A stretch of 64,000 nt of DNA, taken from Pseudanabaena sp. ABRG5-3 (lineage in GTDB: Bacteria > Cyanobacteriota > Cyanobacteriia > Pseudanabaenales > Pseudanabaenaceae). The notes below the pieces were generated by a model, which did no database searches, was not told where the DNA came from, and was given only the letters and a program-made list of their open reading frames with translations. The stretch spans positions 3,780,048 to 3,844,047 of the forward strand of contig NZ_AP017560.1 in assembly GCF_003967015.1 (NCBI RefSeq), given 5' to 3'. This document shows positions 1-64,000 of the stretch, piece after piece. The position numbers were made by a program, and so were the translations under genes. How positions within the stretch are numbered: position 1 is the first letter of the stretch; each line of letters starts with the position of its first letter.

Positions 1-325
1 ATTTTTTAATGAATATATTTTTTCATAGATATCTGTCATCACAAAAAAATAAAAAACAACTATAGTAAGTAAATTAAGTCAAGAAATTATGTTACTTAGT
101 TCAAGATAAAAATCATCATAATGTCATTATTAAATAACATTTCTATATTTATTTGTTGATATTTTTTGACAATATTTATTCACATATCAAGTCTAAATAA
201 AAATCTATAGGACATGCTGCACAAGTGCTACAGGTTTTAGCTCTAGCTTTTAATTATCCCCCAAAGAATCCTCATAATTTCACATTTTAATTTGATGGTC
301 TTAGATCATTTATCAAACAAACATC
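1..325. other. AT-rich intergenic leader, no gene seen
   Basis: This stretch is strongly AT-rich with several short T and A runs. I see no open frame with a convincing start, no tRNA and no strong hairpin. It presumably carries the promoter of the methyltransferase gene that starts at 326, but no clear -35/-10 pair stands out. Confidence 0.5.
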
Positions 326-1237
326 ATGTCACAAGAAAAAACTCAAATTTTGCAAGAATATCTGTCATGGGATAAAGCTGTTAGCTTCAATAAGAACGCT
401 ATTGCAGAATGTCTAATTACTGATCCTAGCTGTTGGCTTTTAGCTAATAGTTATTATTTCGGACATCCAGAATGGGCAAAAAACTATTTTGATTCCTGTC
501 ATCGACATGCAAATTTTAAAGAACGATGGATTGCGGCTACAGGAGGCTTGGATAATAAAATAGTCATTGATATTGGCTGTGGTCCTGGGAACTTATATGC
601 CACACTGGGTGGAACCCCCAAGATTTTGATAGGTGTTGATGTTAGTCGCGGAGCCTTAGAAATGGCTAAAGACATTGGCTATACTCCGCTATTAGCAGAT
701 GCTCAAAATCTTCCATTTGTTTCTAGATTTGCCGACATTGTTGCAGTTAATGCAACTCTACATCATTGTGATGATATGTCCAAAGCTCTGTCAGAAGCAG
801 CCCGACTTGTCCGTCTTGGTGGACTCTTAGTAATTGATCATGATCCGCAACTAACTGCTTGGAACTTTAAGGGGATTGCGATGCTATTTTATAAGGTGAG
901 ACTCGCAATTTATAAAATGTTTTTGAGTAACCTTCACATCCCCAAAGAAGAGCGGCTTTGTGCTTTATCAACTGAAACACATCACAAACCTGGGGATAGT
1001 GTTACACCCAATTTATTTCGCAACATCCTTGAACCTATGGGTTTTGAAGTTAAGCTTTACCCTCATAACCATACTGTAGGCGCTGATGTACTCTCTGGAA
1101 ATATTGGAAAACCACCTCATTGGAGATATCGCTTAGGTCAGTTCTTATCGGGAATAAACCCCTATTCCTCCGAAGCTGCTCTATCACTAATGTGTATTGC
1201 TCAACGGAATAAAGATATATCCCCAAGTGAAGACTAA
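326..1237 (+). CDS. class I SAM-dependent methyltransferase
   Basis: A 303-residue protein with a Rossmann-type methyltransferase core. Motif I is IDIGCGPG (residues 81-88), followed by the acidic end of beta2 (GVDVSRG) and a post-motif region NATLHHCDD near residue 140, as in the Methyltransf_11/25 families. It should transfer a methyl group from S-adenosylmethionine to a small molecule or lipid; the substrate cannot be read from the sequence. The C-terminal third has an aromatic, hydrophobic stretch (about 180-200) that could bind a hydrophobic substrate or membrane. It stands alone, converging on the STAS gene with only 11 bases between stops. Specific function unknown. Confidence 0.85.
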   Translation: MSQEKTQILQEYLSWDKAVSFNKNAIAECLITDPSCWLLANSYYFGHPEWAKNYFDSCHRHANFKERWIAATGGLDNKIVIDIGCGPGNLYATLGGTPKILIGVDVSRGALEMAKDIGYTPLLADAQNLPFVSRFADIVAVNATLHHCDDMSKALSEAARLVRLGGLLVIDHDPQLTAWNFKGIAMLFYKVRLAIYKMFLSNLHIPKEERLCALSTETHHKPGDSVTPNLFRNILEPMGFEVKLYPHNHTVGADVLSGNIGKPPHWRYRLGQFLSGINPYSSEAALSLMCIAQRNKDISPSED

Positions 1238-1248
1238 AACATCTATGC

Positions 1249-1629
1249 TTACTGATTATCTTCCACTTCTACTTCAGACTGCATGAAAGTTAAGTAGGCA
1301 TCTAGCTCTTCAGTGCTGGCAAATACTTCAGAAATAGGGACAGCCTTGACAATATCAAACACTTTTTTGACTTGAGGTGTGGGGTTTGTAAAAAACACCT
1401 TACCGTTTTTCAGCTTTAGAGTTTTTCTTGCTTTGGCAAATACTCGCAGACCCGCACTGGAGACAAAACTCAATTTCTGAAGATCAAAAATTAATGTCTG
1501 AGTATCCTGTTGTAGATTCGTTTGAATAGACTTTTCTAAATCATTGGCGGTCAAGGTATCAAGTTGTCCGTCCAAAGCTATGGATAATGTGTTGGGGCTA
1601 GTATTGTCAGTCAGGATTTGCAAAGCCAT
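1249..1629 (-). CDS. STAS-domain anti-sigma factor antagonist-like protein
   Basis: 126 residues covering one STAS domain of the SpoIIAA/RsbV type. The conserved switch segment reads LSFVSSAGLRVF (about 54-65). The usual FMDSSGLG has become FVSSAGL, so the Asp before the phosphorylated Ser is replaced, although Ser57/Ser58 remain available. It lies 85 bases downstream of, and on the same strand as, the PP2C-HATPase_c gene at 1715-4132. This suggests a complete partner-switching module: the HATPase domain would phosphorylate the STAS protein and the PP2C domain would dephosphorylate it. The output is unknown. Confidence 0.85.
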   Translation of the reverse strand: MALQILTDNTSPNTLSIALDGQLDTLTANDLEKSIQTNLQQDTQTLIFDLQKLSFVSSAGLRVFAKARKTLKLKNGKVFFTNPTPQVKKVFDIVKAVPISEVFASTEELDAYLTFMQSEVEVEDNQ

Positions 1630-1714
1630 AGATTTTATCTTGAGAGCAAAATAATTTGTAGTTTAGCTTGAGAATGCCTTAGCAGAATTTTTGTTACTCA
1701 AACTTAGCAAAATC

Positions 1715-4132
1715 TCAATTACAAATTGACTGACTAACCGTCAGGATATTCTTGGCACTGTGATAGGTGTAATCTAAATGATCGGATAGCTCTTGGACTA
1801 AGAAAAAGCCAAAGCCACCGAGCGATCGCTGATCATCGTCACGATCTAAATTGGGTGTTGATATCTCTGTGAGGGGGTTAAAAGGTTTACCGCTGTCGGC
1901 AAAAGTCATGGTTAGCTTTTGATCAGTTATTTCAATCCGTAAATCAATCGCTCCATCCCTACGATTGTCATAGCCATACTGAATAATATTGACCACAATT
2001 TCTTCAGCAATTAACTGAGCATTTTCAATTAACTCAACTGGCAGTGCTGCCTCATGCAAAATTTGTCCAAGCTTTTGTTTTAATTCCTCTAGTTCCGTAA
2101 TTTCACTATTCAGTGTTAAGTTCCATTCCATAACATTAGCTACTTCTGCAAAAGGATTTGATGGGAGGTATTGCATCGCCAAGAGCGTAATATCATCTGA
2201 TTGGGGTGCATTACCCACAAATTGCTGACAAAAATGCTGAATGGTACGAACCGCTTTTGTTGGGTTAGTAGGTGGATAGGAAGTAATCATTTCCAATAAC
2301 CTTGTATCTGAAAATAGCTCCCCTTCAGAGTTCAATGCTTCCGTAATGCCATCAGTATAAAACAGAATTAAATCATTAGGGAGCAACATAAATTCATGCT
2401 GGGTAAACTCTGAATCTTCATAGAGTCCCAAAGGAGGCATGGTTTCCAAATCAAGATACTGCACATGGCGATCGCGTACTAATATCGGTGCATCATGTCC
2501 ACCGCTCGCATAGGTAAACCGACCAGATTGCAGTTCTAATACACCACAAAATACCGTCACAAATAGACAGTCTTCATTTTCCTTGCATAGTTCGATATTC
2601 ACAGTCCGCAGAATCTCTGTGGGTGAACTAAAGGCTTTACTGAGAGTGCGGATTAAGGTAATGGTACGCGCCATTTGCAATGCTGATGGAAAGCCTTTAT
2701 CGGCAACATCGCCAATAATTAAGCAAAGGCGCTCACTTCCTAGCAAAAAGAAATCATAGAGGTCGCCACCTACTATCCTTGCGGGCTTGAGGACAGCCGA
2801 AATGTCATAGGGGGAATTTACGCTATTGACGGTACTGGTGCGGGGTAGCATAGTGCGCTGGATTTGGGCAGCGATCGAGAGTTCACTTTCTAACTTCTGT
2901 TTGGCAGCAGTAGTCTCTTGCAAGTCATGAATATAAAGCTGGAGAGAATCTCGCATTCGCCGAAAAGATTGGGTTAATTGCCCCACTTCATCGTTGGAAG
3001 TAACAGGGGGCAAAGTAGTATCAAGATTGCCTTTTGCCATTTCCTCTGTACTTACATTTAAGGCGCGGAGGGGACGGGTGGTCAATTGGGAGATCAAAGC
3101 AATTACCACACACATCAACACCATATCTTTGGACATGGAGAAGATGACCAGCCAGAGATGTTTTTGTTGTAATTTCGCTAGCTTTTCCTCAGAAATAACA
3201 ATGCCAACGATCCAATCCGTGGAATCTATCGTTTTCGCAATAATCGTATTGGGGGAATTATTGATCGAAATTAGCGATCGCTTGCTAGGGGAGTCATTAA
3301 TCCCACGATTAGCCAAGGCTTGTTGCGAAGATTGTAAAGACTTGAATAGCTCTAAATTGTTAGGTTTGACTAGCCATTGTTGATCTGGTAATGCTAATGG
3401 CGCGATCGCAAAAGGCTCACCAATCTCTAGTTCAGATATTTCATCTGATTTCACAGACTTTTTCTGATTCATCAACGCCTTTAGCCAATCCAAATCTATT
3501 GAGATCGCTAAGACTTTGGTAGTCGCAGGATTAGTCGCTTGGCTGAGTGGAATGCAATAGGTAGTAATAGATTGCGCTGAACTATTATTGAGAAAATGTG
3601 GTTTTGTCCAAAAAGCCTGATGCTTAACCTGAGAATTTATTTGATCATTTGCATGGCTATTGCTTTTACATCGAGCTAACCAATTAGTAGCTAGATTTTG
3701 ATCGAGATTGCGAAATTGCTCTTGCCGACTATATTGCCAACCCTTGGTGGAAGTATCTGTAACATTTTGAGGAATATCGACTAAAGCGATCGCCTGTACT
3801 TGTGGTTGCGCGAATAGCTGATCTAGGGCAATTTGGAGTTGGGGGTCTAAATTATTTTGAGAATTAGGATTGAAATTTGCAGTTAGATCTTGAAGCGATC
3901 GCGTGAGATTAAGTGCTTGTTTTTCGATCGCTAATAATTTGCTATCCATCTCATGGGCAGCATCACTAACCTGTGACTGAGCAAAGCCAAGCACCCAATT
4001 GTCTAACGTACTTTTCAGCAATTGACGGGCGTGCCAATAGGAAATTCCATAAATAGCGATCGCTGACACCACACAACTAAAGATCAGGCGATGGGTAATG
4101 CTTTTAAATTGAAATTTCAACGGCTTAGACAT
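1715..4132 (-). CDS. membrane sensor PP2C (SpoIIE-type) phosphatase fused to HATPase_c kinase domain
   Basis: 805 residues. Order: an N-terminal transmembrane helix (about 13-31); a long extracytoplasmic sensor region; a second transmembrane helix (about 328-350); a HAMP linker (around TTRPLRALNVSTEEMAKGNLD); a SpoIIE/RsbU-type PP2C domain with metal-binding motifs VGGDLYDFF, IGDVADKGFPSAL, FYTDGITEA and SDDITLLAM; and a C-terminal HATPase_c domain of the RsbW/SpoIIAB type with N box EEIVVNII, G1 DSGKPF and G2 GGFGFFL. It probably both removes and adds phosphate on a STAS partner, most simply the adjacent 126-residue protein. Phosphatase and kinase activities sit on separate proteins in Bacillus, so the fusion makes this a one-protein switch under a membrane sensor. 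Confidence 0.88.
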   Translation of the reverse strand: MSKPLKFQFKSITHRLIFSCVVSAIAIYGISYWHARQLLKSTLDNWVLGFAQSQVSDAAHEMDSKLLAIEKQALNLTRSLQDLTANFNPNSQNNLDPQLQIALDQLFAQPQVQAIALVDIPQNVTDTSTKGWQYSRQEQFRNLDQNLATNWLARCKSNSHANDQINSQVKHQAFWTKPHFLNNSSAQSITTYCIPLSQATNPATTKVLAISIDLDWLKALMNQKKSVKSDEISELEIGEPFAIAPLALPDQQWLVKPNNLELFKSLQSSQQALANRGINDSPSKRSLISINNSPNTIIAKTIDSTDWIVGIVISEEKLAKLQQKHLWLVIFSMSKDMVLMCVVIALISQLTTRPLRALNVSTEEMAKGNLDTTLPPVTSNDEVGQLTQSFRRMRDSLQLYIHDLQETTAAKQKLESELSIAAQIQRTMLPRTSTVNSVNSPYDISAVLKPARIVGGDLYDFFLLGSERLCLIIGDVADKGFPSALQMARTITLIRTLSKAFSSPTEILRTVNIELCKENEDCLFVTVFCGVLELQSGRFTYASGGHDAPILVRDRHVQYLDLETMPPLGLYEDSEFTQHEFMLLPNDLILFYTDGITEALNSEGELFSDTRLLEMITSYPPTNPTKAVRTIQHFCQQFVGNAPQSDDITLLAMQYLPSNPFAEVANVMEWNLTLNSEITELEELKQKLGQILHEAALPVELIENAQLIAEEIVVNIIQYGYDNRRDGAIDLRIEITDQKLTMTFADSGKPFNPLTEISTPNLDRDDDQRSLGGFGFFLVQELSDHLDYTYHSAKNILTVSQSICN

Positions 4133-4166
4133 AGCACAAGTATGAAAATCAACAAATTTTCAGTTA

Positions 4167-4202
4167 GAAAAAAGAAGGTTCGCTCAGCGAACCTTCTTTT
4201 TG
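4167..4202 (-). terminator. intrinsic terminator of ndhD
   Basis: A near-perfect hairpin (GAAGGTTCGC paired with GCGAACCTTC) is flanked by A and T runs. It lies directly after the ndhD stop and before the PP2C gene start. Confidence 0.8.
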
Positions 4203-5801
4203 TTATTTAGTCAAGCTTGGTGCAGGTTGCGCTTGTATTGAAGCTAAACGTTTGTTGTCTCGTTTATTAGCTAATACTGGCACTGCATCACGGAGCACAC
4301 CAGCTAACTGAGTTGTGGTCGAATCGTACATTTGAGTAACGATTTTGGGATAGAACCCGATGCCGATGATGGGAATCAAAAGACAAGCGATGATAAATAC
4401 TTCGCGAGGTTCTGCATCTACAAGTTCTTGATGAGATGTAAGCTGAGTATTTTCCTTGCCATAGAAAATTTCACGCAACATCGACAACAGGTAGACAGGC
4501 GTTAAGATAACACCTACTGCCATGAGTAAGATAGCAATTACTTTAAAAGTGCCGCTATAGGCATCACTAGTAGCAAAGCCCACAAATACCATGACCTCAG
4601 CAACAAATCCGCTCATCCCGGGGAGAGCGAGGGAGGCAAGGGAGCAGGTCGTAAACATCGCAAAGATTTTCGGCATCTGTTGACCGACTCCGCCCATCTC
4701 ATCGAGAATCAGGGTATGTGTGCGATCATAGGTTGCGCCCACAAGGAAGAATAAGCTTGCGCCGATTAGTCCGTGGGAAATCATTTGCAACATTGCCCCA
4801 CTTGTACCGAGATCGGTAAACGAAGCTAAACCGATCAGCACAAAGCCCATGTGGGAAATTGATGAATAGGCAATTTTGCGTTTGAGGCTGCGCTGGGCAA
4901 AGGAGGTAAGAGCCGCGTAGATAATATTCACAATCCCCAAAATTACGAGGATAGGGGCAAAGTACGCATGAGCCTCAGGCAACATCCCCGCATTCATCCG
5001 CATCAGGGCATAACCACCCATTTTCAAAAGGATACCTGCAAGGAGCATGTGGACGGGTGCTGTAGCTTCACCATGTGCATCAGGTAGCCATGTATGCAGA
5101 GGAAAAATCGGCAGCTTGACCCCATAGGAAATCAAGAAAGCACCATAGGCTAGTAGCTGGAAGGTGAGGGGATAGTTTTTGTTAGCAAGGGTCTGCATAT
5201 CAAAGGAGATCGTATCGCCATAGAATGCCATGGCAAGCCCTGCGACAAGGATAAACAAAGAACCGATCGCTGTGTAGAGAATAAACTTGGTAGCGGCGTA
5301 GAGACGCTTGTAGCCCCCCCAGATCGATAGCAAGAGGTAAACGGGGATTAGCTCTAATTCCCATGTCAGGAAAAATAGCAGCATATCCTGTACGGCAAAG
5401 ACAGCAATCTGTGCGCCATACATCGATAGCAGTAAGAAATAGAATAAGCGTGGCTTCAGTGTGACGGGCCAGGATGCCAAGATTGCTAATGTGGTGATAA
5501 ATCCAGTCAGCATGACCAAGGGCATCGAGAGTCCATCAACGCCAACTGACCAATTTAGCCCCAGATCGGGAACCCATGCGTATTTCTCGACGAGTTGGAG
5601 ATTGGGGTTGCTGTAGTCATACTTCGTGCAGAAGGCATAGGCGATCGCCGCGAAGTCAATCAGTCCCACAACTAGCGAAAACCAGCGAATGGTTTTGCCG
5701 TCCCCTTTGTCTGGCACAAAGGCAACTAAGAGGGACATAAGTATGGGGAAGGCGATGATAAACGTGAGCCAAGGGAAGTTTTCGAGACTTAACATAATCA
5801 A
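4203..5801 (-). CDS. ndhD: NAD(P)H-quinone oxidoreductase chain 4 (NDH-1 subunit D)
   Basis: 532 residues, very hydrophobic, about 14 predicted membrane helices, normal length for NdhD. The antiporter-like core is clear: [17 protein letters not shown] with the conserved Glu of the proton channel, then [19 protein letters not shown] and [14 protein letters not shown]. It is a membrane subunit of the photosynthetic NDH-1 complex in thylakoids, which works in cyclic electron flow, respiration or CO2 uptake depending on the NdhD/NdhF isoform. Which isoform this is cannot be settled by eye. No ndhF is adjacent, so it appears monocistronic, with its own terminator. Confidence 0.95.
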
Positions 5802-6121
5802 AAGTAACCGTTGTAATTACCCACCCATTTTCTAGACAGTCATTGTACCTACGCTCTCTTGTTGAGTTTGCAGTTATTTATAGTTACTTAAACCTAGTCG
5901 ATCGCCATAAATCTCAAAATCAAGACTGGGATCATTACATCATCAGGGATTAGGCAGATTTGAGAAGCTTTAAATCAATTTGAAGTTTTGTAAAGAGAAG
6001 TTAACAAATAGAGACAATTGTTTACATATCCCTGATTTGGAGAACCTGTGGCTAGGGGTTTGCAATTTTCTGCTAATCTCGAAAGTGAATAAATTATTTT
6101 TTTAATAGAGAGATTTTAGGC
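5802..6121. other. divergent intergenic region between ndhD and psbU
   Basis: About 320 bases separating two outward-facing genes, so it must hold both promoters. A TGcTAATCT extended -10 lies at 6071-6079 for psbU. I see no small gene or RNA structure here. Confidence 0.45.
6071..6079 (+). promoter_or_regulatory. candidate extended -10 promoter of psbU
   Basis: TGcTAATCT at 6071-6079 matches an extended -10 element; the start point would be near 6086, 35 bases before the psbU ATG. The -35 region is poor, which fits an extended -10 promoter. Confidence 0.35.
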
Positions 6122-6505
6122 ATGAAAGCACTGATACGCTTTTCTGTTTTATTAGTGGCGATCGCGTCAATTTGGACAACTGGCTTTTTAGGTTCTTTTG
6201 GCAGTAACGCTGCATTTGCCGAAGACTTACCTGCTACTAACTTCTACACGCAAGATACTAGCAAAATTGATTTAAATAACGCTAATATCAACGCTTTTCG
6301 TGAAGTACGTGGCGCTTATCCTACATTAGGTCGCATTATCATTGAGAACGCTCCTTACAAATCCTTTGATGATGTTTTAAACATTGCAGGGTTGAGTGAT
6401 GCACAAAAAGAAATCCTCAAAACAAATGCTGACAAGTTCTCCCTCAAAAAGCCCGATGAGTCTTTAGGTCGTGAACGCATCAACAACGCTAACTACAGAC
6501 TATAA
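6122..6505 (+). CDS. psbU: photosystem II 12 kDa extrinsic protein
   Basis: 127 residues. A signal peptide (about 1-33, ending NAAFA before EDLP) directs it to the thylakoid lumen. The mature part has the PsbU signature with helix-hairpin-helix-like segments: KIDLNNANINAFREVRGAYP and LGRIIIENAPYKSFDDVLNI. PsbU stabilises the oxygen-evolving manganese cluster together with PsbO and PsbV. Length is normal. It stands alone, followed by its own terminator. Confidence 0.95.
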   Translation: MKALIRFSVLLVAIASIWTTGFLGSFGSNAAFAEDLPATNFYTQDTSKIDLNNANINAFREVRGAYPTLGRIIIENAPYKSFDDVLNIAGLSDAQKEILKTNADKFSLKKPDESLGRERINNANYRL

Positions 6506-6573
6506 GTACATAAACTTCAAGAAGACCATACAAGTGTGGTTTTTAAGAAATTTGATGCAATAGACTAGTAAGT

Positions 6574-6597
6574 AAAGGGGCGCATTGCGCCCCTTTG
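6574..6597 (+). terminator. intrinsic terminator after psbU
   Basis: GGGGCGCAaTGCGCCCC hairpin flanked by AAA and TTT, between psbU and nadB. Confidence 0.65.
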
Positions 6598-6627
6598 CTC
6601 TATGGGTTTTAAGAAGGGCGATCGAGC

Positions 6628-8277
6628 GTGGACTTTAAAAAATTTGATGCAATTGTAATTGGTGGAGGGGCAGCAGGTTTATATACTGCTCTTTCTTTGT
6701 CTGACTCCTTGGGTGATCATCATGCATCTCAAGAACGTGGTTGGAAAATCGCGCTGATTACCAAGGATAACTTGACAATCTCGGCAAGTGATTGGGCGCA
6801 GGGTGGTATTGCGGCGGTCATTGATCGCAATGACTCCGTTAATTTACATATCGAAGATACCCTTCGTGCAGGTGCTGGACTTTGTGAACGGGAAGCTGTC
6901 GAAGTGCTGGTTAGCCAAGCCAAACCGCAAATCCATAAACTTTTAGAATTTGGTGTCGATTTCGATCGCCTACAGGATAAGTCCCTTGCTCTTACCCTAG
7001 AGGCAGCGCATTCACGGCGGCGGGTTCTCCATGCTGCCGATGCCACAGGGAGGGAACTAGTTAGCACTTTAGCAAGAAGGGTCGTTGATCGTCCAAATAT
7101 TCAGGTTTTAGAAGGAGTTTTAGTTCTCGATTTATTGCTAGAAAAAACTCCAGCAGGCGATCGCTGTGTAGGCGTTTCCTGTATCGAATTCCATCAAGAT
7201 CCGAACAAAGTTATAGGATTAATCGCGCCTGTAACCGTACTTGCTACGGGTGGTGGCGCTCAGGTCTTTTCCCAAAATACGAACCCTCCAGCCAGTACTG
7301 GTGATGGCGTAGCGATCGCATGGCGATCAGGGGCAAGGGTACGCGATCTCGAATTTGTGCAGTTTCATCCCACCGCCTTAGCCATTGAAGGCGCACCAAG
7401 ATTTTTAATTAGTGAGGCAGTACGCGGCGAGGGAGCGCATTTAATTGACCATAATGGCGATCGCTTTGCCTTTGAATATCATCCAGAGGGAGAACTCGCG
7501 CCGCGAGATGTGGTTAGCCGTGCTATTTTTCAGCATTTACAAAAAACTGGCGAACCCACGGTATTTTTAGACTTGTCACCCATTGATCGCGATCGCATTG
7601 CCTATCGTTTTCCCAACATCATCAAAATTTGTCAAAAATGGCATATTGATCTTTTCTCGCAACCGATCCCCGTCACTCCCGCCGCCCATTACTGCATGGG
7701 TGGGATCATTACTGATACATGGGGAGCTAGTTCTATTAATGGTTTGTATGCAGTTGGCGAAAGTTCTAGCACAGGGGTTCATGGAGCAAATCGCCTAGCA
7801 AGTAATTCACTCTTAGAATGTTTTGTCTTTGGGGTACGTTTAGCCGAAAAGGTTGCTCAGGATTTGATTCACAACAACAATCAAATCCTGAGCAATTTAG
7901 ATATGGTCATAAACCTTGATGAAATGAAATTTACCGATCTCCATTCCCATGGGGAATCTCAAGAGCGGATTGCGACTATTCGCCAAGAACTAAGAGATCT
8001 AACATGGCGATCGGCAGGAATTTGTCGTAATGCTGAGGCGATGGAAACTGCGATCGACCAAATCCAAAACCTCCAAAAAGAAATATCGACACTGCGGAGC
8101 AAAACACGACTTTGGGTAGAAACCCACAACCTGATTGATTTTGCCTATTTACTAGTCAAATCCGCCCTATTTCGTACTGAAAGTCGCGGCGCACATTTCC
8201 GTCTAGATTATCCTGATACAGCATTCGCTTGGCAAGTACATACTGTCATTCAGGCTCAAGAAATCATTGCCCAATAG
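6628..8277 (+). CDS. nadB: L-aspartate oxidase
   Basis: 549 residues from a GTG start at 6628. An N-terminal FAD-binding motif (VIGGGAAGLYTA, about 10-21) is followed by SASDWAQGGIAAV and the flavoprotein-family core with VQFHPTAL, SEAVRGEGA and APRDVVSRAI. The C-terminal helical domain carries the succinate dehydrogenase/fumarate reductase flavoprotein fold. It oxidises L-aspartate to iminoaspartate, the first step of quinolinate and NAD synthesis; nadA is not in this window. Length and motifs are complete. It sits between a terminator and a repeat cluster, so it looks monocistronic. Confidence 0.93.
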   Translation: MDFKKFDAIVIGGGAAGLYTALSLSDSLGDHHASQERGWKIALITKDNLTISASDWAQGGIAAVIDRNDSVNLHIEDTLRAGAGLCEREAVEVLVSQAKPQIHKLLEFGVDFDRLQDKSLALTLEAAHSRRRVLHAADATGRELVSTLARRVVDRPNIQVLEGVLVLDLLLEKTPAGDRCVGVSCIEFHQDPNKVIGLIAPVTVLATGGGAQVFSQNTNPPASTGDGVAIAWRSGARVRDLEFVQFHPTALAIEGAPRFLISEAVRGEGAHLIDHNGDRFAFEYHPEGELAPRDVVSRAIFQHLQKTGEPTVFLDLSPIDRDRIAYRFPNIIKICQKWHIDLFSQPIPVTPAAHYCMGGIITDTWGASSINGLYAVGESSSTGVHGANRLASNSLLECFVFGVRLAEKVAQDLIHNNNQILSNLDMVINLDEMKFTDLHSHGESQERIATIRQELRDLTWRSAGICRNAEAMETAIDQIQNLQKEISTLRSKTRLWVETHNLIDFAYLLVKSALFRTESRGAHFRLDYPDTAFAWQVHTVIQAQEIIAQ

Positions 8278-8279
8278 AT

Positions 8280-8360
8280 TAGGTTTAGTAAAGAACCTAA
8301 TTTTTGATGGTGTAGTTTTGCCGCTACATCAAAAATTGGGTTCTTATTTTACGGCGAACC
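8280..8360. repeat. palindromic repeat, family E copy 1
   Basis: An imperfect inverted repeat of about 80 bases just after nadB: an AAAGAACCTAATTTTTGATG arm answers CATCAAAAATTGGGTTCTT. Related ends (GGTTCTTTATTTtACTG) occur at 20934-21016 and 24581-24655. It may also terminate nadB transcription. Confidence 0.55.
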
Positions 8361-8363
8361 TCC

Positions 8364-8479
8364 TATAGCAGTGAAAGTTTTGCTTAGGACATAAAACCCA
8401 AATAAACAAAGACGGCGCTTCGCGCCGTCTTTGTTTATTTGGGTTTTGATTTGTCCTAGCTATCTCTTTCATTGCTATA
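8364..8479. repeat. 116-bp MITE-like palindromic repeat, family B copy 1
   Basis: It begins TATAGCAgTGAAAG and ends CTTTCAtTGCTATA, so the termini are inverted repeats. The central arms are a long perfect hairpin (AAACCCAAATAAACAAAGAC with its complement) with the loop core GGCGCTTCGCGCC. A copy of identical length lies at 24668-24783. Confidence 0.8.
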
Positions 8480-8555
8480 TATTTTTTAACAACCATCTAA
8501 AGGTATGGGTTTGATTTATTTATTTGTCGATTTATTTCTTTTTATAGACTTATAT

Positions 8556-8564
8556 TGCTAAAAT
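8556..8564 (+). promoter_or_regulatory. candidate extended -10 promoter
   Basis: TGcTAAAAT at 8556-8564, about 60 bases before the ATG at 8624, with a weak -35. It would serve the small conserved gene downstream, which also has GGAT as a ribosome binding site. Confidence 0.35.
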
Positions 8565-8623
8565 GTTACACATCGCAATAAAAAGACAAATTTCTATCAA
8601 CTTTCAGCAAAAAGGATAAATCA

Positions 8624-8977
8624 ATGGCACTTTTCGGATTATTTGGCAAAAAAGATCAAAGCGACGACTCTAACAAATCAGACTCTTCCTACTTCCTCGA
8701 TCAGGATGCCGCTAAAACCTTCGGTGACATTGACTATATGCGTACACCCAAGGCTGTCAAAAAAACATTCCCAACCGTTAATGGTGTTAAGGGCGCAGAA
8801 GTCGTAGAAATCGTTTCTGCTACTGAAAAGGTTGAAGGTTCTGAACTAGGAGTTTCTAGCAGCAAGGCTTCTGAATCGACTCCCAAATCTACATTTGAGC
8901 CAAAACCAATTAATACTCGCGTAGATTCCAGCATGGATATCTTCCTAAACATGGCAAAAGATATCAAAAAGCGCTAA
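8624..8977 (+). CDS. small conserved cyanobacterial protein, unknown function
   Basis: 117 residues. The N terminus (MALFGLFGKKDQ) is short and basic-hydrophobic. It is followed by SYFLDQDAAKTFGDIDYMRT and PKAVKKTFPTV, which I recall as a conserved block in cyanobacterial hypothetical proteins; then comes a Ser/Thr/Glu-rich, probably disordered linker and a helical tail (DIFLNMAKDIKKR). No catalytic motif is visible. A good start (AAGGAT ahead of ATG) and an upstream extended -10 support expression. Function unknown. Confidence 0.7.
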   Translation: MALFGLFGKKDQSDDSNKSDSSYFLDQDAAKTFGDIDYMRTPKAVKKTFPTVNGVKGAEVVEIVSATEKVEGSELGVSSSKASESTPKSTFEPKPINTRVDSSMDIFLNMAKDIKKR

Positions 8978-8989
8978 GAAATAGAGCCA

Positions 8990-9069
8990 TATATAGATTT
9001 GTGGAAGCGCCCCCCAAAGGGGGCGCTTCCACAAACTCAAAAATCTACAAATGCTTTAGGACTGCTATA
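8990..9069. repeat. MITE-like palindromic repeat, family A copy 1
   Basis: TTTGTGGAAGCGCCCCC answers GGGGGCGCTTCCACAAA. The right end reads CTTTAGGACTGCTATA, as in the copies at 31080-31170 and 40381-40471. The left terminus is incomplete. It abuts a degenerate family B copy. Confidence 0.7.
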
Positions 9070-9159
9070 GCAATAAAAGGGTTGATTAGAAAAAACACAA
9101 GTAGCGGCGATTCTCGCCACTACTTGTGTTTTGGGCCTTTGATTTGTCCTAGCAGTACC
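9065..9159. repeat. degenerate family B palindromic repeat (copy 4)
   Basis: It begins CTATAGCAAT and ends TTTGATTTGTCCTAGCAG, matching the outer arms of family B. The inner hairpin is AAACACAAGTAGcGGCG with its complement. It overlaps the end of the family A copy. Confidence 0.55.
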
Positions 9160-9164
9160 TAAAC

Positions 9165-9196
9165 AAAAAAGCCCTTGCTGAGCAAGGGCTTTTTTG
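9165..9196 (-). terminator. intrinsic terminator of the chlNBL unit
   Basis: AAAAAAGCCCTTGCTgAGCAAGGGCTTTTTT is a clean hairpin with A and T flanks, immediately after the chlL stop. Confidence 0.85.
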
Positions 9197-9200
9197 ATGA

Positions 9201-10112
<912 letters not shown>

Positions 10113-10137
10113 CTAATGTAAAAATATTTGTTTAAGC

Positions 10138-10210
10138 CCCTCTCCCGTAGGAGAGGGAAATAAGGAACAATTAAAATCTTGCTCCCCGCCATTGGGCGAC
10201 GGGGCTGGGG
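10138..10210. repeat. REP-like GC-rich hairpins between chlB and chlL
   Basis: CCCCTCTCCcgtaGGAGAGGG is followed by a second GC-rich arm (CCCCGCCattgggcgaCGGGGC). They sit inside the cluster and could attenuate or process the transcript between chlB and chlL. Similar CTCTCC...GGAGAGG units are common in cyanobacterial spacers. Confidence 0.5.
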
Positions 10211-10218
10211 GATGGCAA

Positions 10219-11883
10219 TTACTTGCCGATCGCTGCTTTTGCTTCGTAGAGAGTTTCTACGGTGATCGAAGTGATACCGCGATCACTAGCAAATTTCTCA
10301 GTATTGCGTTTGATCTTGCCACGTACAAAGAAGGGAATCTTCTTTAACTCAGCTTCACCATCCGCACTCCAAGTAATGCCTTCAACCTCTTGAGCTAAGG
10401 GTGTAAGAACAGCTTGATTAGAAACAGCATGAACTGTCGGGGCGATCGCTGATTCGGGCGATCGTAACTCTTGTGCTGGTGCAGTATGCAGATGGCTCAT
10501 ATGACCCTCCGCAAACTCGAAGTCTTCCTTGAACATGCCAATCAAATGCTCTTCTAGACCCATCATCAAAGGATGTACCCAGCTATCAAAAATCACATTC
10601 GCGCCTTCCCAACCCATTTGCGGTGAGTAACGAGCAGGCACATCTTGAACATGGATTGGCGCAGAAATTACCGCGCAGGGAATACCCAAGCGTTTGGCAA
10701 TATGTCGCTCCATCTGAGTGCCAAGCACTAGTTCTGGAGCGGCTTCAGCAACTTTAGCTTCTACAGCGAGATAGTCATCACTAATCACCGCTTCGAGTCC
10801 GTGCTTCTTGGCAACTTCGCGCACTTCCCGCGCAAATTCACGGCTATAGGTTCCAATACCTACGAGGGTAAAACCTAATTCTTCAGTAGCAATTCTGGCG
10901 GCGGCGAGAGCATGGGTAGCATCGCCGAAGATAAACACGCGCTTACCCGTTAAATAAGTAGAATCCACCGATCGCGAATACCAAGGAAGACGGGAAGCAT
11001 TAGGATTTGCGGCGGTCGATAGGCGAGATACATCCCAGTTACCGAGAGTATCAGACTGCGATCGCTTCAGAGCTTCGCTCACGTCAATATCGGCAACCTT
11101 GCCAATTTCGGCAATAAAATCACGGGTTGCACCGACCCCAATCGGTACAGTCTTAATCGTCGGTTGCGCGAAACTACGCTGTAACCAAGTGCAGGTAGTG
11201 AGAGCAATTTCAGGATAGAGGCAAATATTAAAATCTGCATCAGGAATCCTTAACAAGTCATCGGGAGTTGCACCCATTGGGGCAACTACATTTACATCGA
11301 CACCTATTTCTGCCAATAGCTTAATTACTTCCCGAATATCATCACGACACCTAAAGCCAAGAGCCGTGGGTCCAATAATATTTGCTTTCGGGCGAAGCTG
11401 GGGATCGCGCTTAGGACGAGGAGTATTTGGCGGCGGCACAACGGGCAGCAGTAACGTGCGGACTAAATGATAGAGAGTCTCACTCGCACCCCAGTTTTCC
11501 TTTTTAGAATAGGCAGGTAACTCTAAACTAACAATGGGAATTGGTAAGTTCATCCCCTTAGCCAGAGAACCTGGTTGATCCTGAATCAACTCGGCAGTGC
11601 AGCTTTCGCCAACTAGCATGACCTGAGGCTTAAATCTCTCATAAGCATCGCGTACCGAAGTCTTCACCATCTCCGCAGTGTCACCACCAAGATCGCGAGC
11701 TTGGAAAGTTGTATAGGTAACAGGAGGACGGCGATCGCGTCTTTCGATCATCGTAAATAATAAATCAGCGTAAGTATCGCCCTGCGGCGCATGAAGTACA
11801 TAATGTACTCCTTCCATACCAGTTGCAATTCGCATCGCTCCCACATGGGGAGGACCTTCATAAGTCCAGAGGGTTAGTTCCAT
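10219..11883 (-). CDS. chlB: light-independent protochlorophyllide reductase subunit B
   Basis: 554 residues, slightly longer than the roughly 510 I expect for ChlB. The N terminus [18 protein letters not shown] is diagnostic. Asp36 (in QGDTYAD) is the residue known to act as the unusual fourth ligand of the NB cluster. The C-terminal light-independent-reductase domain ([16 protein letters not shown]) is intact. The additional length lies around 465-500, a linker rich in Ala, Pro and Ser ahead of that domain. With ChlN it forms the catalytic NB component. A 55-base gap with a hairpin separates it from chlN. Confidence 0.96.
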
Positions 11884-11908
11884 AATTTATATTAATAAAA
11901 AATACCTC

Positions 11909-11938
11909 TAAGTAGTAGAGTGCGAAGCACTTTACTAC

Positions 11939-11941
<3 letters not shown>
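11909..11941 (-). terminator. hairpin between chlN and chlB overlapping the chlN stop
   Basis: TAAGTAGTAGAGTGCgaaGCACTTTACTACTTA is a 15-bp stem that includes the chlN stop codon. It lacks a long T run, so it is more likely an RNA processing or attenuation element than a full terminator. Confidence 0.5.
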
Positions 11942-13557
<1,616 letters not shown>

Positions 13558-14298
13558 ATGCTAGATTTTTGGACAAAAACCAGTGGTACTTGGATTAATA
13601 TCTTCGCGATCGCCCTTGGTACATTTTTAGGATTAATCCTGCGAGGACGATTTCTTTCGCAAGTTTTGCCAATTCTCAAACAGGCGATCGGGCTAATCAC
13701 CATGTTTGTCAGCATTAACATGGCAAATAGCTTACTCAAGGTTAAAGCTGGAGTTTTGGATGGAGTGATCTTATCTTTGATTGCTTTAATTATTGGTGGC
13801 GTGATTGGCGAACTCAGTCAACTTGAGAAACATTTAGAATCCGTTGGCGACTGGTTAAAAGCTAAATTTAAGGGAAAAGGCAAGTTTACAGAAGGTTTTG
13901 TTGCAGCAAGCCTGTTGTTTTGTATTGGACCAATGGCAATTATTGGTAGTCTCAACAATGGATTGACTGGCGATAATAACCTACTAGCGTTGAAATCAGC
14001 CCTTGACGGTTTTATTTCGATCGTATTTGCCAGCACTTATGGCATTGGTGTAGGTTTCTCAGCCTTACCTGTTGGGCTTTACCAAGGCATTATGTCAGTC
14101 CTTGCAGGCAACTTAGCCCAAAGCTTACCAGACCCAGCTAATGCTCAACCCGTACTCATCATTACTGGCGTTGGCGGATTAATGCTGTTGGGACTCGGTT
14201 TAAATTTATTAGAACTAGCCAAAGTCCGCGTTGCCTCTTTTTTACCAGCACTGGCGATCGCACCTTTAGTCTATTGGCTTGCCGACAGCTTCAAATAA
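13558..14298 (+). CDS. DUF554 family membrane protein
   Basis: 246 residues with about seven hydrophobic helices. Glycine-rich segments typical of DUF554 are visible: GTFLGLILRGRF near the start, IGGVIGELSQLE, GFVAASLLFCIGPMAI with GSLNNGL, and LKSALDGFISIVFAS. DUF554 proteins are inner-membrane proteins thought to be transporters, but the substrate is unknown. It is monocistronic and followed by a terminator. Confidence 0.85.
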   Translation: MLDFWTKTSGTWINIFAIALGTFLGLILRGRFLSQVLPILKQAIGLITMFVSINMANSLLKVKAGVLDGVILSLIALIIGGVIGELSQLEKHLESVGDWLKAKFKGKGKFTEGFVAASLLFCIGPMAIIGSLNNGLTGDNNLLALKSALDGFISIVFASTYGIGVGFSALPVGLYQGIMSVLAGNLAQSLPDPANAQPVLIITGVGGLMLLGLGLNLLELAKVRVASFLPALAIAPLVYWLADSFK

Positions 14299-14314
14299 AC
14301 TAATTAGCTAGGCA

Positions 14315-14351
14315 TAAGAGAGAGTTGCGGCGCAGCTCTCTCTTAGTTTTT
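14315..14351 (+). terminator. intrinsic terminator of the DUF554 gene
   Basis: TAAGAGAGAGTTG pairs with CAGCTCTCTCTTA and is followed by GTTTTTG. It directly abuts the promoter of the structured RNA. Confidence 0.75.
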
Positions 14352-14379
14352 GTTACAGCTATTGTATATATGCTATAAA
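14350..14379 (+). promoter_or_regulatory. promoter of the 6S-like RNA
   Basis: TTGTTA (14350-14355), an 18-base spacer and TATAAA (14374-14379), preceded by TGc, make an extended -10. The predicted start near 14386 coincides with the base of the closing helix of the RNA. Confidence 0.55.
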
Positions 14380-14385
14380 TTGTTA

Positions 14386-14575
14386 AGCTCCTCTGTGGCG
14401 TGCGTGACTACCGATAATGTGTCTTGATCGATAATCGTTTTTAAGGAGTCTTCGTGATCTTCGCCGCAGTAAACCAGACCTGCATCTGGGAACTTTAAGT
14501 TAGGCGCAGTGCTTCGGCTCCACCTGGTTTTACCGGGTCAAACAACTGAGGTAAGACGGCGTTGCGGAGGGGTCA
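14386..14575 (+). ncRNA. ssrS: structured RNA, probably 6S RNA
   Basis: A stretch of about 188 bases without an open frame that folds as a rod. The ends pair over 13 consecutive bases allowing G-U (14388-14400, CTCCTCTGTGGCG, with 14560-14572, CGTTGCGGAGGGG). An inner helix pairs AAACCAG with CTGGTTT around a structured tip with a GCTTCGGC tetraloop. Length, a long closing stem, open internal regions and its own sigma70-like promoter match 6S RNA, which binds RNA polymerase by mimicking an open promoter. SRP RNA, tmRNA and RNase P RNA signatures are absent. Family assignment is by architecture, not by a covariance search. Confidence 0.6.
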
Positions 14576-14608
14576 ACCAACAAACTTTCAAGATTTTCTG
14601 AAAAGTGG

Positions 14609-14636
14609 TTGCAATTAAAGCAAAGCATGTTATATT
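14609..14636 (+). promoter_or_regulatory. promoter of the initiator tRNA
   Basis: TTGCAA (14609-14614), a 16-base spacer and an extended -10 TGtTATATT (ending 14636). The start would fall about 8 bases before the tRNA. Confidence 0.55.
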
Positions 14637-14651
14637 AGATAAGCGAAACGA

Positions 14652-14725
<74 letters not shown>

Positions 14726-14731
14726 TTATGT

Positions 14732-14773
14732 AAAGACAAAGAAGCCATCCTGTGGGATGGCTTCTTTGTCTTT
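14732..14773. terminator. bidirectional terminator
   Basis: A 19-bp perfect stem (AAAGACAAAGAAGCCATCC with its complement) around TGTG, between the tRNA on the plus strand and the small membrane protein gene on the minus strand. Confidence 0.8.
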
Positions 14774-15035
14774 ATGCGTTAGTGATACTTCTAAATAAGT
14801 AGCCAACTACCACACCAATCAAAAGCGCCCAGATCTGACCAGAACTCACGAACCTATTCCAACCTTTGCCAATATCTCCCATGACATCCTGTTTGAATTC
14901 TTGGGCAATTAAATCCATATTTATGTGTGAATGGATATCTGCAAGATTGAAGTGAAAATTGTTGGCAAAATCGATCGCTGAAATGTGCGAAGCCAGATCG
15001 GTGCTAGTTACTAAGTGATGAGCTAGGTCAAGCAT
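14772..15035 (-). CDS. small protein with C-terminal membrane helix, unknown function
   Basis: 87 residues. The first about 60 are polar and His/Asp-rich; the end (IWALLIGVVVGYLF, about 68-81) is one membrane helix followed by a short tail, so it is probably tail-anchored. It lies 30 bases downstream of the GAF-PP2C phosphatase on the same strand and shares its terminator, which suggests co-transcription and perhaps a membrane tether or partner for that phosphatase. I recognise no family. Confidence 0.6.
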   Translation of the reverse strand: MLDLAHHLVTSTDLASHISAIDFANNFHFNLADIHSHINMDLIAQEFKQDVMGDIGKGWNRFVSSGQIWALLIGVVVGYLFRSITNA

Positions 15036-15065
15036 AATGTTATAGGGTTAGCGTAGAGGATTGAA

Positions 15066-16454
15066 TTAATTTGCTGGAGCCTTTTCTTTGATTTGCAAGA
15101 CTACTAGGGTCATATCATCAGTATGAGTATGCCCCTCTCCGATAAAGTTTTGCACTTCTTGGAAGATGTAGTCAAGAATCATCTGAGGACGTGTGACATC
15201 CTCAGAAAGGGGGAAGCAATTCTGACAAGCCCAGTCTAACGCTTTGCGGAGGTTCTCTTCATCAAACCGATCGCCTTCAGGACTTGCTGCTTCTGTAAAG
15301 CCATCGGTGTAATAAATAACGACATCGCCAGCATCTAGATGGGTACTGCGTTCTTCATATTTAGAACCAGCTTCTAAGCCGATTAAAGCGCCCATCGTAT
15401 CAAGGGCATGGACACTCCGACTCTTAGAGCGCCAATGTAATGCAGGGGTATGGGCGGCATTGCTAAAGGAGAGAATTTGCGTTGCAGGATCATACTCCGA
15501 ATAAAACATAGTGACAAAGCGATGGGATTTTTCGAGATCCTCATACATCACTTCGTTGAGATGTTCCAAAATTTTGCTAGGGGAATGATTATTTAATACT
15601 TCGGCGCGTAACATGCCCCGTGTCATTGTCATGATCAGTCCTGCGGGGACACCTTTACCCATGACATCGCCGACTACGAAACTCCAGCGATCGCCTTTTT
15701 GCATCGGGATAAAGTCATAATAGTCGCCACCAACACGGCTAGCGGTAGAACATCGTGCCGCGATCTCAATGCCTTGAATCTTGGGGCAACTGCGCGGTAA
15801 GAGTTGTCTTTGGATTTCTGCGCCGATCTCCATCTCCCGATCTTGGCGCTCTTTTTTAATTAATTCGGTAGTGAGTTCATGATTTTCTAGTCCCACTGAA
15901 GTTTGATCGGCGACCAAACGCATCAAGGTGCGCTTATTATCTGTCCAGACATAATCAGGCTTACGGCTAAAGATATAGAGCCGCCCACGTACAGAATTTT
16001 TGACTAGTACCGATGTCCCAAACAAATGTACATCTGCCCCTAAATAGCGACTGACCATTTCATCCAGGGCTGTGGGACTACCTGTTAAAACCTGCTGAAT
16101 TGCCCGCTCGATCGCAGTACGCACCTGTTTAGCTTTCATGCCCCCCTGATTGCGTTCAGGACAATGTAGAGACTCAAGGCGCATTTGTCCGCTTGCCTTA
16201 AATAAAATTAGCGCACCACCATCGGAGTCAGTCACACGACTGGCAATAAGGGGAATTAATTCCAGAAATTGATTGAGATTACTAAAGCTGCGGAGAGCGT
16301 AACCCAAGAAGCTAAGCAGCTCATGGATTTTATTTTGATCTTGACTCATGCGCCTGAGCAGATCTTTGAGATCTTTCATCACCATCACAGACGCATTGTC
16401 TATATCGGGCTGTGGTGGGAGCGATCTATTTCTAGGTGGCAATGATAGAGACAT
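15066..16454 (-). CDS. GAF-domain PP2C (SpoIIE/RsbU-type) phosphatase
   Basis: 462 residues, no membrane helix. A GAF-like sensor region (about 45-200) is followed by a short coiled linker and a SpoIIE-type PP2C domain with metal ligands in VGGDYYDF, VGDVMGKGVPAGL, YYTDGFTEA and HTDDMTLVVL. It should dephosphorylate a STAS-domain anti-sigma antagonist in response to a signal bound by the GAF domain. No STAS gene is adjacent; candidates in this window are at 1249 and 53243. It is followed by a small membrane protein in the same transcript. Confidence 0.88.
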   Translation of the reverse strand: MSLSLPPRNRSLPPQPDIDNASVMVMKDLKDLLRRMSQDQNKIHELLSFLGYALRSFSNLNQFLELIPLIASRVTDSDGGALILFKASGQMRLESLHCPERNQGGMKAKQVRTAIERAIQQVLTGSPTALDEMVSRYLGADVHLFGTSVLVKNSVRGRLYIFSRKPDYVWTDNKRTLMRLVADQTSVGLENHELTTELIKKERQDREMEIGAEIQRQLLPRSCPKIQGIEIAARCSTASRVGGDYYDFIPMQKGDRWSFVVGDVMGKGVPAGLIMTMTRGMLRAEVLNNHSPSKILEHLNEVMYEDLEKSHRFVTMFYSEYDPATQILSFSNAAHTPALHWRSKSRSVHALDTMGALIGLEAGSKYEERSTHLDAGDVVIYYTDGFTEAASPEGDRFDEENLRKALDWACQNCFPLSEDVTRPQMILDYIFQEVQNFIGEGHTHTDDMTLVVLQIKEKAPAN

Positions 16455-16548
16455 ACCAATGCTGCAACGCTAGGTGGTTTATAGGGGAGCTAGTTACGAA
16501 AGCTAATTTAGTCAAACAGTTTAGCCTTAGTTGAGACAAAAAATACGA

Positions 16549-16600
16549 TTAATTTTAAAAATTGAGTGGCGCAAAGCGCCACTCAATTTTTAAAATTAAT
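16549..16600 (-). terminator. intrinsic terminator of ftsY
   Basis: A long palindrome (TTAATTTTAAAAATTGAGTG, then GCGcaaaGCGC, then the complement), perfect through more than 20 bp. It lies directly after the ftsY stop. Confidence 0.8.
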
Positions 16601-18335
16601 TACTTAATAAAGCCTCAACAAATTCGTAACTTGAAAATGGGCGCAAATCTTCGATACCTTCCCCTGCACCAATAAATCTGATGGGTAAGCCAAGCTGCTG
16701 GACTACCGCGATCGCCACCCCACCCTTTGCCGTGCCATCAAGTTTTGTGAGAATTACCCCAGTAATCCCTGCGGATTGGGCAAATACTTCAGCTTGCTTG
16801 AGTCCATTTTGTCCGAGGGTGGAGTCTAGAACTAGCAAAGATTCGATTTTTGCCTCGGCGGATTTTTTATCAACAATGCGGCGAATTTTGCTGAGTTCTT
16901 CCATCAAGTTTTTCTTGTTTTGTAAGCGTCCTGCGGTATCTACGAGTAACAATTCCGTGCCTCTGGCTTGGGCAGCACTAATTGCATCGAAGACAACGGC
17001 GGCAGGGTCAGCATTTTGGGCAGGGTTAGAAATCACATCGACATTGGATCGCTGTCCCCAACTCTTGACCTGTTCCACGGCAGCAGCTCGGAAAGTATCG
17101 GCGGCAGCGATTAGGGTTTTGTAACCAGACTTGACACTGAGGTGGGAGAGCTTGCCGATGGTTGTGGTTTTACCTGCACCATTTACGCCCGTAATCAACC
17201 AAATATTTAATTGATTCTTTTCGGGGATCAACATCGGGATGGGTTCGCCTTTGTTGGATGCACCAGTCTGCGCCGTGACATCGAGCATATCGCGCAAAAT
17301 TTGTTTGAGATAGGCGATCGCTTCTTCGGGGGGTAAAACTTCCTTACGCAGTTTGTCCTGTAATTTGGAAATGATCTGATCGGTTGCCTTTACGCCCACA
17401 TCCGCCTGCAAGAGCAGTGCTTCGATATCATCAACGGAATCGGCACTGAGGGGACCTTGTCCGACGATCGCCTTCAGTTGATTTACTAGCGATAGACGAG
17501 TTTTATCTAATCCTTGACGTAGACGATTGAGCCATGTGATTTCTTCAACGGAGATTTCTTCAGGACGGCGACCTTGGGAGGCGAGGACTTCGGCTGACCA
17601 GATGAAATTATCGTCAAATTCGATGGTGGGCTTGCGTCTGACCTTGACTTCGGGTTTGACCTCTGGCTCTGGCTCAATGATTGCCGTGGCTTCAAGGGCA
17701 GCAATACGGGCGAGGCGATCGCTTTCGGACTGCATCCAAAAAGGCACAGATGTTTCTGGTTCTGGTGTAATTTCTGCGGGGGCAGCTTCAGCGATCGCAG
17801 GTTGAACCAATGCGGGAGATTCAGGGATTGGCTCGGATGATATTTCTAGAGGTGACTCGGCGATCGGTGCAGGTTCAGGAATTTCTGATGTAGAGACAAT
17901 GACTTCTGGCTCGGCAACCTCTACTGCGGTTTCAGTAACCTCAGTCTGAGAACTTTCTGGAGCAATTTCTGGCTCGGCAATCTCAGGTTGAACGAGTACA
18001 GGCTCAGTAATTTCTGGTGTAACTGTCTTTGATTCTGGCTCAATACTTTCTGGTGCAGATTCGGCAACTTCTGGCTCAGCTACCTCTGCTTCAGGCGCGG
18101 TAATTTCTGGCTCAGTAACCTCTGATGCCGTTTCCTCTACAACTTCTGCCTGTTGCTGGACATTGGCATAGGCAGCCTTAGCCCAATTTAATAAATCTTG
18201 AGAGGCAGGTGATGCGATCGGGCTAGATTCTGGGGTAGATTCTGGCGATGGATCTTCAGCTTGGGCTGGCTCTACAGGTTGATTTTTAGGATCTTTGTCA
18301 TCATCAAACTTTCGTCGAAACCAGTTAAACACCAT
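16596..18335 (-). CDS. ftsY: signal recognition particle receptor FtsY with long acidic N-terminal domain
   Basis: 579 residues from the ATG at 18335, which has GAGGG eight bases ahead; a TTG at 18353 is a weaker alternative. The C-terminal NG domain is complete: GTPase motifs [22 protein letters not shown] and TKLDG. The N-terminal A domain (about 20-235) is long, acidic and repetitive, built from Glu-Pro-rich units such as TEPEI, AEPEV and PEIAEPEI. FtsY docks ribosome-SRP complexes at the membrane for co-translational insertion. The acidic A region is usual in FtsY; its repetitive make-up here is pronounced. Confidence 0.95.
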
Positions 18336-18526
18336 ACTAATACCCTCGCGCAATGCCTCAATCTACATCAGCTTCAATATGTCCAACCAAGACAAACTTG
18401 ATCTGCGATATTAAATTTACTGTCAGTTTACTAGGATAGTTTAAGGTGTATGCGTTGTGTGGGAATGAGTCAGATCTAGGCGGTTTTCCGAAATATCAAA
18501 TGAATCTTGGCTCATCATGTTTCCAG

Positions 18527-19393
18527 TTATCTGGGCTTAAAAATATCATCGATTTTGAGGTTGACTTGTCTTGCGTTCTTTAAAGCCTCAACTTCTGCGT
18601 CCATTTGTTTAGCGATCGCAGCAGCACTTTTGGTAGATGGCGAAGAGGATTGCATGACATTGAGCTTTAAAGTTAACTGCTTGACCATCATTTGCTGGGA
18701 ATCAAGGTCAATATCAAACTGAAGGGCATTATTTGCAAGGATTTTGGATAGCTCTTTATTGACTAGAGATTCTGTGATAGTTTCGAGGGGTTGATCGATT
18801 AGTGATTGATTGTTTAAGAGCGTATTCTTGATTTGTTCTTCTAAGCTGCCAAATTGCATTAGTTTCGCCAATTGCTGGGCGATCGCGATCGCGTCATTGC
18901 CAATCACCTGTGACAAAGCATTTTGCACATTAAACTTTGAGGTTACTCGCTGAATTAGAGATTCAGCTTCTACCTTACGGAGTTGGGCATTCTCAACTAA
19001 AGGGATAATTGATAAAATAGTGTCGGGCAGATTGTCCGACAGGTTAAAATCCTGTTTGGGTAGAAAGTTCTGGACATAGGCATTGAGGGTATTGAGAACT
19101 TGACTTTCTAATGTCTGCACCCATTGATGGACTCCTGTAACCAATGTTTCAGTATTGGCATCAATAATGTCAGGAATATCAGATAATAATTCTCCATTGA
19201 ACTGATCAACGGTGTTCTGAATTAGAGACTCAATTTCTTGAGGAGCGATCGCCAGATTTCCCTGTTTTTGTTGAAATGTCAAAATCGAACTCGCGATCGC
19301 CAATAAATTGTCGCGGGAGTCGGGGATTTCAAAACGCTTTGTGTAGGCTTTCAGACTATTGAGCAGTGATTCTACGGTAGCAATTTCATTCAT
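18527..19393 (-). CDS. conserved helical protein, unknown function
   Basis: 289 residues from the ATG at 19393 (MNEIATVESLL); a GTG 24 bases upstream is possible. It is almost entirely alpha-helical by composition, rich in Gln, Leu, Asn and Ile, with no signal peptide, membrane helix, Cys cluster or nucleotide motif. Segments such as IPQEIESLIQNTVDQF and SLVNKELSKILAN look like amphipathic helices of a scaffold or adaptor. It follows GUN4 on the same strand, separated by a terminator. I do not recognise a family. Confidence 0.65.
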   Translation of the reverse strand: MNEIATVESLLNSLKAYTKRFEIPDSRDNLLAIASSILTFQQKQGNLAIAPQEIESLIQNTVDQFNGELLSDIPDIIDANTETLVTGVHQWVQTLESQVLNTLNAYVQNFLPKQDFNLSDNLPDTILSIIPLVENAQLRKVEAESLIQRVTSKFNVQNALSQVIGNDAIAIAQQLAKLMQFGSLEEQIKNTLLNNQSLIDQPLETITESLVNKELSKILANNALQFDIDLDSQQMMVKQLTLKLNVMQSSSPSTKSAAAIAKQMDAEVEALKNARQVNLKIDDIFKPR

Positions 19394-19436
19394 ATGTTTC
19401 TCACATGTTTTCTGCACTAGAGCAAATTAGCTACAA

Positions 19437-19462
19437 AAAATGCACGCTATAGCGTGCATTTT
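19437..19462 (-). terminator. intrinsic terminator after the GUN4 gene
   Basis: AAAATGCACGCTatAGCGTGCATTTT, a 12-bp stem with A/T flanks. Confidence 0.75.
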
Positions 19463-19467
19463 AAAAG

Positions 19468-20157
19468 TTACCAAGCAGGATGAGAAAAAATTGCTTGCAT
19501 CGTTTTGTTACCACGCAATTGATTAGAAAGTGGCAGATGTCCCCTTGGGGCATCAAGACTCCAGATAAACTCGTTAGGATAGCGGGTAAAGGAACCATCC
19601 TTTTTCCAGCCAATCTTTAACCAAAACTTTTCCCAGCCCTTGCCCAGACTGAGCCAGATTTTGCGTTGTACAGAAAAGCCAAACTTACCTTCGGAATAAA
19701 CTAACCAAAGTTGATTAATCGTCTGTAGATCACTAATGGGAATTGACTTTGCTTCGGTAAAATATAGCCAACCTCTCGCCAAAGCATCAGCACCCGCCGC
19801 TTCACATAGTTTTTTACTAGTCACACGATCAGCTTCTTCAAAGTCCTGTTTTGCTAGCAAAATTTGAATTGGTTGATAGTCGATCGCCTTTTCGGACTTC
19901 AATGTGACTACACCATTTGCATAATAAATTTGTGCTAACTCGTTCGCCCTCGGTAAATCGCTTTGTAACAATACTTGGTGAATTTTGCCATCGATCCATG
20001 TCACCTCAGTATTAGCAGCTTTACGGGCTTGAATAAATTCATCTAATATTTGTAAGCCTTCTTCTCCGAGGCTAGCTAATTCGGTGATCGCAGGTAATTG
20101 GTTTGCCTCTTTTCCTGAAAACAACTTATCTTTTAACGCAGTCAGCTTTGTATCCAT
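19468..20157 (-). CDS. gun4: GUN4 tetrapyrrole-binding protein
   Basis: 229 residues, the usual cyanobacterial length. The N-terminal helical ARM-like part (1-80) is followed by the GUN4 core (about 85-229) with FEEADRVTSKKLCEAAG, ARGWLYF, SEGKFGFSVQRKIW, RYPNEFIWSLDAPRGHLP and QLRGNKTMQAIFS. GUN4 binds protoporphyrin and Mg-protoporphyrin and activates Mg-chelatase (ChlH/I/D), the entry to chlorophyll synthesis. This ties it to the chlNBL cluster earlier in the window, although the genes are not adjacent. GUN4-domain proteins occur in several copies in cyanobacteria; the simple architecture favours the true regulator. Confidence 0.9.
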   Translation of the reverse strand: MDTKLTALKDKLFSGKEANQLPAITELASLGEEGLQILDEFIQARKAANTEVTWIDGKIHQVLLQSDLPRANELAQIYYANGVVTLKSEKAIDYQPIQILLAKQDFEEADRVTSKKLCEAAGADALARGWLYFTEAKSIPISDLQTINQLWLVYSEGKFGFSVQRKIWLSLGKGWEKFWLKIGWKKDGSFTRYPNEFIWSLDAPRGHLPLSNQLRGNKTMQAIFSHPAW

Positions 20158-20247
20158 CAGATCTTAAAAATCGCAAAAATAAAATTGCCAATAAAATTGC
20201 AAAATCGCACAACCTAGAATTTACACCTTTATCTAGCCCAAAAACCT

Positions 20248-20278
20248 AAAAAGCAGCACCCAATGGGTGCTGCTTTTT
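20248..20278 (-). terminator. intrinsic terminator
   Basis: AAAAAGCAGCACCCaaTGGGTGCTGCTTTTT, directly after the stop of the repeat protein gene at 20293. Confidence 0.8.
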
Positions 20279-20292
20279 AAGTTGCCCGACAA

Positions 20293-20859
20293 TTAGTCGA
20301 TATAACCCATCAATCCTGCATTGTCGATCGCATTAGAGGCAACGGGTCTTGTACCGCCCATTTGCGAGTAAGTGTCACTGATTACCAATCCTGCGGAACC
20401 AACAGGACGCTCACCTGCGATATAAAACTTTTCAACAATTACAAAGCCATCTTCGACGACAGGACGTTCGCCAGAGGACATAAATGTGCTGGTCACATGC
20501 ACACCACTGTTGGTAATAGGACGGACAGCGCCCATAGAGTTATAAGTGCTGCTTACTACTAACTTGCTCGCCTCAATGGGACGTTCGCCAGAGCTATTAA
20601 AATATTCAAAGGCACGAAAGCCGCCATCAACAATGGGGCGATCGCCATAATGTTTAAGAGTTTCAGTCACGATTAATGATCCTTTTTGTTCGATCGATGC
20701 AGCTACTACGGGCTTAGACTCTTCTTTGACGGCTAGAGCCGCGATATCGACAGTACCAGTTTTGGTGGTTGCTTCAGTCTCAGACTTAGCTTTAGTGGGG
20801 CGAGAGGATTTATCTTCTGGTTTGGTGCTGTCAGCTTTGGCTTCGTTACTTGTACTCAT
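20293..20859 (-). CDS. tandem-repeat protein with GxRP motifs, unknown function
   Basis: 188 residues. The first about 55 are charged and low-complexity (Lys, Glu, Ser, Thr). The rest is five to six tandem units of about 20 residues, each with G-(D/E/A/T)-RP-(I/V) followed by a short hydrophobic strand: GDRPIV, GERPIE, GAVRPIT, GERPVV, GERPVG, GGTRPVA. The units alternate between (S/A)GERP and MGxxRP types, so two kinds of repeat interleave. The pattern suggests a repetitive beta fold. No signal peptide. I recall similar repeats in cyanobacterial hypothetical proteins but no function. Confidence 0.7.
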   Translation of the reverse strand: MSTSNEAKADSTKPEDKSSRPTKAKSETEATTKTGTVDIAALAVKEESKPVVAASIEQKGSLIVTETLKHYGDRPIVDGGFRAFEYFNSSGERPIEASKLVVSSTYNSMGAVRPITNSGVHVTSTFMSSGERPVVEDGFVIVEKFYIAGERPVGSAGLVISDTYSQMGGTRPVASNAIDNAGLMGYID

Positions 20860-20933
20860 GCTTTGCTTTCCTCAAAAATTTTGTTCTCAAAATATGCTCA
20901 AAAACTTTTAATTGCTTTTAACTAGTTAGGGTT

Positions 20934-21016
20934 CTGCGATTTAATAAAAAACTAGATTTTTTGTGATGCGGCTGAGCCACACTACAAAAAGCGGTTCTTT
21001 ATTTCACTGCACGCCC
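20934..21016. repeat. palindromic repeat, family E copy 2
   Basis: It reads GCGATTTAAT at the left and GGTTCTTTATTTcACTGCaCG at the right, like 24581-24655, with an imperfect central hairpin (TTTTTTGTGATGCGG / CCACACTACAAAAA). Confidence 0.6.
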
Positions 21017-21203
21017 CTGAGGACGATCATTATGGTGTAATCATCGCGATCATTAAAAAAACTTCTAAAGCTGTAGCCTTTCTAGTTAATTCTACAGAAA
21101 AAGATAATACTCTCAATATTTTTGATGCGTTGTCATACTTGCCTATTAGCATAGGCTTAATACTAGTAATTAAGTAATATATCCATCAAAGCCGCTTGTT
21201 CTA

Positions 21204-21303
21204 AGTAGCTAGGTGCAATTAAATTTAAAACCCCAGAAGCTGTGGCGCACGCTGTGCGTGCGCCACAGCTTTTGACTCTGGTTTTTAATTATGTGCAGCT
21301 ACT
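21204..21303. repeat. palindromic repeat, family D copy 1
   Basis: Ends AGTAGCT...AGCTACT; the core hairpin AGCTGTGGCGCACGC answers GCGTGCGCCACAGCT. A second copy lies at 39614-39726. Confidence 0.75.
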
Positions 21304-21599
21304 CACATAGATCTCATGCAGATATCATACAAATCCTATATGAATATTTATAGATGATTACATCTCACAATAGAGTTCATAAAATATTCTAATCTAATAT
21401 CATTAATTATTCAGGAAATGATTAATGAAAATTTTCTGTTGTATTTATGACATCTTTTGAGACTCCTGATAGTGTATTCTCATATTTAGATGAAAAGTAA
21501 AAGCTTGAATTTTTTATCAGCGCAAGAACTATACTGATAAGTTTCTGAGCTTACATCCATCCAAAGATCTAGTTATTCAAAGGTTTTGGGTCAGCAAAT
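21304..21599. other. AT-rich intergenic region upstream of the PEP-CTERM-like gene
   Basis: About 300 bases, AT-rich, with no open frame of note and no strong hairpin. It presumably carries the promoter of the secreted protein gene at 21600; I cannot place the -10 with confidence. Confidence 0.4.
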
Positions 21600-22373
21600 A
21601 TGAAACTTTTAGACAAAATAATTCCACGTTCCTTGAGTGTTGCTGGACTAGCACTTGCTCTAGCCGCAAGTCCCGTTAACGCGCAGTCTTTTCAAATAGG
21701 AAACAAAGAGGGAATTGGTGAAGGAACCCCAATTCTGGGACAACAATTTGATATAGGAATCAGTGGTAACTTCTCTATTTACAATGGAAACGCTCAACTT
21801 AACTATATTAAGTTTTTGTACGACGCTACTAGCACCTCAGATCCGCTTGTACAGGATTCAGTGAGATTATTGCTCTACTCATCAATACCTCTTGTAGAAG
21901 ATATTCAGAGTGCTACAGGTACGACTTTGATCGCGGCAAGCGACAGTAATGTGACAATTCCTGCCGACCCAGATTTTGATTTTTCTGGTGTTCCTAATAC
22001 TTTTGTCAGTCGTCAATTTAATTTTAGTTCACTTCCTGAGTTAACTTCTGGTACTACCTATTTTGCCTTCTTCTCCTTTGACCCAGTTCCAGTTGATCCG
22101 ATGAATTGGATGGTAGCTCCACAAACCGTGAAAACTACTGCTCAAAGTTATTATGGTAGCCCTTACGACTCTACACTAGCTCCCATAGGGCTATCACCAT
22201 CGGGGAATCAGACTGTAGCTGATTCTAATTTTATTGTGGGGCTAACCCCAGTACCATTTGAGTTTGAGGCATCGGGTGGAATTGCGATTTTAGGAGGTTT
22301 GTTTGCGGTTCACAAACTCAGACAGCGCAAGCAAAACAACAATCCTGACGAACAGCCTGACAACCAAGTTTAA
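21600..22373 (+). CDS. secreted PEP-CTERM-like protein
   Basis: 257 residues. An N-terminal signal peptide (IIPRSLSVAGLALALAASPV, cleavage near NAQS) precedes a beta-rich central domain of about 190 residues, rich in Ser, Thr, Asp and Asn. The C terminus has the tripartite sorting pattern: a short motif VPFEFEASGG, a hydrophobic helix (IAILGGLFAVHKL) and a basic cluster (RQRKQ), then a polar tail. In cyanobacteria this PFE variant of PEP-CTERM is a predicted exosortase target for anchoring or export with exopolysaccharide. No exosortase is in this window. The central domain is not recognised. Confidence 0.75.
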   Translation: MKLLDKIIPRSLSVAGLALALAASPVNAQSFQIGNKEGIGEGTPILGQQFDIGISGNFSIYNGNAQLNYIKFLYDATSTSDPLVQDSVRLLLYSSIPLVEDIQSATGTTLIAASDSNVTIPADPDFDFSGVPNTFVSRQFNFSSLPELTSGTTYFAFFSFDPVPVDPMNWMVAPQTVKTTAQSYYGSPYDSTLAPIGLSPSGNQTVADSNFIVGLTPVPFEFEASGGIAILGGLFAVHKLRQRKQNNNPDEQPDNQV

Positions 22374-22377
22374 AGTT

Positions 22378-22473
22378 TATAGCGGTTTTCAGTCTAGTAA
22401 GGTACAAGGTAAACTAGCTGAACAAGGGGCTTAAGCCCCTTGTCTGTAACTCACTAGTATAAAAATTGCTATA
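22378..22473. repeat. MITE-like palindromic repeat, family C copy 1
   Basis: It begins TATAGCGgTTTtCAGTCTAGT and ends GCTATA, with the core hairpin CAAGGGGCTtaAGCCCCTTG. It overlaps the next repeat by the shared TA. Confidence 0.65.
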
Positions 22474-22573
22474 TAGCTGCCGTCGCTTGTGTCAAAACAA
22501 AATCAAAACCCAAGAAGAGAATGGCGGCGCGAAGCGCCGCCATTCTCTTCTTGGGTTTATACACACAGCTATA
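22472..22573. repeat. MITE-like palindromic repeat, family B copy 3
   Basis: It begins TATAGCTG and ends CAGCTATA. The arms AAACCCAAGAAGAGAATGGC and complement enclose GGCGCgaaGCGCC. It is shorter (about 102 bp) than the 116-bp copies. Confidence 0.7.
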
Positions 22574-22588
22574 TTTTGCGACCCAAAA

Positions 22589-22630
22589 TCAAAAAAAAGA
22601 AGCGACACAGAGTGTCGCTTCTTTTTTGAT
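22589..22630 (-). terminator. intrinsic terminator
   Basis: AAGAAGCGACACagaGTGTCGCTTCTT inside A and T runs, directly after the stop of the coiled-coil gene at 22631. Confidence 0.8.
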
Positions 22631-23215
22631 TTAGCCTAGGGCTGGTGATGGCATGACTCTAGGTAGTTCTAGACGTTGCTGAGAGTTAGAGCGACGGGTA
22701 GTACGACCAGAAAGACGGAAACTGAGACTTTGCAACTCGATATGTAGTTGCCGATTTTCCTTTTGCAGAGCCTCGATCTTTTGTTTGATTGGCACAATGC
22801 GTTCCGCAAACTTAGCGCGATAAATATTGGGCAACTCCTGCACCACTTGTTCCAGCATCCGATTGCGATCAGTCATTTCTTGGATAGTTTGACGCAACTC
22901 GACCGCTTCGCGATCGCGTTCTTGGATTTGCGCTTGAGTCAACATGAGTTGATTCTCAACCATCGCCAGTTTTTGTTCTAAAAAGCGCATTTCCTCTGAA
23001 TGTTGCTCATGTATCTCAACATTAGGTAAAAAGGCAGTATTTCCCTTCACCAAGCGAAAAAGCTCTTCTGAAAGCTGCTGAACTAACAGATCCTTTTGTT
23101 CTAACTCGACCTTAAGTAAATTTATTTCCTGCTGAAGATTTGCCGCTACATTGGCAGTTGTATTTGTCATTGCATTTTCAGAGGGAGTTGCTACGTTATT
23201 TACTGTGGCGTTCAT
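22631..23215 (-). CDS. coiled-coil protein conserved in cyanobacteria
   Basis: 194 residues. After a polar Asn/Thr-rich start, residues about 27-165 form a long heptad coiled coil (INLLKVELEQKDLLVQQLSE, then FLEQKLAMVENQLML, ALQKENRQLHIELQSL). LVQQLSEELFRLVKGN is a conserved-looking block. The tail is basic and Pro-rich. It resembles a family of cyanobacterial proteins annotated after a Nostoc punctiforme locus (Npun_F5560 type), from memory. It is probably structural; function unknown. Confidence 0.7.
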   Translation of the reverse strand: MNATVNNVATPSENAMTNTTANVAANLQQEINLLKVELEQKDLLVQQLSEELFRLVKGNTAFLPNVEIHEQHSEEMRFLEQKLAMVENQLMLTQAQIQERDREAVELRQTIQEMTDRNRMLEQVVQELPNIYRAKFAERIVPIKQKIEALQKENRQLHIELQSLSFRLSGRTTRRSNSQQRLELPRVMPSPALG

Positions 23216-23332
23216 AGGTGCGATTCGTTGGGGGATTTAGGCTAAGATTTATAGCACACAAGGATTAAATTGGCAATTTATTAAGCCATACTCGCTAAAC
23301 TTTTCAGAACCTGCCCAAAATGGGATTTGCAC

Positions 23333-23974
23333 ATGAACCTCAAGACGATCAGTTCACAGGAGTCGTTATTGCTCAATAACCTAGAAGCAGTTTCTTTTCA
23401 GAGCAATTTGGAAGAGCATACTTTGCTAACTGTGGCGCAAATTGCATTACAGATTCAGACAACTTTGCTCAAAAGCTCTATCTCCTATGCTCAGTCGGTA
23501 AGCGGTAGCCTCATTCTGAAAACTACACTCAAAACTACCTTAGAAACCCTAACTAAATATACTGGGGCAGATGAAGGGAGTATCTTTTTGATCGATGAAG
23601 ATGGAGTAATCATCGAAAGTATTTTGGCAAGAGGCCCTGTAACTCGCGATCTTAAAGATTCGGTAATTTCTAAGGTTTTAGACAGTGGTTTAGCAGGATG
23701 GTCTTTGCGCTATCGCCAGATAGGACTTATCTACGATGCAATCACCGATGATCGCTGGGTGCAATTACCTAATCAACCATACAAGGCTCGCTCTGCTTTA
23801 GCAGTTCCTTTAATTTATGGCGTGAATATAATCGGAATTATTACCTTAACCCATTCTCAGGCTAACCATTTTGATGAGGCGATCGCTGCCATGATGCAGT
23901 ACAGCATGGAAAGCATTGCCGCAATCATCCTCAATGCACAACTTCATGCAGAATATCGACCCTTAGGCGCATGA
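23333..23974 (+). CDS. GAF-domain protein
   Basis: 213 residues from the ATG at 23333; an in-frame TTG lies six bases upstream. After a helical N-terminal stretch (1-60) comes one GAF domain (about 65-205): LETLTKYTGADEGSIFLID, LDSGLAGWSLRYRQ, DAITDDRW, KARSALAVPLIYG and GIITLTH. There is no conserved chromophore Cys in the expected place, so it is not an obvious phytochrome or CBCR domain. There is no output domain, so it would act as a ligand-sensing subunit or partner. Convergent with the next gene. Confidence 0.8.
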   Translation: MNLKTISSQESLLLNNLEAVSFQSNLEEHTLLTVAQIALQIQTTLLKSSISYAQSVSGSLILKTTLKTTLETLTKYTGADEGSIFLIDEDGVIIESILARGPVTRDLKDSVISKVLDSGLAGWSLRYRQIGLIYDAITDDRWVQLPNQPYKARSALAVPLIYGVNIIGIITLTHSQANHFDEAIAAMMQYSMESIAAIILNAQLHAEYRPLGA

Positions 23975-23982
23975 TTTTTGCA

Positions 23983-24564
23983 TCAATGTCCAAGGGTTAG
24001 CGCTGTATAGATAGTCCAGCTATCGATCGCTAGCATTAGCAGCGTAAATACCAACAAAATTAAATACATCCAAGGCTGAGCTAAAGGGCGTACATCACTT
24101 GTATCAATACCTGTACGCTCCTGAACCCGTTGGACTAATCGAGCAAAGCCCACTACTCGCATCGGCAACAAATAAGCCTGATCGGATTTTTTACTTACAA
24201 AATAATAAACAATCCCACCCTGCCCCGTAATTCTGGGCTTTAATGCTTGGATATCTTGCCAAGGCAATGACCAGCCTTTACGGAAAAAAGTGGGAAACCA
24301 TCGGGGATAAACCAAACTAATGCCTTGATCATCAATAATTACGCGATCGCTTAATGCCCCATACAAAAATACAAATCCGATCGCTAAGCCCCAACCTAGC
24401 CATGAAGCAGGAATTGCGGAATGTGTAAAGTTGCTCAAGAATGGCAAAGGTACAGTGAGTACTAGATACAACAGCAACAAAGTAACCCGAATTAATGGCG
24501 ATACATGAAAAATATCGCTGGATTCTGAATTGGCTGGATTTGAGGTTACTTGCGATTCAGTCAT
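23983..24564 (-). CDS. membrane protein of unknown function (PH-like core)
   Basis: 193 residues from the ATG at 24564 (MTESQVTSNPA); longer upstream frames would run into a dispersed repeat. There are two helices near the N terminus (about 22-40 and 52-70), a cytoplasmic beta-rich stretch (RVIIDDQGISLVYPRWFPTF, PWQDIQALKPRI) and one C-terminal helix (about 168-186). The membrane-hairpin plus small PH-like domain resembles bacterial PH (YdbT/DUF304-type) proteins. Function unknown. Confidence 0.7.
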   Translation of the reverse strand: MTESQVTSNPANSESSDIFHVSPLIRVTLLLLYLVLTVPLPFLSNFTHSAIPASWLGWGLAIGFVFLYGALSDRVIIDDQGISLVYPRWFPTFFRKGWSLPWQDIQALKPRITGQGGIVYYFVSKKSDQAYLLPMRVVGFARLVQRVQERTGIDTSDVRPLAQPWMYLILLVFTLLMLAIDSWTIYTALTLGH

Positions 24565-24580
24565 AAATACAATAAGGATT

Positions 24581-24655
24581 TTGCGATTTAATATTTTGTA
24601 GCGCGGCTTCGCCGCGTTACAGAAATTCTGGTTCTTTATTTTACTGTGCGTCCCC
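24581..24655. repeat. palindromic repeat, family E copy 3
   Basis: TTGCGATTTAAT at the left, hairpin TAGCGCGGCttcGCCGCGTTA and GGTTCTTTATTTtACTGTGCG at the right. It matches 20934-21016 at both ends with a different core. Confidence 0.6.
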
Positions 24656-24667
24656 AAGCACAGGAAC

Positions 24668-24783
24668 TATAGCCATGTAAGTTTTGCTTAGGACATAAAA
24701 CCCAAATAAGTGAAGGCGGCACGGAGTGCCGCCTTCACTTATTTGGGTTTTGATTTGTCCAAGCTATCTCTTACATTGCTATA
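24668..24783. repeat. 116-bp MITE-like palindromic repeat, family B copy 2
   Basis: Same length and outer arms as 8364-8479 (TTTTGCTTAGGACATAAAAC and TGATTTGTCC). The inner arms differ but remain perfectly paired (CCAAATAAGTGAAGGCGGCa with its complement). Confidence 0.8.
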
Positions 24784-24977
24784 AATCAAGGACTCACAAA
24801 GCACTCAGTTTATTTGGCAATTGATCGCAATTAAATTAACATTGTTTTTTAGGGGTAATCTAATAAATGACAGATATGATTAACGATCTAGAAATGTCTG
24901 TTACGACACTTTGTCTCTTAACAAACATTTTGTGACTCAATCAAGAATAATTACATACAGTACGGATGGTGTAAAAC

Positions 24978-25358
24978 GTGGGTTGGCGTGTACGTGGCGT
25001 TCGTGGTGCAACCACAGTTGAAGCAAATACATACGCAGCCTTAGAAAGGGCTGTGCTAGAGCTTATGGAGGAGATCGAAGCACAAAATGACATCGATCCG
25101 CGTGAAATAGTAAGTGCCACTTTTTCGGCAACAACAGATATTGATGTGGTTTTTCCTGCCAAAATTGCCCGATCGCGATCGCATTGGGAGCATGTGCCAC
25201 TTTTAGATGTGCAGCAAATGCATGTCGAGGGCAGCTTAGAGCGCTGTATTCGTGTCCTCATTCATGTGAATACACCCCTTGAGCAACATCAAATTAAGCA
25301 TGTTTACTTAAATGGAGCCAGAGATCTACGCCCCGATCTTGTTTACGCCCAAATTTGA
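24978..25358 (+). CDS. aroH: chorismate mutase, AroH class
   Basis: 126 residues from a GTG start. It has the AroH signature: N-terminal WRVRGVRGATTVEAN (the Arg that binds the substrate carboxylate), SATFSATTDIDVVFPAK, VPLLDVQQMHVEGSL, CIRVLIHVN and the C-terminal HVYLNGARDLRPDL. It converts chorismate to prephenate for Phe/Tyr synthesis as a trimer. It is monocistronic with a good terminator. Confidence 0.95.
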   Translation: MGWRVRGVRGATTVEANTYAALERAVLELMEEIEAQNDIDPREIVSATFSATTDIDVVFPAKIARSRSHWEHVPLLDVQQMHVEGSLERCIRVLIHVNTPLEQHQIKHVYLNGARDLRPDLVYAQI

Positions 25359-25370
25359 GAAAATATTTGA

Positions 25371-25409
25371 GAAAATAGAGGGAGTGCTAAGCGCTCCCTC
25401 TATTTTCTA
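25371..25409 (+). terminator. intrinsic terminator of aroH
   Basis: AGAAAATAGAGGGAGtGCT pairs with AGCGCTCCCTCTATTTTCT with one mismatch. Confidence 0.75.
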
Positions 25410-25445
25410 GATACAATCAGTGCAAACGTAAGATATATAGCCCCT

Positions 25446-27521
25446 ATGGTCACAAGAATTTTCCTGTGTAACGAGCAAACAGAGCCAGAGATTCGCGATT
25501 TCATTCGTGAAGCGATCGCTGAGATCTCAGAGGGGGAGCAGTATATCGTTACTTGGAACTGCGGCAATATTCAAACTCTCAAGGTTGGCGATCGCGCTTA
25601 TTTCAAGCGGATCGGTAGCGCCAATCAGGGCTATTTTGCCGCAGGTACAGTTGTGCCTGCGGATCGGGAATATCAACTCAAACTGCGATCAGCCCGTTAC
25701 CGCGAACTCAGCGAAGCCTATGACATCGACTCACAGGCAAATAATTTGCGAGTATGGGTGGCTTGGGATTCTTGTGTCACTTTTGATGAACCCTTAAGAA
25801 CGGATTACCTACGGCAGTTGCCCCACTTTCAAGGAATGCCCCTCGAACCGCAAACCGATGCGGGGGTATTTCGCGACGAATATGTACGGATGCTTGATCG
25901 CGAGTGGGAGCGCCAAACCCAAAAGGCAATCAGAGCTGGCAAGGGTGTGAGTTTAGTTGATGTCTATTATCGATGGGGCTTAGAGGATATTCAGCAAGGA
26001 TTTCCACAGGATGCGCTGGAATCATTTCGCCAAGCCCTCAAGCTGAATCCTAATTTCATTAAGGCATATTTAGGCTTAGGCGATGCCCATGTGAGTTTGC
26101 GCGAATATGCCAAGGCAGTCGGCGACTATGGCAAAGCGATCTCTATGCGTCCCGATAAGGCTCGTTTAGCCTATTACAAACGTGGCGAAATTAATTTTTT
26201 ATTGAATCAGTTCCAGCAAGCCCTAGCTGATTTTCAAGAAGCGATCGCCATTGACCCCAATTATGTTGATGCCCATTTTTCCCTAGGCAATACCTATTTC
26301 AAGCTAAAAAGTTACGAACAGGCGATCGCTTGCTATAGCCGCACCCTTGATCTAGATCCCAATCGCGATTTGGCAGCATTTCGGCGCGGACGCTCCCACT
26401 ACATCCTCAAGGAATATCCCGAAGCATTACGGGACTTTAGCCATGCGATCGAGTTACAGCCTAGCAATGTCGATGCCTACTACTATCGCGGCTTAACCTA
26501 TTCCCAGCCCAGCATCGCCGATGAAACCCTCGCTGGTGATGATTTGCGTAAAGCAATTGTTTTGTATCAAACCCAAGGCAAACCCGAAAAGGCAAGAAAG
26601 GCTAAGGAATTTCTAGAAACTCTAGCGATCGACTCACTGCCCAAGGCTAAGCCCAGAAGTAGCTATGCGATCGCGCCATCGGATACAGCATCTGAAGCTA
26701 TTGCCGAACCTGATGTCCCCATTGCAACCTCTAAGGCTATTCCCGTTGACGATGCCGAAGAAACTAGCGACTTGATTGTGGCAGTCCAACCTGAGGAGCA
26801 GGCAATTGCAATTCCTGTTTCAGAATCGATTACTAGTGAAGAAGCGATCGCAGCTTTCTCCAGTGCCGAAATTGCCTATCCATCGGAACCTCCTCAAATT
26901 GTTGAAGTCGAAAAAGTAGTCGAAAAGATTGTTGAGGTCGAAAAACTAGTCGAAGTTGAGAAGATTGTTGAAGTCGAAAAAATCGTTGAGGTTGAGAAGC
27001 TAGTCGAGGTCGAGAAACTAGTTGAAGTCGAAAAAATTGTGGAAGTCGAGAAGCTAGTCGATCGCGTTGTCGAACGAGTCGTGGATCGCGTGGTTGAGAA
27101 GCCCGTTCCTTTCTCGATTGAAGATCCTAGCACTGCCGAAAAGCTGGCGATGATCTCGGTGATGGCACAATATATGCGTGATGGCTGGATGGTGCGCTCG
27201 GTCGATAAATCGCAAGTGGGTTACGATCTCGAATGTACTAAAGATGATCAATCCGAAGCTGTAGTAATTAAGAGCTTTACTAGCGATCGCGAGTCCTTTG
27301 CCATTTCTGCGATCGAGATTGAGAATGCTCGTAGCAATAAAGATTTTGTCCTCTGGGTGGTCAGTGGTGCAGCCGAAAATCCTGAATTACGTTGTATCCG
27401 TGGACGTGAGCTATTCGAGCAGTTTGATCTCGATCCCCTCGCCTTCGCCGCCAAAGTCAAGCAATCAGCGTTAAGGCTAGAGCAATCCCCCATCGCCTTA
27501 GAAATGCCCCAATTTGAGTAA
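25446..27521 (+). CDS. PUA/EVE-like - TPR - (VEVEK)n - DUF3883-like nuclease-fold protein
   Basis: 691 residues in four parts. (1) About 1-125: a small beta-rich domain with IVTWNCGNIQTLKVGDRAYF and GYFAAGTVV, resembling EVE/PUA-type readers of modified bases. (2) About 170-390: at least five TPR units (for example ALESFRQALKLNPNFIKAY). (3) About 485-555: a tandem six-residue repeat VEVEK(I/L), encoded by 18-base DNA repeats. (4) About 562-691: a DUF3883-like domain with VGYDLECT, AVVIKSF and SNKDFVLWVV, related to restriction-endonuclease folds, although the usual E-x-K is here V-I-K. The make-up suggests a nucleic-acid sensor-effector or scaffold. No recognised function; domains 1 and 4 are tentative. 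Confidence 0.7.
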   Translation: MVTRIFLCNEQTEPEIRDFIREAIAEISEGEQYIVTWNCGNIQTLKVGDRAYFKRIGSANQGYFAAGTVVPADREYQLKLRSARYRELSEAYDIDSQANNLRVWVAWDSCVTFDEPLRTDYLRQLPHFQGMPLEPQTDAGVFRDEYVRMLDREWERQTQKAIRAGKGVSLVDVYYRWGLEDIQQGFPQDALESFRQALKLNPNFIKAYLGLGDAHVSLREYAKAVGDYGKAISMRPDKARLAYYKRGEINFLLNQFQQALADFQEAIAIDPNYVDAHFSLGNTYFKLKSYEQAIACYSRTLDLDPNRDLAAFRRGRSHYILKEYPEALRDFSHAIELQPSNVDAYYYRGLTYSQPSIADETLAGDDLRKAIVLYQTQGKPEKARKAKEFLETLAIDSLPKAKPRSSYAIAPSDTASEAIAEPDVPIATSKAIPVDDAEETSDLIVAVQPEEQAIAIPVSESITSEEAIAAFSSAEIAYPSEPPQIVEVEKVVEKIVEVEKLVEVEKIVEVEKIVEVEKLVEVEKLVEVEKIVEVEKLVDRVVERVVDRVVEKPVPFSIEDPSTAEKLAMISVMAQYMRDGWMVRSVDKSQVGYDLECTKDDQSEAVVIKSFTSDRESFAISAIEIENARSNKDFVLWVVSGAAENPELRCIRGRELFEQFDLDPLAFAAKVKQSALRLEQSPIALEMPQFE
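26898..27105 (+). repeat. coding tandem repeat, 18-bp unit (VEVEK I/L)
   Basis: About eleven imperfect copies of GTTGAAGTCGAAAAA plus one codon, in frame inside the TPR-DUF3883 gene. Third-position changes are frequent while the peptide stays constant, so the repeat is under protein-level selection or is old. Confidence 0.8.
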
Positions 27522-27587
27522 TAATTCCAAATAAGATATAGATGTCATGTTCTGGGTGAAACAACAAAAACATCAGAGTTATCAAAG

Positions 27588-27899
27588 ATGAAAGATCTTG
27601 AGGAGATACGAAAACAATTACAGTCAGGCAGGTTTGAATTAACAAGACATGCTTTGAAACGTCAAGTTGAGAGAAATATTAGTAGAAATGATATTAGAGA
27701 AATAGGTGAAAATGTAGTAGTAATTGAAGATTACCCAGATGATAAATATTCTCCAAGTTGTCTTTTGTTGGGATTTACAAAAACAAAAAGAGCTTTACAT
27801 ATTCAAGTTTCGAGGATTGAGTCAGATACTTCTAAGATTATTACTTTGTACGAACCAAATCAAGATGAGTGGATTGAATATAAAATTAGGAGAAGTTAA
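27588..27899 (+). CDS. DUF4258 protein, putative toxin of a TA pair
   Basis: 103 residues. It has the DUF4258 pattern: FELTRHALKRQVERNISRNDI with His and Arg, a central YPDDKYSPSCLLLGF strand and the end IITLYEPNQDEWI. DUF4258 belongs to the RelE/MqsR-like mRNA interferase group by fold. It is followed three bases later by a YgiT-type zinc-finger gene, the usual order for toxin then MqsA-like antitoxin. Codon use is more AT-rich than in the flanking genes, suggesting transfer. Confidence 0.82.
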   Translation: MKDLEEIRKQLQSGRFELTRHALKRQVERNISRNDIREIGENVVVIEDYPDDKYSPSCLLLGFTKTKRALHIQVSRIESDTSKIITLYEPNQDEWIEYKIRRS

Positions 27900-27902
27900 A
27901 TA

Positions 27903-28151
27903 ATGTTTAAATGCCATGTTTGCGGTGCAACTGAATCTCATATTGAATATGTGAATGAGGTCTTTGAAATTAGTAATAAGTTTTATCTTGTTGAAAATAT
28001 TCCTGCTATAGTTTGCTCTCGCTGTGGAGAAGAGATTTTTAGTAGTGAAACCTCTGAAGCTATTAGGGTTATGTTGCATGGTCACTCAAAGCCAATTAAA
28101 TCTGTTGTTTTAGATGTCTTTTCATATCAGCAACAAGTAAAGGCTTCTTGA
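27903..28151 (+). CDS. YgiT-type zinc-finger antitoxin (MqsA-like, lacking HTH)
   Basis: 82 residues. Two CxxC pairs make a zinc site: CHVCGA at the N terminus and CSRCGEE about 40 residues on, separated by the YVNEVFEI and VENIPAIV strands. This is the MqsA N-terminal domain. The C-terminal helix-turn-helix of full MqsA is missing, so it should bind the toxin but may not repress on its own. It directly follows the DUF4258 gene. Confidence 0.85.
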   Translation: MFKCHVCGATESHIEYVNEVFEISNKFYLVENIPAIVCSRCGEEIFSSETSEAIRVMLHGHSKPIKSVVLDVFSYQQQVKAS

Positions 28152-28356
28152 GATTAAAAATGCAAAATGTTTTGATTTGATACTAGAAATAGTGGTTTAC
28201 AACATTGTTTTTTTATAATTTAAGTTACATCGTTTTAGGTGTTTAGTTAGTTATTTTTTTAAGATTTAGCAACTTCAAAAAATACAAGCACAAACAGGTA
28301 TTGGAAGAGTGATATATGATGATAAAAGCAAAGCTAATACTTAGAGAACAAGATTT

Positions 28357-30987
28357 ATGACTCGCAAATCGTGGGATAGCTATTTAGAATTGGGCTTTTG
28401 GGATGGAGAAAGCGACAAATCGAAAAAACATAAATCTTTTCAACTTCCGGGCGCAAAACCCCATTACAACCCTGATCGCCCTGGGCAGGTGGAGCATATT
28501 GCCCTTGATTTAGTCCTCGATATTCCCCAGAAAAGCATTACGGGGACAACCAAAATTCGCTTGCGTCCTGTGCGCGATGGCATCACGGATTTGACTTTAG
28601 ATGCGGTGAACTTGCGGATTGACTCGGTGGCAATTACCGATCAAATTGCAGCAAAGCCCGATCCTGACAAGTCAAAGAGCAGATTTGATTACGATGGCGA
28701 ATTCTTAAAAATCTATCTCAATGAACCAACTAAGGCAAATGTACCCATTGAGATTGCGATCGCCTATGCTGCCGTACAACCACAGCGCGGTATTTACTTT
28801 GTCCAGCCCACGGAGCATCAACCCGATAAACCCACACAGGTATGGACACAGGGCGAAGATGAAGACTCACGCTATTGGTTTCCTTGTTTTGATTACCCTG
28901 GACAATTAGCAACTTCGGAAATTCGGATTCGCGTACCCAAGGAATTGAATGTAATTTCTAATGGGGAATTAATTGAAGTTAAGGAACAGAAAAAAGAGAA
29001 AATTTATCACTGGTATCAAAAGGAAGTTCATCCTAGTTATTTGATGACTTTAGCGATCGGTGATTTTGTGGAAGTCAAGGATGAATGGAAAGGTAAGCCA
29101 GTTACCTACTATGTCGATAAGTCTCGCACTGCTGACGAAGCTATCCTGACGATGGGCAAAACGCCCCGCATGATTGAATTCTTCAGCGAGAAGTATGGCT
29201 ATGATTACGCCTTTCCGAAATATGCTCAGGTATGTGTGGCGGACTTCATTTTTGGAGGAATGGAAAATACTTCCGCGACATTACTAACCGATCGCTGTGT
29301 CCTAGACCAGAGAGCCGCACTGGATAATCGCTCTAGTGAAAGCCTAGTGGCGCATGAATTAGCGCACCAGTGGTTTGGTGATTTGTTGGTGATTAAGCAT
29401 TGGTCGCACGCATGGGTCAAGGAAGGTGCAGCAACCTACGCCGAAGTTCTCTGGACTGACCATGAATATGGAGCCGAAGAAGCGGCCTATTATCGTCTAG
29501 GGGAAGCCAGAAGCTATTTGGCAGAAGATCGCGATCGCTATCGTCGTCCGATGGTGACTCATGTATATCGCGAAGCGATCGAGCTATACGATCGCCATAT
29601 CTACGAGAAGGGCGGCTGTGTGTACCATATGCTGCGAACCGAACTCGGTGATGATTTATTCTGGAAAGCGATTCATCATTTTGTGCGGACAAATGCCCAT
29701 AAAACCGTGGAGACCATTGATTTATTAAGAGCGATCGAGGAAGCCACAGGACGCAATATTCTCTTCCTATTTGATCAATATGTCTTCCGTGGTGGACATC
29801 CTGAATACAAGGTGGGCTATAGCTGGGATGGTGATAACAACTTGGCGAAGGTTACAGTTTCCCAAACTCAGGATGAACTCTTTGACTTGAAAATTCCCAT
29901 TGCCTTTGGATTTGAAGATAATGCCGAGTCGCAAGTTTTTAAAGTGCGCGTATTTGAGAAAGAACAGGCTTTCTATTTCCCCTTAAAGACGAAGCCCAAG
30001 TACATTAGCTTCGATCAAGGTAACAACTATCTCAAACAAGTCACTCTCGAATATGGCGTTGCGGAACTGAAAGCAGGCTTGCAGTTTGACCCCGATCCTC
30101 TTGCCCGTATCCAAGCTGCCGAAGCATTGGCGAAAAAAGGCGGATTGGAAGCGGTGAAAGCCCTCGGTCAAGCCTTGCTCGATGAGCCCTTCTGGGGTGT
30201 GCGTTTAGAAATTGCGGAGAATCTTGCTTCGATTAAGCTCGATCAAGCCTTTGAAGCCTTGGCTAAAGGATTAGAAGATGATAATCCCAAGGTTCGCAAT
30301 GCCGTTCTCAATGGCTTAGCGCAGAACAAGGTGCAGAAGAGTTTGGATTTGATTAAGCCATTCATCAAGAAGGGAGATCCTAGCTATACCGTCGAAGCTA
30401 CCGCCGCTAGATTGTCGGGCGAGTTGGCAGCGGCTTTGAGTCATGAACGGGAACCTTCTAAGGTGGTCAAACTCTTGCAGACAGTTCTCAAAGAACGGGC
30501 AGGTTGGAATGAAGTAGTCCGTTCGGGTGCGATCGCAGGTTTAGCTAAAATCAAGGAATCCGATGAAGCGCTAGAAACAATTCTCAAATATACGGAACCC
30601 GATGTACCTCAGCCCTTACGCCTAGCCTCAATTCGTGCCCTTGGTGCAATTGGCAAGTCGCAAACTAAACCCAAAACGGAAAAGATCCTCAATCGCTTGC
30701 AGGTGATTTCCCAAGAAACTTTCTTTTTAACCCAAATGGCAGTAGTTGGCGCTTTGGGACAAATCGATAGTGCTGGGGCAATTGGTGTCCTGCGATCGCT
30801 ATCTGACTCTACGCCCGATGGTCGGGTGCGACGGGTTGCCGATGAAGCAATTCAGCGTGTCCAAAAGGCGATCGGCAAGGATGCAGGCTTAAAGCAACTG
30901 CGCGAAGAACTCGATCAATTGCGTAAGGATAATCAATCCCTCAAGAGTCGCCTAGAGGCGATCGAGGCAAAATCTAAACCTTCCTAA
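28357..30987 (+). CDS. pepN: M1 family aminopeptidase with C-terminal HEAT repeats
   Basis: 876 residues. The peptidase part shows the substrate-anchoring GGMEN (300-304), the zinc motif HELAH (333-337) and the third ligand E356 in KEGAATYAE; the transition-state Tyr lies farther on. The C-terminal third (about 570-850) is a run of HEAT/Armadillo-like repeats (ARIQAAEALAKKGGLEAVKA, NPKVRNAVLNGLAQ), then a coiled-coil tail with DQLRKDNQSLKSRLEAIEAK. It removes N-terminal residues from peptides in the cytosol. The GGMEN and HEAT-repeat form is common in cyanobacteria. The gene symbol is used loosely. Confidence 0.9.
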   Translation: MTRKSWDSYLELGFWDGESDKSKKHKSFQLPGAKPHYNPDRPGQVEHIALDLVLDIPQKSITGTTKIRLRPVRDGITDLTLDAVNLRIDSVAITDQIAAKPDPDKSKSRFDYDGEFLKIYLNEPTKANVPIEIAIAYAAVQPQRGIYFVQPTEHQPDKPTQVWTQGEDEDSRYWFPCFDYPGQLATSEIRIRVPKELNVISNGELIEVKEQKKEKIYHWYQKEVHPSYLMTLAIGDFVEVKDEWKGKPVTYYVDKSRTADEAILTMGKTPRMIEFFSEKYGYDYAFPKYAQVCVADFIFGGMENTSATLLTDRCVLDQRAALDNRSSESLVAHELAHQWFGDLLVIKHWSHAWVKEGAATYAEVLWTDHEYGAEEAAYYRLGEARSYLAEDRDRYRRPMVTHVYREAIELYDRHIYEKGGCVYHMLRTELGDDLFWKAIHHFVRTNAHKTVETIDLLRAIEEATGRNILFLFDQYVFRGGHPEYKVGYSWDGDNNLAKVTVSQTQDELFDLKIPIAFGFEDNAESQVFKVRVFEKEQAFYFPLKTKPKYISFDQGNNYLKQVTLEYGVAELKAGLQFDPDPLARIQAAEALAKKGGLEAVKALGQALLDEPFWGVRLEIAENLASIKLDQAFEALAKGLEDDNPKVRNAVLNGLAQNKVQKSLDLIKPFIKKGDPSYTVEATAARLSGELAAALSHEREPSKVVKLLQTVLKERAGWNEVVRSGAIAGLAKIKESDEALETILKYTEPDVPQPLRLASIRALGAIGKSQTKPKTEKILNRLQVISQETFFLTQMAVVGALGQIDSAGAIGVLRSLSDSTPDGRVRRVADEAIQRVQKAIGKDAGLKQLREELDQLRKDNQSLKSRLEAIEAKSKPS

Positions 30988-30997
30988 TCTATCTATT

Positions 30998-31024
30998 GAA
31001 AAAGCACCCAAAGGGTGCTTTTTC
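30998..31024 (+). terminator. intrinsic terminator of the aminopeptidase gene
   Basis: GAAAAAGCACCCaaaGGGTGCTTTTTC. Confidence 0.8.
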
Positions 31025-31079
31025 GCTAATGACTAATTGATCCCTCCCAGCCCCCTACAAATCCACCTACGTTTTTAGA

Positions 31080-31170
31080 TATAGCAACCCTAAATGGTTT
31101 GTGGAATCGCAACCCAAAGGGTTGCGATTCCACAAACCTAAAAATCTACAAATGTTTTAGGACTGATATA
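31080..31170. repeat. MITE-like palindromic repeat, family A copy 2
   Basis: It starts TATAGCAAcCCTAAATGG and ends TTTTAGGACTgATATA. The arms GTTTGTGGAATCGCAACCC and complement enclose AAAG. Compared with 40381-40471, both arms changed together (AATCGCAA against AAGCGCAC). Confidence 0.8.
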
Positions 31171-31216
31171 AAATATATTTTACCAAAATACTAAATTTAA
31201 TATGAAATAATGTTGT

Positions 31217-31630
31217 ATGGCAAAAGATTTATACCATGATCTTGTTAAACGCGCCCTAGAAAAAGATGGATGGGAAATAACTCACGATCCCTATGAATTG
31301 CGTGTAGGTGGTGTAGAAATGTATATAGATATTGGGGCTGAGCAGATTATTGGCGCTAATAAAGGAAATGATAAAATTGCGGTTGAAGTTAAAAGCTTTA
31401 TTAGTCCTTCAAGAATTTCTGATTTCCACTTAGCACATGGACAATTTTTAGATTATCGATATGCTTTGGAAGAAGTAGAACCAGAAAGAATTTTATATTT
31501 GGCTGTACCTGATTTTGTCTATCGAACCTTTTTTAACCTAGCCTTTATTAATAGAGTTATACAGCGTAGTCAACTGAATCTTTTAGTTTATGACTTAGAT
31601 AAGGAGAGTATTGAACAATGGATAAAGTAG
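31217..31630 (+). CDS. xisH: XisH family protein
   Basis: 137 residues. Typical XisH sequence: DLYHDLVKRALEKDGW, ITHDPY, DIGAEQIIGA, IAVEVKSF, FLDYRYAL and the C terminus LVYDLDKESIEQWIK. The D...EVK arrangement fits a PD-(D/E)XK nuclease-like fold. XisH and XisI were named as controllers of fdxN-element excision in heterocystous Anabaena, but they are widespread in cyanobacteria without that element, as here. The reading frame overlaps the start of xisI by 13 bases. Confidence 0.93.
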   Translation: MAKDLYHDLVKRALEKDGWEITHDPYELRVGGVEMYIDIGAEQIIGANKGNDKIAVEVKSFISPSRISDFHLAHGQFLDYRYALEEVEPERILYLAVPDFVYRTFFNLAFINRVIQRSQLNLLVYDLDKESIEQWIK

Positions 31631-31959
31631 CTATATATAGACAATATATTCAACAACTAATGCAAGAAAGAGCAGATCGTTCTATGCGATCCTCAAAGGA
31701 AGTTGAAGCTCAGACGATTTTTGATGTGGAGCATGACCATTATCAACTGGTTTATGTGGGTTGGAAACGTAATGATATAAGAGATTACGGATGTTTATTA
31801 CATCTGGATATTAAAGATGGAAAGATTTGGATTCAATATGATGGTACTGAAGGTGGTATTGCCTACGAGTTAGTGAAATTAGGTGTACCGAACCAAGATA
31901 TAGTTTTAGGATTTCAACCTGCTAGAGTTCGCTCTGCAACTGAGTTTGCTGTGGGTTAG
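31618..31959 (+). CDS. xisI: XisI family protein
   Basis: 113 residues, complete XisI: YRQYIQQLMQERADR, VEAQTIFDVEHDHYQLVYVG, IKDGKIWIQYDGTEGGIAYE and a C-terminal VLGFQPARVR. It pairs with XisH; the overlapping genes imply coupled translation. The next gene (mcrC) begins four bases after the stop, so xisH-xisI-mcrC appear to be one transcript. No excisionase target or recombinase is nearby. Confidence 0.93.
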   Translation: MDKVAIYRQYIQQLMQERADRSMRSSKEVEAQTIFDVEHDHYQLVYVGWKRNDIRDYGCLLHLDIKDGKIWIQYDGTEGGIAYELVKLGVPNQDIVLGFQPARVRSATEFAVG

Positions 31960-31963
31960 TAAT

Positions 31964-33259
31964 GTGCCGAAAATTGTAGAACTATCCTTATTTGAATATG
32001 AATTGAGCAATGGTTTTAATTGGACGGATCGAGATCAAGAGGCGATCGCAAAGTTAGAAAAAATTGTGGGTGATCGCCTCTTTAGTTTTGAATTTCATAA
32101 TGGTAAGCGAGAAATCAGAGCAAAACAATATGTGGGTGTGTTTCGATTGGGACAGCGCAAGGTGGAGGTTTTGCCGAAAATGTATCGCTTTCCTGAAAGT
32201 GCTAAGCAGGAAGCAGTCCGAAATTTGCTTTATATGTTGGAATATACTAACCAGTTAAATGTTAAGCAATATTCTCTGGCTTCTTTATACCAACAGAATC
32301 TCGATTGGTTTGAGATTTTGACAAAGTTATTTGCGACTAATCTTTTGGAAGAGTGGCAAAGAGGTGCATTTCGGAACTATCAATCGATGAGTGATACTTT
32401 GCCTGTTCTCAAGGGAACGTGGAATTTAACAGAACAGTTGCGTCGTCCTGAACGCAAGCATTTATTTGCAGTAATATTTGACGAATTTACTGCCGATAAT
32501 CAACTGAATCGGGTTTTGCGCTATGTGGTAGAAAGGCTGTATCAGTTAACGCGCAATTTCCATAATCGCCAAATGTTGCATGAGTTGCAGCAATGGATGG
32601 AAGAAGTAACTTTATTGCCAAGGGTGAATGCTGAAGATTTGCGATTAATTCCCATTACGCGCTTAAATCAACGCTTTGAGCCGCTTTTAAATCTGGCGCG
32701 TTTATTTCTAGAAAACGAGAGCTTGCAATTATCCAGTGGCAATTTCCAGACTTTTGCCTTTGCTTTAGATATGAATAAGCTGTTTGAGGAGTTCGTAATC
32801 AGCTTTATCGATCGCCATCGTCACGAAATTTTACCAAATCATTTACAGAATTGTGAGTTGTTGCCACAATCCCAGCATGAGACAAAATATCTTGCGACTA
32901 CAGAAGGTCAGGACGTATTCCAGTTAAAGCCCGATTTGGTGATGCGTCAAAAATCCAGTTTCCCTTTGATTATGGATACGAAGTATAAGAGATTGAAAGA
33001 AGGCGATCACAAGTTGGGCGTTTCACAGGCAGATTTCTATCAAATGTACGCCTATGCTCAACGTTACAAATGTCCGAATGTATTGCTGATTTATCCGCAA
33101 GTGGTGGGGATGTCGGAACTTAAGGCTAAATTTGAGATAGAAAGAGGTACGATTACCGCAGCGACGATTGATCTTTGTGGTGATTTGAGTAAGCAGAGTG
33201 AGCGTGATAAGCTAGTAGAGAGATTGAGAGGGCTTTTTGCAGATAGTCAAGGAGTGTGA
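31964..33259 (+). CDS. mcrC: McrC-like restriction endonuclease subunit
   Basis: 431 residues from a GTG at 31964 (an in-frame TTG at 31946 would overlap xisI). The McrC pattern is clear: YVGVFRLGQRKVEVLPKM, NLLYMLEYTNQL, LEEWQRGAFRNYQ, a middle helical region and a C-terminal PD-(D/E)XK nuclease with KPDLVMRQ and LIMDTKYKRL, so the catalytic D...DxK is present. McrC provides the cleavage activity of the modification-dependent McrBC system, whose GTPase McrB is normally encoded just upstream. Here xisHI precede it, and the only mcrB-like gene lies 1.06 kb downstream and is frameshifted. Confidence 0.88.
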   Translation: MPKIVELSLFEYELSNGFNWTDRDQEAIAKLEKIVGDRLFSFEFHNGKREIRAKQYVGVFRLGQRKVEVLPKMYRFPESAKQEAVRNLLYMLEYTNQLNVKQYSLASLYQQNLDWFEILTKLFATNLLEEWQRGAFRNYQSMSDTLPVLKGTWNLTEQLRRPERKHLFAVIFDEFTADNQLNRVLRYVVERLYQLTRNFHNRQMLHELQQWMEEVTLLPRVNAEDLRLIPITRLNQRFEPLLNLARLFLENESLQLSSGNFQTFAFALDMNKLFEEFVISFIDRHRHEILPNHLQNCELLPQSQHETKYLATTEGQDVFQLKPDLVMRQKSSFPLIMDTKYKRLKEGDHKLGVSQADFYQMYAYAQRYKCPNVLLIYPQVVGMSELKAKFEIERGTITAATIDLCGDLSKQSERDKLVERLRGLFADSQGV

Positions 33260-33273
33260 AATGGCAATGCTCA

Positions 33274-33507
33274 TCAAATACTCTCACGGGGAAAGTTTAG
33301 CGACATCTCTTGTCTGACTTCGGCAATGTCTTCATCGCTGATGTTAGCACCACGCCACAAACCACGCAGAGATCTACGAGGCTTAGGTTCTATATTCAGT
33401 TCACGCTTAATTTCGGGGGTTACTTTTTCGATTAAGTTAATTTTATCTACAAGCGAAAGTTGCTTGGCTAGTTCTAAGACTTGCTCTAGGGTTACAACTT
33501 GAGTCAT
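33274..33507 (-). CDS. orphan antitoxin-like protein
   Basis: 77 residues. It has the pattern of cyanobacterial antitoxins that precede PIN toxins: LEQVLELAKQLSLVDKINLI, a basic Pro-rich hinge (KPRRSLRGLWRG) and ISDEDIAEVRQEM at the end. No toxin gene follows; the stop is 14 bases from the convergent mcrC stop, so the toxin has been lost or never existed. It may be left over from an insertion or loss event. Confidence 0.7.
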   Translation of the reverse strand: MTQVVTLEQVLELAKQLSLVDKINLIEKVTPEIKRELNIEPKPRRSLRGLWRGANISDEDIAEVRQEMSLNFPRESI

Positions 33508-33643
33508 AAGTTTAGACTTTTTGTAAGCTTTGATTTGTATGCTTTGATTTTACTCTAACAGTATCGGCATGAGTTGTCATGGCGCTTGTTAGGCGCAAAA
33601 TATGCATTAGAATATAATTCAGTATTGTTTAGGAGCATTCACA

Positions 33644-34147
33644 ATGTTGCTGCAAGAACTTAAAGAACAGGCTTATAAATTGTCAAAAAGCGATCGCCTT
33701 GATCTTATTGCGGCGCTAGTTCAGTCATTACAAAATCAGGTTGAGATTGATGATTGGCAATATTTAGCAAAACGAAATCATCCTTGGCGAAAACAGTTAT
33801 ATGTTAAGGGACAAAAATTACTTGCTTCGACTATTTGGCTAGACATGATAGCTAATGAAATGTCCATTGAAGATGCATCTGATAATTGGGATTTGCCTTT
33901 AGCTGCAATTGATGAGGTTGTTCGCTATTGTGAAAGTCATCAGAACTTGTTGAAGTTAGAGGCAGAAATAGGATTTTATAAATTGAATTATAATAATGAA
34001 AAATTGAATTTAGATAACGATGAACAGAAATTGTTAGATAATATTGAACATGATAATTGGGTAAGTACTCCTGATTCTAAATTGGAAATTAAGCGTTTTC
34101 AAGATATCGCTAAACGTCAGGTTTCGACACAAAAAATTGAATTATAG
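33644..34147 (+). CDS. DUF433-type antitoxin fused to a truncated second antitoxin
   Basis: 167 residues. Residues 1-30 are an antitoxin-type helix (LKEQAYKLSKSDRLDLIAAL). Residues 35-110 are a DUF433-like segment (HPWRKQLYVKGQKLLASTIW, NWDLPLAAIDEVVRYCESHQ). From about 125 on the sequence changes to that of a CopG/BrnA-like antitoxin (DNDEQKLLDNIEHDNW, EIKRFQDIAKRQVS), which stops at TAG 34145. The same frame continues to TAA 34271 with the missing ribbon-helix-helix part, so the second module is broken by a stop. No toxin gene follows. Confidence 0.65.
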   Translation: MLLQELKEQAYKLSKSDRLDLIAALVQSLQNQVEIDDWQYLAKRNHPWRKQLYVKGQKLLASTIWLDMIANEMSIEDASDNWDLPLAAIDEVVRYCESHQNLLKLEAEIGFYKLNYNNEKLNLDNDEQKLLDNIEHDNWVSTPDSKLEIKRFQDIAKRQVSTQKIEL

Positions 34148-34273
34148 ATATCAATACAAGACCCCGATAAAATTTATAGCTTGGCTAATCAACTTGGTAT
34201 TTCTGTGTCTAATTTTGCTAAAAATATTATTTATAAATATTTAAAAGGTGAATTAGTTGAAAAATCCAAATAA
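34148..34273 (+). pseudogene. remnant of a CopG/BrnA-like antitoxin C terminus
   Basis: Continuing in frame past the TAG at 34145-34147, 41 codons read SIQDPDKIYSLANQLGISVS, NFAKNIIYKYLKGELVEK, then TAA. This is the ribbon-helix-helix end of a BrnA-type antitoxin whose start lies in the preceding gene. A single stop mutation separates the two. Confidence 0.65.
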
Positions 34274-34314
34274 TTTAATAGAATTGATAAAATATATTAA
34301 AATAAAATAAAAAT

Positions 34315-35722
34315 ATGACTAATCAAAATAGATATTGGACAATACTTACTGGTTTTGAAAATAAAAAATGGGACGTATTCAAACAGCATGATCTTGTTGC
34401 AATTGACTTTCCAATTCTTAAATCACAAGGATTAGAAGGTCGTAGCATCATTGAAAACTTTATTAGTGGAATAAATATTGGAGACTTCATTATAGCTATT
34501 ATCCCTAAAAAACATACTGTTCTGGGTGTCGGTATAGTTAAGAGTGAATATATCTCACCACAAGATCCAAATAATCCATTACATAACCTTTCAACTTTTA
34601 AAGACATACGTTTTGTAGAATGGCTTACTAAAGACAAAGTAGAAGATTCTAGTTTAAGCTTTCTTGCAAATTTAAAAGATGTCGTGTCAAGCAGTTTAAC
34701 TAATCAAGAATACAATCAAATTAGAAAGTCATATTCAATCAAACACAGTATCAATTTACCTTCCTATTCTTCCATCTCTCCAACTTATTCTCAAAGAAAA
34801 CTCAAATTATTATTACAGAAGATTTCTAAACACAAAAATATAATTCTTTATGGTACATCTGGCACAGGTAAAACTTATACAGCCAAGCAGTTTTCTCAAC
34901 TTTTAGTCAGATCTCAAAAACCCGAAACAGTAAAATATTGTAAGCTTGTTACTTTTCATCAATCTCTTTCTTATGAAGAGTTTATAGAAGGGATCAAGCC
35001 ATTAACAAATAAATCAGGAGAAATTAGTTATGAAGTTGTTGATGGTGTATTCAAGCAAATTTGTAAACAGGCACTGTCAGATCTCCAAAAAACATATTTG
35101 ATTATTATCGATGAAATCAACAGAGCTAATATTGCTAAAGTTTTTGGCGAATTAATTACACTGATTGAAGATGATAAAAGGATTGGAGCGCGTAACGAAT
35201 TAAAAGTTACCTTGCCTTACTCCCAAGAAGAATTTGGCGTACCGAAGAATCTCTATAATATTAGGAACAATGAACACAAGCGATCGCTCGATTGCTCTTC
35301 TAGACATTGCCCTCCGCCGCAGGTTTACCTTTATCGAACTCAAACCTGATCCCGAACTCCTTAGAGACAAAGTTATAGATGGCATCAAACTAGACCGATT
35401 GCTCATCCAACTAAACAAACGTATTACCCTTCTCATTGGACGCGATTATCAAATTGGGCATAGCTACTTGATGAATGTCGAGAATCTAGAAGATCTAATC
35501 TTCATTTGGTATCACCGCATCATTCCATTACTACAAGAATATTTTTATCACGACAGCAATAGATTAAAAGCCGTGATAGGTAACGAATTTATGCAAGTAC
35601 CTGATATTAGTGATATTCCCGACTCACTCAAGGAATTTCGAGGTAATGAGACCCAGTATGAAATTGCTGAACTACAAGGAGATGAATTTAGCGCAGCAAT
35701 CTTAAACCTGACGAGTGGGTAA
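34315..35722 (+). pseudogene. mcrB: McrB-like AAA+ GTPase interrupted by one frameshift
   Basis: Two overlapping frames together encode about 468 residues of an McrB-type protein. Residues 1-120 resemble an EVE/PUA-like reader ([38 protein letters not shown]). The AAA+ motor has Walker [24 protein letters not shown], Walker [13 protein letters not shown] and the McrB segment [11 protein letters not shown]. The frame then breaks: after NLYN-I, one extra base (A at or near 35263) displaces [20 protein letters not shown] into the +1 frame, starting at about 35264. That piece holds sensor 1 and the Arg finger, so the gene as sequenced makes no complete motor. Sequencing error or programmed shifting is possible. 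Confidence 0.8.
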
Positions 35723-35822
35723 TAGGCGATCGCTATTTATCAGAATCCACCGTAACCAAAGGATTTTTAGGTGGGATGACACTATATGATAAAGACAATC
35801 GAGATTTTCTCATTTAACCTAA

Positions 35823-36242
35823 ATGCTCCAAATTACCAAATATACATCTCTCTCACTTGACGAAATTAATATTAGTGCAGTGCGATCACAAGGTGCTGGT
35901 GGTCAAAATGTAAATAAAGTCTCGACGGCAATCCATCTGCGTTTTGATATTAACGCTTCTTCCCTATCGCCTATTTATAAGGAACGTCTACTCAATTTAA
36001 GCGATCGCCGCATTACCAAAGACGGCGTAATCATCATTAAGGCCCAGCAACATCGGACTCAAGAACAGAATAAGGAAGATGCACTGACAAGACTGCAACA
36101 GTTAATCCAAAGCATCACGATCACACAGCCCAAACGCAAACCAACTAAACCCTCACGCAGCGCTCAAAATCGGAGAATCGATGATAAGAGTAAGCGTGGG
36201 GAAATTAAGGCGTTAAGAGGCAATATTAAAGATGTAGGCTAA
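35823..36242 (+). CDS. arfB: ArfB-type peptidyl-tRNA hydrolase (GGQ release factor-like)
   Basis: 139 residues. Domain 3 of class I release factors with the catalytic GGQ (VRSQGAGGQNVNKV, about 23-35), then FDINASSLSPIYKERLL, and a basic tail (KRKPTKPSRSAQNRR, KRGEIKALRG) that threads into the mRNA channel. There are no codon-recognition domains. ArfB/YaeJ rescues ribosomes stalled without a stop codon. Intact and of usual length; convergent with the CHAT-TPR gene, with stops two bases apart. Confidence 0.93.
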   Translation: MLQITKYTSLSLDEINISAVRSQGAGGQNVNKVSTAIHLRFDINASSLSPIYKERLLNLSDRRITKDGVIIIKAQQHRTQEQNKEDALTRLQQLIQSITITQPKRKPTKPSRSAQNRRIDDKSKRGEIKALRGNIKDVG

Positions 36243-36244
36243 GG

Positions 36245-39154
36245 TTAATTGCCATTGCCTATGAGAATGAAGGCAGACCAAAAGTAGGGGTGTTGGAATT
36301 TATCTTGTTTTGACTGTAGGAGACTAAGCTGGGCTTCGCGCAAAGAGTTAATGACATTATTACCCTTCTGTAACTGCGTATAAAAACTACCCATCAGTGA
36401 TTGTGTCCCCTGATCGCTCACTGTCCAGAGCGAGGCGATCGCCGCCCTTGCACCCGTACGTTGAATTTGATAACCAAAACCGAGAATCTCCTCACCAGTA
36501 CCCACCACACCACCGAGAGCAGTCTGACAGGCACTAAGAACTACTAATTGCGTATTTGGCAACTTCCATTCGCGCAACTCACGTAAATTGAGGCGATCGC
36601 CATTTCCCATCAGCACAAAGGAGTCCTCAGGTGTACCACGCACAAAGGCAGCATGGGTGGCTAAGTGGATCAGATTATATTCACCAAATTGAGAAACCGT
36701 AGCATTGCGATTGAAAAAAGTATCGACTAGTTTCGTAGTATTAGGGAAAGTTGCCGCGATTTTATCAATTTCTTTACCAGCAAAGGGTAAACCCGTAAAA
36801 GCGAACTGCTCATTGCCGATCGCAAATTTGATTTCTCCTTGAGTGAATGCTGCGGCGATCGCCTTGAGTGGAGCTTTCCCAAATGTTTGGGCATTGAGAA
36901 CCCCAGATGTCGTCAGAGCCGTTAAATAATTAAAGCTGAAACTCTCGACTAGCCATTGCTTACCGTCATACAGTGCGGCAAGGGGAATATAACGCATCTG
37001 TCCATCGGGAGCATAGAGTAGAAGTTCAATATTATTGAGCTTGAGATCAGAGGCAATCGGTTGAATCAGATATTTGTAGAGACGTTGAGAAGATACCTTC
37101 ACATCGGCAGATTCAAAATCTTGTAAATCAGCTCGAAAATCTTGGAGCAGTTTTGTTAATTCTTGGGGTTGCACGGCAATGGTGCGGACAACTGGTGCAG
37201 ATTTGGCAGGTAAGAGAACTAAAAAAAGCTGATCTTCAAATTGTAATGGATAAAACAAGGCTGCCCGATCGCCAAATTTTTGGACATCAGCAATCAGAGA
37301 TTTAGATGTAGTTAGCCCAGAACTTTGCTGAGTGGATGCTTGTTGGATTTGCGTAGTTAAGGGAGAGCCGCCGATGAGGGATGGCAAATCCGTCTTAATT
37401 GCCACTTGTTCAGGAGCTAAAAGGGTAATTCCTGTTGCTGTGCGCTCGTTCCCTTTGACATCTCGGAGATAGTCTTGCAGTTCTTGCACTTTGAGCAGAT
37501 CGATAATTTGGATGGCTTCGTAAATCCGTCCTTGTTGCAATAGCAATTTAGCTAGATAACGATAGGTATAGGAGATGCTCTGTTTATAGGCAGCTCGATC
37601 TTCACGGGGCAGCATCCTGATCGATTGCCGAATCGATTCGCGGATATTTACCGACTGCTTGAGATAGGCAGTAGCTAATTCTATTTGCTTTTGCTGAGAT
37701 AGCAAATCGCCAATATTCGCCAGTACGACTGCTTCGGTACTGTGATCGCCAACTTCCCTGACAATATTCAGCGCCTTTTGATAGGCAGCGATCGCATCAC
37801 CTTGTTTATTGAGATTGGCATAGGCTCGACCAAGATTACTAAGAGATACACCGATACCTGTGCGATCGCGAACCCTCTCATATATCGCCAGAGCTTGCTG
37901 ATGAAACGTAATTGCTTGTTCTGTCTGTCCCAAACGAGTATAGGTACTGCCAATATTGTCTAGGGTGATGCCAATTCCTAAATCATTACCAATATCTTGA
38001 TAGATATTTCTTGCCTTTTGCAAGAACGCGATCGCCTCTTTATATTTACCACTATTGCTATAGAGTTGCGCCAGATTATTGAGATTGTTTGCCTGTCCTG
38101 CTTTAACCGTTACATCATTGTTAGCAGTATCGCCCACAGTGGCTCGCACCGACAGCCCACGACTAGTGAGAGTTGGATTGCTATTGTCCTCACCAAGAAC
38201 ATCATGGAGTAGTTCGATTTCTGTTTTTTTTAATCCTGCCACATCCTCTGTCGTGAGTTTGAAGTAGATCTTAGTTGCCTGATCAGCAAAATCTAAGGCT
38301 CGACGGTTTTGACCAAGACTAAAATATAGAGCGCTTAAATTATTGAGAATAGCTGCCTCATCGCCACGATAACAACAGAGTGTACGAACTAGGGCTAGAG
38401 CCTGCTCATAGGACTCCAAAGCCTGCTGGTATTGGGTTTGGTTAGCATAGATTACGCCAATATTATTTAAGGTTTGTACCCTACCGATGATATCATTGCG
38501 CTCAATGGCAATCGGTAGCATTTGCTGATAACTCGTTAAGGCACGATCATATTGGGAAGATTTGAAATAGATCGAAGCCATACGTGCTAGCGTCACGCTT
38601 TCACTGGTTTGTAAGGATTCGCGATCACCTTTTTTTGATTTCAAGCGATCACGAAAAATATCAAGAGCCTGTTGATAGATGGGCAAGGCTTGGTCATATT
38701 GACGTTGCTTGTCATGGACATCGGCAATATATTGCAAGGTGTAGCCAATATCCACAGGATCGCCATCGGGAGACTTAGCAATTTCCTTAGCAATTTTCAA
38801 GGCTTGTTGGAAATAGGGCATCGCCTTGTCATACTGCCCCGTCGTTAAATAGACTTCTCCTAAAACATTTAAGGTATCCCGCTCTCCCCCCGTGGCATTC
38901 CATTTGCGAAATAGTTCTAGTGCTTTTTGCAGATCAGCGATCGCACCTTGTGGGTCGGCTTTTTGTAAGCGATCGTATCCCGATTGTTTGAGGTAAACTG
39001 CCTCTGTAATTTGCTGTTTTCGCAATTCATCATTATTAGAGCTTTGGGCGATCGCCTTTAACCCAAGTAATTCTAATTTTGGCGTTACGGCAATAGGCAT
39101 ACCCACAGCCGTTAACAATATTCCTAAAACCGCAAAATTACGAACTAAGCGCAT
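36245..39154 (-). CDS. secreted TPR-CHAT domain protein
   Basis: 969 residues from the ATG at 39154, chosen because AGGAAGG lies five bases ahead (an upstream start at 39199 has none). A signal peptide or anchor (NFAVLGILLTAVGMPIAV) precedes about ten tetratricopeptide repeats (for example AMPYFQQALKIAKEI, DQALPIYQQALDIF, QQALESYEQALALV). The C terminus is a CHAT caspase-like domain with the catalytic pair His (LIHLATHAAF, about 834) and Cys (VVLSACQTALGG, about 876). TPR-CHAT proteins are numerous in cyanobacteria and are thought to be proteases; substrates are unknown. Confidence 0.92.
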   Translation of the reverse strand: MRLVRNFAVLGILLTAVGMPIAVTPKLELLGLKAIAQSSNNDELRKQQITEAVYLKQSGYDRLQKADPQGAIADLQKALELFRKWNATGGERDTLNVLGEVYLTTGQYDKAMPYFQQALKIAKEIAKSPDGDPVDIGYTLQYIADVHDKQRQYDQALPIYQQALDIFRDRLKSKKGDRESLQTSESVTLARMASIYFKSSQYDRALTSYQQMLPIAIERNDIIGRVQTLNNIGVIYANQTQYQQALESYEQALALVRTLCCYRGDEAAILNNLSALYFSLGQNRRALDFADQATKIYFKLTTEDVAGLKKTEIELLHDVLGEDNSNPTLTSRGLSVRATVGDTANNDVTVKAGQANNLNNLAQLYSNSGKYKEAIAFLQKARNIYQDIGNDLGIGITLDNIGSTYTRLGQTEQAITFHQQALAIYERVRDRTGIGVSLSNLGRAYANLNKQGDAIAAYQKALNIVREVGDHSTEAVVLANIGDLLSQQKQIELATAYLKQSVNIRESIRQSIRMLPREDRAAYKQSISYTYRYLAKLLLQQGRIYEAIQIIDLLKVQELQDYLRDVKGNERTATGITLLAPEQVAIKTDLPSLIGGSPLTTQIQQASTQQSSGLTTSKSLIADVQKFGDRAALFYPLQFEDQLFLVLLPAKSAPVVRTIAVQPQELTKLLQDFRADLQDFESADVKVSSQRLYKYLIQPIASDLKLNNIELLLYAPDGQMRYIPLAALYDGKQWLVESFSFNYLTALTTSGVLNAQTFGKAPLKAIAAAFTQGEIKFAIGNEQFAFTGLPFAGKEIDKIAATFPNTTKLVDTFFNRNATVSQFGEYNLIHLATHAAFVRGTPEDSFVLMGNGDRLNLRELREWKLPNTQLVVLSACQTALGGVVGTGEEILGFGYQIQRTGARAAIASLWTVSDQGTQSLMGSFYTQLQKGNNVINSLREAQLSLLQSKQDKFQHPYFWSAFILIGNGN

Positions 39155-39207
39155 AGTTACCTTCCTAGAGATGCTAAAAATAATTCTGCCCAAGGGCAAA
39201 AGATTAG

Positions 39208-39471
39208 TTAGCGAGACTTGAATTTATCCTGTTGACTACAGCGAAATCTTTGCGCCTCAGAGGTCTTTGCGTGTTTAGTTTTGCGACCGCTTACCCGTTC
39301 TCGCCACATCAGAAATGATGAGCGTTTCATTGACTTACGCATGATTTTAATCACTTCAGCCTCAGAAATGCCAAATTGGTCGTAAATCGTATCAAAGCTG
39401 GTGCGGTCTTCCCATGCCATTTCCACAATGCGATCAATATCAGCCGCAGTGATTGCTTCTTTTATATCCAT
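39208..39471 (-). CDS. TIGR03643/DUF2805 family small protein
   Basis: 87 residues. The block IDRIVEMAWEDRTSFDTIYD, FGISEAEVIKIMRKSMKRSS and FLMWRERVSGRKTKH matches the TIGR03643 (DUF2805) family, which looks like a small helix-turn-helix. It is followed by the CHAT-TPR gene 53 bases on, in the same direction. Function unknown. Confidence 0.85.
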   Translation of the reverse strand: MDIKEAITAADIDRIVEMAWEDRTSFDTIYDQFGISEAEVIKIMRKSMKRSSFLMWRERVSGRKTKHAKTSEAQRFRCSQQDKFKSR

Positions 39472-39556
39472 AAATCTATCTAAAGGTTTTGCCCAAAATA
39501 ATCTTTACTCTGCATCACAATCGATGTAGTACAGCCTATTGAGGCTTTAAGTAGTA

Positions 39557-39607
39557 CAGAAAAATTTTTGAAAGCGGCGCTTCGCGCCGCTTTCAAAAAT
39601 TTTTCTG
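39557..39607. terminator. 51-bp perfect palindrome, probable terminator
   Basis: CAGAAAAATTTTTGAAAGCG plus GCGC, loop TTC, then the exact complement: a 24-bp stem. It lies downstream of lepB and may end its transcript. Confidence 0.6.
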
Positions 39608-39613
39608 GGTTTT

Positions 39614-39726
39614 AAGTAAGCGCAAAGCGCTGTAAGCATATTAAAAACCAGAGCCAAAACCTGTGGCGCACGCTGCGCGTGCGCCACAGGTTTTGGGATT
39701 TTATATTTAACTGCGCCCAGATACTT
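39614..39726. repeat. palindromic repeat, family D copy 2
   Basis: AAGTAAGCGC at the left and GCGCCCAGATACTT at the right; the core ACCTGTGGCGCACGC answers GCGTGCGCCACAGGT. Same core as 21204-21303, with a compensated change (AGCTGTGG against ACCTGTGG). Confidence 0.7.
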
Positions 39727-39737
39727 CCAGATTATTT

Positions 39738-40355
39738 TCATTTATCGATATTACCAAAATGATCAATCGGCCAGAATCGAAAAGCTGCCTTACCAATGAT
39801 GTTTTGTTGCGGTACAAAACCCCAAATATGACCATCACAACTATTATTGCGATTATCGCCTAGGGCAAAGTAGGCATGGGCAGGGACGGTTATTGGTGGT
39901 AACTCATATTCAGGAGCTTTAGTTAAATATGGCTCGGATAAAGGCTGCCCATTGATATAGGTAGTGCCATCCTTGATCTCGACGAGATCGCCTGGTAAAC
40001 CAATCACGCGCTTAATCAATGAGCTTTTTTGCTTCTCAGCAGATAGCCCACAGCCTTTTACCACTGCCTCATTTGGCTCAAATACAATGATGTCATAGCG
40101 TTTTGGCGTTTGAAAGTGATAGCTGAGCTTATCCACCATCACGCGATCGTAATTTTGCAAAGTTGGCTCCATCGAACCTGATGGTGGCAAGTAGTAAGCC
40201 TGTGCGATCGTGACCCGAAATCCCAAGGTTAAGGCAACCGTTAAGCCTAAGGTTTGAGCAGTTTCCTTCCAAAAGCTAGATGCCTTTGATTTTTTACCTT
40301 GATTGGGCTTATTGGATTTATGTGGTTGTGATGATTGAGGAGATGGTTTCGTCAT
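39738..40355 (-). CDS. lepB: signal peptidase I
   Basis: 205 residues. A basic, disordered start (to about 30) is followed by one membrane helix (TLGLTVALTLGFRVTIAQA). The catalytic Ser is in LPPSGSMEPTL and the Lys general base in SLIKRVIGLPGDLVEI; the conserved end GDNRNNSCDGHIWGFVP is present. It cleaves signal peptides of exported and lumenal proteins such as PsbU. Normal length, monocistronic. Confidence 0.95.
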   Translation of the reverse strand: MTKPSPQSSQPHKSNKPNQGKKSKASSFWKETAQTLGLTVALTLGFRVTIAQAYYLPPSGSMEPTLQNYDRVMVDKLSYHFQTPKRYDIIVFEPNEAVVKGCGLSAEKQKSSLIKRVIGLPGDLVEIKDGTTYINGQPLSEPYLTKAPEYELPPITVPAHAYFALGDNRNNSCDGHIWGFVPQQNIIGKAAFRFWPIDHFGNIDK

Positions 40356-40380
40356 AAAAATTTATTGATTCTTGATCTTA

Positions 40381-40471
40381 TATAGCAATCCTAAATGGTT
40401 TGTGGAAGCGCACCCCTGCGGGGTGCGCTTCCACAAACCCCAAAATCTACAAATGATTTAGGACTGCTATA
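40381..40471. repeat. MITE-like palindromic repeat, family A copy 3
   Basis: TATAGCAATCCTAAATGG at the left, GATTTAGGACTGCTATA at the right; arms GTTTGTGGAAGCGCACCCC and complement. Its right TATA is shared with the family C repeat that follows. Confidence 0.85.
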
Positions 40472-40564
40472 TAGCGTTTTTTAAGCAAGCGAGGTACATA
40501 GGTTTGTTTCCCCGCCGAAGGCGGGGAAACAAACCTGTACTTCACCAGTTTGGTAAACGCTATA
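40470..40564. repeat. MITE-like palindromic repeat, family C copy 2
   Basis: TATAGCGTTTT at the left, AAACGCTATA at the right; core GGTTTGTTTCCCCGCC gaag GGCGGGGAAACAAACC. It abuts family A copy 3 with a 2-base TA overlap. Confidence 0.85.
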
Positions 40565-40584
40565 GCTTTAGTTAAGACATTAAA

Positions 40585-40631
40585 AAACTAAAGAGAGTTG
40601 CAGCACAAAGCACCGCAACTCTCTTTAGTTT
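40585..40631 (-). terminator. intrinsic terminator
   Basis: AAACTAAAGAGAGTTGC pairs perfectly with GCAACTCTCTTTAGTTT, downstream of the DUF2325-like gene. Confidence 0.75.
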
Positions 40632-40648
40632 ATAAAGAACCTAATTTT

Positions 40649-41680
40649 TTATCCTTGTTTCCAATGGCGTGCTAATTGTTTTGCCTTTAGTCCCGATTCG
40701 ATTACTTCTAATAGTCTGGTCATACCCGTTGTATTCACAATTTCATAGGTTTTATTTGCTCGACGACAAGCCTCGATCGCTCTTTCCGTGAGAGAGTGGC
40801 TCGCATAACCTGTCACGATAATAATTAAATCTCCACCTGCAATTTGGCTTTCACCCTGCGCGGCAAGCTGTAACCCATCCTGCTCGGTGTACCACATTAA
40901 ATTAATTGCCGAATCGCGCAATCGATTTTTGACAGCCGTTTGTAAGCGATCGTGTCCTCCAAAGACTAAAACCTTACCACTGAGGTCGGTATACAAAGCG
41001 GGGCGTTTTTCGGTCTTACGGTGTCTTGCGCTAGGTTGCACATCGGGAGCGCGATCGACACGGGAGCGATTTTCAAGCGCCTTATTGTAAATAAAGGTAA
41101 GTGTCTGTTCATGGCTACCACGCAAGCGGGCTACTGGACCTTCTTCACTGTGAGAATTTATTTGATTGATCAGGGCTTCTACTACTTCTTCAAGCGCACC
41201 GATCGCTTTTAAATCATTGGCATATCCTCTCACGGCGATCGAAGCATCCGTAGCACTAAAGAAATCATGTTGTTCTTCGATCATCTCTAAGAGATCCGCC
41301 TTTAATTCCCGTCGCCATTGAGCCGTTTGTTCTGTTATTCGCTCGTCTAGTAGTCTTTCTTCACTCAAGATCAACTGGCGATCAGCGAGTTGAGCTGCTA
41401 GGGTAGGCGCTTCTGCAATTTCCTGTCGAATATCCGCCGCTTTTTTTTCTAGTCTTAGTTTTGTCTCACTGTCTGGATTTCCACCTTCACGGTTGTATTC
41501 CTCTAGCATCTGCTCAACTTTTGCCAACAATGGTTTCAACCGTCCTTCAATTTGTGCTACTGCTTCTTGAATTTGGCGATCGCGTTGTTGTTGCAGTCGA
41601 TTTTGTTCTAACTCCACCTTTGCCATCGTCAGCAAATCGCTAACCGAGGCTTCTAGTTCATCTAATTCCGAAATATGCAT
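40649..41680 (-). CDS. coiled-coil protein with C-terminal DUF2325-like domain
   Basis: 343 residues. Residues 1-150 are charged coiled coil (VELEQNRLQQQRDRQIQEAV, KLRLEKKAADIRQEIAE). The C-terminal about 100 residues form a Rossmann-like DUF2325 domain: GKVLVFGGHDRLQTAV, a middle strand and GGDLIIIVTGYASHSLTE. DUF2325 proteins have no known catalytic role; the GGH segment suggests ligand binding. It has its own terminator and no evident operon partners. Confidence 0.8.
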   Translation of the reverse strand: MHISELDELEASVSDLLTMAKVELEQNRLQQQRDRQIQEAVAQIEGRLKPLLAKVEQMLEEYNREGGNPDSETKLRLEKKAADIRQEIAEAPTLAAQLADRQLILSEERLLDERITEQTAQWRRELKADLLEMIEEQHDFFSATDASIAVRGYANDLKAIGALEEVVEALINQINSHSEEGPVARLRGSHEQTLTFIYNKALENRSRVDRAPDVQPSARHRKTEKRPALYTDLSGKVLVFGGHDRLQTAVKNRLRDSAINLMWYTEQDGLQLAAQGESQIAGGDLIIIVTGYASHSLTERAIEACRRANKTYEIVNTTGMTRLLEVIESGLKAKQLARHWKQG

Positions 41681-41824
41681 ATTTACTTAATATTTGTTAA
41701 TATTTGCTTAGATTTAATAAGTCGAGAATAAGTCGAGAGAAATGACTCTGAATAAGTAATTATAAGAAGTTATCGCCACTAATCTCCAATGTAACCTCTT
41801 GCTTGCCTAAGTGTGTATAGTTTT

Positions 41825-42481
41825 ATGCTGCCAAATGACATCGATCTCTCTTCATATATTGATCACGCCCTCTTAGATCCCGCCGCTAGTGATGAGCAGG
41901 TAGACTATGCTTGTGAACAAGCCGAGCGCTTTGGTTTTGCTAGTCTCTGCGTATATCCCTGCAATGTCAAACGGGCGACGGAACGGCTACTCAAAACCAA
42001 AGTAGAGATTTGTACGGTCATCGGTTTTCCCAGTGGGGCAACCACATCAAATGTAAAGCTTTATGAAGCTATGGAAGCGGTCGAGAATGGTGCGACGGAA
42101 CTGGACGTGGTGATCAATTTCGGATGGCTCAAAACTGGACAGACTAATTTATTGCACCAAGATATTGCTCAAATTTGCGAAGAATCAGGCAAACCCGTCA
42201 AGGCCATCTTGGAATTGAGCCTGCTTACCCCCGATGAGCAAGAACTCGCCGCCGAAGTCTGTATGGATGCAGGGGTTGCCTTCCTGAAAACGGGTACAGG
42301 CTGGGCTGGCGGCGCAACGGTGGAAATGGTGAAATTCCTTAAGGAAATCTCACGAGGCAAGGTTGGGGTCAAGGCTTCAGGAGGCATTCGTACTAGAGAA
42401 CAAGCGATCGCCTTACTCAATGCTGGCGCTACTCGTTTAGGTACATCTCATGGTGCAGCGATCGCCCGCGAAAAAATTTAA
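41825..42481 (+). CDS. deoC: deoxyribose-phosphate aldolase
   Basis: 218 residues from the ATG at 41825 ([17 protein letters not shown]); a GTG 12 bases upstream is in frame. Class I aldolase TIM barrel with the active-site residues of Deo[32 protein letters not shown] and the Schiff-base Lys in [11 protein letters not shown]. It interconverts 2-deoxyribose-5-phosphate with acetaldehyde and glyceraldehyde-3-phosphate. Complete. Confidence 0.95.
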
Positions 42482-42600
42482 TTCGAGGGAGTGGAGTAAA
42501 TCACCACATCTTTTTATACGAATCCTAAAAGATTTAAGTGTAATTTTCATTTGCAAATCGGGAAGCATACAATAAAGTTATCAACATCAAAATTGAAGCT

Positions 42601-43110
42601 GTGCTACCGACTCTTGATGTCAAATGTGCTTATTCGATGTGTCTGGGAGCTGTAATTACCCTGACAGGGGTTTCCCTATGGCAAGGTTTGACCCCAACTC
42701 CCAATCATGAGATCCCCGAAAGCCACGAAAGCTCCAAAGTAGTCGTTCCACCTCTCCCAATCACCTTTACCCGTCCCAACACTAAGGATAGTGAAAATAT
42801 TGGGAGCCTTCGTGTGGGCAATCGCACTGATCGCTCTGTACGAATAGTTCTACTTTCTAAAATTACTTCTCAAAATGAGTGGAAAGTGATTGAGCCTCTC
42901 AATTGGGACTTTGCACCCAATGAAGGTGGCAAAGAAGGTTTGTTATTGTCTTTGCCAAATTACAAAGTAGTGATCGGAAAAGGTGATGTGATTTTTGCCT
43001 TTGCTACCGATGGCTCTCGCACCTACTGGGGGCCCAATATTGTTGGCGAAACCGATGCCCCATTTTGGGACAGCCAAAACAAAGAATGGAGCATGGTCTT
43101 ACAACCTTAA
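42601..43110 (+). CDS. membrane-anchored protein of unknown function
   Basis: 169 residues from a GTG start. One N-terminal hydrophobic helix (MCLGAVITLTGVSLW, about 13-27) with a Cys inside; it is not a clear lipobox. The remainder (about 45-169) is a small beta-rich domain facing outward, with GSLRVGNRTDRSVRIVLLSK and WKVIEPLNWDFAPNEGG. I recognise no family. It converges on the next gene across a shared terminator. Confidence 0.65.
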   Translation: MLPTLDVKCAYSMCLGAVITLTGVSLWQGLTPTPNHEIPESHESSKVVVPPLPITFTRPNTKDSENIGSLRVGNRTDRSVRIVLLSKITSQNEWKVIEPLNWDFAPNEGGKEGLLLSLPNYKVVIGKGDVIFAFATDGSRTYWGPNIVGETDAPFWDSQNKEWSMVLQP

Positions 43111-43125
43111 CTTCGCATTAATGCA

Positions 43126-43159
43126 ATAAAAAACTCTCGCAATGCGAGAGTTTTTTATT
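43126..43159. terminator. bidirectional terminator
   Basis: AATAAAAAACTCTCGCaatGCGAGAGTTTTTTATT, symmetrical with A and T runs, serving both convergent genes. Confidence 0.85.
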
Positions 43160-44261
43160 ACTCAGTTGGGTCTTTGCGCTTAATTAAAGGCTTGGGTACT
43201 GGTGGACGATCCTCAGAAAATCTGGGACGTGGTGGATAACCACCGAAGCTATCACCATCACCAGTAGCTGATGGCTTGTATGGGCGATCGCTATAGGGGC
43301 GATCGTATCTCCTTGGGGCAAACTTACCGCCACCGCTAGGGCGACCCTTTGACTGTGGACGACGTTTACCCTTATAAGGCACAATCCCAATAAATTCACC
43401 ATCGATGATCGTTAATACATCACCTTGACGCTGAACATTGACACTCCAGAACTGACCCACAGCATCGGTTGGTAACAAGCCTGTTAGGCGAACTTTAAAT
43501 TTGCTGTACTCTTTGATAGTTTTATCTTTTTGCTTATCAAATTTCTGCTCAGTGCGCCGAACCTTAACTATTACCGAATTATCTTCAATGGACTGGCTCG
43601 ATATCTCACCGCGCACAGAGAAGTAACCATCTTGAACATTAGGCTCAATTGGCACATCCGATCTACCAAGCTCCACAGGAGCCCACACCCCAGATATCTG
43701 TACATGCAGTTTACCTGCCTTATCATTGGTGCGTGGATACACAACCCATAGATAATCGCGATCGCCTTGCAAACGCTTCTTAACAATCGAAATGATTTTG
43801 CCTAGTAATACTGCATCAACCTGAGAGCCATCAGGCGTTAGAATATGCCCTTTAGCGCAATTATCAGCATTAGCAACATAGCGACCATAAATCACCCCAA
43901 TCGCTCTATATTGAAATGGTTCCGTTGCATCGGGAATCGGTTGTAGACAGACTTTGTTTTCTTGAATATCTTCGTCACGGTTATATGTAGCCGATGGATA
44001 GTCCGTTAAACGATTGATACTTGGTGTTTTAACCCTTGCAGAAGCAGGAATAACCTTAGCAACAGCTTTAGCGGGTTCTTCACTACTTGGCTGTACTAAC
44101 TTCTGATCTTCAGGCTCAATAGACTCTGCAGATTTAGGAGCAATAACTTTGACAACTTCTAACTTAGGCAAATCTTTAATCGGAGGTTTAGGTGTAACAG
44201 ATCTCGGCAAAAGCTTACTATTTGAGTCATCGGATTGACTGGGCTTATTGATTTTACTCAT
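43158..44261 (-). CDS. conserved cyanobacterial protein with basic Arg/Gly/Pro tail
   Basis: 367 residues. Residues 1-95 are low-complexity (Lys, Pro, Glu). The central about 200 residues hold strands such as AIGVIYGRYVANADNCAKGH, GSQVDAVLLGKIISIVKKRL and YLWVVYPRTNDKAGKLHVQI, with an OB-like look (KVRLTGLLP, DVLTIIDGEFIG). The tail from about 300 is Arg/Gly/Pro/Tyr-rich (RRPQSKGRPSGGGKFAPRRY, then YSDRPYKP), typical of RNA-binding or phase-separating tails. Nucleic-acid binding is a guess from the tail; no established function. Confidence 0.7.
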   Translation of the reverse strand: MSKINKPSQSDDSNSKLLPRSVTPKPPIKDLPKLEVVKVIAPKSAESIEPEDQKLVQPSSEEPAKAVAKVIPASARVKTPSINRLTDYPSATYNRDEDIQENKVCLQPIPDATEPFQYRAIGVIYGRYVANADNCAKGHILTPDGSQVDAVLLGKIISIVKKRLQGDRDYLWVVYPRTNDKAGKLHVQISGVWAPVELGRSDVPIEPNVQDGYFSVRGEISSQSIEDNSVIVKVRRTEQKFDKQKDKTIKEYSKFKVRLTGLLPTDAVGQFWSVNVQRQGDVLTIIDGEFIGIVPYKGKRRPQSKGRPSGGGKFAPRRYDRPYSDRPYKPSATGDGDSFGGYPPRPRFSEDRPPVPKPLIKRKDPTE

Positions 44262-44800
44262 GTGAACCTCCAGAAAACTAAGGAGTCTAATGCGGACTAG
44301 ACCTTACTGGGAAACCGCTAGAAAAATATGGTAATCAAATTCAAGTTTATCTTATACAAATTGTATTAAATAACCTCCAATTGATGGATATCTCAGTTTA
44401 ACCTGAGATTAGCTTATATTTTTTAACCCTACCTAAAATAAATTCCGCAAAAAAATGAAGTATTAGGTAGTCTAACTTATCCCCTTGTAAGCGTGTTTCA
44501 TAGCTTTAGCGTAATTATAACTATTACCTGAAACAGCTTTAGCTAAGACAAAGACTTACATATCTTTGCAACTCTAAGCATACACTGTTCTATGTCAGAC
44601 CAGTTAAAGACTGTATAGAATTTCCCAACGATATCCATTAGACATTTAATATCTTAGTTCTCAAACCGTCATTTGCAAGTTGTTTCTGAGAAATTATTAG
44701 TAATTTGTACTTGACTTTCTCAACTAAAAATGAAAATTAGCTGTGTATAGTCTATACCGCAAAGATGGGAGGTGGTGTATGTATCACTTTGCAGCATTGG
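44262..44800. other. AT-rich intergenic region
   Basis: About 540 bases without a supportable gene or tRNA. It carries the divergent promoter of the 43158-44261 gene and possibly that of a short RNA ending at 44849. TTGACT at 44711 and TATAGT at 44746 are too far apart (29 bases) to be one promoter. Confidence 0.4.
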
Positions 44801-44806
44801 GTTGAT

Positions 44807-44849
44807 CTAAAAAAAATAGAAAGCGACAAAGTCGCTTTCTATTTTTTAG
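44807..44849 (+). terminator. strong intrinsic terminator in an otherwise empty gap
   Basis: CTAAAAAAAATAGAAAGCGAC loops through AAA into GTCGCTTTCTATTTTTTAG, a 17-bp or longer perfect stem with a T run. No gene ends immediately upstream on either strand, so it may end a small RNA or insulate gnd. Confidence 0.7.
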
Positions 44850-45012
44850 TGGTTTTTCTGTCGATGGTATTAAGGATTTACAAAGGATTTGCGATCCCCG
44901 CTAAATCAGCCCTTACGATACTTTTGTCCTCAAGTTCAGGAAAATTTACCTGAGACTTATCGACTAGAGGTAGATCGTATCTACCGATATTTCAATGGAT
45001 GGAGAGGATTTT

Positions 45013-46437
45013 ATGACATCTGACAAGCAAAATTTTGGACTGATTGGTTTGGCGGTGATGGGCGAAAACCTTGCTCTAAACATTGAGCGCAATGGTTTTT
45101 CGATGAGTGTTTACAACCGCAGCCGCGATAAAACCGACAAGTTTCTTGCCACTCGTGCGGCTGGTAAAAATTTCAAAGGTACATTTACGATCGCTGATTT
45201 TGTTGCATCCCTAGAGCGTCCCCGCAAAATGTTGATCATGGTTAAGGCTGGAGCGCCTGTGGATGCTGTAATCCAAGAACTAATCCCATTCTTGGACGAA
45301 GGGGATATCATTATTGACGGTGGTAACTCACTCTATAACGACACCGATCGTCGCACCGTGGAGCTAGAGAAAATCAATCTCAAATTCATCGGTATGGGTG
45401 TGAGTGGTGGTGAAGAAGGCGCACTCAATGGACCAAGTATGATGCCCGGTGGTCAGAAGTCTGCCTATGCAGAGATCGAGCCAATTGTGACGAAGATCGC
45501 GGCTCAAGTTGATGATGGCGCTTGTGTGACTTACATCGGTAAGGGGAGCGCAGGGCATTATGTGAAAATGGTGCATAACGGCATTGAGTATGGCGATATG
45601 CAGTTAATTGCTGAGGCGTATGATTTGCTCAGTAATGGTTTGGGACTATCCGCTAGTGAGTTACATGAAACTTTTACCGCATGGCGTAGTTCCGAACTCG
45701 ATTCTTATTTGATTGATATTACGGCGGATATTTTCACTAAGGCTGATGATTTAACTGGGGATGCACTCGTCAATAAAATTCTCGATGCAGCAGGTCAAAA
45801 GGGAACAGGCAAATGGACAGTGCAAAGTGCTTTTGATTTAGGAGTACCGATCCCCACGATGATTGCGGCGGTGACAGCGCGGGTAATTTCTTCTTATAAG
45901 GAAGAGCGGGTGGCTGCCTCGAAGGTACTGATCAGCTCGACCTCTGGTAAATATCAAGGCGATCGCCAAGAGTTTATCGATGCCGTGCGTGATGCGCTGT
46001 ACTGTTCTAAGATTTGTTCCTACGCTCAAGGCATGGCACTTTTGAGTGCAGCATCTCGTGACTTTGGTTATGATTTAAACCTTGGTGAAATTGCTCGTAT
46101 CTGGAAAGGTGGTTGCATCATCCGTGCGGCTTTCCTTGACAAAATCAAGCTGGCTTTTCAGCGCAATCCTCAATTGCCTAACCTGTTAGTCGATCCCGAT
46201 TTCAAGCAAACCATTCTCACAAAAGAAGTGGCATGGCGCAAAGTAATTGTGGCGGCTGCTCAATTGGGTATTCCGATCCCCGCATTTAGTGCGTCTCTCG
46301 ATTATTTCGATAGTTACAGACGCGATCGCCTACCCCAAAACTTGACTCAGGCTCAGCGCGATTACTTTGGCGCTCACACCTACGAGCGCACCGACAAGCC
46401 CAGAGGTGAGTTTTTCCACACTGAGTGGATGAAGTAA
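45013..46437 (+). CDS. gnd: 6-phosphogluconate dehydrogenase (decarboxylating)
   Basis: 474 residues from the ATG at 45013, chosen because GGAGAGG lies five bases ahead; an ATG at 44995 is also in frame. Rossmann motif [13 protein letters not shown], nucleotide and substrate motifs [17 protein letters not shown], the catalytic [13 protein letters not shown] and C-terminal [13 protein letters not shown]. It oxidises 6-phosphogluconate to ribulose-5-phosphate with NADP, the second NADPH step of the oxidative pentose phosphate pathway used in the dark. Complete. Confidence 0.96.
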
Positions 46438-46450
46438 AATTTACTTAAAT

Positions 46451-46480
46451 ATAAAAAAGGGCGCTGTGCGCCCTTTTTTA
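46451..46480. terminator. bidirectional terminator
   Basis: AAAAAAGGGCGCtgtGCGCCCTTTTTT between gnd and the convergent HAD-like gene. Confidence 0.85.
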
Positions 46481-46945
46481 TGCTCTAAATGCGCTTAAGT
46501 ACTGGATAAGATTTGTAGCCGAATTATCGTCAAACCCAATATAAGGGTCAGTTACAACAACTGGTATGTTTGGTGCGTAATGTTCGGGAATATCATCAAC
46601 TGCCACCCAATTGGAGCCTTCAGCTTGATTTTGTCTTAGATATTCCAAAACCTCCTGATGACGGAGAAACTGGAAATTATGGATAATCTTAGTCTCTAAG
46701 AGAGGAGTTGCCCCAACTATCCGCGCTGTAATATCTGGCGAAAAAAGTGGTGGGATTACTTCAAAAGGAAAAATCTCGCGCCATGAAGAGCTTATGACCA
46801 CTTTTACTTCAGTAAATCTCCGAAGAACATTTTCAAATTTCTCCAGACATTCAGGATCGAATTTCATGTAATCCTCTTGTGGAACTGGTCGATCAAATTT
46901 TTTCTCTGGGACAAGCACTCCATCAATATCTAAGAAAATCCACAT
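46478..46945 (-). CDS. HAD-like phosphatase family protein
   Basis: 155 residues. Motif I is FLDIDGVLVP (nucleophile D6), motif II VVISSSWRE (Ser about 51-53) and the last motif WVAVDDIPEH. The SSSWR form and short length match the HAD subfamily of the PF18143 type, some members of which sit in RNA repair proteins. There is no cap domain. It should be a small phosphatase or nucleotidase; substrate unknown. Divergent from anmK with nearly abutting starts. Confidence 0.8.
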   Translation of the reverse strand: MWIFLDIDGVLVPEKKFDRPVPQEDYMKFDPECLEKFENVLRRFTEVKVVISSSWREIFPFEVIPPLFSPDITARIVGATPLLETKIIHNFQFLRHQEVLEYLRQNQAEGSNWVAVDDIPEHYAPNIPVVVTDPYIGFDDNSATNLIQYLSAFRA

Positions 46946-46996
46946 TGGTATTTGATAATAGATGTATCAACATTCATCATATTTGTATTAGCAGAA

Positions 46997-48154
46997 TTGA
47001 CACACCAAACAACGGACAAAATATTAGCGATCGGATTGATGAGTGGGACATCGGTGGACGGGATTGATGCTGCGCTTGTAGAAATTTGCGATCGCCAAGG
47101 CATCCTTACCACTAACCTGATTGCAGGGCATACCTATGAATATGACGCAGATTTAAGAAAAGAAATCCTTGCTGTTTGTGCAGGTGAGCCGCGATCGCTA
47201 CAACAAATATGTGAACTCGATGATCGCATTGCCGAGAGTTTTGCTAAAGCAGCATTAGCGATTAGGGAGAAAAGCGATCGCCAACCAGATTTAATAGGTT
47301 CGCACGGACAGACCGTATTTCATCGCCCACCCACAGGTCAAAAAATGGGTTATACGGTGCAACTGGGACGAGGAGCCGTCATTGCCGAATTAACGGAAAT
47401 TAAAACTGTTAGTGATTTTCGAGTTGCGGATATTGAAGCAGGTGGACATGCGGCTCCCCTAGTCCCGATGCTAGATATTTTGTTACTATCCCATCCTGAA
47501 AAATATCGTGTTTGTCAAAATATTGGAGGTATTAGTAACCTGACCTATTTACCTCCTAAAGCATTAGAAAATCAAGAAAAAGTGTTTGGGTTTGATAATG
47601 GATCGGGAAATGTCCTGATGGATATGGCAGCCCAAAAATTATTTGGTGTGCCGTTTGATAATGATGGCGCGATCGCACGACAAGGTGAGCCAAATTTAGA
47701 GTTAATCAATAATTGGCTAGAGCAAGAATTTTTTCTCATCCCTCCCCCAAAATCAACAGGACGTGAATTATTTAGTCCTGCCTATTTAGAACAATGTTTG
47801 AGTGAATGCAAAAATTTAAATCAGAGTTTAAGTGATTACGATATTCTCGCCACGTTGACGGAATTTACAGCTAGAGCGATCGCCCAAAGCTATCACGATT
47901 TTCTACCTGTCTTTCCTGAAGAAGTTTTAGTCGGTGGTGGTGGTGGTCGCAATGGTTATTTGATGGAGCGCTTACAGGATTTGCTCAAACCTGCGATCGT
48001 GAAACGTACTGATGACTTTGGTTTGAGTGGCGATAGTAAAGAGGCGATCGCCTTTGCAGTATTAGGATATTTAAGAATTAAAGAGCGCTATGGCAATTTA
48101 CCCAGTGTCACAGGAGCCAAGCGATCGGTATTATTAGGTAAAATTTATCAATAG
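46997..48154 (+). CDS. anmK: anhydro-N-acetylmuramic acid kinase
   Basis: 385 residues from a TTG at 46997; a TTG at 46952 gives 15 more residues with no family support. N-terminal ATP motif IGLMSGTSVDGIDAALVEI, then SHGQTVFHRPP, NIGGISNLTYL, FDNGSGNVLMD and VLVGGGGGRNGYLME. It cleaves and phosphorylates anhydro-MurNAc to MurNAc-6-phosphate in peptidoglycan recycling. Initiation at TTG is unusual; the leading codons overlap the promoter of the divergent HAD gene. Confidence 0.92.
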   Translation: MTHQTTDKILAIGLMSGTSVDGIDAALVEICDRQGILTTNLIAGHTYEYDADLRKEILAVCAGEPRSLQQICELDDRIAESFAKAALAIREKSDRQPDLIGSHGQTVFHRPPTGQKMGYTVQLGRGAVIAELTEIKTVSDFRVADIEAGGHAAPLVPMLDILLLSHPEKYRVCQNIGGISNLTYLPPKALENQEKVFGFDNGSGNVLMDMAAQKLFGVPFDNDGAIARQGEPNLELINNWLEQEFFLIPPPKSTGRELFSPAYLEQCLSECKNLNQSLSDYDILATLTEFTARAIAQSYHDFLPVFPEEVLVGGGGGRNGYLMERLQDLLKPAIVKRTDDFGLSGDSKEAIAFAVLGYLRIKERYGNLPSVTGAKRSVLLGKIYQ

Positions 48155-48191
48155 CGATCTCTTAAACACTAACTTTTGCAGGTATCGAACA

Positions 48192-48449
48192 ATGTCAAAT
48201 AAAGATGCCATCATTAACGAGTTGCAATATATTCCCGAATCTAAGCTATCCGCTCTATATGACCTGATTCACTATTTTCGGCTTGGCATTAATAGCGAAA
48301 TAGAACAAGAAGCTGATGAAGATCTCAAAATAGATAAGTATCAATGTTTAAGCACCATCCAAAAAATTAAACAGGAAGGTTTATCGGGATTTACCGAGAT
48401 TAATGATGTAAAAGCTTATATTCAAGATTTAAGAAATGAAATTAGTTAA
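48192..48449 (+). CDS. antitoxin-like protein of a type II TA pair
   Basis: 85 residues. The N-terminal half (DAIINELQYIPESKLSALYD) is the helical dimerisation region common to cyanobacterial antitoxins that precede RelE/YafQ toxins. The C terminus (FTEINDVKAYIQDLRNE) is the toxin-wrapping tail. It overlaps the toxin gene by 14 bases, indicating coupled translation. DNA-binding fold not evident. Confidence 0.75.
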   Translation: MSNKDAIINELQYIPESKLSALYDLIHYFRLGINSEIEQEADEDLKIDKYQCLSTIQKIKQEGLSGFTEINDVKAYIQDLRNEIS

Positions 48450-48705
48450 AGACGATGACTACACACGTAAAGAACGTAAATTCTTTAAAAAACGTCCTCA
48501 TTTAACTGACAAGTATGGAGAAGTTTTAGAAAAGCTAAAAACTAATCCATTCGAGCCATCACTAAAAACACATAAATTAAAAGGGGAGCTTAGCGAATTT
48601 TATGCCTGTAGCTTGACCTATGAATACCGAATTATTTGTATTTTTCTAATCCAAGATGAAATGATTGTTTTAGTTGATATTGGTAGTCACGACGAAGTTT
48701 ATTAA
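48436..48705 (+). CDS. RelE/YafQ-like mRNA interferase toxin
   Basis: 89 residues. RelE-superfamily pattern: KFFKKRPHLTDKYGEVLEKL, NPFEPSLKTHKLKGELSEFY, SLTYEYRIICIFL and the end DIGSHDEVY with the conserved His. It is predicted to cleave mRNA on the ribosome and be held inactive by the 85-residue partner. The toxin stop faces the rpsB stop across a shared terminator. Confidence 0.88.
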   Translation: MKLVKDDDYTRKERKFFKKRPHLTDKYGEVLEKLKTNPFEPSLKTHKLKGELSEFYACSLTYEYRIICIFLIQDEMIVLVDIGSHDEVY

Positions 48706-48710
48706 TGCCA

Positions 48711-48749
48711 ATAAAAAAGAGAGGGCGCTTAGCGCCCTCTCTTTTTTAT
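48711..48749. terminator. bidirectional terminator
   Basis: ATAAAAAAGAGAGGGCGCT / AGCGCCCTCTCTTTTTTAT, a 19-bp perfect stem between the TA toxin and rpsB. Confidence 0.9.
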
Positions 48750-48757
48750 GCAAAGAT

Positions 48758-49537
48758 TTATGCTTCTGCTTCTTCCTCGTCGCCAGTGATGATTTCATCA
48801 TCAGCGTAGGCTTCGACTTCTTCAGCAGAGATTTCATATTCGATATCTTCAATATCGCCATGACGACCTTCGTAGATCGCATCGGCAAGCTTACCGACAA
48901 TCAACTTGATCGAGCGAATCGCGTCATCATTAGCAGGAATACCGATGTCAACGCTATCGGGATCGCAGTTAGTGTCAAGCAAAGACACGATGGGAATACG
49001 CAACTTTTGGCATTCTTGAACCGCGTTGTACTCGCGCTTGTGGTCAACGATGATCACGATATCGGGTGGCTTACGCATCAACTTGATACCACCGAGATAC
49101 TTGCGGAGCTTTTCCATTTCGCGGCGAAGGGTGGATGCTTCCTTCTTAGGTAGGCGATCTAATGCACCACTTTCATCGCGACGTTCGAGATCCTTCAGGC
49201 GATCGACACGGGTTTTGATCGTTGTCCAGTTGGTGAGCATTCCACCCAACCAGCGTTGGTTGATGTAGTAGCTACCGCAACGGGCAGCTTCTTGAGCAAT
49301 CAGACCAGCAGCTTGACGCTTGGTTCCGACAAATAATACTTTCTTGCCTTGCTCGGAAGCTTGACGCAAATAGGCGTATGCTTCTTCGAGGTACTGTGCG
49401 GTTTGCACAAGGTCAATGATGTGAACGCCATTACGCTCGGTGAAGATGTAAGGCTCCATCTTGGGGTTCCAGCGACGGGTTTGATGCCCGAAGTGAACGC
49501 CCGACTCTAGCAATTGGGCTAGGGTTACGACTCCCAT
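48758..49537 (-). CDS. rpsB: 30S ribosomal protein S2
   Basis: 259 residues. Diagnostic N terminus [20 protein letters not shown], then [41 protein letters not shown] and [12 protein letters not shown]; the acidic C-terminal extension ([19 protein letters not shown]) is common in cyanobacteria. It is part of the small subunit near S1. The gene ends with a terminator and is not followed by tsf, which usually accompanies it. Confidence 0.96.
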
Positions 49538-49703
49538 TTAAGTTTTCTCCTGTGTTCGGGTTTGTCCTTGCGCCTGAGATGGAATTTGATGGTTTTTAGA
49601 ATTTTGCAAAGGCAAAATTTTAAAAACAAAAAACACCCGAAACCTCAAGCGTGTGTTTTTTAACAGCTTGTCTAGGATAACGCATAATGGAGCAATTTTA
49701 ATC

Positions 49704-50330
49704 TTATGCTTTACGACATTCGACCCCAAGACAGTTTACCCATCGGCTTTCATCTTCTACATCTTTAAACATTGGGTCACTAGCGTCACCAAACTGTGCT
49801 CTCCTGATGTCAATAAAGCCTATATTTTTCAACTCTTGGGCAATCGACCGATAATCCCACATCCATAGGTGTTGACTATTACCAAGCCATTCTAGGGCAA
49901 ACCCAGTTAAACCACGGTTGCGTCTTTCTTTGCCAAGACTAGTTTCTTTTAGAAAAACTAACGAAGCATCTGATGATGGATCATTAATGTATTTGTTGAT
50001 TGAATATTCTAAGTCAGGCATGACAAGGCGAAAATGACCTTGACTTTTAAGGATTTTGTAGGTGTTTTTTAAAGCAGATCTAAAGTCTTCTAATGATAGA
50101 TGCTCAAGAATATGCGAACAATATATCCCTTTGCAAGATTCATTGGGGATTGGAAGTCCATCAACTATATTTCCAAATTCGACATTTGCTGGAAATCTTG
50201 AACTATTTTTAGTGTAAAGCTTGCCAATTATTGGAATTCTCTCAAAACGCAATGTTGGCGAAGCATCAAAATTTTGCCACTTTTCTGGTGCAGAATAACC
50301 ACAGCCATAATTAACATATTCATGGTTCAT
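49704..50330 (-). CDS. SAM-dependent methyltransferase, predicted
   Basis: 208 residues. Methyltransferase core of the type found in glycan and secondary-metabolite loci: YVNYGCGYSAPEKWQNFD (motif I region GCGYSAP), IYCSHILEHLSLEDF (motif after beta4) and ILKSQGHFRLVMPDLEY. Substrate unknown. It starts at the ATG 50330. Upstream of rpsB in the same direction, but 166 bases separate them, so co-transcription is unlikely. Confidence 0.78.
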   Translation of the reverse strand: MNHEYVNYGCGYSAPEKWQNFDASPTLRFERIPIIGKLYTKNSSRFPANVEFGNIVDGLPIPNESCKGIYCSHILEHLSLEDFRSALKNTYKILKSQGHFRLVMPDLEYSINKYINDPSSDASLVFLKETSLGKERRNRGLTGFALEWLGNSQHLWMWDYRSIAQELKNIGFIDIRRAQFGDASDPMFKDVEDESRWVNCLGVECRKA

Positions 50331-50413
50331 ACACTAGATTTCGTTTTTGAAAATAGTTTCTTGCAAATTGTATTAGTACAGGTTTGCATTGACCAGTAGC
50401 ATAGATATGAAAC

Positions 50414-50508
50414 TATAGCGTTTTCCAGTCTAGTGAAGTACAGATGGTTGTTTCCCCGCCGAAGGCGGGGAAACAACCCTGTACCTCATTTGCTTGAAAG
50501 GCGCTATA
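50414..50508. repeat. MITE-like palindromic repeat, family C copy 3
   Basis: TATAGCGTTTTCCAGTCTAG at the left (as at 22378), GCGCTATA at the right; core GGTTGTTTCCCCGCC gaag GGCGGGGAAACAACC. It differs from the copy at 40470 by paired changes in the stem. Confidence 0.8.
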
Positions 50509-50633
50509 TTCAATCCAAACTACAGAAATCGCACAAATATGACTAAACAATTGTAACTAATGTGAGTGGCAAGTCCCACACACTATCCTTAGAATGGGCT
50601 ACAGGGTAAAAATGAAGGAATTTTGCCGTAATT

Positions 50634-51905
50634 CTAAGCCAAAACAGGCTTACCTGTAGACACAGCTTGCTCAATGATATCAGCCGCGCTCTTTACGCCT
50701 CCTGACTCAGCGATCTCCCGTTGCAATCGTACTGCATTCTCCTTATAGGAATCTTCCGTTAATACCTTTTGAATAGCGGTTTTTAATCGAGACACATTTA
50801 ATTTCTTGAGAGGTATTGCCTCACCACAACCCGACCAAACGATCCGCGCCGCCACACCAGGTTGATCATTAGCTACAGGAATCGCAACCATAGGTACACC
50901 GTTCATTAAACATTCCATTGATGTATTCATACCCGCATGGGTAATCATCAAAGCTGACTTTTGGAGAATCTCTAACTGAGGGGCATACTCAACAACTAAG
51001 GGACTTCCCTTTAAAGTTGGTAAGGATTCCAGTTTTGTTGCTCCACCCAGAGAAATTACTAATTGCACATCAAAATCTGCACAAGCTGTCGCAATATCCT
51101 CAAATACACCTAGCAAGCGATTTTGTAATGTTCCCATCGAAGCATAAATTAACGGCTTTCCTGTTAACTTCTCATAGGGAAAACTCACAGGCTGACGACT
51201 ACTAGCGGAATGGTAAGGACCTGTAAAATGAAAATGCGAAGGTAATTCCTGACGGGGAAACTCAAAAGCCGCAGGAGCCTGGCTAATTTGAGCAAGTTGG
51301 GAATAGCGTTGATTGGGATGTGAATATAACGGAAGACCATGCTTCTGGCGAAAATCATTGATAACATCGGTAATTGGTTGAGCAACACGATTAAGAATCT
51401 GATAGCCCAATTTATTGCGTAAAATCCCTAACCAGCTAGGATCATAAGCCCAGTTCGTATTAAAAGGAGGAATTGATGGCTCTCTATTCAACACCACCGC
51501 ACTACATACGGTGATAAACGGAATTTCTAAAAAATCGGCAACTGTTCCGCCCTGCGATGCACCTTGATTTACCAATAAAGCCTCTACGCCCAAGTTTTTC
51601 ATTTTAGAAGGTGCTTCTTGCAACAATGTAACCGCTTCTAAGGTCAAAAATTTGATCGTGTACTGTAAAGCAGCTAGTCCTTTAAGCTCTCCTAATTCTG
51701 AGAAGATTTTTTTAGTAATTCCTAATGGGAATTCTGCTTCACCGATCGCCTGAAATTCAATTCCTGCTGCTAGTGCTTTGGGTTGAGTGTCTAATATGCC
51801 AAATAGGGTGACACGATGACCGCGCTTTTGGAGTTCTTGCCCCAGAGGCATCATCGTGTGTAGAGGTCCTGTGGAACCAGGGGAAATTATGCCAAAATGT
51901 GTCAT
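50634..51905 (-). CDS. UGT/MGT-type glycosyltransferase
   Basis: 423 residues from the ATG at 51905 (MTHFGIISPGSTGPLHTMMP); an ATG at 51950 gives 15 extra residues. GT-B fold: the N-terminal acceptor domain begins HTMMPLGQELQKRGHRVTLF. The donor domain has LIYASMGTLQNRL and the UGT signature YAPQLEILQKSALMITHAG, NTSMECLMNGVPMVAIP. Family GT1/MGT members glycosylate lipids, carotenoids or antibiotics; acceptor unknown. Isolated by a repeat on one side and mrp on the other. Confidence 0.88.
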   Translation of the reverse strand: MTHFGIISPGSTGPLHTMMPLGQELQKRGHRVTLFGILDTQPKALAAGIEFQAIGEAEFPLGITKKIFSELGELKGLAALQYTIKFLTLEAVTLLQEAPSKMKNLGVEALLVNQGASQGGTVADFLEIPFITVCSAVVLNREPSIPPFNTNWAYDPSWLGILRNKLGYQILNRVAQPITDVINDFRQKHGLPLYSHPNQRYSQLAQISQAPAAFEFPRQELPSHFHFTGPYHSASSRQPVSFPYEKLTGKPLIYASMGTLQNRLLGVFEDIATACADFDVQLVISLGGATKLESLPTLKGSPLVVEYAPQLEILQKSALMITHAGMNTSMECLMNGVPMVAIPVANDQPGVAARIVWSGCGEAIPLKKLNVSRLKTAIQKVLTEDSYKENAVRLQREIAESGGVKSAADIIEQAVSTGKPVLA

Positions 51906-51973
51906 ATTGGATGTCTGCAATCGCAACGTAAATGATTTATTTAAGAGCATACCCTGTGGGTATACCCTTAAAA

Positions 51974-53053
51974 TTATGAGGCTTGTACCTTAGTGGCGAT
52001 CGCCTTAGCAATCTCCTTTAAAGCTTTAGCAGATGCAGACTCAGGATGACCTAAGACAATTGGCACACCGCGATCGCCGCCTTCGCGCAGACTGATTTCT
52101 AGAGGCACACAACCGAGCAACTCTACACCAAGCTCATCGGAAGCCTTCTTGCCACCACCTGAGCCGAAAATGTCGTACTGTTTATCGGGCATATCGGGAG
52201 GAATGAAATAGCTCATATTCTCGATAATGCCTAAAACGGGGATGCCCATATTTTGGAACATCCTTAAACCCTTGCGAGAATCTAAAAGGGATACAGTTTG
52301 GGGTGTGGTTACAATCACGGCTCCCGCCAATGGTACAGATTGCGTGAGGGTTAGCTGTGCGTCTCCAGTGCCAGGGGGCATATCCACAATTAAATAATCG
52401 AGTTCGCCCCAGTTTGCCTGATAAAGAAACTGCCGAATCACACCATTAAGCATCGGTCCCCGCCAAACTACAGGCTGATCCTTGGCAATCAAAAATGCCA
52501 TCGAAATCGTTTTCACGCCATAGTTAAAGGCTGGTTCCACAACATCAGTACCATTCTCAGCTTTCACTACCTTCACCTGAGCAGCTTCGACACCAAGCAT
52601 TAGCGGTACATTAGGACCATAAATATCCGCATCAAGTAGCCCCACCTTTGCACCCATATCGGCAAGAGCTACGGCAATATTTACGGATATCGAGGTTTTA
52701 CCTACGCCACCTTTACCACTGGAGATGGCAATAATATGTTTTACGCCTTCGATACCTTGTAAGGCATTAGTTGGAGCTGCTGGGGTGGCGATCGCAGGGC
52801 TATTGGCAATCACCTTTACCCAAACATCGGTAACTGTCGCGATCGCCTTAATGGCATTTTTACATTCTTGGATTAACGGATCGCGCTTGGGGCTATTGGG
52901 ATCATTTAACAAAAGTGTAAAGCTGACCACCCCATTGGACTTAATGGCGATATCTCTCACCATATCCAGTTCGATAATGCTTTTTTGGCGATCGGGATCG
53001 ATAATTGGTGTTAATACGTCCTTTATCGCTTGCAAATCATGTAAATCAGCCAT
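51974..53053 (-). CDS. mrp: Mrp/ApbC family iron-sulfur carrier P-loop ATPase
   Basis: 359 residues. An N-terminal DUF59/MIP18 domain (about 5-90) is followed by the MinD-like ATPase with deviant Walker A GKGGVGKTSISVN, DADIYGPNVPLMLG and the Mrp signature DYLIVDMPPGTGDAQLTL. The CxxC usually found after ENMS in Mrp is absent: IENMSYFIPPDMPD has no Cys. I recall the same in other cyanobacterial Mrp proteins. Cluster binding, if any, must be different. Role in Fe-S protein assembly is by family. Confidence 0.92.
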   Translation of the reverse strand: MADLHDLQAIKDVLTPIIDPDRQKSIIELDMVRDIAIKSNGVVSFTLLLNDPNSPKRDPLIQECKNAIKAIATVTDVWVKVIANSPAIATPAAPTNALQGIEGVKHIIAISSGKGGVGKTSISVNIAVALADMGAKVGLLDADIYGPNVPLMLGVEAAQVKVVKAENGTDVVEPAFNYGVKTISMAFLIAKDQPVVWRGPMLNGVIRQFLYQANWGELDYLIVDMPPGTGDAQLTLTQSVPLAGAVIVTTPQTVSLLDSRKGLRMFQNMGIPVLGIIENMSYFIPPDMPDKQYDIFGSGGGKKASDELGVELLGCVPLEISLREGGDRGVPIVLGHPESASAKALKEIAKAIATKVQAS

Positions 53054-53242
53054 AGATTTAGAAAGTTAAAAAATTAAAGAAATTGCTTAATACTGCCAAG
53101 ATTTCATTAAAGCTCAAATAAGAACCAAAGTTATCGATAAAGATTTATGCTTATGGTGAAACATCCTCTTACAGCATTGATTAAGTATTTCGTATCCCTC
53201 AATTATCAAAACAAATAAATTTCTAGGTCAGGAAATAAACCC

Positions 53243-53566
53243 ATGAGTAATGAAGTAAAAGTTATCCAACCTTCAGGAAGACTTGATGTCACGACTGCGG
53301 CTGATTTTCGTCGTCAAGTCAATGATATTGCGTCAGCTACAAGTTCTCCTAAATACTTACTAGTTGATCTCCAAGAGATCACTTTTATGGATAGTTCGGG
53401 ACTAGGCGCTCTAGTTTCGGCTCTAAAGTCAATTCGTAACAGTAATGGTGAAATGGTAATTTGTGGTGCTAATGATCAAGTGCAAATGCTATTTGAACTT
53501 ACTAGTATGACTAAGATTTTTAAAATTTATCCAACCATTGATGATTTCAATGCAACCTTAAGCTAG
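53243..53566 (+). CDS. STAS-domain anti-sigma factor antagonist
   Basis: 107 residues, one STAS domain with the classic switch FMDSSGLGALVSALK (Ser51/Ser52). The N terminus VIQPSGRLDVTTAADFR and the rest fit SpoIIAA/RsbV. It stands alone; its phosphatase or kinase partner could be either PP2C protein in this window (1715-4132 or 15066-16454) or elsewhere. Unlike the STAS protein at 1249, its phospho-site motif is canonical. Confidence 0.92.
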   Translation: MSNEVKVIQPSGRLDVTTAADFRRQVNDIASATSSPKYLLVDLQEITFMDSSGLGALVSALKSIRNSNGEMVICGANDQVQMLFELTSMTKIFKIYPTIDDFNATLS

Positions 53567-53620
53567 AGGGGAGATAGGGAATAAAAAAGAAGCAGTGTTT
53601 AGGACTGCTTCTCAAGTAAT

Positions 53621-53660
53621 AAATAAAAAAGCCAATGCTAAGCATTGGCTTTTTTATTTA
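53621..53660. terminator. bidirectional terminator
   Basis: AATAAAAAAGCCAATGCTaAGCATTGGCTTTTTTATT. A second, weaker hairpin (GAAGCAGT...ACTGCTTC) precedes it at 53588-53612. Confidence 0.85.
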
Positions 53661-53665
53661 TTTGA

Positions 53666-54694
53666 TTAAACTTCAGCCGTAGCTTCTTCTACTGCCTCAG
53701 CAACTACTTCTTCAGGAATTTCAGGCTCTTCCATAGCATCAGGAACTTCATAGTCATCATCTACTGGTGGCAAAGGAATTTCCATTACCGCAGGAGGTGC
53801 ATTTAGCTGTTCGCGATACTTTGCAGCCATTTCTTCTGCCTTAGCGTAAACCAGTTGAGGGTCTTTGACCATATCACCAGGTTCAGCTTCGAGCTGCTTG
53901 GTCGAGAGAGAAATTCGTCCACGCTCTGCATCGAGATCGATGATCATGACCTTCACTTCGTCATTGACGTTGAAGACGTTATGAGGGGTTTCGATATGCT
54001 CGTGGGAGATTTCGGAAATGTGTAACAAGCCACTGACACCACCGATATCGATGAATGCACCGTAGGGCTTGATACCACGGACTACGCCGATGACAACTTC
54101 GCCAACTTCGAGCTTGTTCATCTTGCGCTCGACGAGGGCACGGCGATGGCTGAGGACGAGACGGTTACGGTCTTCATCCACTTCTAAGAACTTGAGTGGC
54201 AATTCTTCGCCAACCAATTCTTCCTTAGGTTTGCGGGTGCTGATATGAGATCCAGGGATAAATCCACGTAGACCTTCGATTCTGACCAGAGCACCACCAC
54301 GGTTGGTTGCGAAAATGAGCGATCGCACAGTTGCGTCTTCTGCTTGCAACTGACGGACACGTTCCCATGCTCTCATGTACTCGATGCGGCGAATGGAGAG
54401 GGTTAATTGACCTTCTTCGTTTTCGTCAGCGAGAATGAAAAACTCACGGGTTTCATTGTTCTGCAAAACTTCTTCAGGCTGGTCAACTCGGTTGATCGAC
54501 ATCTCCTGAATAGGGATGTACGCTGCTGTTTTTGCGCCAATGTCAATAAGTGCGCCCCTAGGCTCAATGCTAAATACCGTACCTGCAACAATGTCGCCGG
54601 GGCTAAAATGATAATCGTACTTATCTAAGAGTTTGGCAAAATCTTCATGTGTAAAGCCGACATTGGTGGTAGCAGTTTTTGTCCGATTGACCAT
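53666..54694 (-). CDS. rpsA: 30S ribosomal protein S1
   Basis: 342 residues from the ATG at 54694 (MVNRTKTATTNVGFTHEDFA), which has AAGGAT upstream; a longer frame to 54820 lacks family support. Three S1 domains: PGDIVAGTVFSIEPRGALID (about 30-100), GGALVRIEGLRGFIPGSHIS (about 115-185) and VVRGIKPYGAFIDIGGVSGL (about 200-270). Then an acidic Glu/Pro/Val-rich tail. Three S1 domains are normal for the cyanobacterial protein, against six in E. coli. It binds mRNA at the small subunit. Confidence 0.95.
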   Translation of the reverse strand: MVNRTKTATTNVGFTHEDFAKLLDKYDYHFSPGDIVAGTVFSIEPRGALIDIGAKTAAYIPIQEMSINRVDQPEEVLQNNETREFFILADENEEGQLTLSIRRIEYMRAWERVRQLQAEDATVRSLIFATNRGGALVRIEGLRGFIPGSHISTRKPKEELVGEELPLKFLEVDEDRNRLVLSHRRALVERKMNKLEVGEVVIGVVRGIKPYGAFIDIGGVSGLLHISEISHEHIETPHNVFNVNDEVKVMIIDLDAERGRISLSTKQLEAEPGDMVKDPQLVYAKAEEMAAKYREQLNAPPAVMEIPLPPVDDDYEVPDAMEEPEIPEEVVAEAVEEATAEV

Positions 54695-54918
54695 AACTAA
54701 ATTTATCCTTGTTCCTGTTCTCCTTGAGATTTTTTTGTTTCCTCCCGGAAATGTAAGAGCAGCAAGCATTACAGCCTGTTGCGGTTTACATCCTATGCCT
54801 ATATTTGGTGTTCCTAGCAAGAGAGTTCTAGTTCAACCTATAGTCATAGGTTTTTAATTATAGCGTAGTTCAGGTTTATCGCAAAAGTACTAGCAAATAT
54901 TTTTTATTAATTGCGATG

Positions 54919-54957
54919 AAAATTGGTAACGCAGCAAAGCTGCGTTACCAATTTTTC
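54919..54957 (-). terminator. intrinsic terminator of rsmB
   Basis: AAAATTGGTAACGCAG / CTGCGTTACCAATTTT, 16-bp stem, directly after the rsmB stop. Confidence 0.8.
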
Positions 54958-54958
54958 T

Positions 54959-56314
54959 TTAACTTTTTTGCAACTTCACCATGAAAAAGCCATCCATATC
55001 ATGTTCATGGGGCAGGACTTTTACCCAGCCGCGATCGCTTGCAAAATGTGCCGCAGGATTATCGACACTTGGTGGCACAATTTGCCAATCGGGATGATTA
55101 GTTAAAAACTGGGTAATTACTTCTTCGTTTTCAGCAGGATGAATCGTACAAGTGCTGTAGACGATTACGCCTTCGGGTTTCACCCATTGGGTAGCACATT
55201 CGAGAATTTCCGATTGAGTTTTCGCTAATTTATAGGGTTCGTCAGGAGTTTGTCGCCAACGGGCATCGGCGTGACGGTGTAATGTGCCTAAGCCAGAGCA
55301 AGGTACATCTAATAAGATGCGATCGCATTTTGACCCGATTACTTTTTCCGCATCAAACTCACGGGCATCGATCTCAAGGGTTTCCACATTAGTGATCCCC
55401 AGACGTGCGGTATTTTGATCAACTTTTTTGAGGCGATTAGCTAGGCGATCAAGGGCATAAACTTTGCCCGTATTTTTGAGGCGATCACTAATATGCGTAG
55501 TTTTACCTCCGGGGGCAGCACAGGCATCAATAATGATCTCATTTGGTTGTGGATCTAATAGATAGGTAACTAACTGAGCGCTAGCATCCTGAACCGACCA
55601 CCAACCCTCTTTAAATTTAGGCAATTGACTCACATCTCCTGCCCCTTGCCCCACACGGATACCATCGGGAAGGTGGGGAATCGGCTCGGCAGGAATTTTT
55701 GCTTCGGTAAAGGCTGCTAGGACTTGATCCCTTGTCGCATGGAGCAGATTTACCCGCAAATCAAGATGGGGCGTTTGATTAAACCAATTACAAATATTTG
55801 CGATCGCTTCTTGACCAAATTCTTTTTGCCATAGCTCGATTAGCCATTCAGGGTAACTATAAAAGCTGGCGGGATCGCTAATATTCGCGAGGATATCTTC
55901 CTTCTCTTTGGCTCGGAGTATGGATCGCATAATGCCATTGGTAAAGCCAGATAATCCCGTTAAATTATTTTCTTTAGCTAACTCCACCGTCGTATGCACA
56001 ATGGCTGAGGGCTTAATGCGATCGAGAAAACATAGCTGGTACACACCTATCTGTAGAATTATTAATAGATCTGGTGGTAATTTTGTGGTTGGTTTTTGTG
56101 AGAAGTTTTGCAAAACCGCTTGCAGGGTTTTTTGGCGGCGCGTACATCCATAAACTAACTCAGTGATCAGACGGCGATCGCTTTCTGGGAGAATTATGTT
56201 ATTCTGTCGCGCACGTGAAAGCGTAAAGTCCAGCGCAACATCAGCATATGCCTTGCGTCTTTGAATGAGGCGGAGAGCTTCTAAAGCAATCTGTCGAGAA
56301 TTCTTACTCGTCAT
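54959..56314 (-). CDS. rsmB: 16S rRNA (cytosine-967 C5)-methyltransferase
   Basis: 451 residues. The N-terminal NusB-like RNA-binding domain (about 1-145: ALRLIQRRKAYADVALDFTL, LVYGCTRRQKTLQ) is followed by the methyltransferase with ACAAPGGKTTHISD, LLDVPCSGLGTLHRHADARW and the catalytic YSTCTIHPAENE. Both Cys of the m5C mechanism are present. It methylates 16S rRNA at C967 (E. coli numbering). Complete. Confidence 0.94.
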   Translation of the reverse strand: MTSKNSRQIALEALRLIQRRKAYADVALDFTLSRARQNNIILPESDRRLITELVYGCTRRQKTLQAVLQNFSQKPTTKLPPDLLIILQIGVYQLCFLDRIKPSAIVHTTVELAKENNLTGLSGFTNGIMRSILRAKEKEDILANISDPASFYSYPEWLIELWQKEFGQEAIANICNWFNQTPHLDLRVNLLHATRDQVLAAFTEAKIPAEPIPHLPDGIRVGQGAGDVSQLPKFKEGWWSVQDASAQLVTYLLDPQPNEIIIDACAAPGGKTTHISDRLKNTGKVYALDRLANRLKKVDQNTARLGITNVETLEIDAREFDAEKVIGSKCDRILLDVPCSGLGTLHRHADARWRQTPDEPYKLAKTQSEILECATQWVKPEGVIVYSTCTIHPAENEEVITQFLTNHPDWQIVPPSVDNPAAHFASDRGWVKVLPHEHDMDGFFMVKLQKS

Positions 56315-56569
56315 CAGAAATTTATTTGATTAAAGTCAAGTTAAAGGGCAATTTACAAAGCTGTTTAATTTAATGGAGATATCCAAAATAATTGATGGCA
56401 GGCTTAAAGAATTAGTAAAATTCAATGATTGCACTGTAGACAAATGCAGCCATTATTTGGTATCTAAGAGCGTAGATCGAGGTGGTTATTAATCATCTGT
56501 TACAAAGCTGTAAAAAGGCTTCATATTTCGAGAAGGATTTGGTGATTATTGTGGGTGTGAGGAGCGGCA

Positions 56570-57670
56570 ATGGTTGATACTGGTGTAAGAGTTAGGAGAG
56601 CAAAATTCCCGTCAGGGAGTAGCCTAGCACTTGGGTTAGCAATCGGTTTAATAAGTTTAATTGTTGGTGTCGATCTTTTCCTGCATCCAAATATAAGTTC
56701 TAGCCTGTTATTACCCTTTACCTTTGGTGGTGGCGGTGTCGCATTTTTAGGGACTTTTGCTGTACCTGCTTTACGTCGCCTTAAGGCTGGTCAGATCATC
56801 CGTGAAGATGGACCGCAAGCTCACCTCAAAAAACAAGGTACGCCGACGATGGGGGGGATATTCATTATACCTGTCGGGATCTTATTAGGTTTAGTTTGGT
56901 CTGGCTTTAACGACAAAGTAATTGCTTGCAGTTTACTCACCCTTTCCTTTGCATTTATCGGCTGGCTTGATGACTGGAAAATCCTGCGTCGTCACTCCAA
57001 TAAAGGTTTATCACCTCGTGCCAAGTTACTATTACAAGCTGGATTTGCAGCTTGCTTCTGTGCTTGGTTAGGTTTCACCCAAAATTGGCAGACGATCGCG
57101 ACGATTAATTTGCCATTGCATTTTGTGCTACCCCTTGGATTACTGTTCTTTCCCCTTGCGCTGTTTGTCTTCCTCGGCAGCAGCAACGCCACTAACCTCA
57201 CCGATGGTTTAGATGGCTTAGCAGGTGGTACTGGCGCGATCGCTTTGTTTGGGATGGGACTATTACTATTCCCTACTAACAAAGAACTTGCCATATTCTG
57301 TATGTGTCTCAGTGGTAGCTACCTAGGTTTCCTCTGGCACAATCGCTATCCTGCCAAGGTATTCATGGGGGATACGGGATCACTCGCACTAGGAGGCGCA
57401 TTAGCATCTACCGCAATTCTCGGTAATTTGCTCTGGGCTTTTCTAATCGTTGGCGCAATTTTTATCTGGGAATCAATCTCGGTAATTGCACAGGTTTCCT
57501 ACTACAAGGCAACCAAGGATGAAACGGGGATGGGTAAACGCTTATTTAGAATGGCTCCTTTTCACCATCACTTAGAACTAAGTGGATGGCATGAGTTACA
57601 CGTAGTCAGAGCTTTTTATCTGACAGGCGGGTTTCTCGTAGGAGCTGCTCTTGTAATTAGCAAACTTTAA
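56570..57670 (+). CDS. mraY: phospho-N-acetylmuramoyl-pentapeptide transferase
   Basis: 366 residues, ten membrane helices. MraY motifs: KKQGTPTMGG, SNATNLTDGLDGLAGG, FMGDTGSLALGG and FRMAPFHHHLELSGWHE. GAGGAGCGGCA precedes the ATG. It makes lipid I from UDP-MurNAc-pentapeptide and undecaprenyl phosphate, the first membrane step of peptidoglycan synthesis. As in many cyanobacteria, it is not within a dcw cluster. Confidence 0.96.
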   Translation: MVDTGVRVRRAKFPSGSSLALGLAIGLISLIVGVDLFLHPNISSSLLLPFTFGGGGVAFLGTFAVPALRRLKAGQIIREDGPQAHLKKQGTPTMGGIFIIPVGILLGLVWSGFNDKVIACSLLTLSFAFIGWLDDWKILRRHSNKGLSPRAKLLLQAGFAACFCAWLGFTQNWQTIATINLPLHFVLPLGLLFFPLALFVFLGSSNATNLTDGLDGLAGGTGAIALFGMGLLLFPTNKELAIFCMCLSGSYLGFLWHNRYPAKVFMGDTGSLALGGALASTAILGNLLWAFLIVGAIFIWESISVIAQVSYYKATKDETGMGKRLFRMAPFHHHLELSGWHELHVVRAFYLTGGFLVGAALVISKL

Positions 57671-57693
57671 GTTCTTTGAATTCATAGTTTATT

Positions 57694-57726
57694 AAGAGAC
57701 GGTGCTATGCACCGTCTCTTTTTTTT
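57694..57726 (+). terminator. intrinsic terminator of mraY
   Basis: AAGAGACGGTGCtatGCACCGTCTCTT followed by a run of eight T. Confidence 0.85.
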
Positions 57727-57816
57727 TAGATATTATTTATTGAATCGCTAGCTGGGATATTAAAATTACCTTATCGCCTATAGCCCAAAACCTCGATCAC
57801 AACCATAGCTAAACAA

Positions 57817-59424
57817 GTGGATAAGAAAAAAGTACTGCTACTGTCTGCAAATCCATCGAATACCGATCGCCTGAGAGTGGAGGCAGAATTTCGGGAAATC
57901 GAAGAATGTTGTCAGAAGTCGAGTTTGCGCGATCGCTTTGCCATTGTCGCGAAGGGCGCAGTACGCATTGATGACCTACAGCCAATCTTGCTTCAGGAAG
58001 TGCCTCGCGTAGTACATTTCTCAGGACATGGGGCAGCCGAAAATGGTCTGGTTTTAGAAAATGATGCAGGAGATTGGCAACTTGCGCCGACGGAGGCTTT
58101 AGCAGAATTATTTCGGATTTTGCAAAATGGGATCGATTGCGTGGTGCTAAATGCTTGTTTCTCACAGGTGCAAGCGGAGGCGATCGCCCGTTATGTGCCC
58201 TATGTATTGGGGATGAATCAGGCGATTGGCGATGTGGCGGCGATCGAATTTGCTAAAGGCTTCTATGGGGCTTTGTTTGAAGGGAAATCAGTTAAGGATG
58301 CCTTTGATTTAGGTAAAAATCTTATTGCCTTAAAAAATATTCCTGAAGCCCAAACGCCTGTGTTGTTAGAACGCAGTTATGAAAGTCAGGTGTTACCGAG
58401 GGTGAATCTAGCGATTGAAGAACCTGAAGGGGCGGTAAGGATTGGCTCACAATTTTATATTCCCCGATCGCCCCAAGAAGAACAAGCCTTTAAAGCGATC
58501 GCCATGCCCCATGCCCTAATCCGCTTGAAATCTCCCGATCGCATGGGTAAGTCTTCGCTATTGGTAAGAGTCTTGGAAGAAGCGCGGCGGCTGGGCAATC
58601 GCACCACATGGCTAGATTTACAAAAGTGCGATCGCCGATTTTTTGAAAATATGGATCGCTTTTTGCAGTGGTTTTGTGCGGTGATTGGGCGCGATTTTGG
58701 GGTGAAGGCGAAACCGACCGACGATTGGGATGAGATGTTTGGCGCAAATGGTAACTGTGAGGAGTTTTTTGAAAGATATTTATTAAATGATGATGACGAT
58801 CGCCCTTTAGTAATTGCGATCGAAAATCTGGATCGCATATTTTTGCATGAAGCGATCGAGGTGGATTTTTGCGGTTTGTTGCGCGGTTGGCATGAGCAGG
58901 GCAAGCACGATCGCACATGGGGCAAATTGCGGCTAGTGCTTGCCTATTCAATGGAATCTTTTACGACTAAAGACATTAATCAATCACCATTTAATGTCGG
59001 TACGCCCATTGATTTGGATGAATTTACAACTACGCAAGTTCATGAGCTTGCAGAACTGCATGGTTTATCAGCATCTCAAATAGAACCGATCGCTGAATTG
59101 ATTGGTGGACATCCCTATCTAGTGCGACTCGCTTTCTATAATTTAGCTAGTGGCGCAAATTCCCTTGAGCAGATTATCCAAAGTGCATCAACAGAAGTAG
59201 GGCTATTTGGGAAACATCTCACCACTCGTTTAGCGAAGGTGGAAAGAGATGGTCATCTTACGGAAGTTTTGAGATCGCTGGTTAATTCACCGCAACCGAT
59301 CCGTTTTGATCTGGCGACTACGGCAAAATTAGATGGGATGGGTTTAATATTACGCACAGAAACAGGTGTGATTATTCGCAATGAATTATATCGTCGTTAT
59401 TTTCAGAACTGCTTAAGCAATTAA
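57817..59424 (+). CDS. CHAT protease domain fused to AAA-like (AAA_35) ATPase
   Basis: 535 residues from a GTG start. Residues about 5-185 form a CHAT caspase-like domain: VLLLSANPSNTDRLRVEAEF, catalytic His71 in HFSGHG, Cys114 in LNACFS and GKSVKDAFDLGKNL. Residues about 215-520 are an AAA_35-type P-loop NTPase: YIPRSPQEEQAFKAI, Walker A-like DRMGKSS (Lys245), ELIGGHPYLVRLA late in the domain. It resembles NLR-like, ATP-gated protease sensors of bacterial conflict systems. It heads a run of same-strand genes; TAGGAG links it to the nuclease gene 15 bases on. Substrate unknown. Confidence 0.85.
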   Translation: MDKKKVLLLSANPSNTDRLRVEAEFREIEECCQKSSLRDRFAIVAKGAVRIDDLQPILLQEVPRVVHFSGHGAAENGLVLENDAGDWQLAPTEALAELFRILQNGIDCVVLNACFSQVQAEAIARYVPYVLGMNQAIGDVAAIEFAKGFYGALFEGKSVKDAFDLGKNLIALKNIPEAQTPVLLERSYESQVLPRVNLAIEEPEGAVRIGSQFYIPRSPQEEQAFKAIAMPHALIRLKSPDRMGKSSLLVRVLEEARRLGNRTTWLDLQKCDRRFFENMDRFLQWFCAVIGRDFGVKAKPTDDWDEMFGANGNCEEFFERYLLNDDDDRPLVIAIENLDRIFLHEAIEVDFCGLLRGWHEQGKHDRTWGKLRLVLAYSMESFTTKDINQSPFNVGTPIDLDEFTTTQVHELAELHGLSASQIEPIAELIGGHPYLVRLAFYNLASGANSLEQIIQSASTEVGLFGKHLTTRLAKVERDGHLTEVLRSLVNSPQPIRFDLATTAKLDGMGLILRTETGVIIRNELYRRYFQNCLSN

Positions 59425-59439
59425 TTAGGAGTGTAATCA

Positions 59440-60060
59440 ATGCCTAAGACCTTACAAGCAACGGAAATTGATTTGGCAAAACTAGAGGAGCTTTTTGCGA
59501 TCGCGCAGTCGAGTGATGCTGAGTTTTTTGATGAATGGCGTGGTGACTTACCTAAACTGACCGAGAACGAACAGTTATCCCTTGATGATCTGAAAACGGA
59601 TTATCTACATCTATCGAAACACTCACTATTGGAACCACTTGTAAAAATGGTGGTGCTAGCGCCAATTTTGAAATTAGCAGGTTTCTATCGCGATCCCTTT
59701 TATCTCAAAGCCGAGCAGGTAGTAAATATTCTCTCGCAGGATCAAGATATTCTCATTCAAGGACGCATCGATATTTTGGTGTTTAAGCCACCTTTTTGGA
59801 TAGTAGTGATTGAGGCGAAGAGAGCGGCTTATTCTGTAGAAGTTGGCATTCCCCAAGCATTGACCTACATGATGGCAAATCCCCATCCCGATCGCCCTGT
59901 TTTTGGACTTGTCACAAATGGCAGTGAGTTTATCTTTCTCAAACTTCAGCATCAAGACAGTCTAAAATATGCCGAGTCAGATTTGTTTTCGATTAAGCGT
60001 AGCAATGATTTATATACAGTTGTTAGTATTTTGAAACATCTTGCTCAGTTAGCAATTTAG
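59440..60060 (+). CDS. restriction-type PD-(D/E)XK nuclease-like protein
   Basis: 206 residues. The N-terminal helical part leads to LLEPLVKMVVLAPILKLAGF and the nuclease core GRIDILVFKPPFWIVVIEAK, where Asp, Glu and Lys form the D...ExK site; then QALTYMMANPHPDRPVFGLV and TNGSEFIFLKL, as in type I restriction HsdR N-terminal domains. There is no helicase part. A good ribosome binding site (TAGGAG) and a 15-base gap to the CHAT-AAA gene imply translation from the same message. Likely DNA or RNA nuclease; target unknown. Confidence 0.82.
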   Translation: MPKTLQATEIDLAKLEELFAIAQSSDAEFFDEWRGDLPKLTENEQLSLDDLKTDYLHLSKHSLLEPLVKMVVLAPILKLAGFYRDPFYLKAEQVVNILSQDQDILIQGRIDILVFKPPFWIVVIEAKRAAYSVEVGIPQALTYMMANPHPDRPVFGLVTNGSEFIFLKLQHQDSLKYAESDLFSIKRSNDLYTVVSILKHLAQLAI

Positions 60061-60157
60061 CTTTTCATCCTGCGGATGTGCGCCCCTACACTGGCTATGC
60101 GATCGCTTAAGCTTAAATCAATATGCAAAACTTCATTAATCTGGAGCGGTAAAGGAC

Positions 60158-60859
60158 ATGGTACTTGCAACACACGTCATCAAATCAGCTATCCCTCCCG
60201 AATATCCCTCTAGCGATGGTGAGCCTGTGGCAGAAACCTACGACCATTTTTATGCGATCGCTGTACTGTTGGAAATACTGCGGCAATATTTAACAGGCAG
60301 ACAAGCGACGGTTTTGGGCAATCAGTTTCTTTACTACGCCCAAGGATTCCCCAGAATGCGTGTAGCTCCCGATGTAATGGTGATTTTTGATGTGGCGGCT
60401 GGCGGTCGGGACAATTACAAAATTTGGGAAGAGGGACAAGTACCTACGGTGATTTTTGAAATTACCTCCAAAAGTACGCAGATTACGGATATTGGCTTTA
60501 AGCGCGATCTCTATGCTCAGATGGGTGTGCAGGAATATTGGCTATTTGACCCAAAAAATGAATGGTTAGAGCAACAATTGCAAGGTTATCGCCTCAAGGG
60601 TGAACAATATGAGCCGATTATCGACGGACAGAGTTTAGTTTTAGGGTTGCAGCTATCGATTGAGGACAAAAAAATTGCCTTGCACCGTCTGGACAATGGC
60701 GAAAAGTTACCCTTTCCTTCTGAGCTTGCGGAACAAGTAAATCAAGAGCGTCAAGCTAAATTAGAAGCTGAACAGGCAAAGTTGCAAGCTGAACAAGCTA
60801 AACAAGAACTTGAGGTATTGTTGCAACGCTACCGTGATCGCTATGGAGAATTAGAATAA
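60158..60859 (+). CDS. Uma2 family endonuclease with coiled-coil tail
   Basis: 233 residues. Uma2/DUF820 core: HFYAIAVLLEILRQYL, RMRVAPDVMVIFDV, PTVIFEITSKSTQITDIGFK, LYAQMGVQEYWLFDPKNEW. The PD...E-x-(T/S)SK arrangement (VAPDVMV, FEITSKS) is the family nuclease site. A coiled coil at 190-228 (KLEAEQAKLQAEQAKQELEV) is appended. Uma2 proteins are very numerous in cyanobacteria with no settled role. The stop overlaps the start of the membrane AAA gene (TAATG). Confidence 0.9.
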   Translation: MVLATHVIKSAIPPEYPSSDGEPVAETYDHFYAIAVLLEILRQYLTGRQATVLGNQFLYYAQGFPRMRVAPDVMVIFDVAAGGRDNYKIWEEGQVPTVIFEITSKSTQITDIGFKRDLYAQMGVQEYWLFDPKNEWLEQQLQGYRLKGEQYEPIIDGQSLVLGLQLSIEDKKIALHRLDNGEKLPFPSELAEQVNQERQAKLEAEQAKLQAEQAKQELEVLLQRYRDRYGELE

Positions 60860-63165
60860 TGACTTTTAATTATCAAGTTGGTGGTAGTCTCCCTGCGGAT
60901 GCGCCTAGTTATGTGGAGCGCCAATGCGATCGCGACTATTACAACCTCCTTAAAGAGCGTAAATATTGCTATGTGTTTAACTGTCGGCAGATGGGGAAAT
61001 CGAGTTTGCGGGTGCGGGTGACGCATAAGTTGCAAGCGGAGGGGATTGTGTGCGCGACGATTGATCCGCAGAAGATTGGGGTGGAGGTAACTTGTGAGCA
61101 GTGGTATGCCAGCGCGATTCGGAGTTTGGTAGGGGATTTGGATTTAAAAAGTAAGTTTGACTTGCGGAGTTGGATTAGGGAACGGGAATTGCTGTCACCT
61201 GTGCAGCGTTTTGCGGAGTTTATTGAAACAGTCGTTTTACAAGAGCTTGATGCGCCAATTGTGATTTTTGTGGAAGAAATAGATCGCCTCTTGAGTCTCA
61301 AATTTGGGATGGATGATTTCTTTGGATTAGTAAGGTCATTTTTTGAAGATCGTCCGACTAAGCCTGACTATAATCGCCTCACTTTTTCCTTCTTGGGAGT
61401 GGCGACACCGACGGATTTGATTCAGAGTCATAATACTTCAGCGTTTAATATTGGCTATGCAGTGGAGATGGCGGGGTTTACGCTGACGGAGGCAGGGCAA
61501 TTGATGCAGGGGTTGGCGAGTAAGGTGGCGAATCCGCAGGATTATCTAGCTGAGGCGGTAAAGTGGACGGGGGGACAGCCTTTTCTGATTCAGCGTTTGT
61601 TGGGAATGATGGAGAAGGAGTTAGCAGGAATCGCACCACCTGAGAATATTGCGGGTTGGGTTGAGAATTTAGTACAGGAACGAATTGTCACGAATTGGGA
61701 ATCGCAGGATGCGCCGCCACATTTGACGACAATTAGGGATCGCGTGCTGAGTGTGGAGGAGAAGTTGCGGGGGCGGATGTTGGGTTGCTATCAGCAGGTG
61801 TTGGAAGATGGGGAGTTGGCGGATGATCGCAGTGAGGAGCGATCGAAGTTGCGGTTGACGGGGTTGGTGGTGCGACGGGAAGGAAAGTTGATTTCCTATA
61901 ATCCGATTTATAGGGCGGTGTTTAATAACGCATGGGTGGAGGGTCAGTTAGCGGATTTGCGTCCAGAGTTTTATGGTTCGGCATTTCGGGCTTGGCGGGA
62001 TGCGGAGGAGGGGCAGAATCAGGGATTTCTGTTGCGGGGTCAGGCGTTGGAGGAGGCGGAGGTTTGGGCGCGGGGGAAGAGGCTGAGTGATATTGATGAG
62101 CAGTTTTTACTGGAAAGTCAAGAGTTTGAAAAAAACGAGAGAAATCGTGAGCTAGAATCTGAGCGATTAGCACGAGAAACTCTTGAAGAAGCGAACTGTA
62201 TTCTTGCAGAAGCTAGCAAAAAAGCAGAGTTGTCACTTACTAAAGCACAAAAAAGATTACAGCACTTTGTCAAGGAAGAAATACAAGCAAAAAATCGCCT
62301 ATCAATGGCAGAAAAGTTAACACGACAGATGCAATTAGCTGGAATTAGTTTAGGAGTAATAGCTGGAGTAATTGTAATAGGTGTATTGGCATGGTCTAGC
62401 AATACACGTAAAGAAACATTAAGGTTGATCGAGAAAGAAAAACAGCAAGAAATAGAAAAAGCAAAACAGATTGCAGAGAAAGAAACACATGCAGCTCAGG
62501 AAACAAAACAGGCGGCTGAGCAAGAGCTAAATAAAATCAAAAAAGAAATAGATAAGAGAAACTATGAAATAAAAGAGTTGAATAAATCTTACGATAACAA
62601 AATAGAAGATTTAAAAAAGGAAACAAATAAGAGTATACAATCCGTGACAAATAATGCTAATAAAACTATTGAGGAAAAGGATGCAACATTAAAGAGAAAA
62701 AATGTTGAGTATAGCTCTACAAGAGCACGTGAATTGATTGTTAACGGTGTAATTGCTGCTCAAAAGGGCAAAATTCAAGAAGCACTTAAGTATTTTAGTG
62801 AATCCCAACAATATGATCAAAATGTAAAAATATCCTCCGAACAATGGTATCAGCTATGCTGGAATGGAAATGTTTTTAAGGTTAGCAAAGCCGTAGCATT
62901 TGCTTGTGAAAAAGCTGTTGAAGAAGCTTATAAAGATAATACTTCCGAAGACAATATAGCCCTCTATCATGATAGCCGTGGAGTGTCAAGGGCAGTTTCA
63001 GGCAACCATGAAGGTGCAATTGAAGACTTTGAAAAATATATAGCAAGGTATAGAAAAAGGAGTGTTACCTTGACAGATCAGCGAAAAGAATGGATTAAAT
63101 CTTTACGCAAACAAATTAATCCATTTACAGAACAAGAGTTAGAAAATTTAAGATATGGAGAATGA
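60859..63165 (+). CDS. AAA_35 ATPase with coiled coils, one membrane helix and TPR-like end
   Basis: 768 residues. Residues 1-360: AAA_35-type NTPase with Walker A NCRQMGKSS (Lys47) and Walker B VIFVEEID (135-142), related in kind to the ATPase part of the CHAT protein upstream. About 360-415: WxxG-type linker. About 415-480: coiled coil. About 493-513: membrane helix (LAGISLGVIAGVIVIGVLAW). About 515-620: long Lys/Glu coiled coil. About 620-745: helical TPR-like end. The first 415 codons are G-rich and the rest AT-rich, a sharp change at about 62.1 kb. Translation is probably coupled to uma2. Function unknown. Confidence 0.82.
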   Translation: MTFNYQVGGSLPADAPSYVERQCDRDYYNLLKERKYCYVFNCRQMGKSSLRVRVTHKLQAEGIVCATIDPQKIGVEVTCEQWYASAIRSLVGDLDLKSKFDLRSWIRERELLSPVQRFAEFIETVVLQELDAPIVIFVEEIDRLLSLKFGMDDFFGLVRSFFEDRPTKPDYNRLTFSFLGVATPTDLIQSHNTSAFNIGYAVEMAGFTLTEAGQLMQGLASKVANPQDYLAEAVKWTGGQPFLIQRLLGMMEKELAGIAPPENIAGWVENLVQERIVTNWESQDAPPHLTTIRDRVLSVEEKLRGRMLGCYQQVLEDGELADDRSEERSKLRLTGLVVRREGKLISYNPIYRAVFNNAWVEGQLADLRPEFYGSAFRAWRDAEEGQNQGFLLRGQALEEAEVWARGKRLSDIDEQFLLESQEFEKNERNRELESERLARETLEEANCILAEASKKAELSLTKAQKRLQHFVKEEIQAKNRLSMAEKLTRQMQLAGISLGVIAGVIVIGVLAWSSNTRKETLRLIEKEKQQEIEKAKQIAEKETHAAQETKQAAEQELNKIKKEIDKRNYEIKELNKSYDNKIEDLKKETNKSIQSVTNNANKTIEEKDATLKRKNVEYSSTRARELIVNGVIAAQKGKIQEALKYFSESQQYDQNVKISSEQWYQLCWNGNVFKVSKAVAFACEKAVEEAYKDNTSEDNIALYHDSRGVSRAVSGNHEGAIEDFEKYIARYRKRSVTLTDQRKEWIKSLRKQINPFTEQELENLRYGE

Positions 63166-63333
63166 GCAACTAATTATGGCTTGCTGAGAAAGTAGAAAAA
63201 AAGAACTACCAAAACATAAACGCAAAAATCAGCATGAGCCAGCAAATCATTCTAAAGGTAAAAGGTAAAAATTAGGATTAAACTAGACAACAGTAATGAC
63301 AGTCAAAATATTTACGTTATGGAGGTTTGCACT

Positions 63334-63642
63334 ATGCTCGACACGCCAACCCAATATATGCACATCCAACTTCAATGCAACGTACCCATCATTGCAGGTA
63401 CGACCATGAAAGTCGTCGAGCTAGTCACCTCCCACCTCACCTATGGCTGGAGTCCCGAAGAACTACATTTTCAATATCCCCATATCGCCCTCAGCAAAAT
63501 TTATTCCGCCCTCGCCTACTACTGGGATCACAAACAAGAAATTGATACCGATATCCAGCGCCGCCTCGACTATGCCGAACAATTGCGCCTAAATGCCCCC
63601 ATCTCACCATTGCAAGCCAAACTTCAAGCAACACCTCATTAA
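63334..63642 (+). CDS. DUF433 antitoxin
   Basis: 102 residues from the ATG at 63334, which has GGAGG eight bases ahead; the ATG at 63319 contains that site. DUF433-like: the N-terminal strand and PIIAGTTMKVVELVTSHLTY, then GWSPEELHFQYPHIALSKIY, SALAYYWDHKQEI. DUF433 proteins are winged-helix antitoxins paired with DUF5615 PIN-like toxins, as here (four bases apart). Confidence 0.9.
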   Translation: MLDTPTQYMHIQLQCNVPIIAGTTMKVVELVTSHLTYGWSPEELHFQYPHIALSKIYSALAYYWDHKQEIDTDIQRRLDYAEQLRLNAPISPLQAKLQATPH

Positions 63643-63646
63643 GGCT

Positions 63647-63994
63647 ATGGCGATCGCACTATACATGGATGAAAACGTACCGCGCCAAATTTTACTTGGA
63701 TTGCGTCTGAGAGGAGTAGATGTACTCTCCGTTCAAGAAGAGCAGAGATCGGGCGATCCAGACCCTCAAGTTTTGGCAAGAGCCAATAAGTTACAAAGAG
63801 TTTTATTCACCAGAGATGATGATTTTTTAGCGATCGCCAATCAGCTTCTGCAAGAAGAGACTAACTTCATCGGCATCATTTACGCCGCACAACAGATGGC
63901 AAGCATAGGAGTTTGCGTAAGGGATTTGGAACTTATTGCCAAAGTAAGCGATTTGGAAGATTTTGCCAATCATATTCAGTACCTACCGCTATAA
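63647..63994 (+). CDS. DUF5615 PIN-like toxin
   Basis: 115 residues from the ATG at 63647, just after the DUF433 stop. Mut7-C/DUF5615 pattern: IALYMDENVPRQILLGLRLR, GVDVLSVQEEQRSGDPDPQV, RVLFTRDDDFLAIA and GIIYAAQQ. The acidic residues D9 (MDENV), D46-D47 region and RDDDF form the PIN-type metal site. It is predicted to be a ribonuclease toxin neutralised by the DUF433 protein. Ends six bases before the window edge; complete. Confidence 0.9.
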   Translation: MAIALYMDENVPRQILLGLRLRGVDVLSVQEEQRSGDPDPQVLARANKLQRVLFTRDDDFLAIANQLLQEETNFIGIIYAAQQMASIGVCVRDLELIAKVSDLEDFANHIQYLPL

Positions 63995-64000
63995 AAATTT

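What the first reader, a model, noticed from the sequence alone, without database searches (positions are those of the whole stretch)
34315..35722. McrB-like GTPase broken by a single-base frameshift in the sensor motif
Walker A, Walker B and the N-terminal reader lie in one frame. The [20 protein letters not shown] segment and the rest lie in the next frame. One extra A at or near 35263 explains the break exactly. Either the restriction system has just been inactivated, the base is a sequencing error, or expression needs frameshifting.
Basis: seen in the sequence. Interest (0 to 1): 0.55.

Follow-up and report, generated by a model that had tools for sequence, protein, structure and literature searches.

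The report
Cyanobacterial McrB gene split by frameshift
A defence gene of a cyanobacterium carries one extra DNA letter that cuts its protein short just before the catalytic motif, while every close relative compared has the gene intact; this is most simply a recent loss-of-function mutation or a sequencing error, not a new kind of system.

Summary
A Pseudanabaena-type genome carries mcrC (31946-33259) and an mcrB whose frame changes just before its signature motif GTMNTSDRS (35264-35290). All 8 relatives that cover the site read straight through; the window alone has one extra base, placed at 35257 by alignment. The 5' ORF (34315-35349, 344 aa) keeps Walker A and B, then runs into 30 missense residues. 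It lacks the MNxxDRS loop and the arginine pair on which GTPase activity depends in Thermococcus McrB (PMC7680126). The 3' part is stop-free and looks constrained, so the break is very recent or is an error. Programmed frameshifting is not supported. Frameshifts seem rare in this assembly: one other filtered candidate in 400 kb. A neighbouring antitoxin-like ORF carries a nonsense codon where one relative has a sense codon. I favour recent inactivation (0.6) over error (0.33); no reads were available. Side finding: relatives share McrC and the GTPase core but differ in N-terminal and inserted modules. Ordinary overall.

The parts
31946..33259 (+). mcrC, nuclease partner, intact (PF10117); the start conserved in relatives lies some codons in, at about ...ELSLFEYE
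   Evidence: E 1.1e-73; only match in the genome; 7 relatives, 81.6-85.2% identical
34315..35349 (+). 5' ORF of the split mcrB, 344 aa: unique N-terminal part, Walker A, Walker B, then 30 missense residues
34315..34794 (+). N-terminal part, putative specificity (reader) domain; residues 42-106 resemble a domain inserted in another McrB
   Evidence: (no close relative found)
34852..34875 (+). Walker A GTSGTGKT
35101..35127 (+). Walker [10 protein letters not shown]
35257..35257 (+). extra base found in none of 8 relatives (AT-rich stretch, so the exact place is uncertain by a few bases); net +1 frame change
35264..35722 (+). 3' part of mcrB in the other frame, stop-free to its end: GTMNTSDRS signature loop (35264-35290), ALRRR (35309-35323), C-terminal region
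33644..34273 (+). antitoxin-like ORF between mcrC and mcrB, stopped by TAG at 34145-34147; the frame is open again to 34270, and its second half with the piece behind the TAG aligns with one continuous ORF in L024

Best explanation
This is a normal McrBC (Type IV, modification-dependent restriction) locus of a Pseudanabaena-type cyanobacterium in which mcrB has very recently gained one base just before its signature loop. Shown: the frame change, its position, that relatives are intact, that no second copy was found, that both halves are otherwise well kept. Inferred: translation gives a 344-aa protein with a reader-like domain, Walker A and Walker B but without the MNxxDRS loop, the arginine pair and the C-terminal part, so no GTP-driven ring forms, McrC has no motor, and the restriction system is off in this strain.
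For: One window-only column in an alignment with 8 of 8 relatives. The two pieces abut at one profile position. Mutants of the MNxxDR Asn and Asp and of two arginines impair GTPase activity, the arginine mutants also the hexamer, in Thermococcus McrB (PMC7680126, passages read). Few frameshifts in the assembly: 1 other filtered candidate in 400 kb of G000, 0 in 400 kb of G022, where 55 of 128 simulated indels pass that filter. The site is not a homopolymer. The adjacent antitoxin-like ORF has a nonsense codon where L024 has CAG, a second lesion and not an indel. The window has private changes at 5 of 89 otherwise invariant sites after the break, against 0 to 4 in each of 8 relatives counted the same way.
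Against: The 3' part has no stop before its end over 152 codons, and its pairwise dN/dS against the three nearest relatives is 0.081-0.087, no higher than between relatives: no clear decay, as also expected if the base is an error. McrC is intact. The 5-of-89 excess is small; when relatives are judged among themselves, L027 also has 5 (of 94). The antitoxin lesion may be unrelated. Unfiltered frame-change calls, most of them probably gene overlaps and not checked one by one, are more numerous in the G000 sample (52) than in G022 (38).
Confidence: 0.6

Rival explanations
1. The extra base is a sequencing or assembly error and the strain carries an intact, working mcrB.
For: Everything else in the gene is well kept: stop-free 3' part, low dN/dS, intact McrC. 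The assembly has 8 contigs, one of 4.8 Mb, six of 110-215 kb and one of 12.6 kb, which suggests long reads (inference), whose residual errors are mostly indels (recalled). A second frameshift was seen in the 400-kb sample, in a NACHT gene.
Against: The site is not a homopolymer. Filtered candidates are rare (1 in 400 kb), so residual indel errors are few if they exist. Completeness is listed as 99.81%.
Confidence: 0.33
2. The gene is expressed through programmed +1 ribosomal frameshifting or transcriptional slippage.
For: Both halves are open and the break lies within conserved coding sequence.
Against: 8 of 8 relatives need no shift at this place. No homopolymer run for slippage. The 5' frame has no stop at the break; it runs 85 bases further. 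No Rfam match at gathering thresholds in 31000-36500.
Confidence: 0.03
3. The two halves are made separately (the second from an internal start such as TTG 35234 or ATG 35270) and work together as a split McrB.
For: Possible starts exist in the second frame.
Against: The first ORF stops about 80 to 115 bases after those starts, so there is no close coupling; the split falls within the AAA core between Walker B and the loop that replaces Sensor I; none of 8 relatives is split there.
Confidence: 0.03

Closest known systems
McrBC of Escherichia coli (PDB 6HZ4, 6UT6) and the GTPase subunit in PDB 6UT3 and 6UT5 (Thermococcus gammatolerans McrB; organism recalled and from PMC7680126)
   Same: GTPase core: phmmer E 1.3e-37 (6UT3) to 1.5e-29 (6UT6) for window 34795-35256; signature MNxxDRS present in the DNA; McrC partner close by
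   Different: The signature loop and everything after it are out of frame; the N-terminal part has no match to any PDB chain at E up to 10
Intact McrB of other Pseudanabaena (among them lw0831, FACHB-1277, FACHB-1998, CAN_BIN31, ULC187bin1)
   Same: GTPase core between TFHQS and the break 77-84% identical to the window in 7 relatives; 3' part 69-81% in 8; McrC 81.6-85.2% in 7
   Different: No frame change; N-terminal parts and the insert after Walker A without blastp match to the window's at E up to 1e-3
EVE-type specificity domains of McrB (PF01878)
   Same: Position and size of the N-terminal part; local likeness to a domain inserted in the McrB of L125; a relative, L019, has an EVE domain in its insert
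   Different: Neither the window's part nor L125 reaches PF01878

Membership tests
McrB GTPase (Type IV restriction) | Walker A and Walker B of an AAA+ core | tested here: met
   PF07728 E 7.4e-13; NF008457 E 3.5e-31 (below that model's full-length cut-off, as expected for a fragment)
McrB GTPase (Type IV restriction) | MNxxDRS signature loop in the same reading frame as the Walker motifs | tested here: not met
   MNTSDRS is encoded but one frame over. The DNA is a disrupted mcrB gene; the predicted product is not a complete McrB
McrB GTPase (Type IV restriction) | McrC partner gene close by | tested here: met
   PF10117 E 1.1e-73 at 31946-33259
McrB GTPase (Type IV restriction) | GTP-dependent cleavage of modified DNA | not testable with these tools
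   needs biochemistry
Programmed frameshift gene | frame change conserved among orthologues | tested here: not met
   0 of 8 relatives have it
EVE-domain reader | match to PF01878 | tested here: not met
   no PF01878 match at E up to 10

The most novel reading that the evidence does not exclude
The Pseudanabaena mcrBC locus is a specificity-swapping site: McrC and the GTPase core stay while N-terminal and inserted reader modules are exchanged, much as target-recognition domains are in Type I systems. This genome is very rich in HIP1 (GCGATCGC 638 seen, 3 expected in 400 kb) and has five C5-cytosine methylase genes without internal stops. A newly acquired reader that recognises the host's own methylation would be self-toxic, and the single-base break would be the selected escape from that conflict.
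Probability: 0.08. Interest if true: 0.5.

Novelty: new member of a known kind. Interest (0 to 1): 0.2.

Why it matters
If real, loss of a Type IV restriction gene would change which modified phage and plasmid DNA the strain admits. More broadly, the locus shows McrB modules differing between close relatives while the motor stays, a tractable setting for asking what limits McrBC specificity in hosts whose own DNA is heavily methylated. The frameshift itself is ordinary; the known kind meant under novelty is a disrupted restriction gene.

Tried and rejected
Chimera at the break: G+C rises from 0.33 to 0.41 at the break in the window, but the same step (0.31-0.32 to 0.43-0.46) is present at the same place in all 7 relatives measured, so it is a property of the gene family and not evidence of a junction.

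Conserved recombination anchor around 35110-35325: DNA identity is high there, but 15 of 355 McrC stretches of equal length are at least as conserved at synonymous sites, so I dropped it.

Structure of the 314-aa 5' piece: single-sequence AlphaFold gave mean pLDDT 36.9, useless; no fold search was run.

Relatives of the N-terminal part: a viral contig (L122) aligned inside an ORF that reads like a phage tape-measure protein, judged spurious; the G625 and G489 matches lie in ORFs that read as methyltransferases and are taken as chance (both judgements by eye). No match in plasmids at E up to 1. A direct BLASTP of the N-terminal part with the EVE-bearing McrB of a Sinorhizobium plasmid gave nothing (E 25), although the whole 5' piece aligns with it from residue 64 on.

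Identifying the strain through its plasmids: no near-identical record for the two of seven smaller contigs tried.

Faults in my own scripts: the query called Cterm was translated in the wrong frame and its hits are not used. In one search the McrC codon alignment slipped for 3 of 7 relatives (L025, L021, L024), probably because a stop sign upstream of their true start was removed by the aligner; only L026, L029, L022 and L023 are used (dN/dS with the window 0.107-0.142). One search failed on wrong coordinates; 6 of its 7 proteins were then scanned, four with adjusted starts.

Full report
What the sequence shows. The window lies in a genome of 5.66 Mb in 8 contigs, 99.81% complete. Of 6 loci found in genome contigs with the 5' piece, 5 are Pseudanabaena and one is a Helicobacteraceae genome bin. 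ORFs in order: XisH 31217-31630, XisI 31618-31959, McrC 31946-33259, an antitoxin-like ORF 33644-34147, the McrB 5' ORF 34315-35349, and the McrB 3' frame to 35722. Walker A is at 34852-34875 and Walker B at 35101-35127 in one frame; GTMNTSDRS at 35264-35290 and ALRRR at 35309-35323 are in the next. NCBIfam NF008457 (McrB) matches the 5' piece over profile positions 184-327 and the 3' piece over 327-447, so nothing but the frame is lost between them.

Relatives. Of 58 genomes searched (own included), 12 have a match to the 5' piece at E up to 1e-10. I fetched 9 stretches from 8 of the relatives. Eight stretches, one per genome, cover the site, and all 8 read through it without a frame change; the ninth (L029, a contig end of G009) does not reach it. 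The alignment has one column present only in the window, at 35257. More distant McrB genes also read through there: L020 (the Helicobacteraceae bin), L010 and L011. So the frame change is private to this genome among those compared.

How old is it. After the break the other frame has no stop for 152 codons. Pairwise NG86 dN/dS of the 3' part between the window and its three nearest relatives (L023, L021, L028) is 0.081 to 0.087, and 0.125 to 0.243 with the other five; all 36 pairs of the 9 sequences range from 0.081 to 0.285. dS is 1.2 to 1.4 in the three near pairs, close to saturation, so the ratio is rough. At sites invariant in the others, the window differs at 5 of 89 after the break and 2 of 72 before it; counted the same way the relatives differ at 0 to 4 after and 0 to 4 before; judged among relatives only, L027 differs at 5 of 94 after the break and L026 at 8 of 80 before it. 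This is at most a hint of relaxed constraint. The gene was under selection for most of the time since it parted from its relatives.

Error or mutation. I wrote a frame-aware coding model, trained on 371 kb of coding sequence of this genome. On 128 simulated single-base indels it called a frame change within 150 bases in 127, and 55 passed the filter. On 400 kb of this genome, sampled evenly from contig C1, 1 of 52 frame-change calls passed the filter; on 400 kb of G022, 0 of 38. The unfiltered calls are expected to be mostly overlapping genes, but I did not check them one by one, and the model was trained on G000 and not on G022. The one filtered event splits a NACHT gene (NNH2 in one piece, NACHT and HEAT in the other). 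In the window with its flanks (104 kb) 2 of 12 calls passed: the mcrB break and one in the downstream flank that reads like two overlapping genes (by eye). With a stricter likelihood cut the mcrB break itself fell just below (7.0 against 8). Breaks of this kind thus seem rare in the assembly. This argues against a poor assembly but cannot tell a single error from a single mutation.

A second lesion. Between mcrC and mcrB an antitoxin-like ORF ends in TAG at 34145-34147; the same frame is open again to 34270. The last third of the ORF and the piece behind the TAG align with one continuous ORF in L024 (FACHB-1277), which has CAG at that codon. The downstream piece resembles a ribbon-helix-helix protein only weakly (E 0.12). 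No toxin partner was looked for.

Consequence. In Thermococcus McrB, mutation of Asn410 or Asp413 of the MNxxDR loop impairs basal GTPase activity, and mutation of Arg425 or Arg426 impairs it and disrupts hexamer formation (PMC7680126; passages read). The corresponding motifs of the window's gene, MNTSDR and ALRRR, lie after the break (correspondence by eye). A truncated product should therefore be inactive (inference).

The moving part. Among 7 relatives and the window, the GTPase core (TFHQS to the break) is 75-96% identical in all pairs, whereas the window's N-terminal part matches none of the 7 at E up to 1e-3; five relatives share one N-terminal family (29-83%), and two others each have their own. 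The stretch between Walker A and TFHQS is 33 residues in the window and 143 to 313 in the relatives; in the relative with the longest (L026, same contig as L019) it holds an EVE domain (PF01878, E 7.9e-7). Such inserts in McrB GTPases are known (PMC11090510; passages read). Of 388 genomes of the class only the own one matches the window's N-terminal part at E up to 0.001, and no plasmid does at E up to 1. Of 386 genomes of the phylum, 3 others match weakly at E up to 0.01; one of them (E 0.007) is an McrB, L125, where the matching domain sits inside the GTPase. Aligned alone the pair gives 35% over 65 residues. I read the part as a reader domain, moderately supported.

Context. The genome has five C5-cytosine methylase matches, all above the Pfam cut-off and without stops, and HIP1 (GCGATCGC) occurs 638 times in the 400-kb sample against 3 expected from base composition. 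Cyanobacteria with overrepresented HIP1 nearly always carry a CGATCG methylase, m5C in some groups and m4C in others; the same paper names Pseudanabaena PCC 7367 as one of the exceptions without a recognisable one (PMC4390886; passages read). Which specificities the five enzymes here have was not tested. An m5C-reading McrBC could face conflict with such a host. This is the basis of the novel case and remains speculation.

Literature. Five searches (McrBC with cyanobacteria, 15 of 60 papers listed; McrB with McrC, EVE and N-terminal domain, 15 of 26; Pseudanabaena with restriction and genome, 12 of 83; mcrB with frameshift and pseudogene, 15 of 17; McrB with specificity domain, domain swapping and recombination, 9 of 9) showed no title or abstract start that describes this locus. 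I read only passages of the three papers named above.

Noticed in passing
window 33274-33549 (-): Small antitoxin-like ORF (MTQVVTLEQVLELAKQ...) just after mcrC; the DNA there is 90-93% identical in 6 of 9 fetched stretches of relatives, in 5 of them separated from mcrC by extra DNA.
   Followed up: partly
window 34145-34147: TAG in an antitoxin-like ORF where relative L024 has CAG; the frame is open again behind it.
   Followed up: partly
L021 (G017), mcrB ORF of 551 aa: In this relative part of the antitoxin-like protein is in frame with, and directly before, the McrB GTPase, as if fused.
   Followed up: no
L125 772-2673 (-): McrB of another lineage of the phylum with a reader-like domain inserted in the GTPase just before Walker B.
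   Followed up: partly
L096 near 14884 (-): NACHT-HEAT gene (NNH2 domain in front) of the same genome split by a frame change.
   Followed up: partly
window 31217-31959 and L025 (mcrB on + strand) 4562-5830: XisH-XisI pair in front of mcrC; in L025 XisI is kept (96%) but the gene before it, 280 codons, matches no ORF of the window or its flanks.
   Followed up: no
window 57817-63165: CHAT-like protein (PADLOC chat, E 5.7e-17), a PD-(D/E)xK-like ORF at 59440-60060 (E 8.4e-9) and further large ORFs, perhaps a defence or signalling cluster.
   Followed up: no
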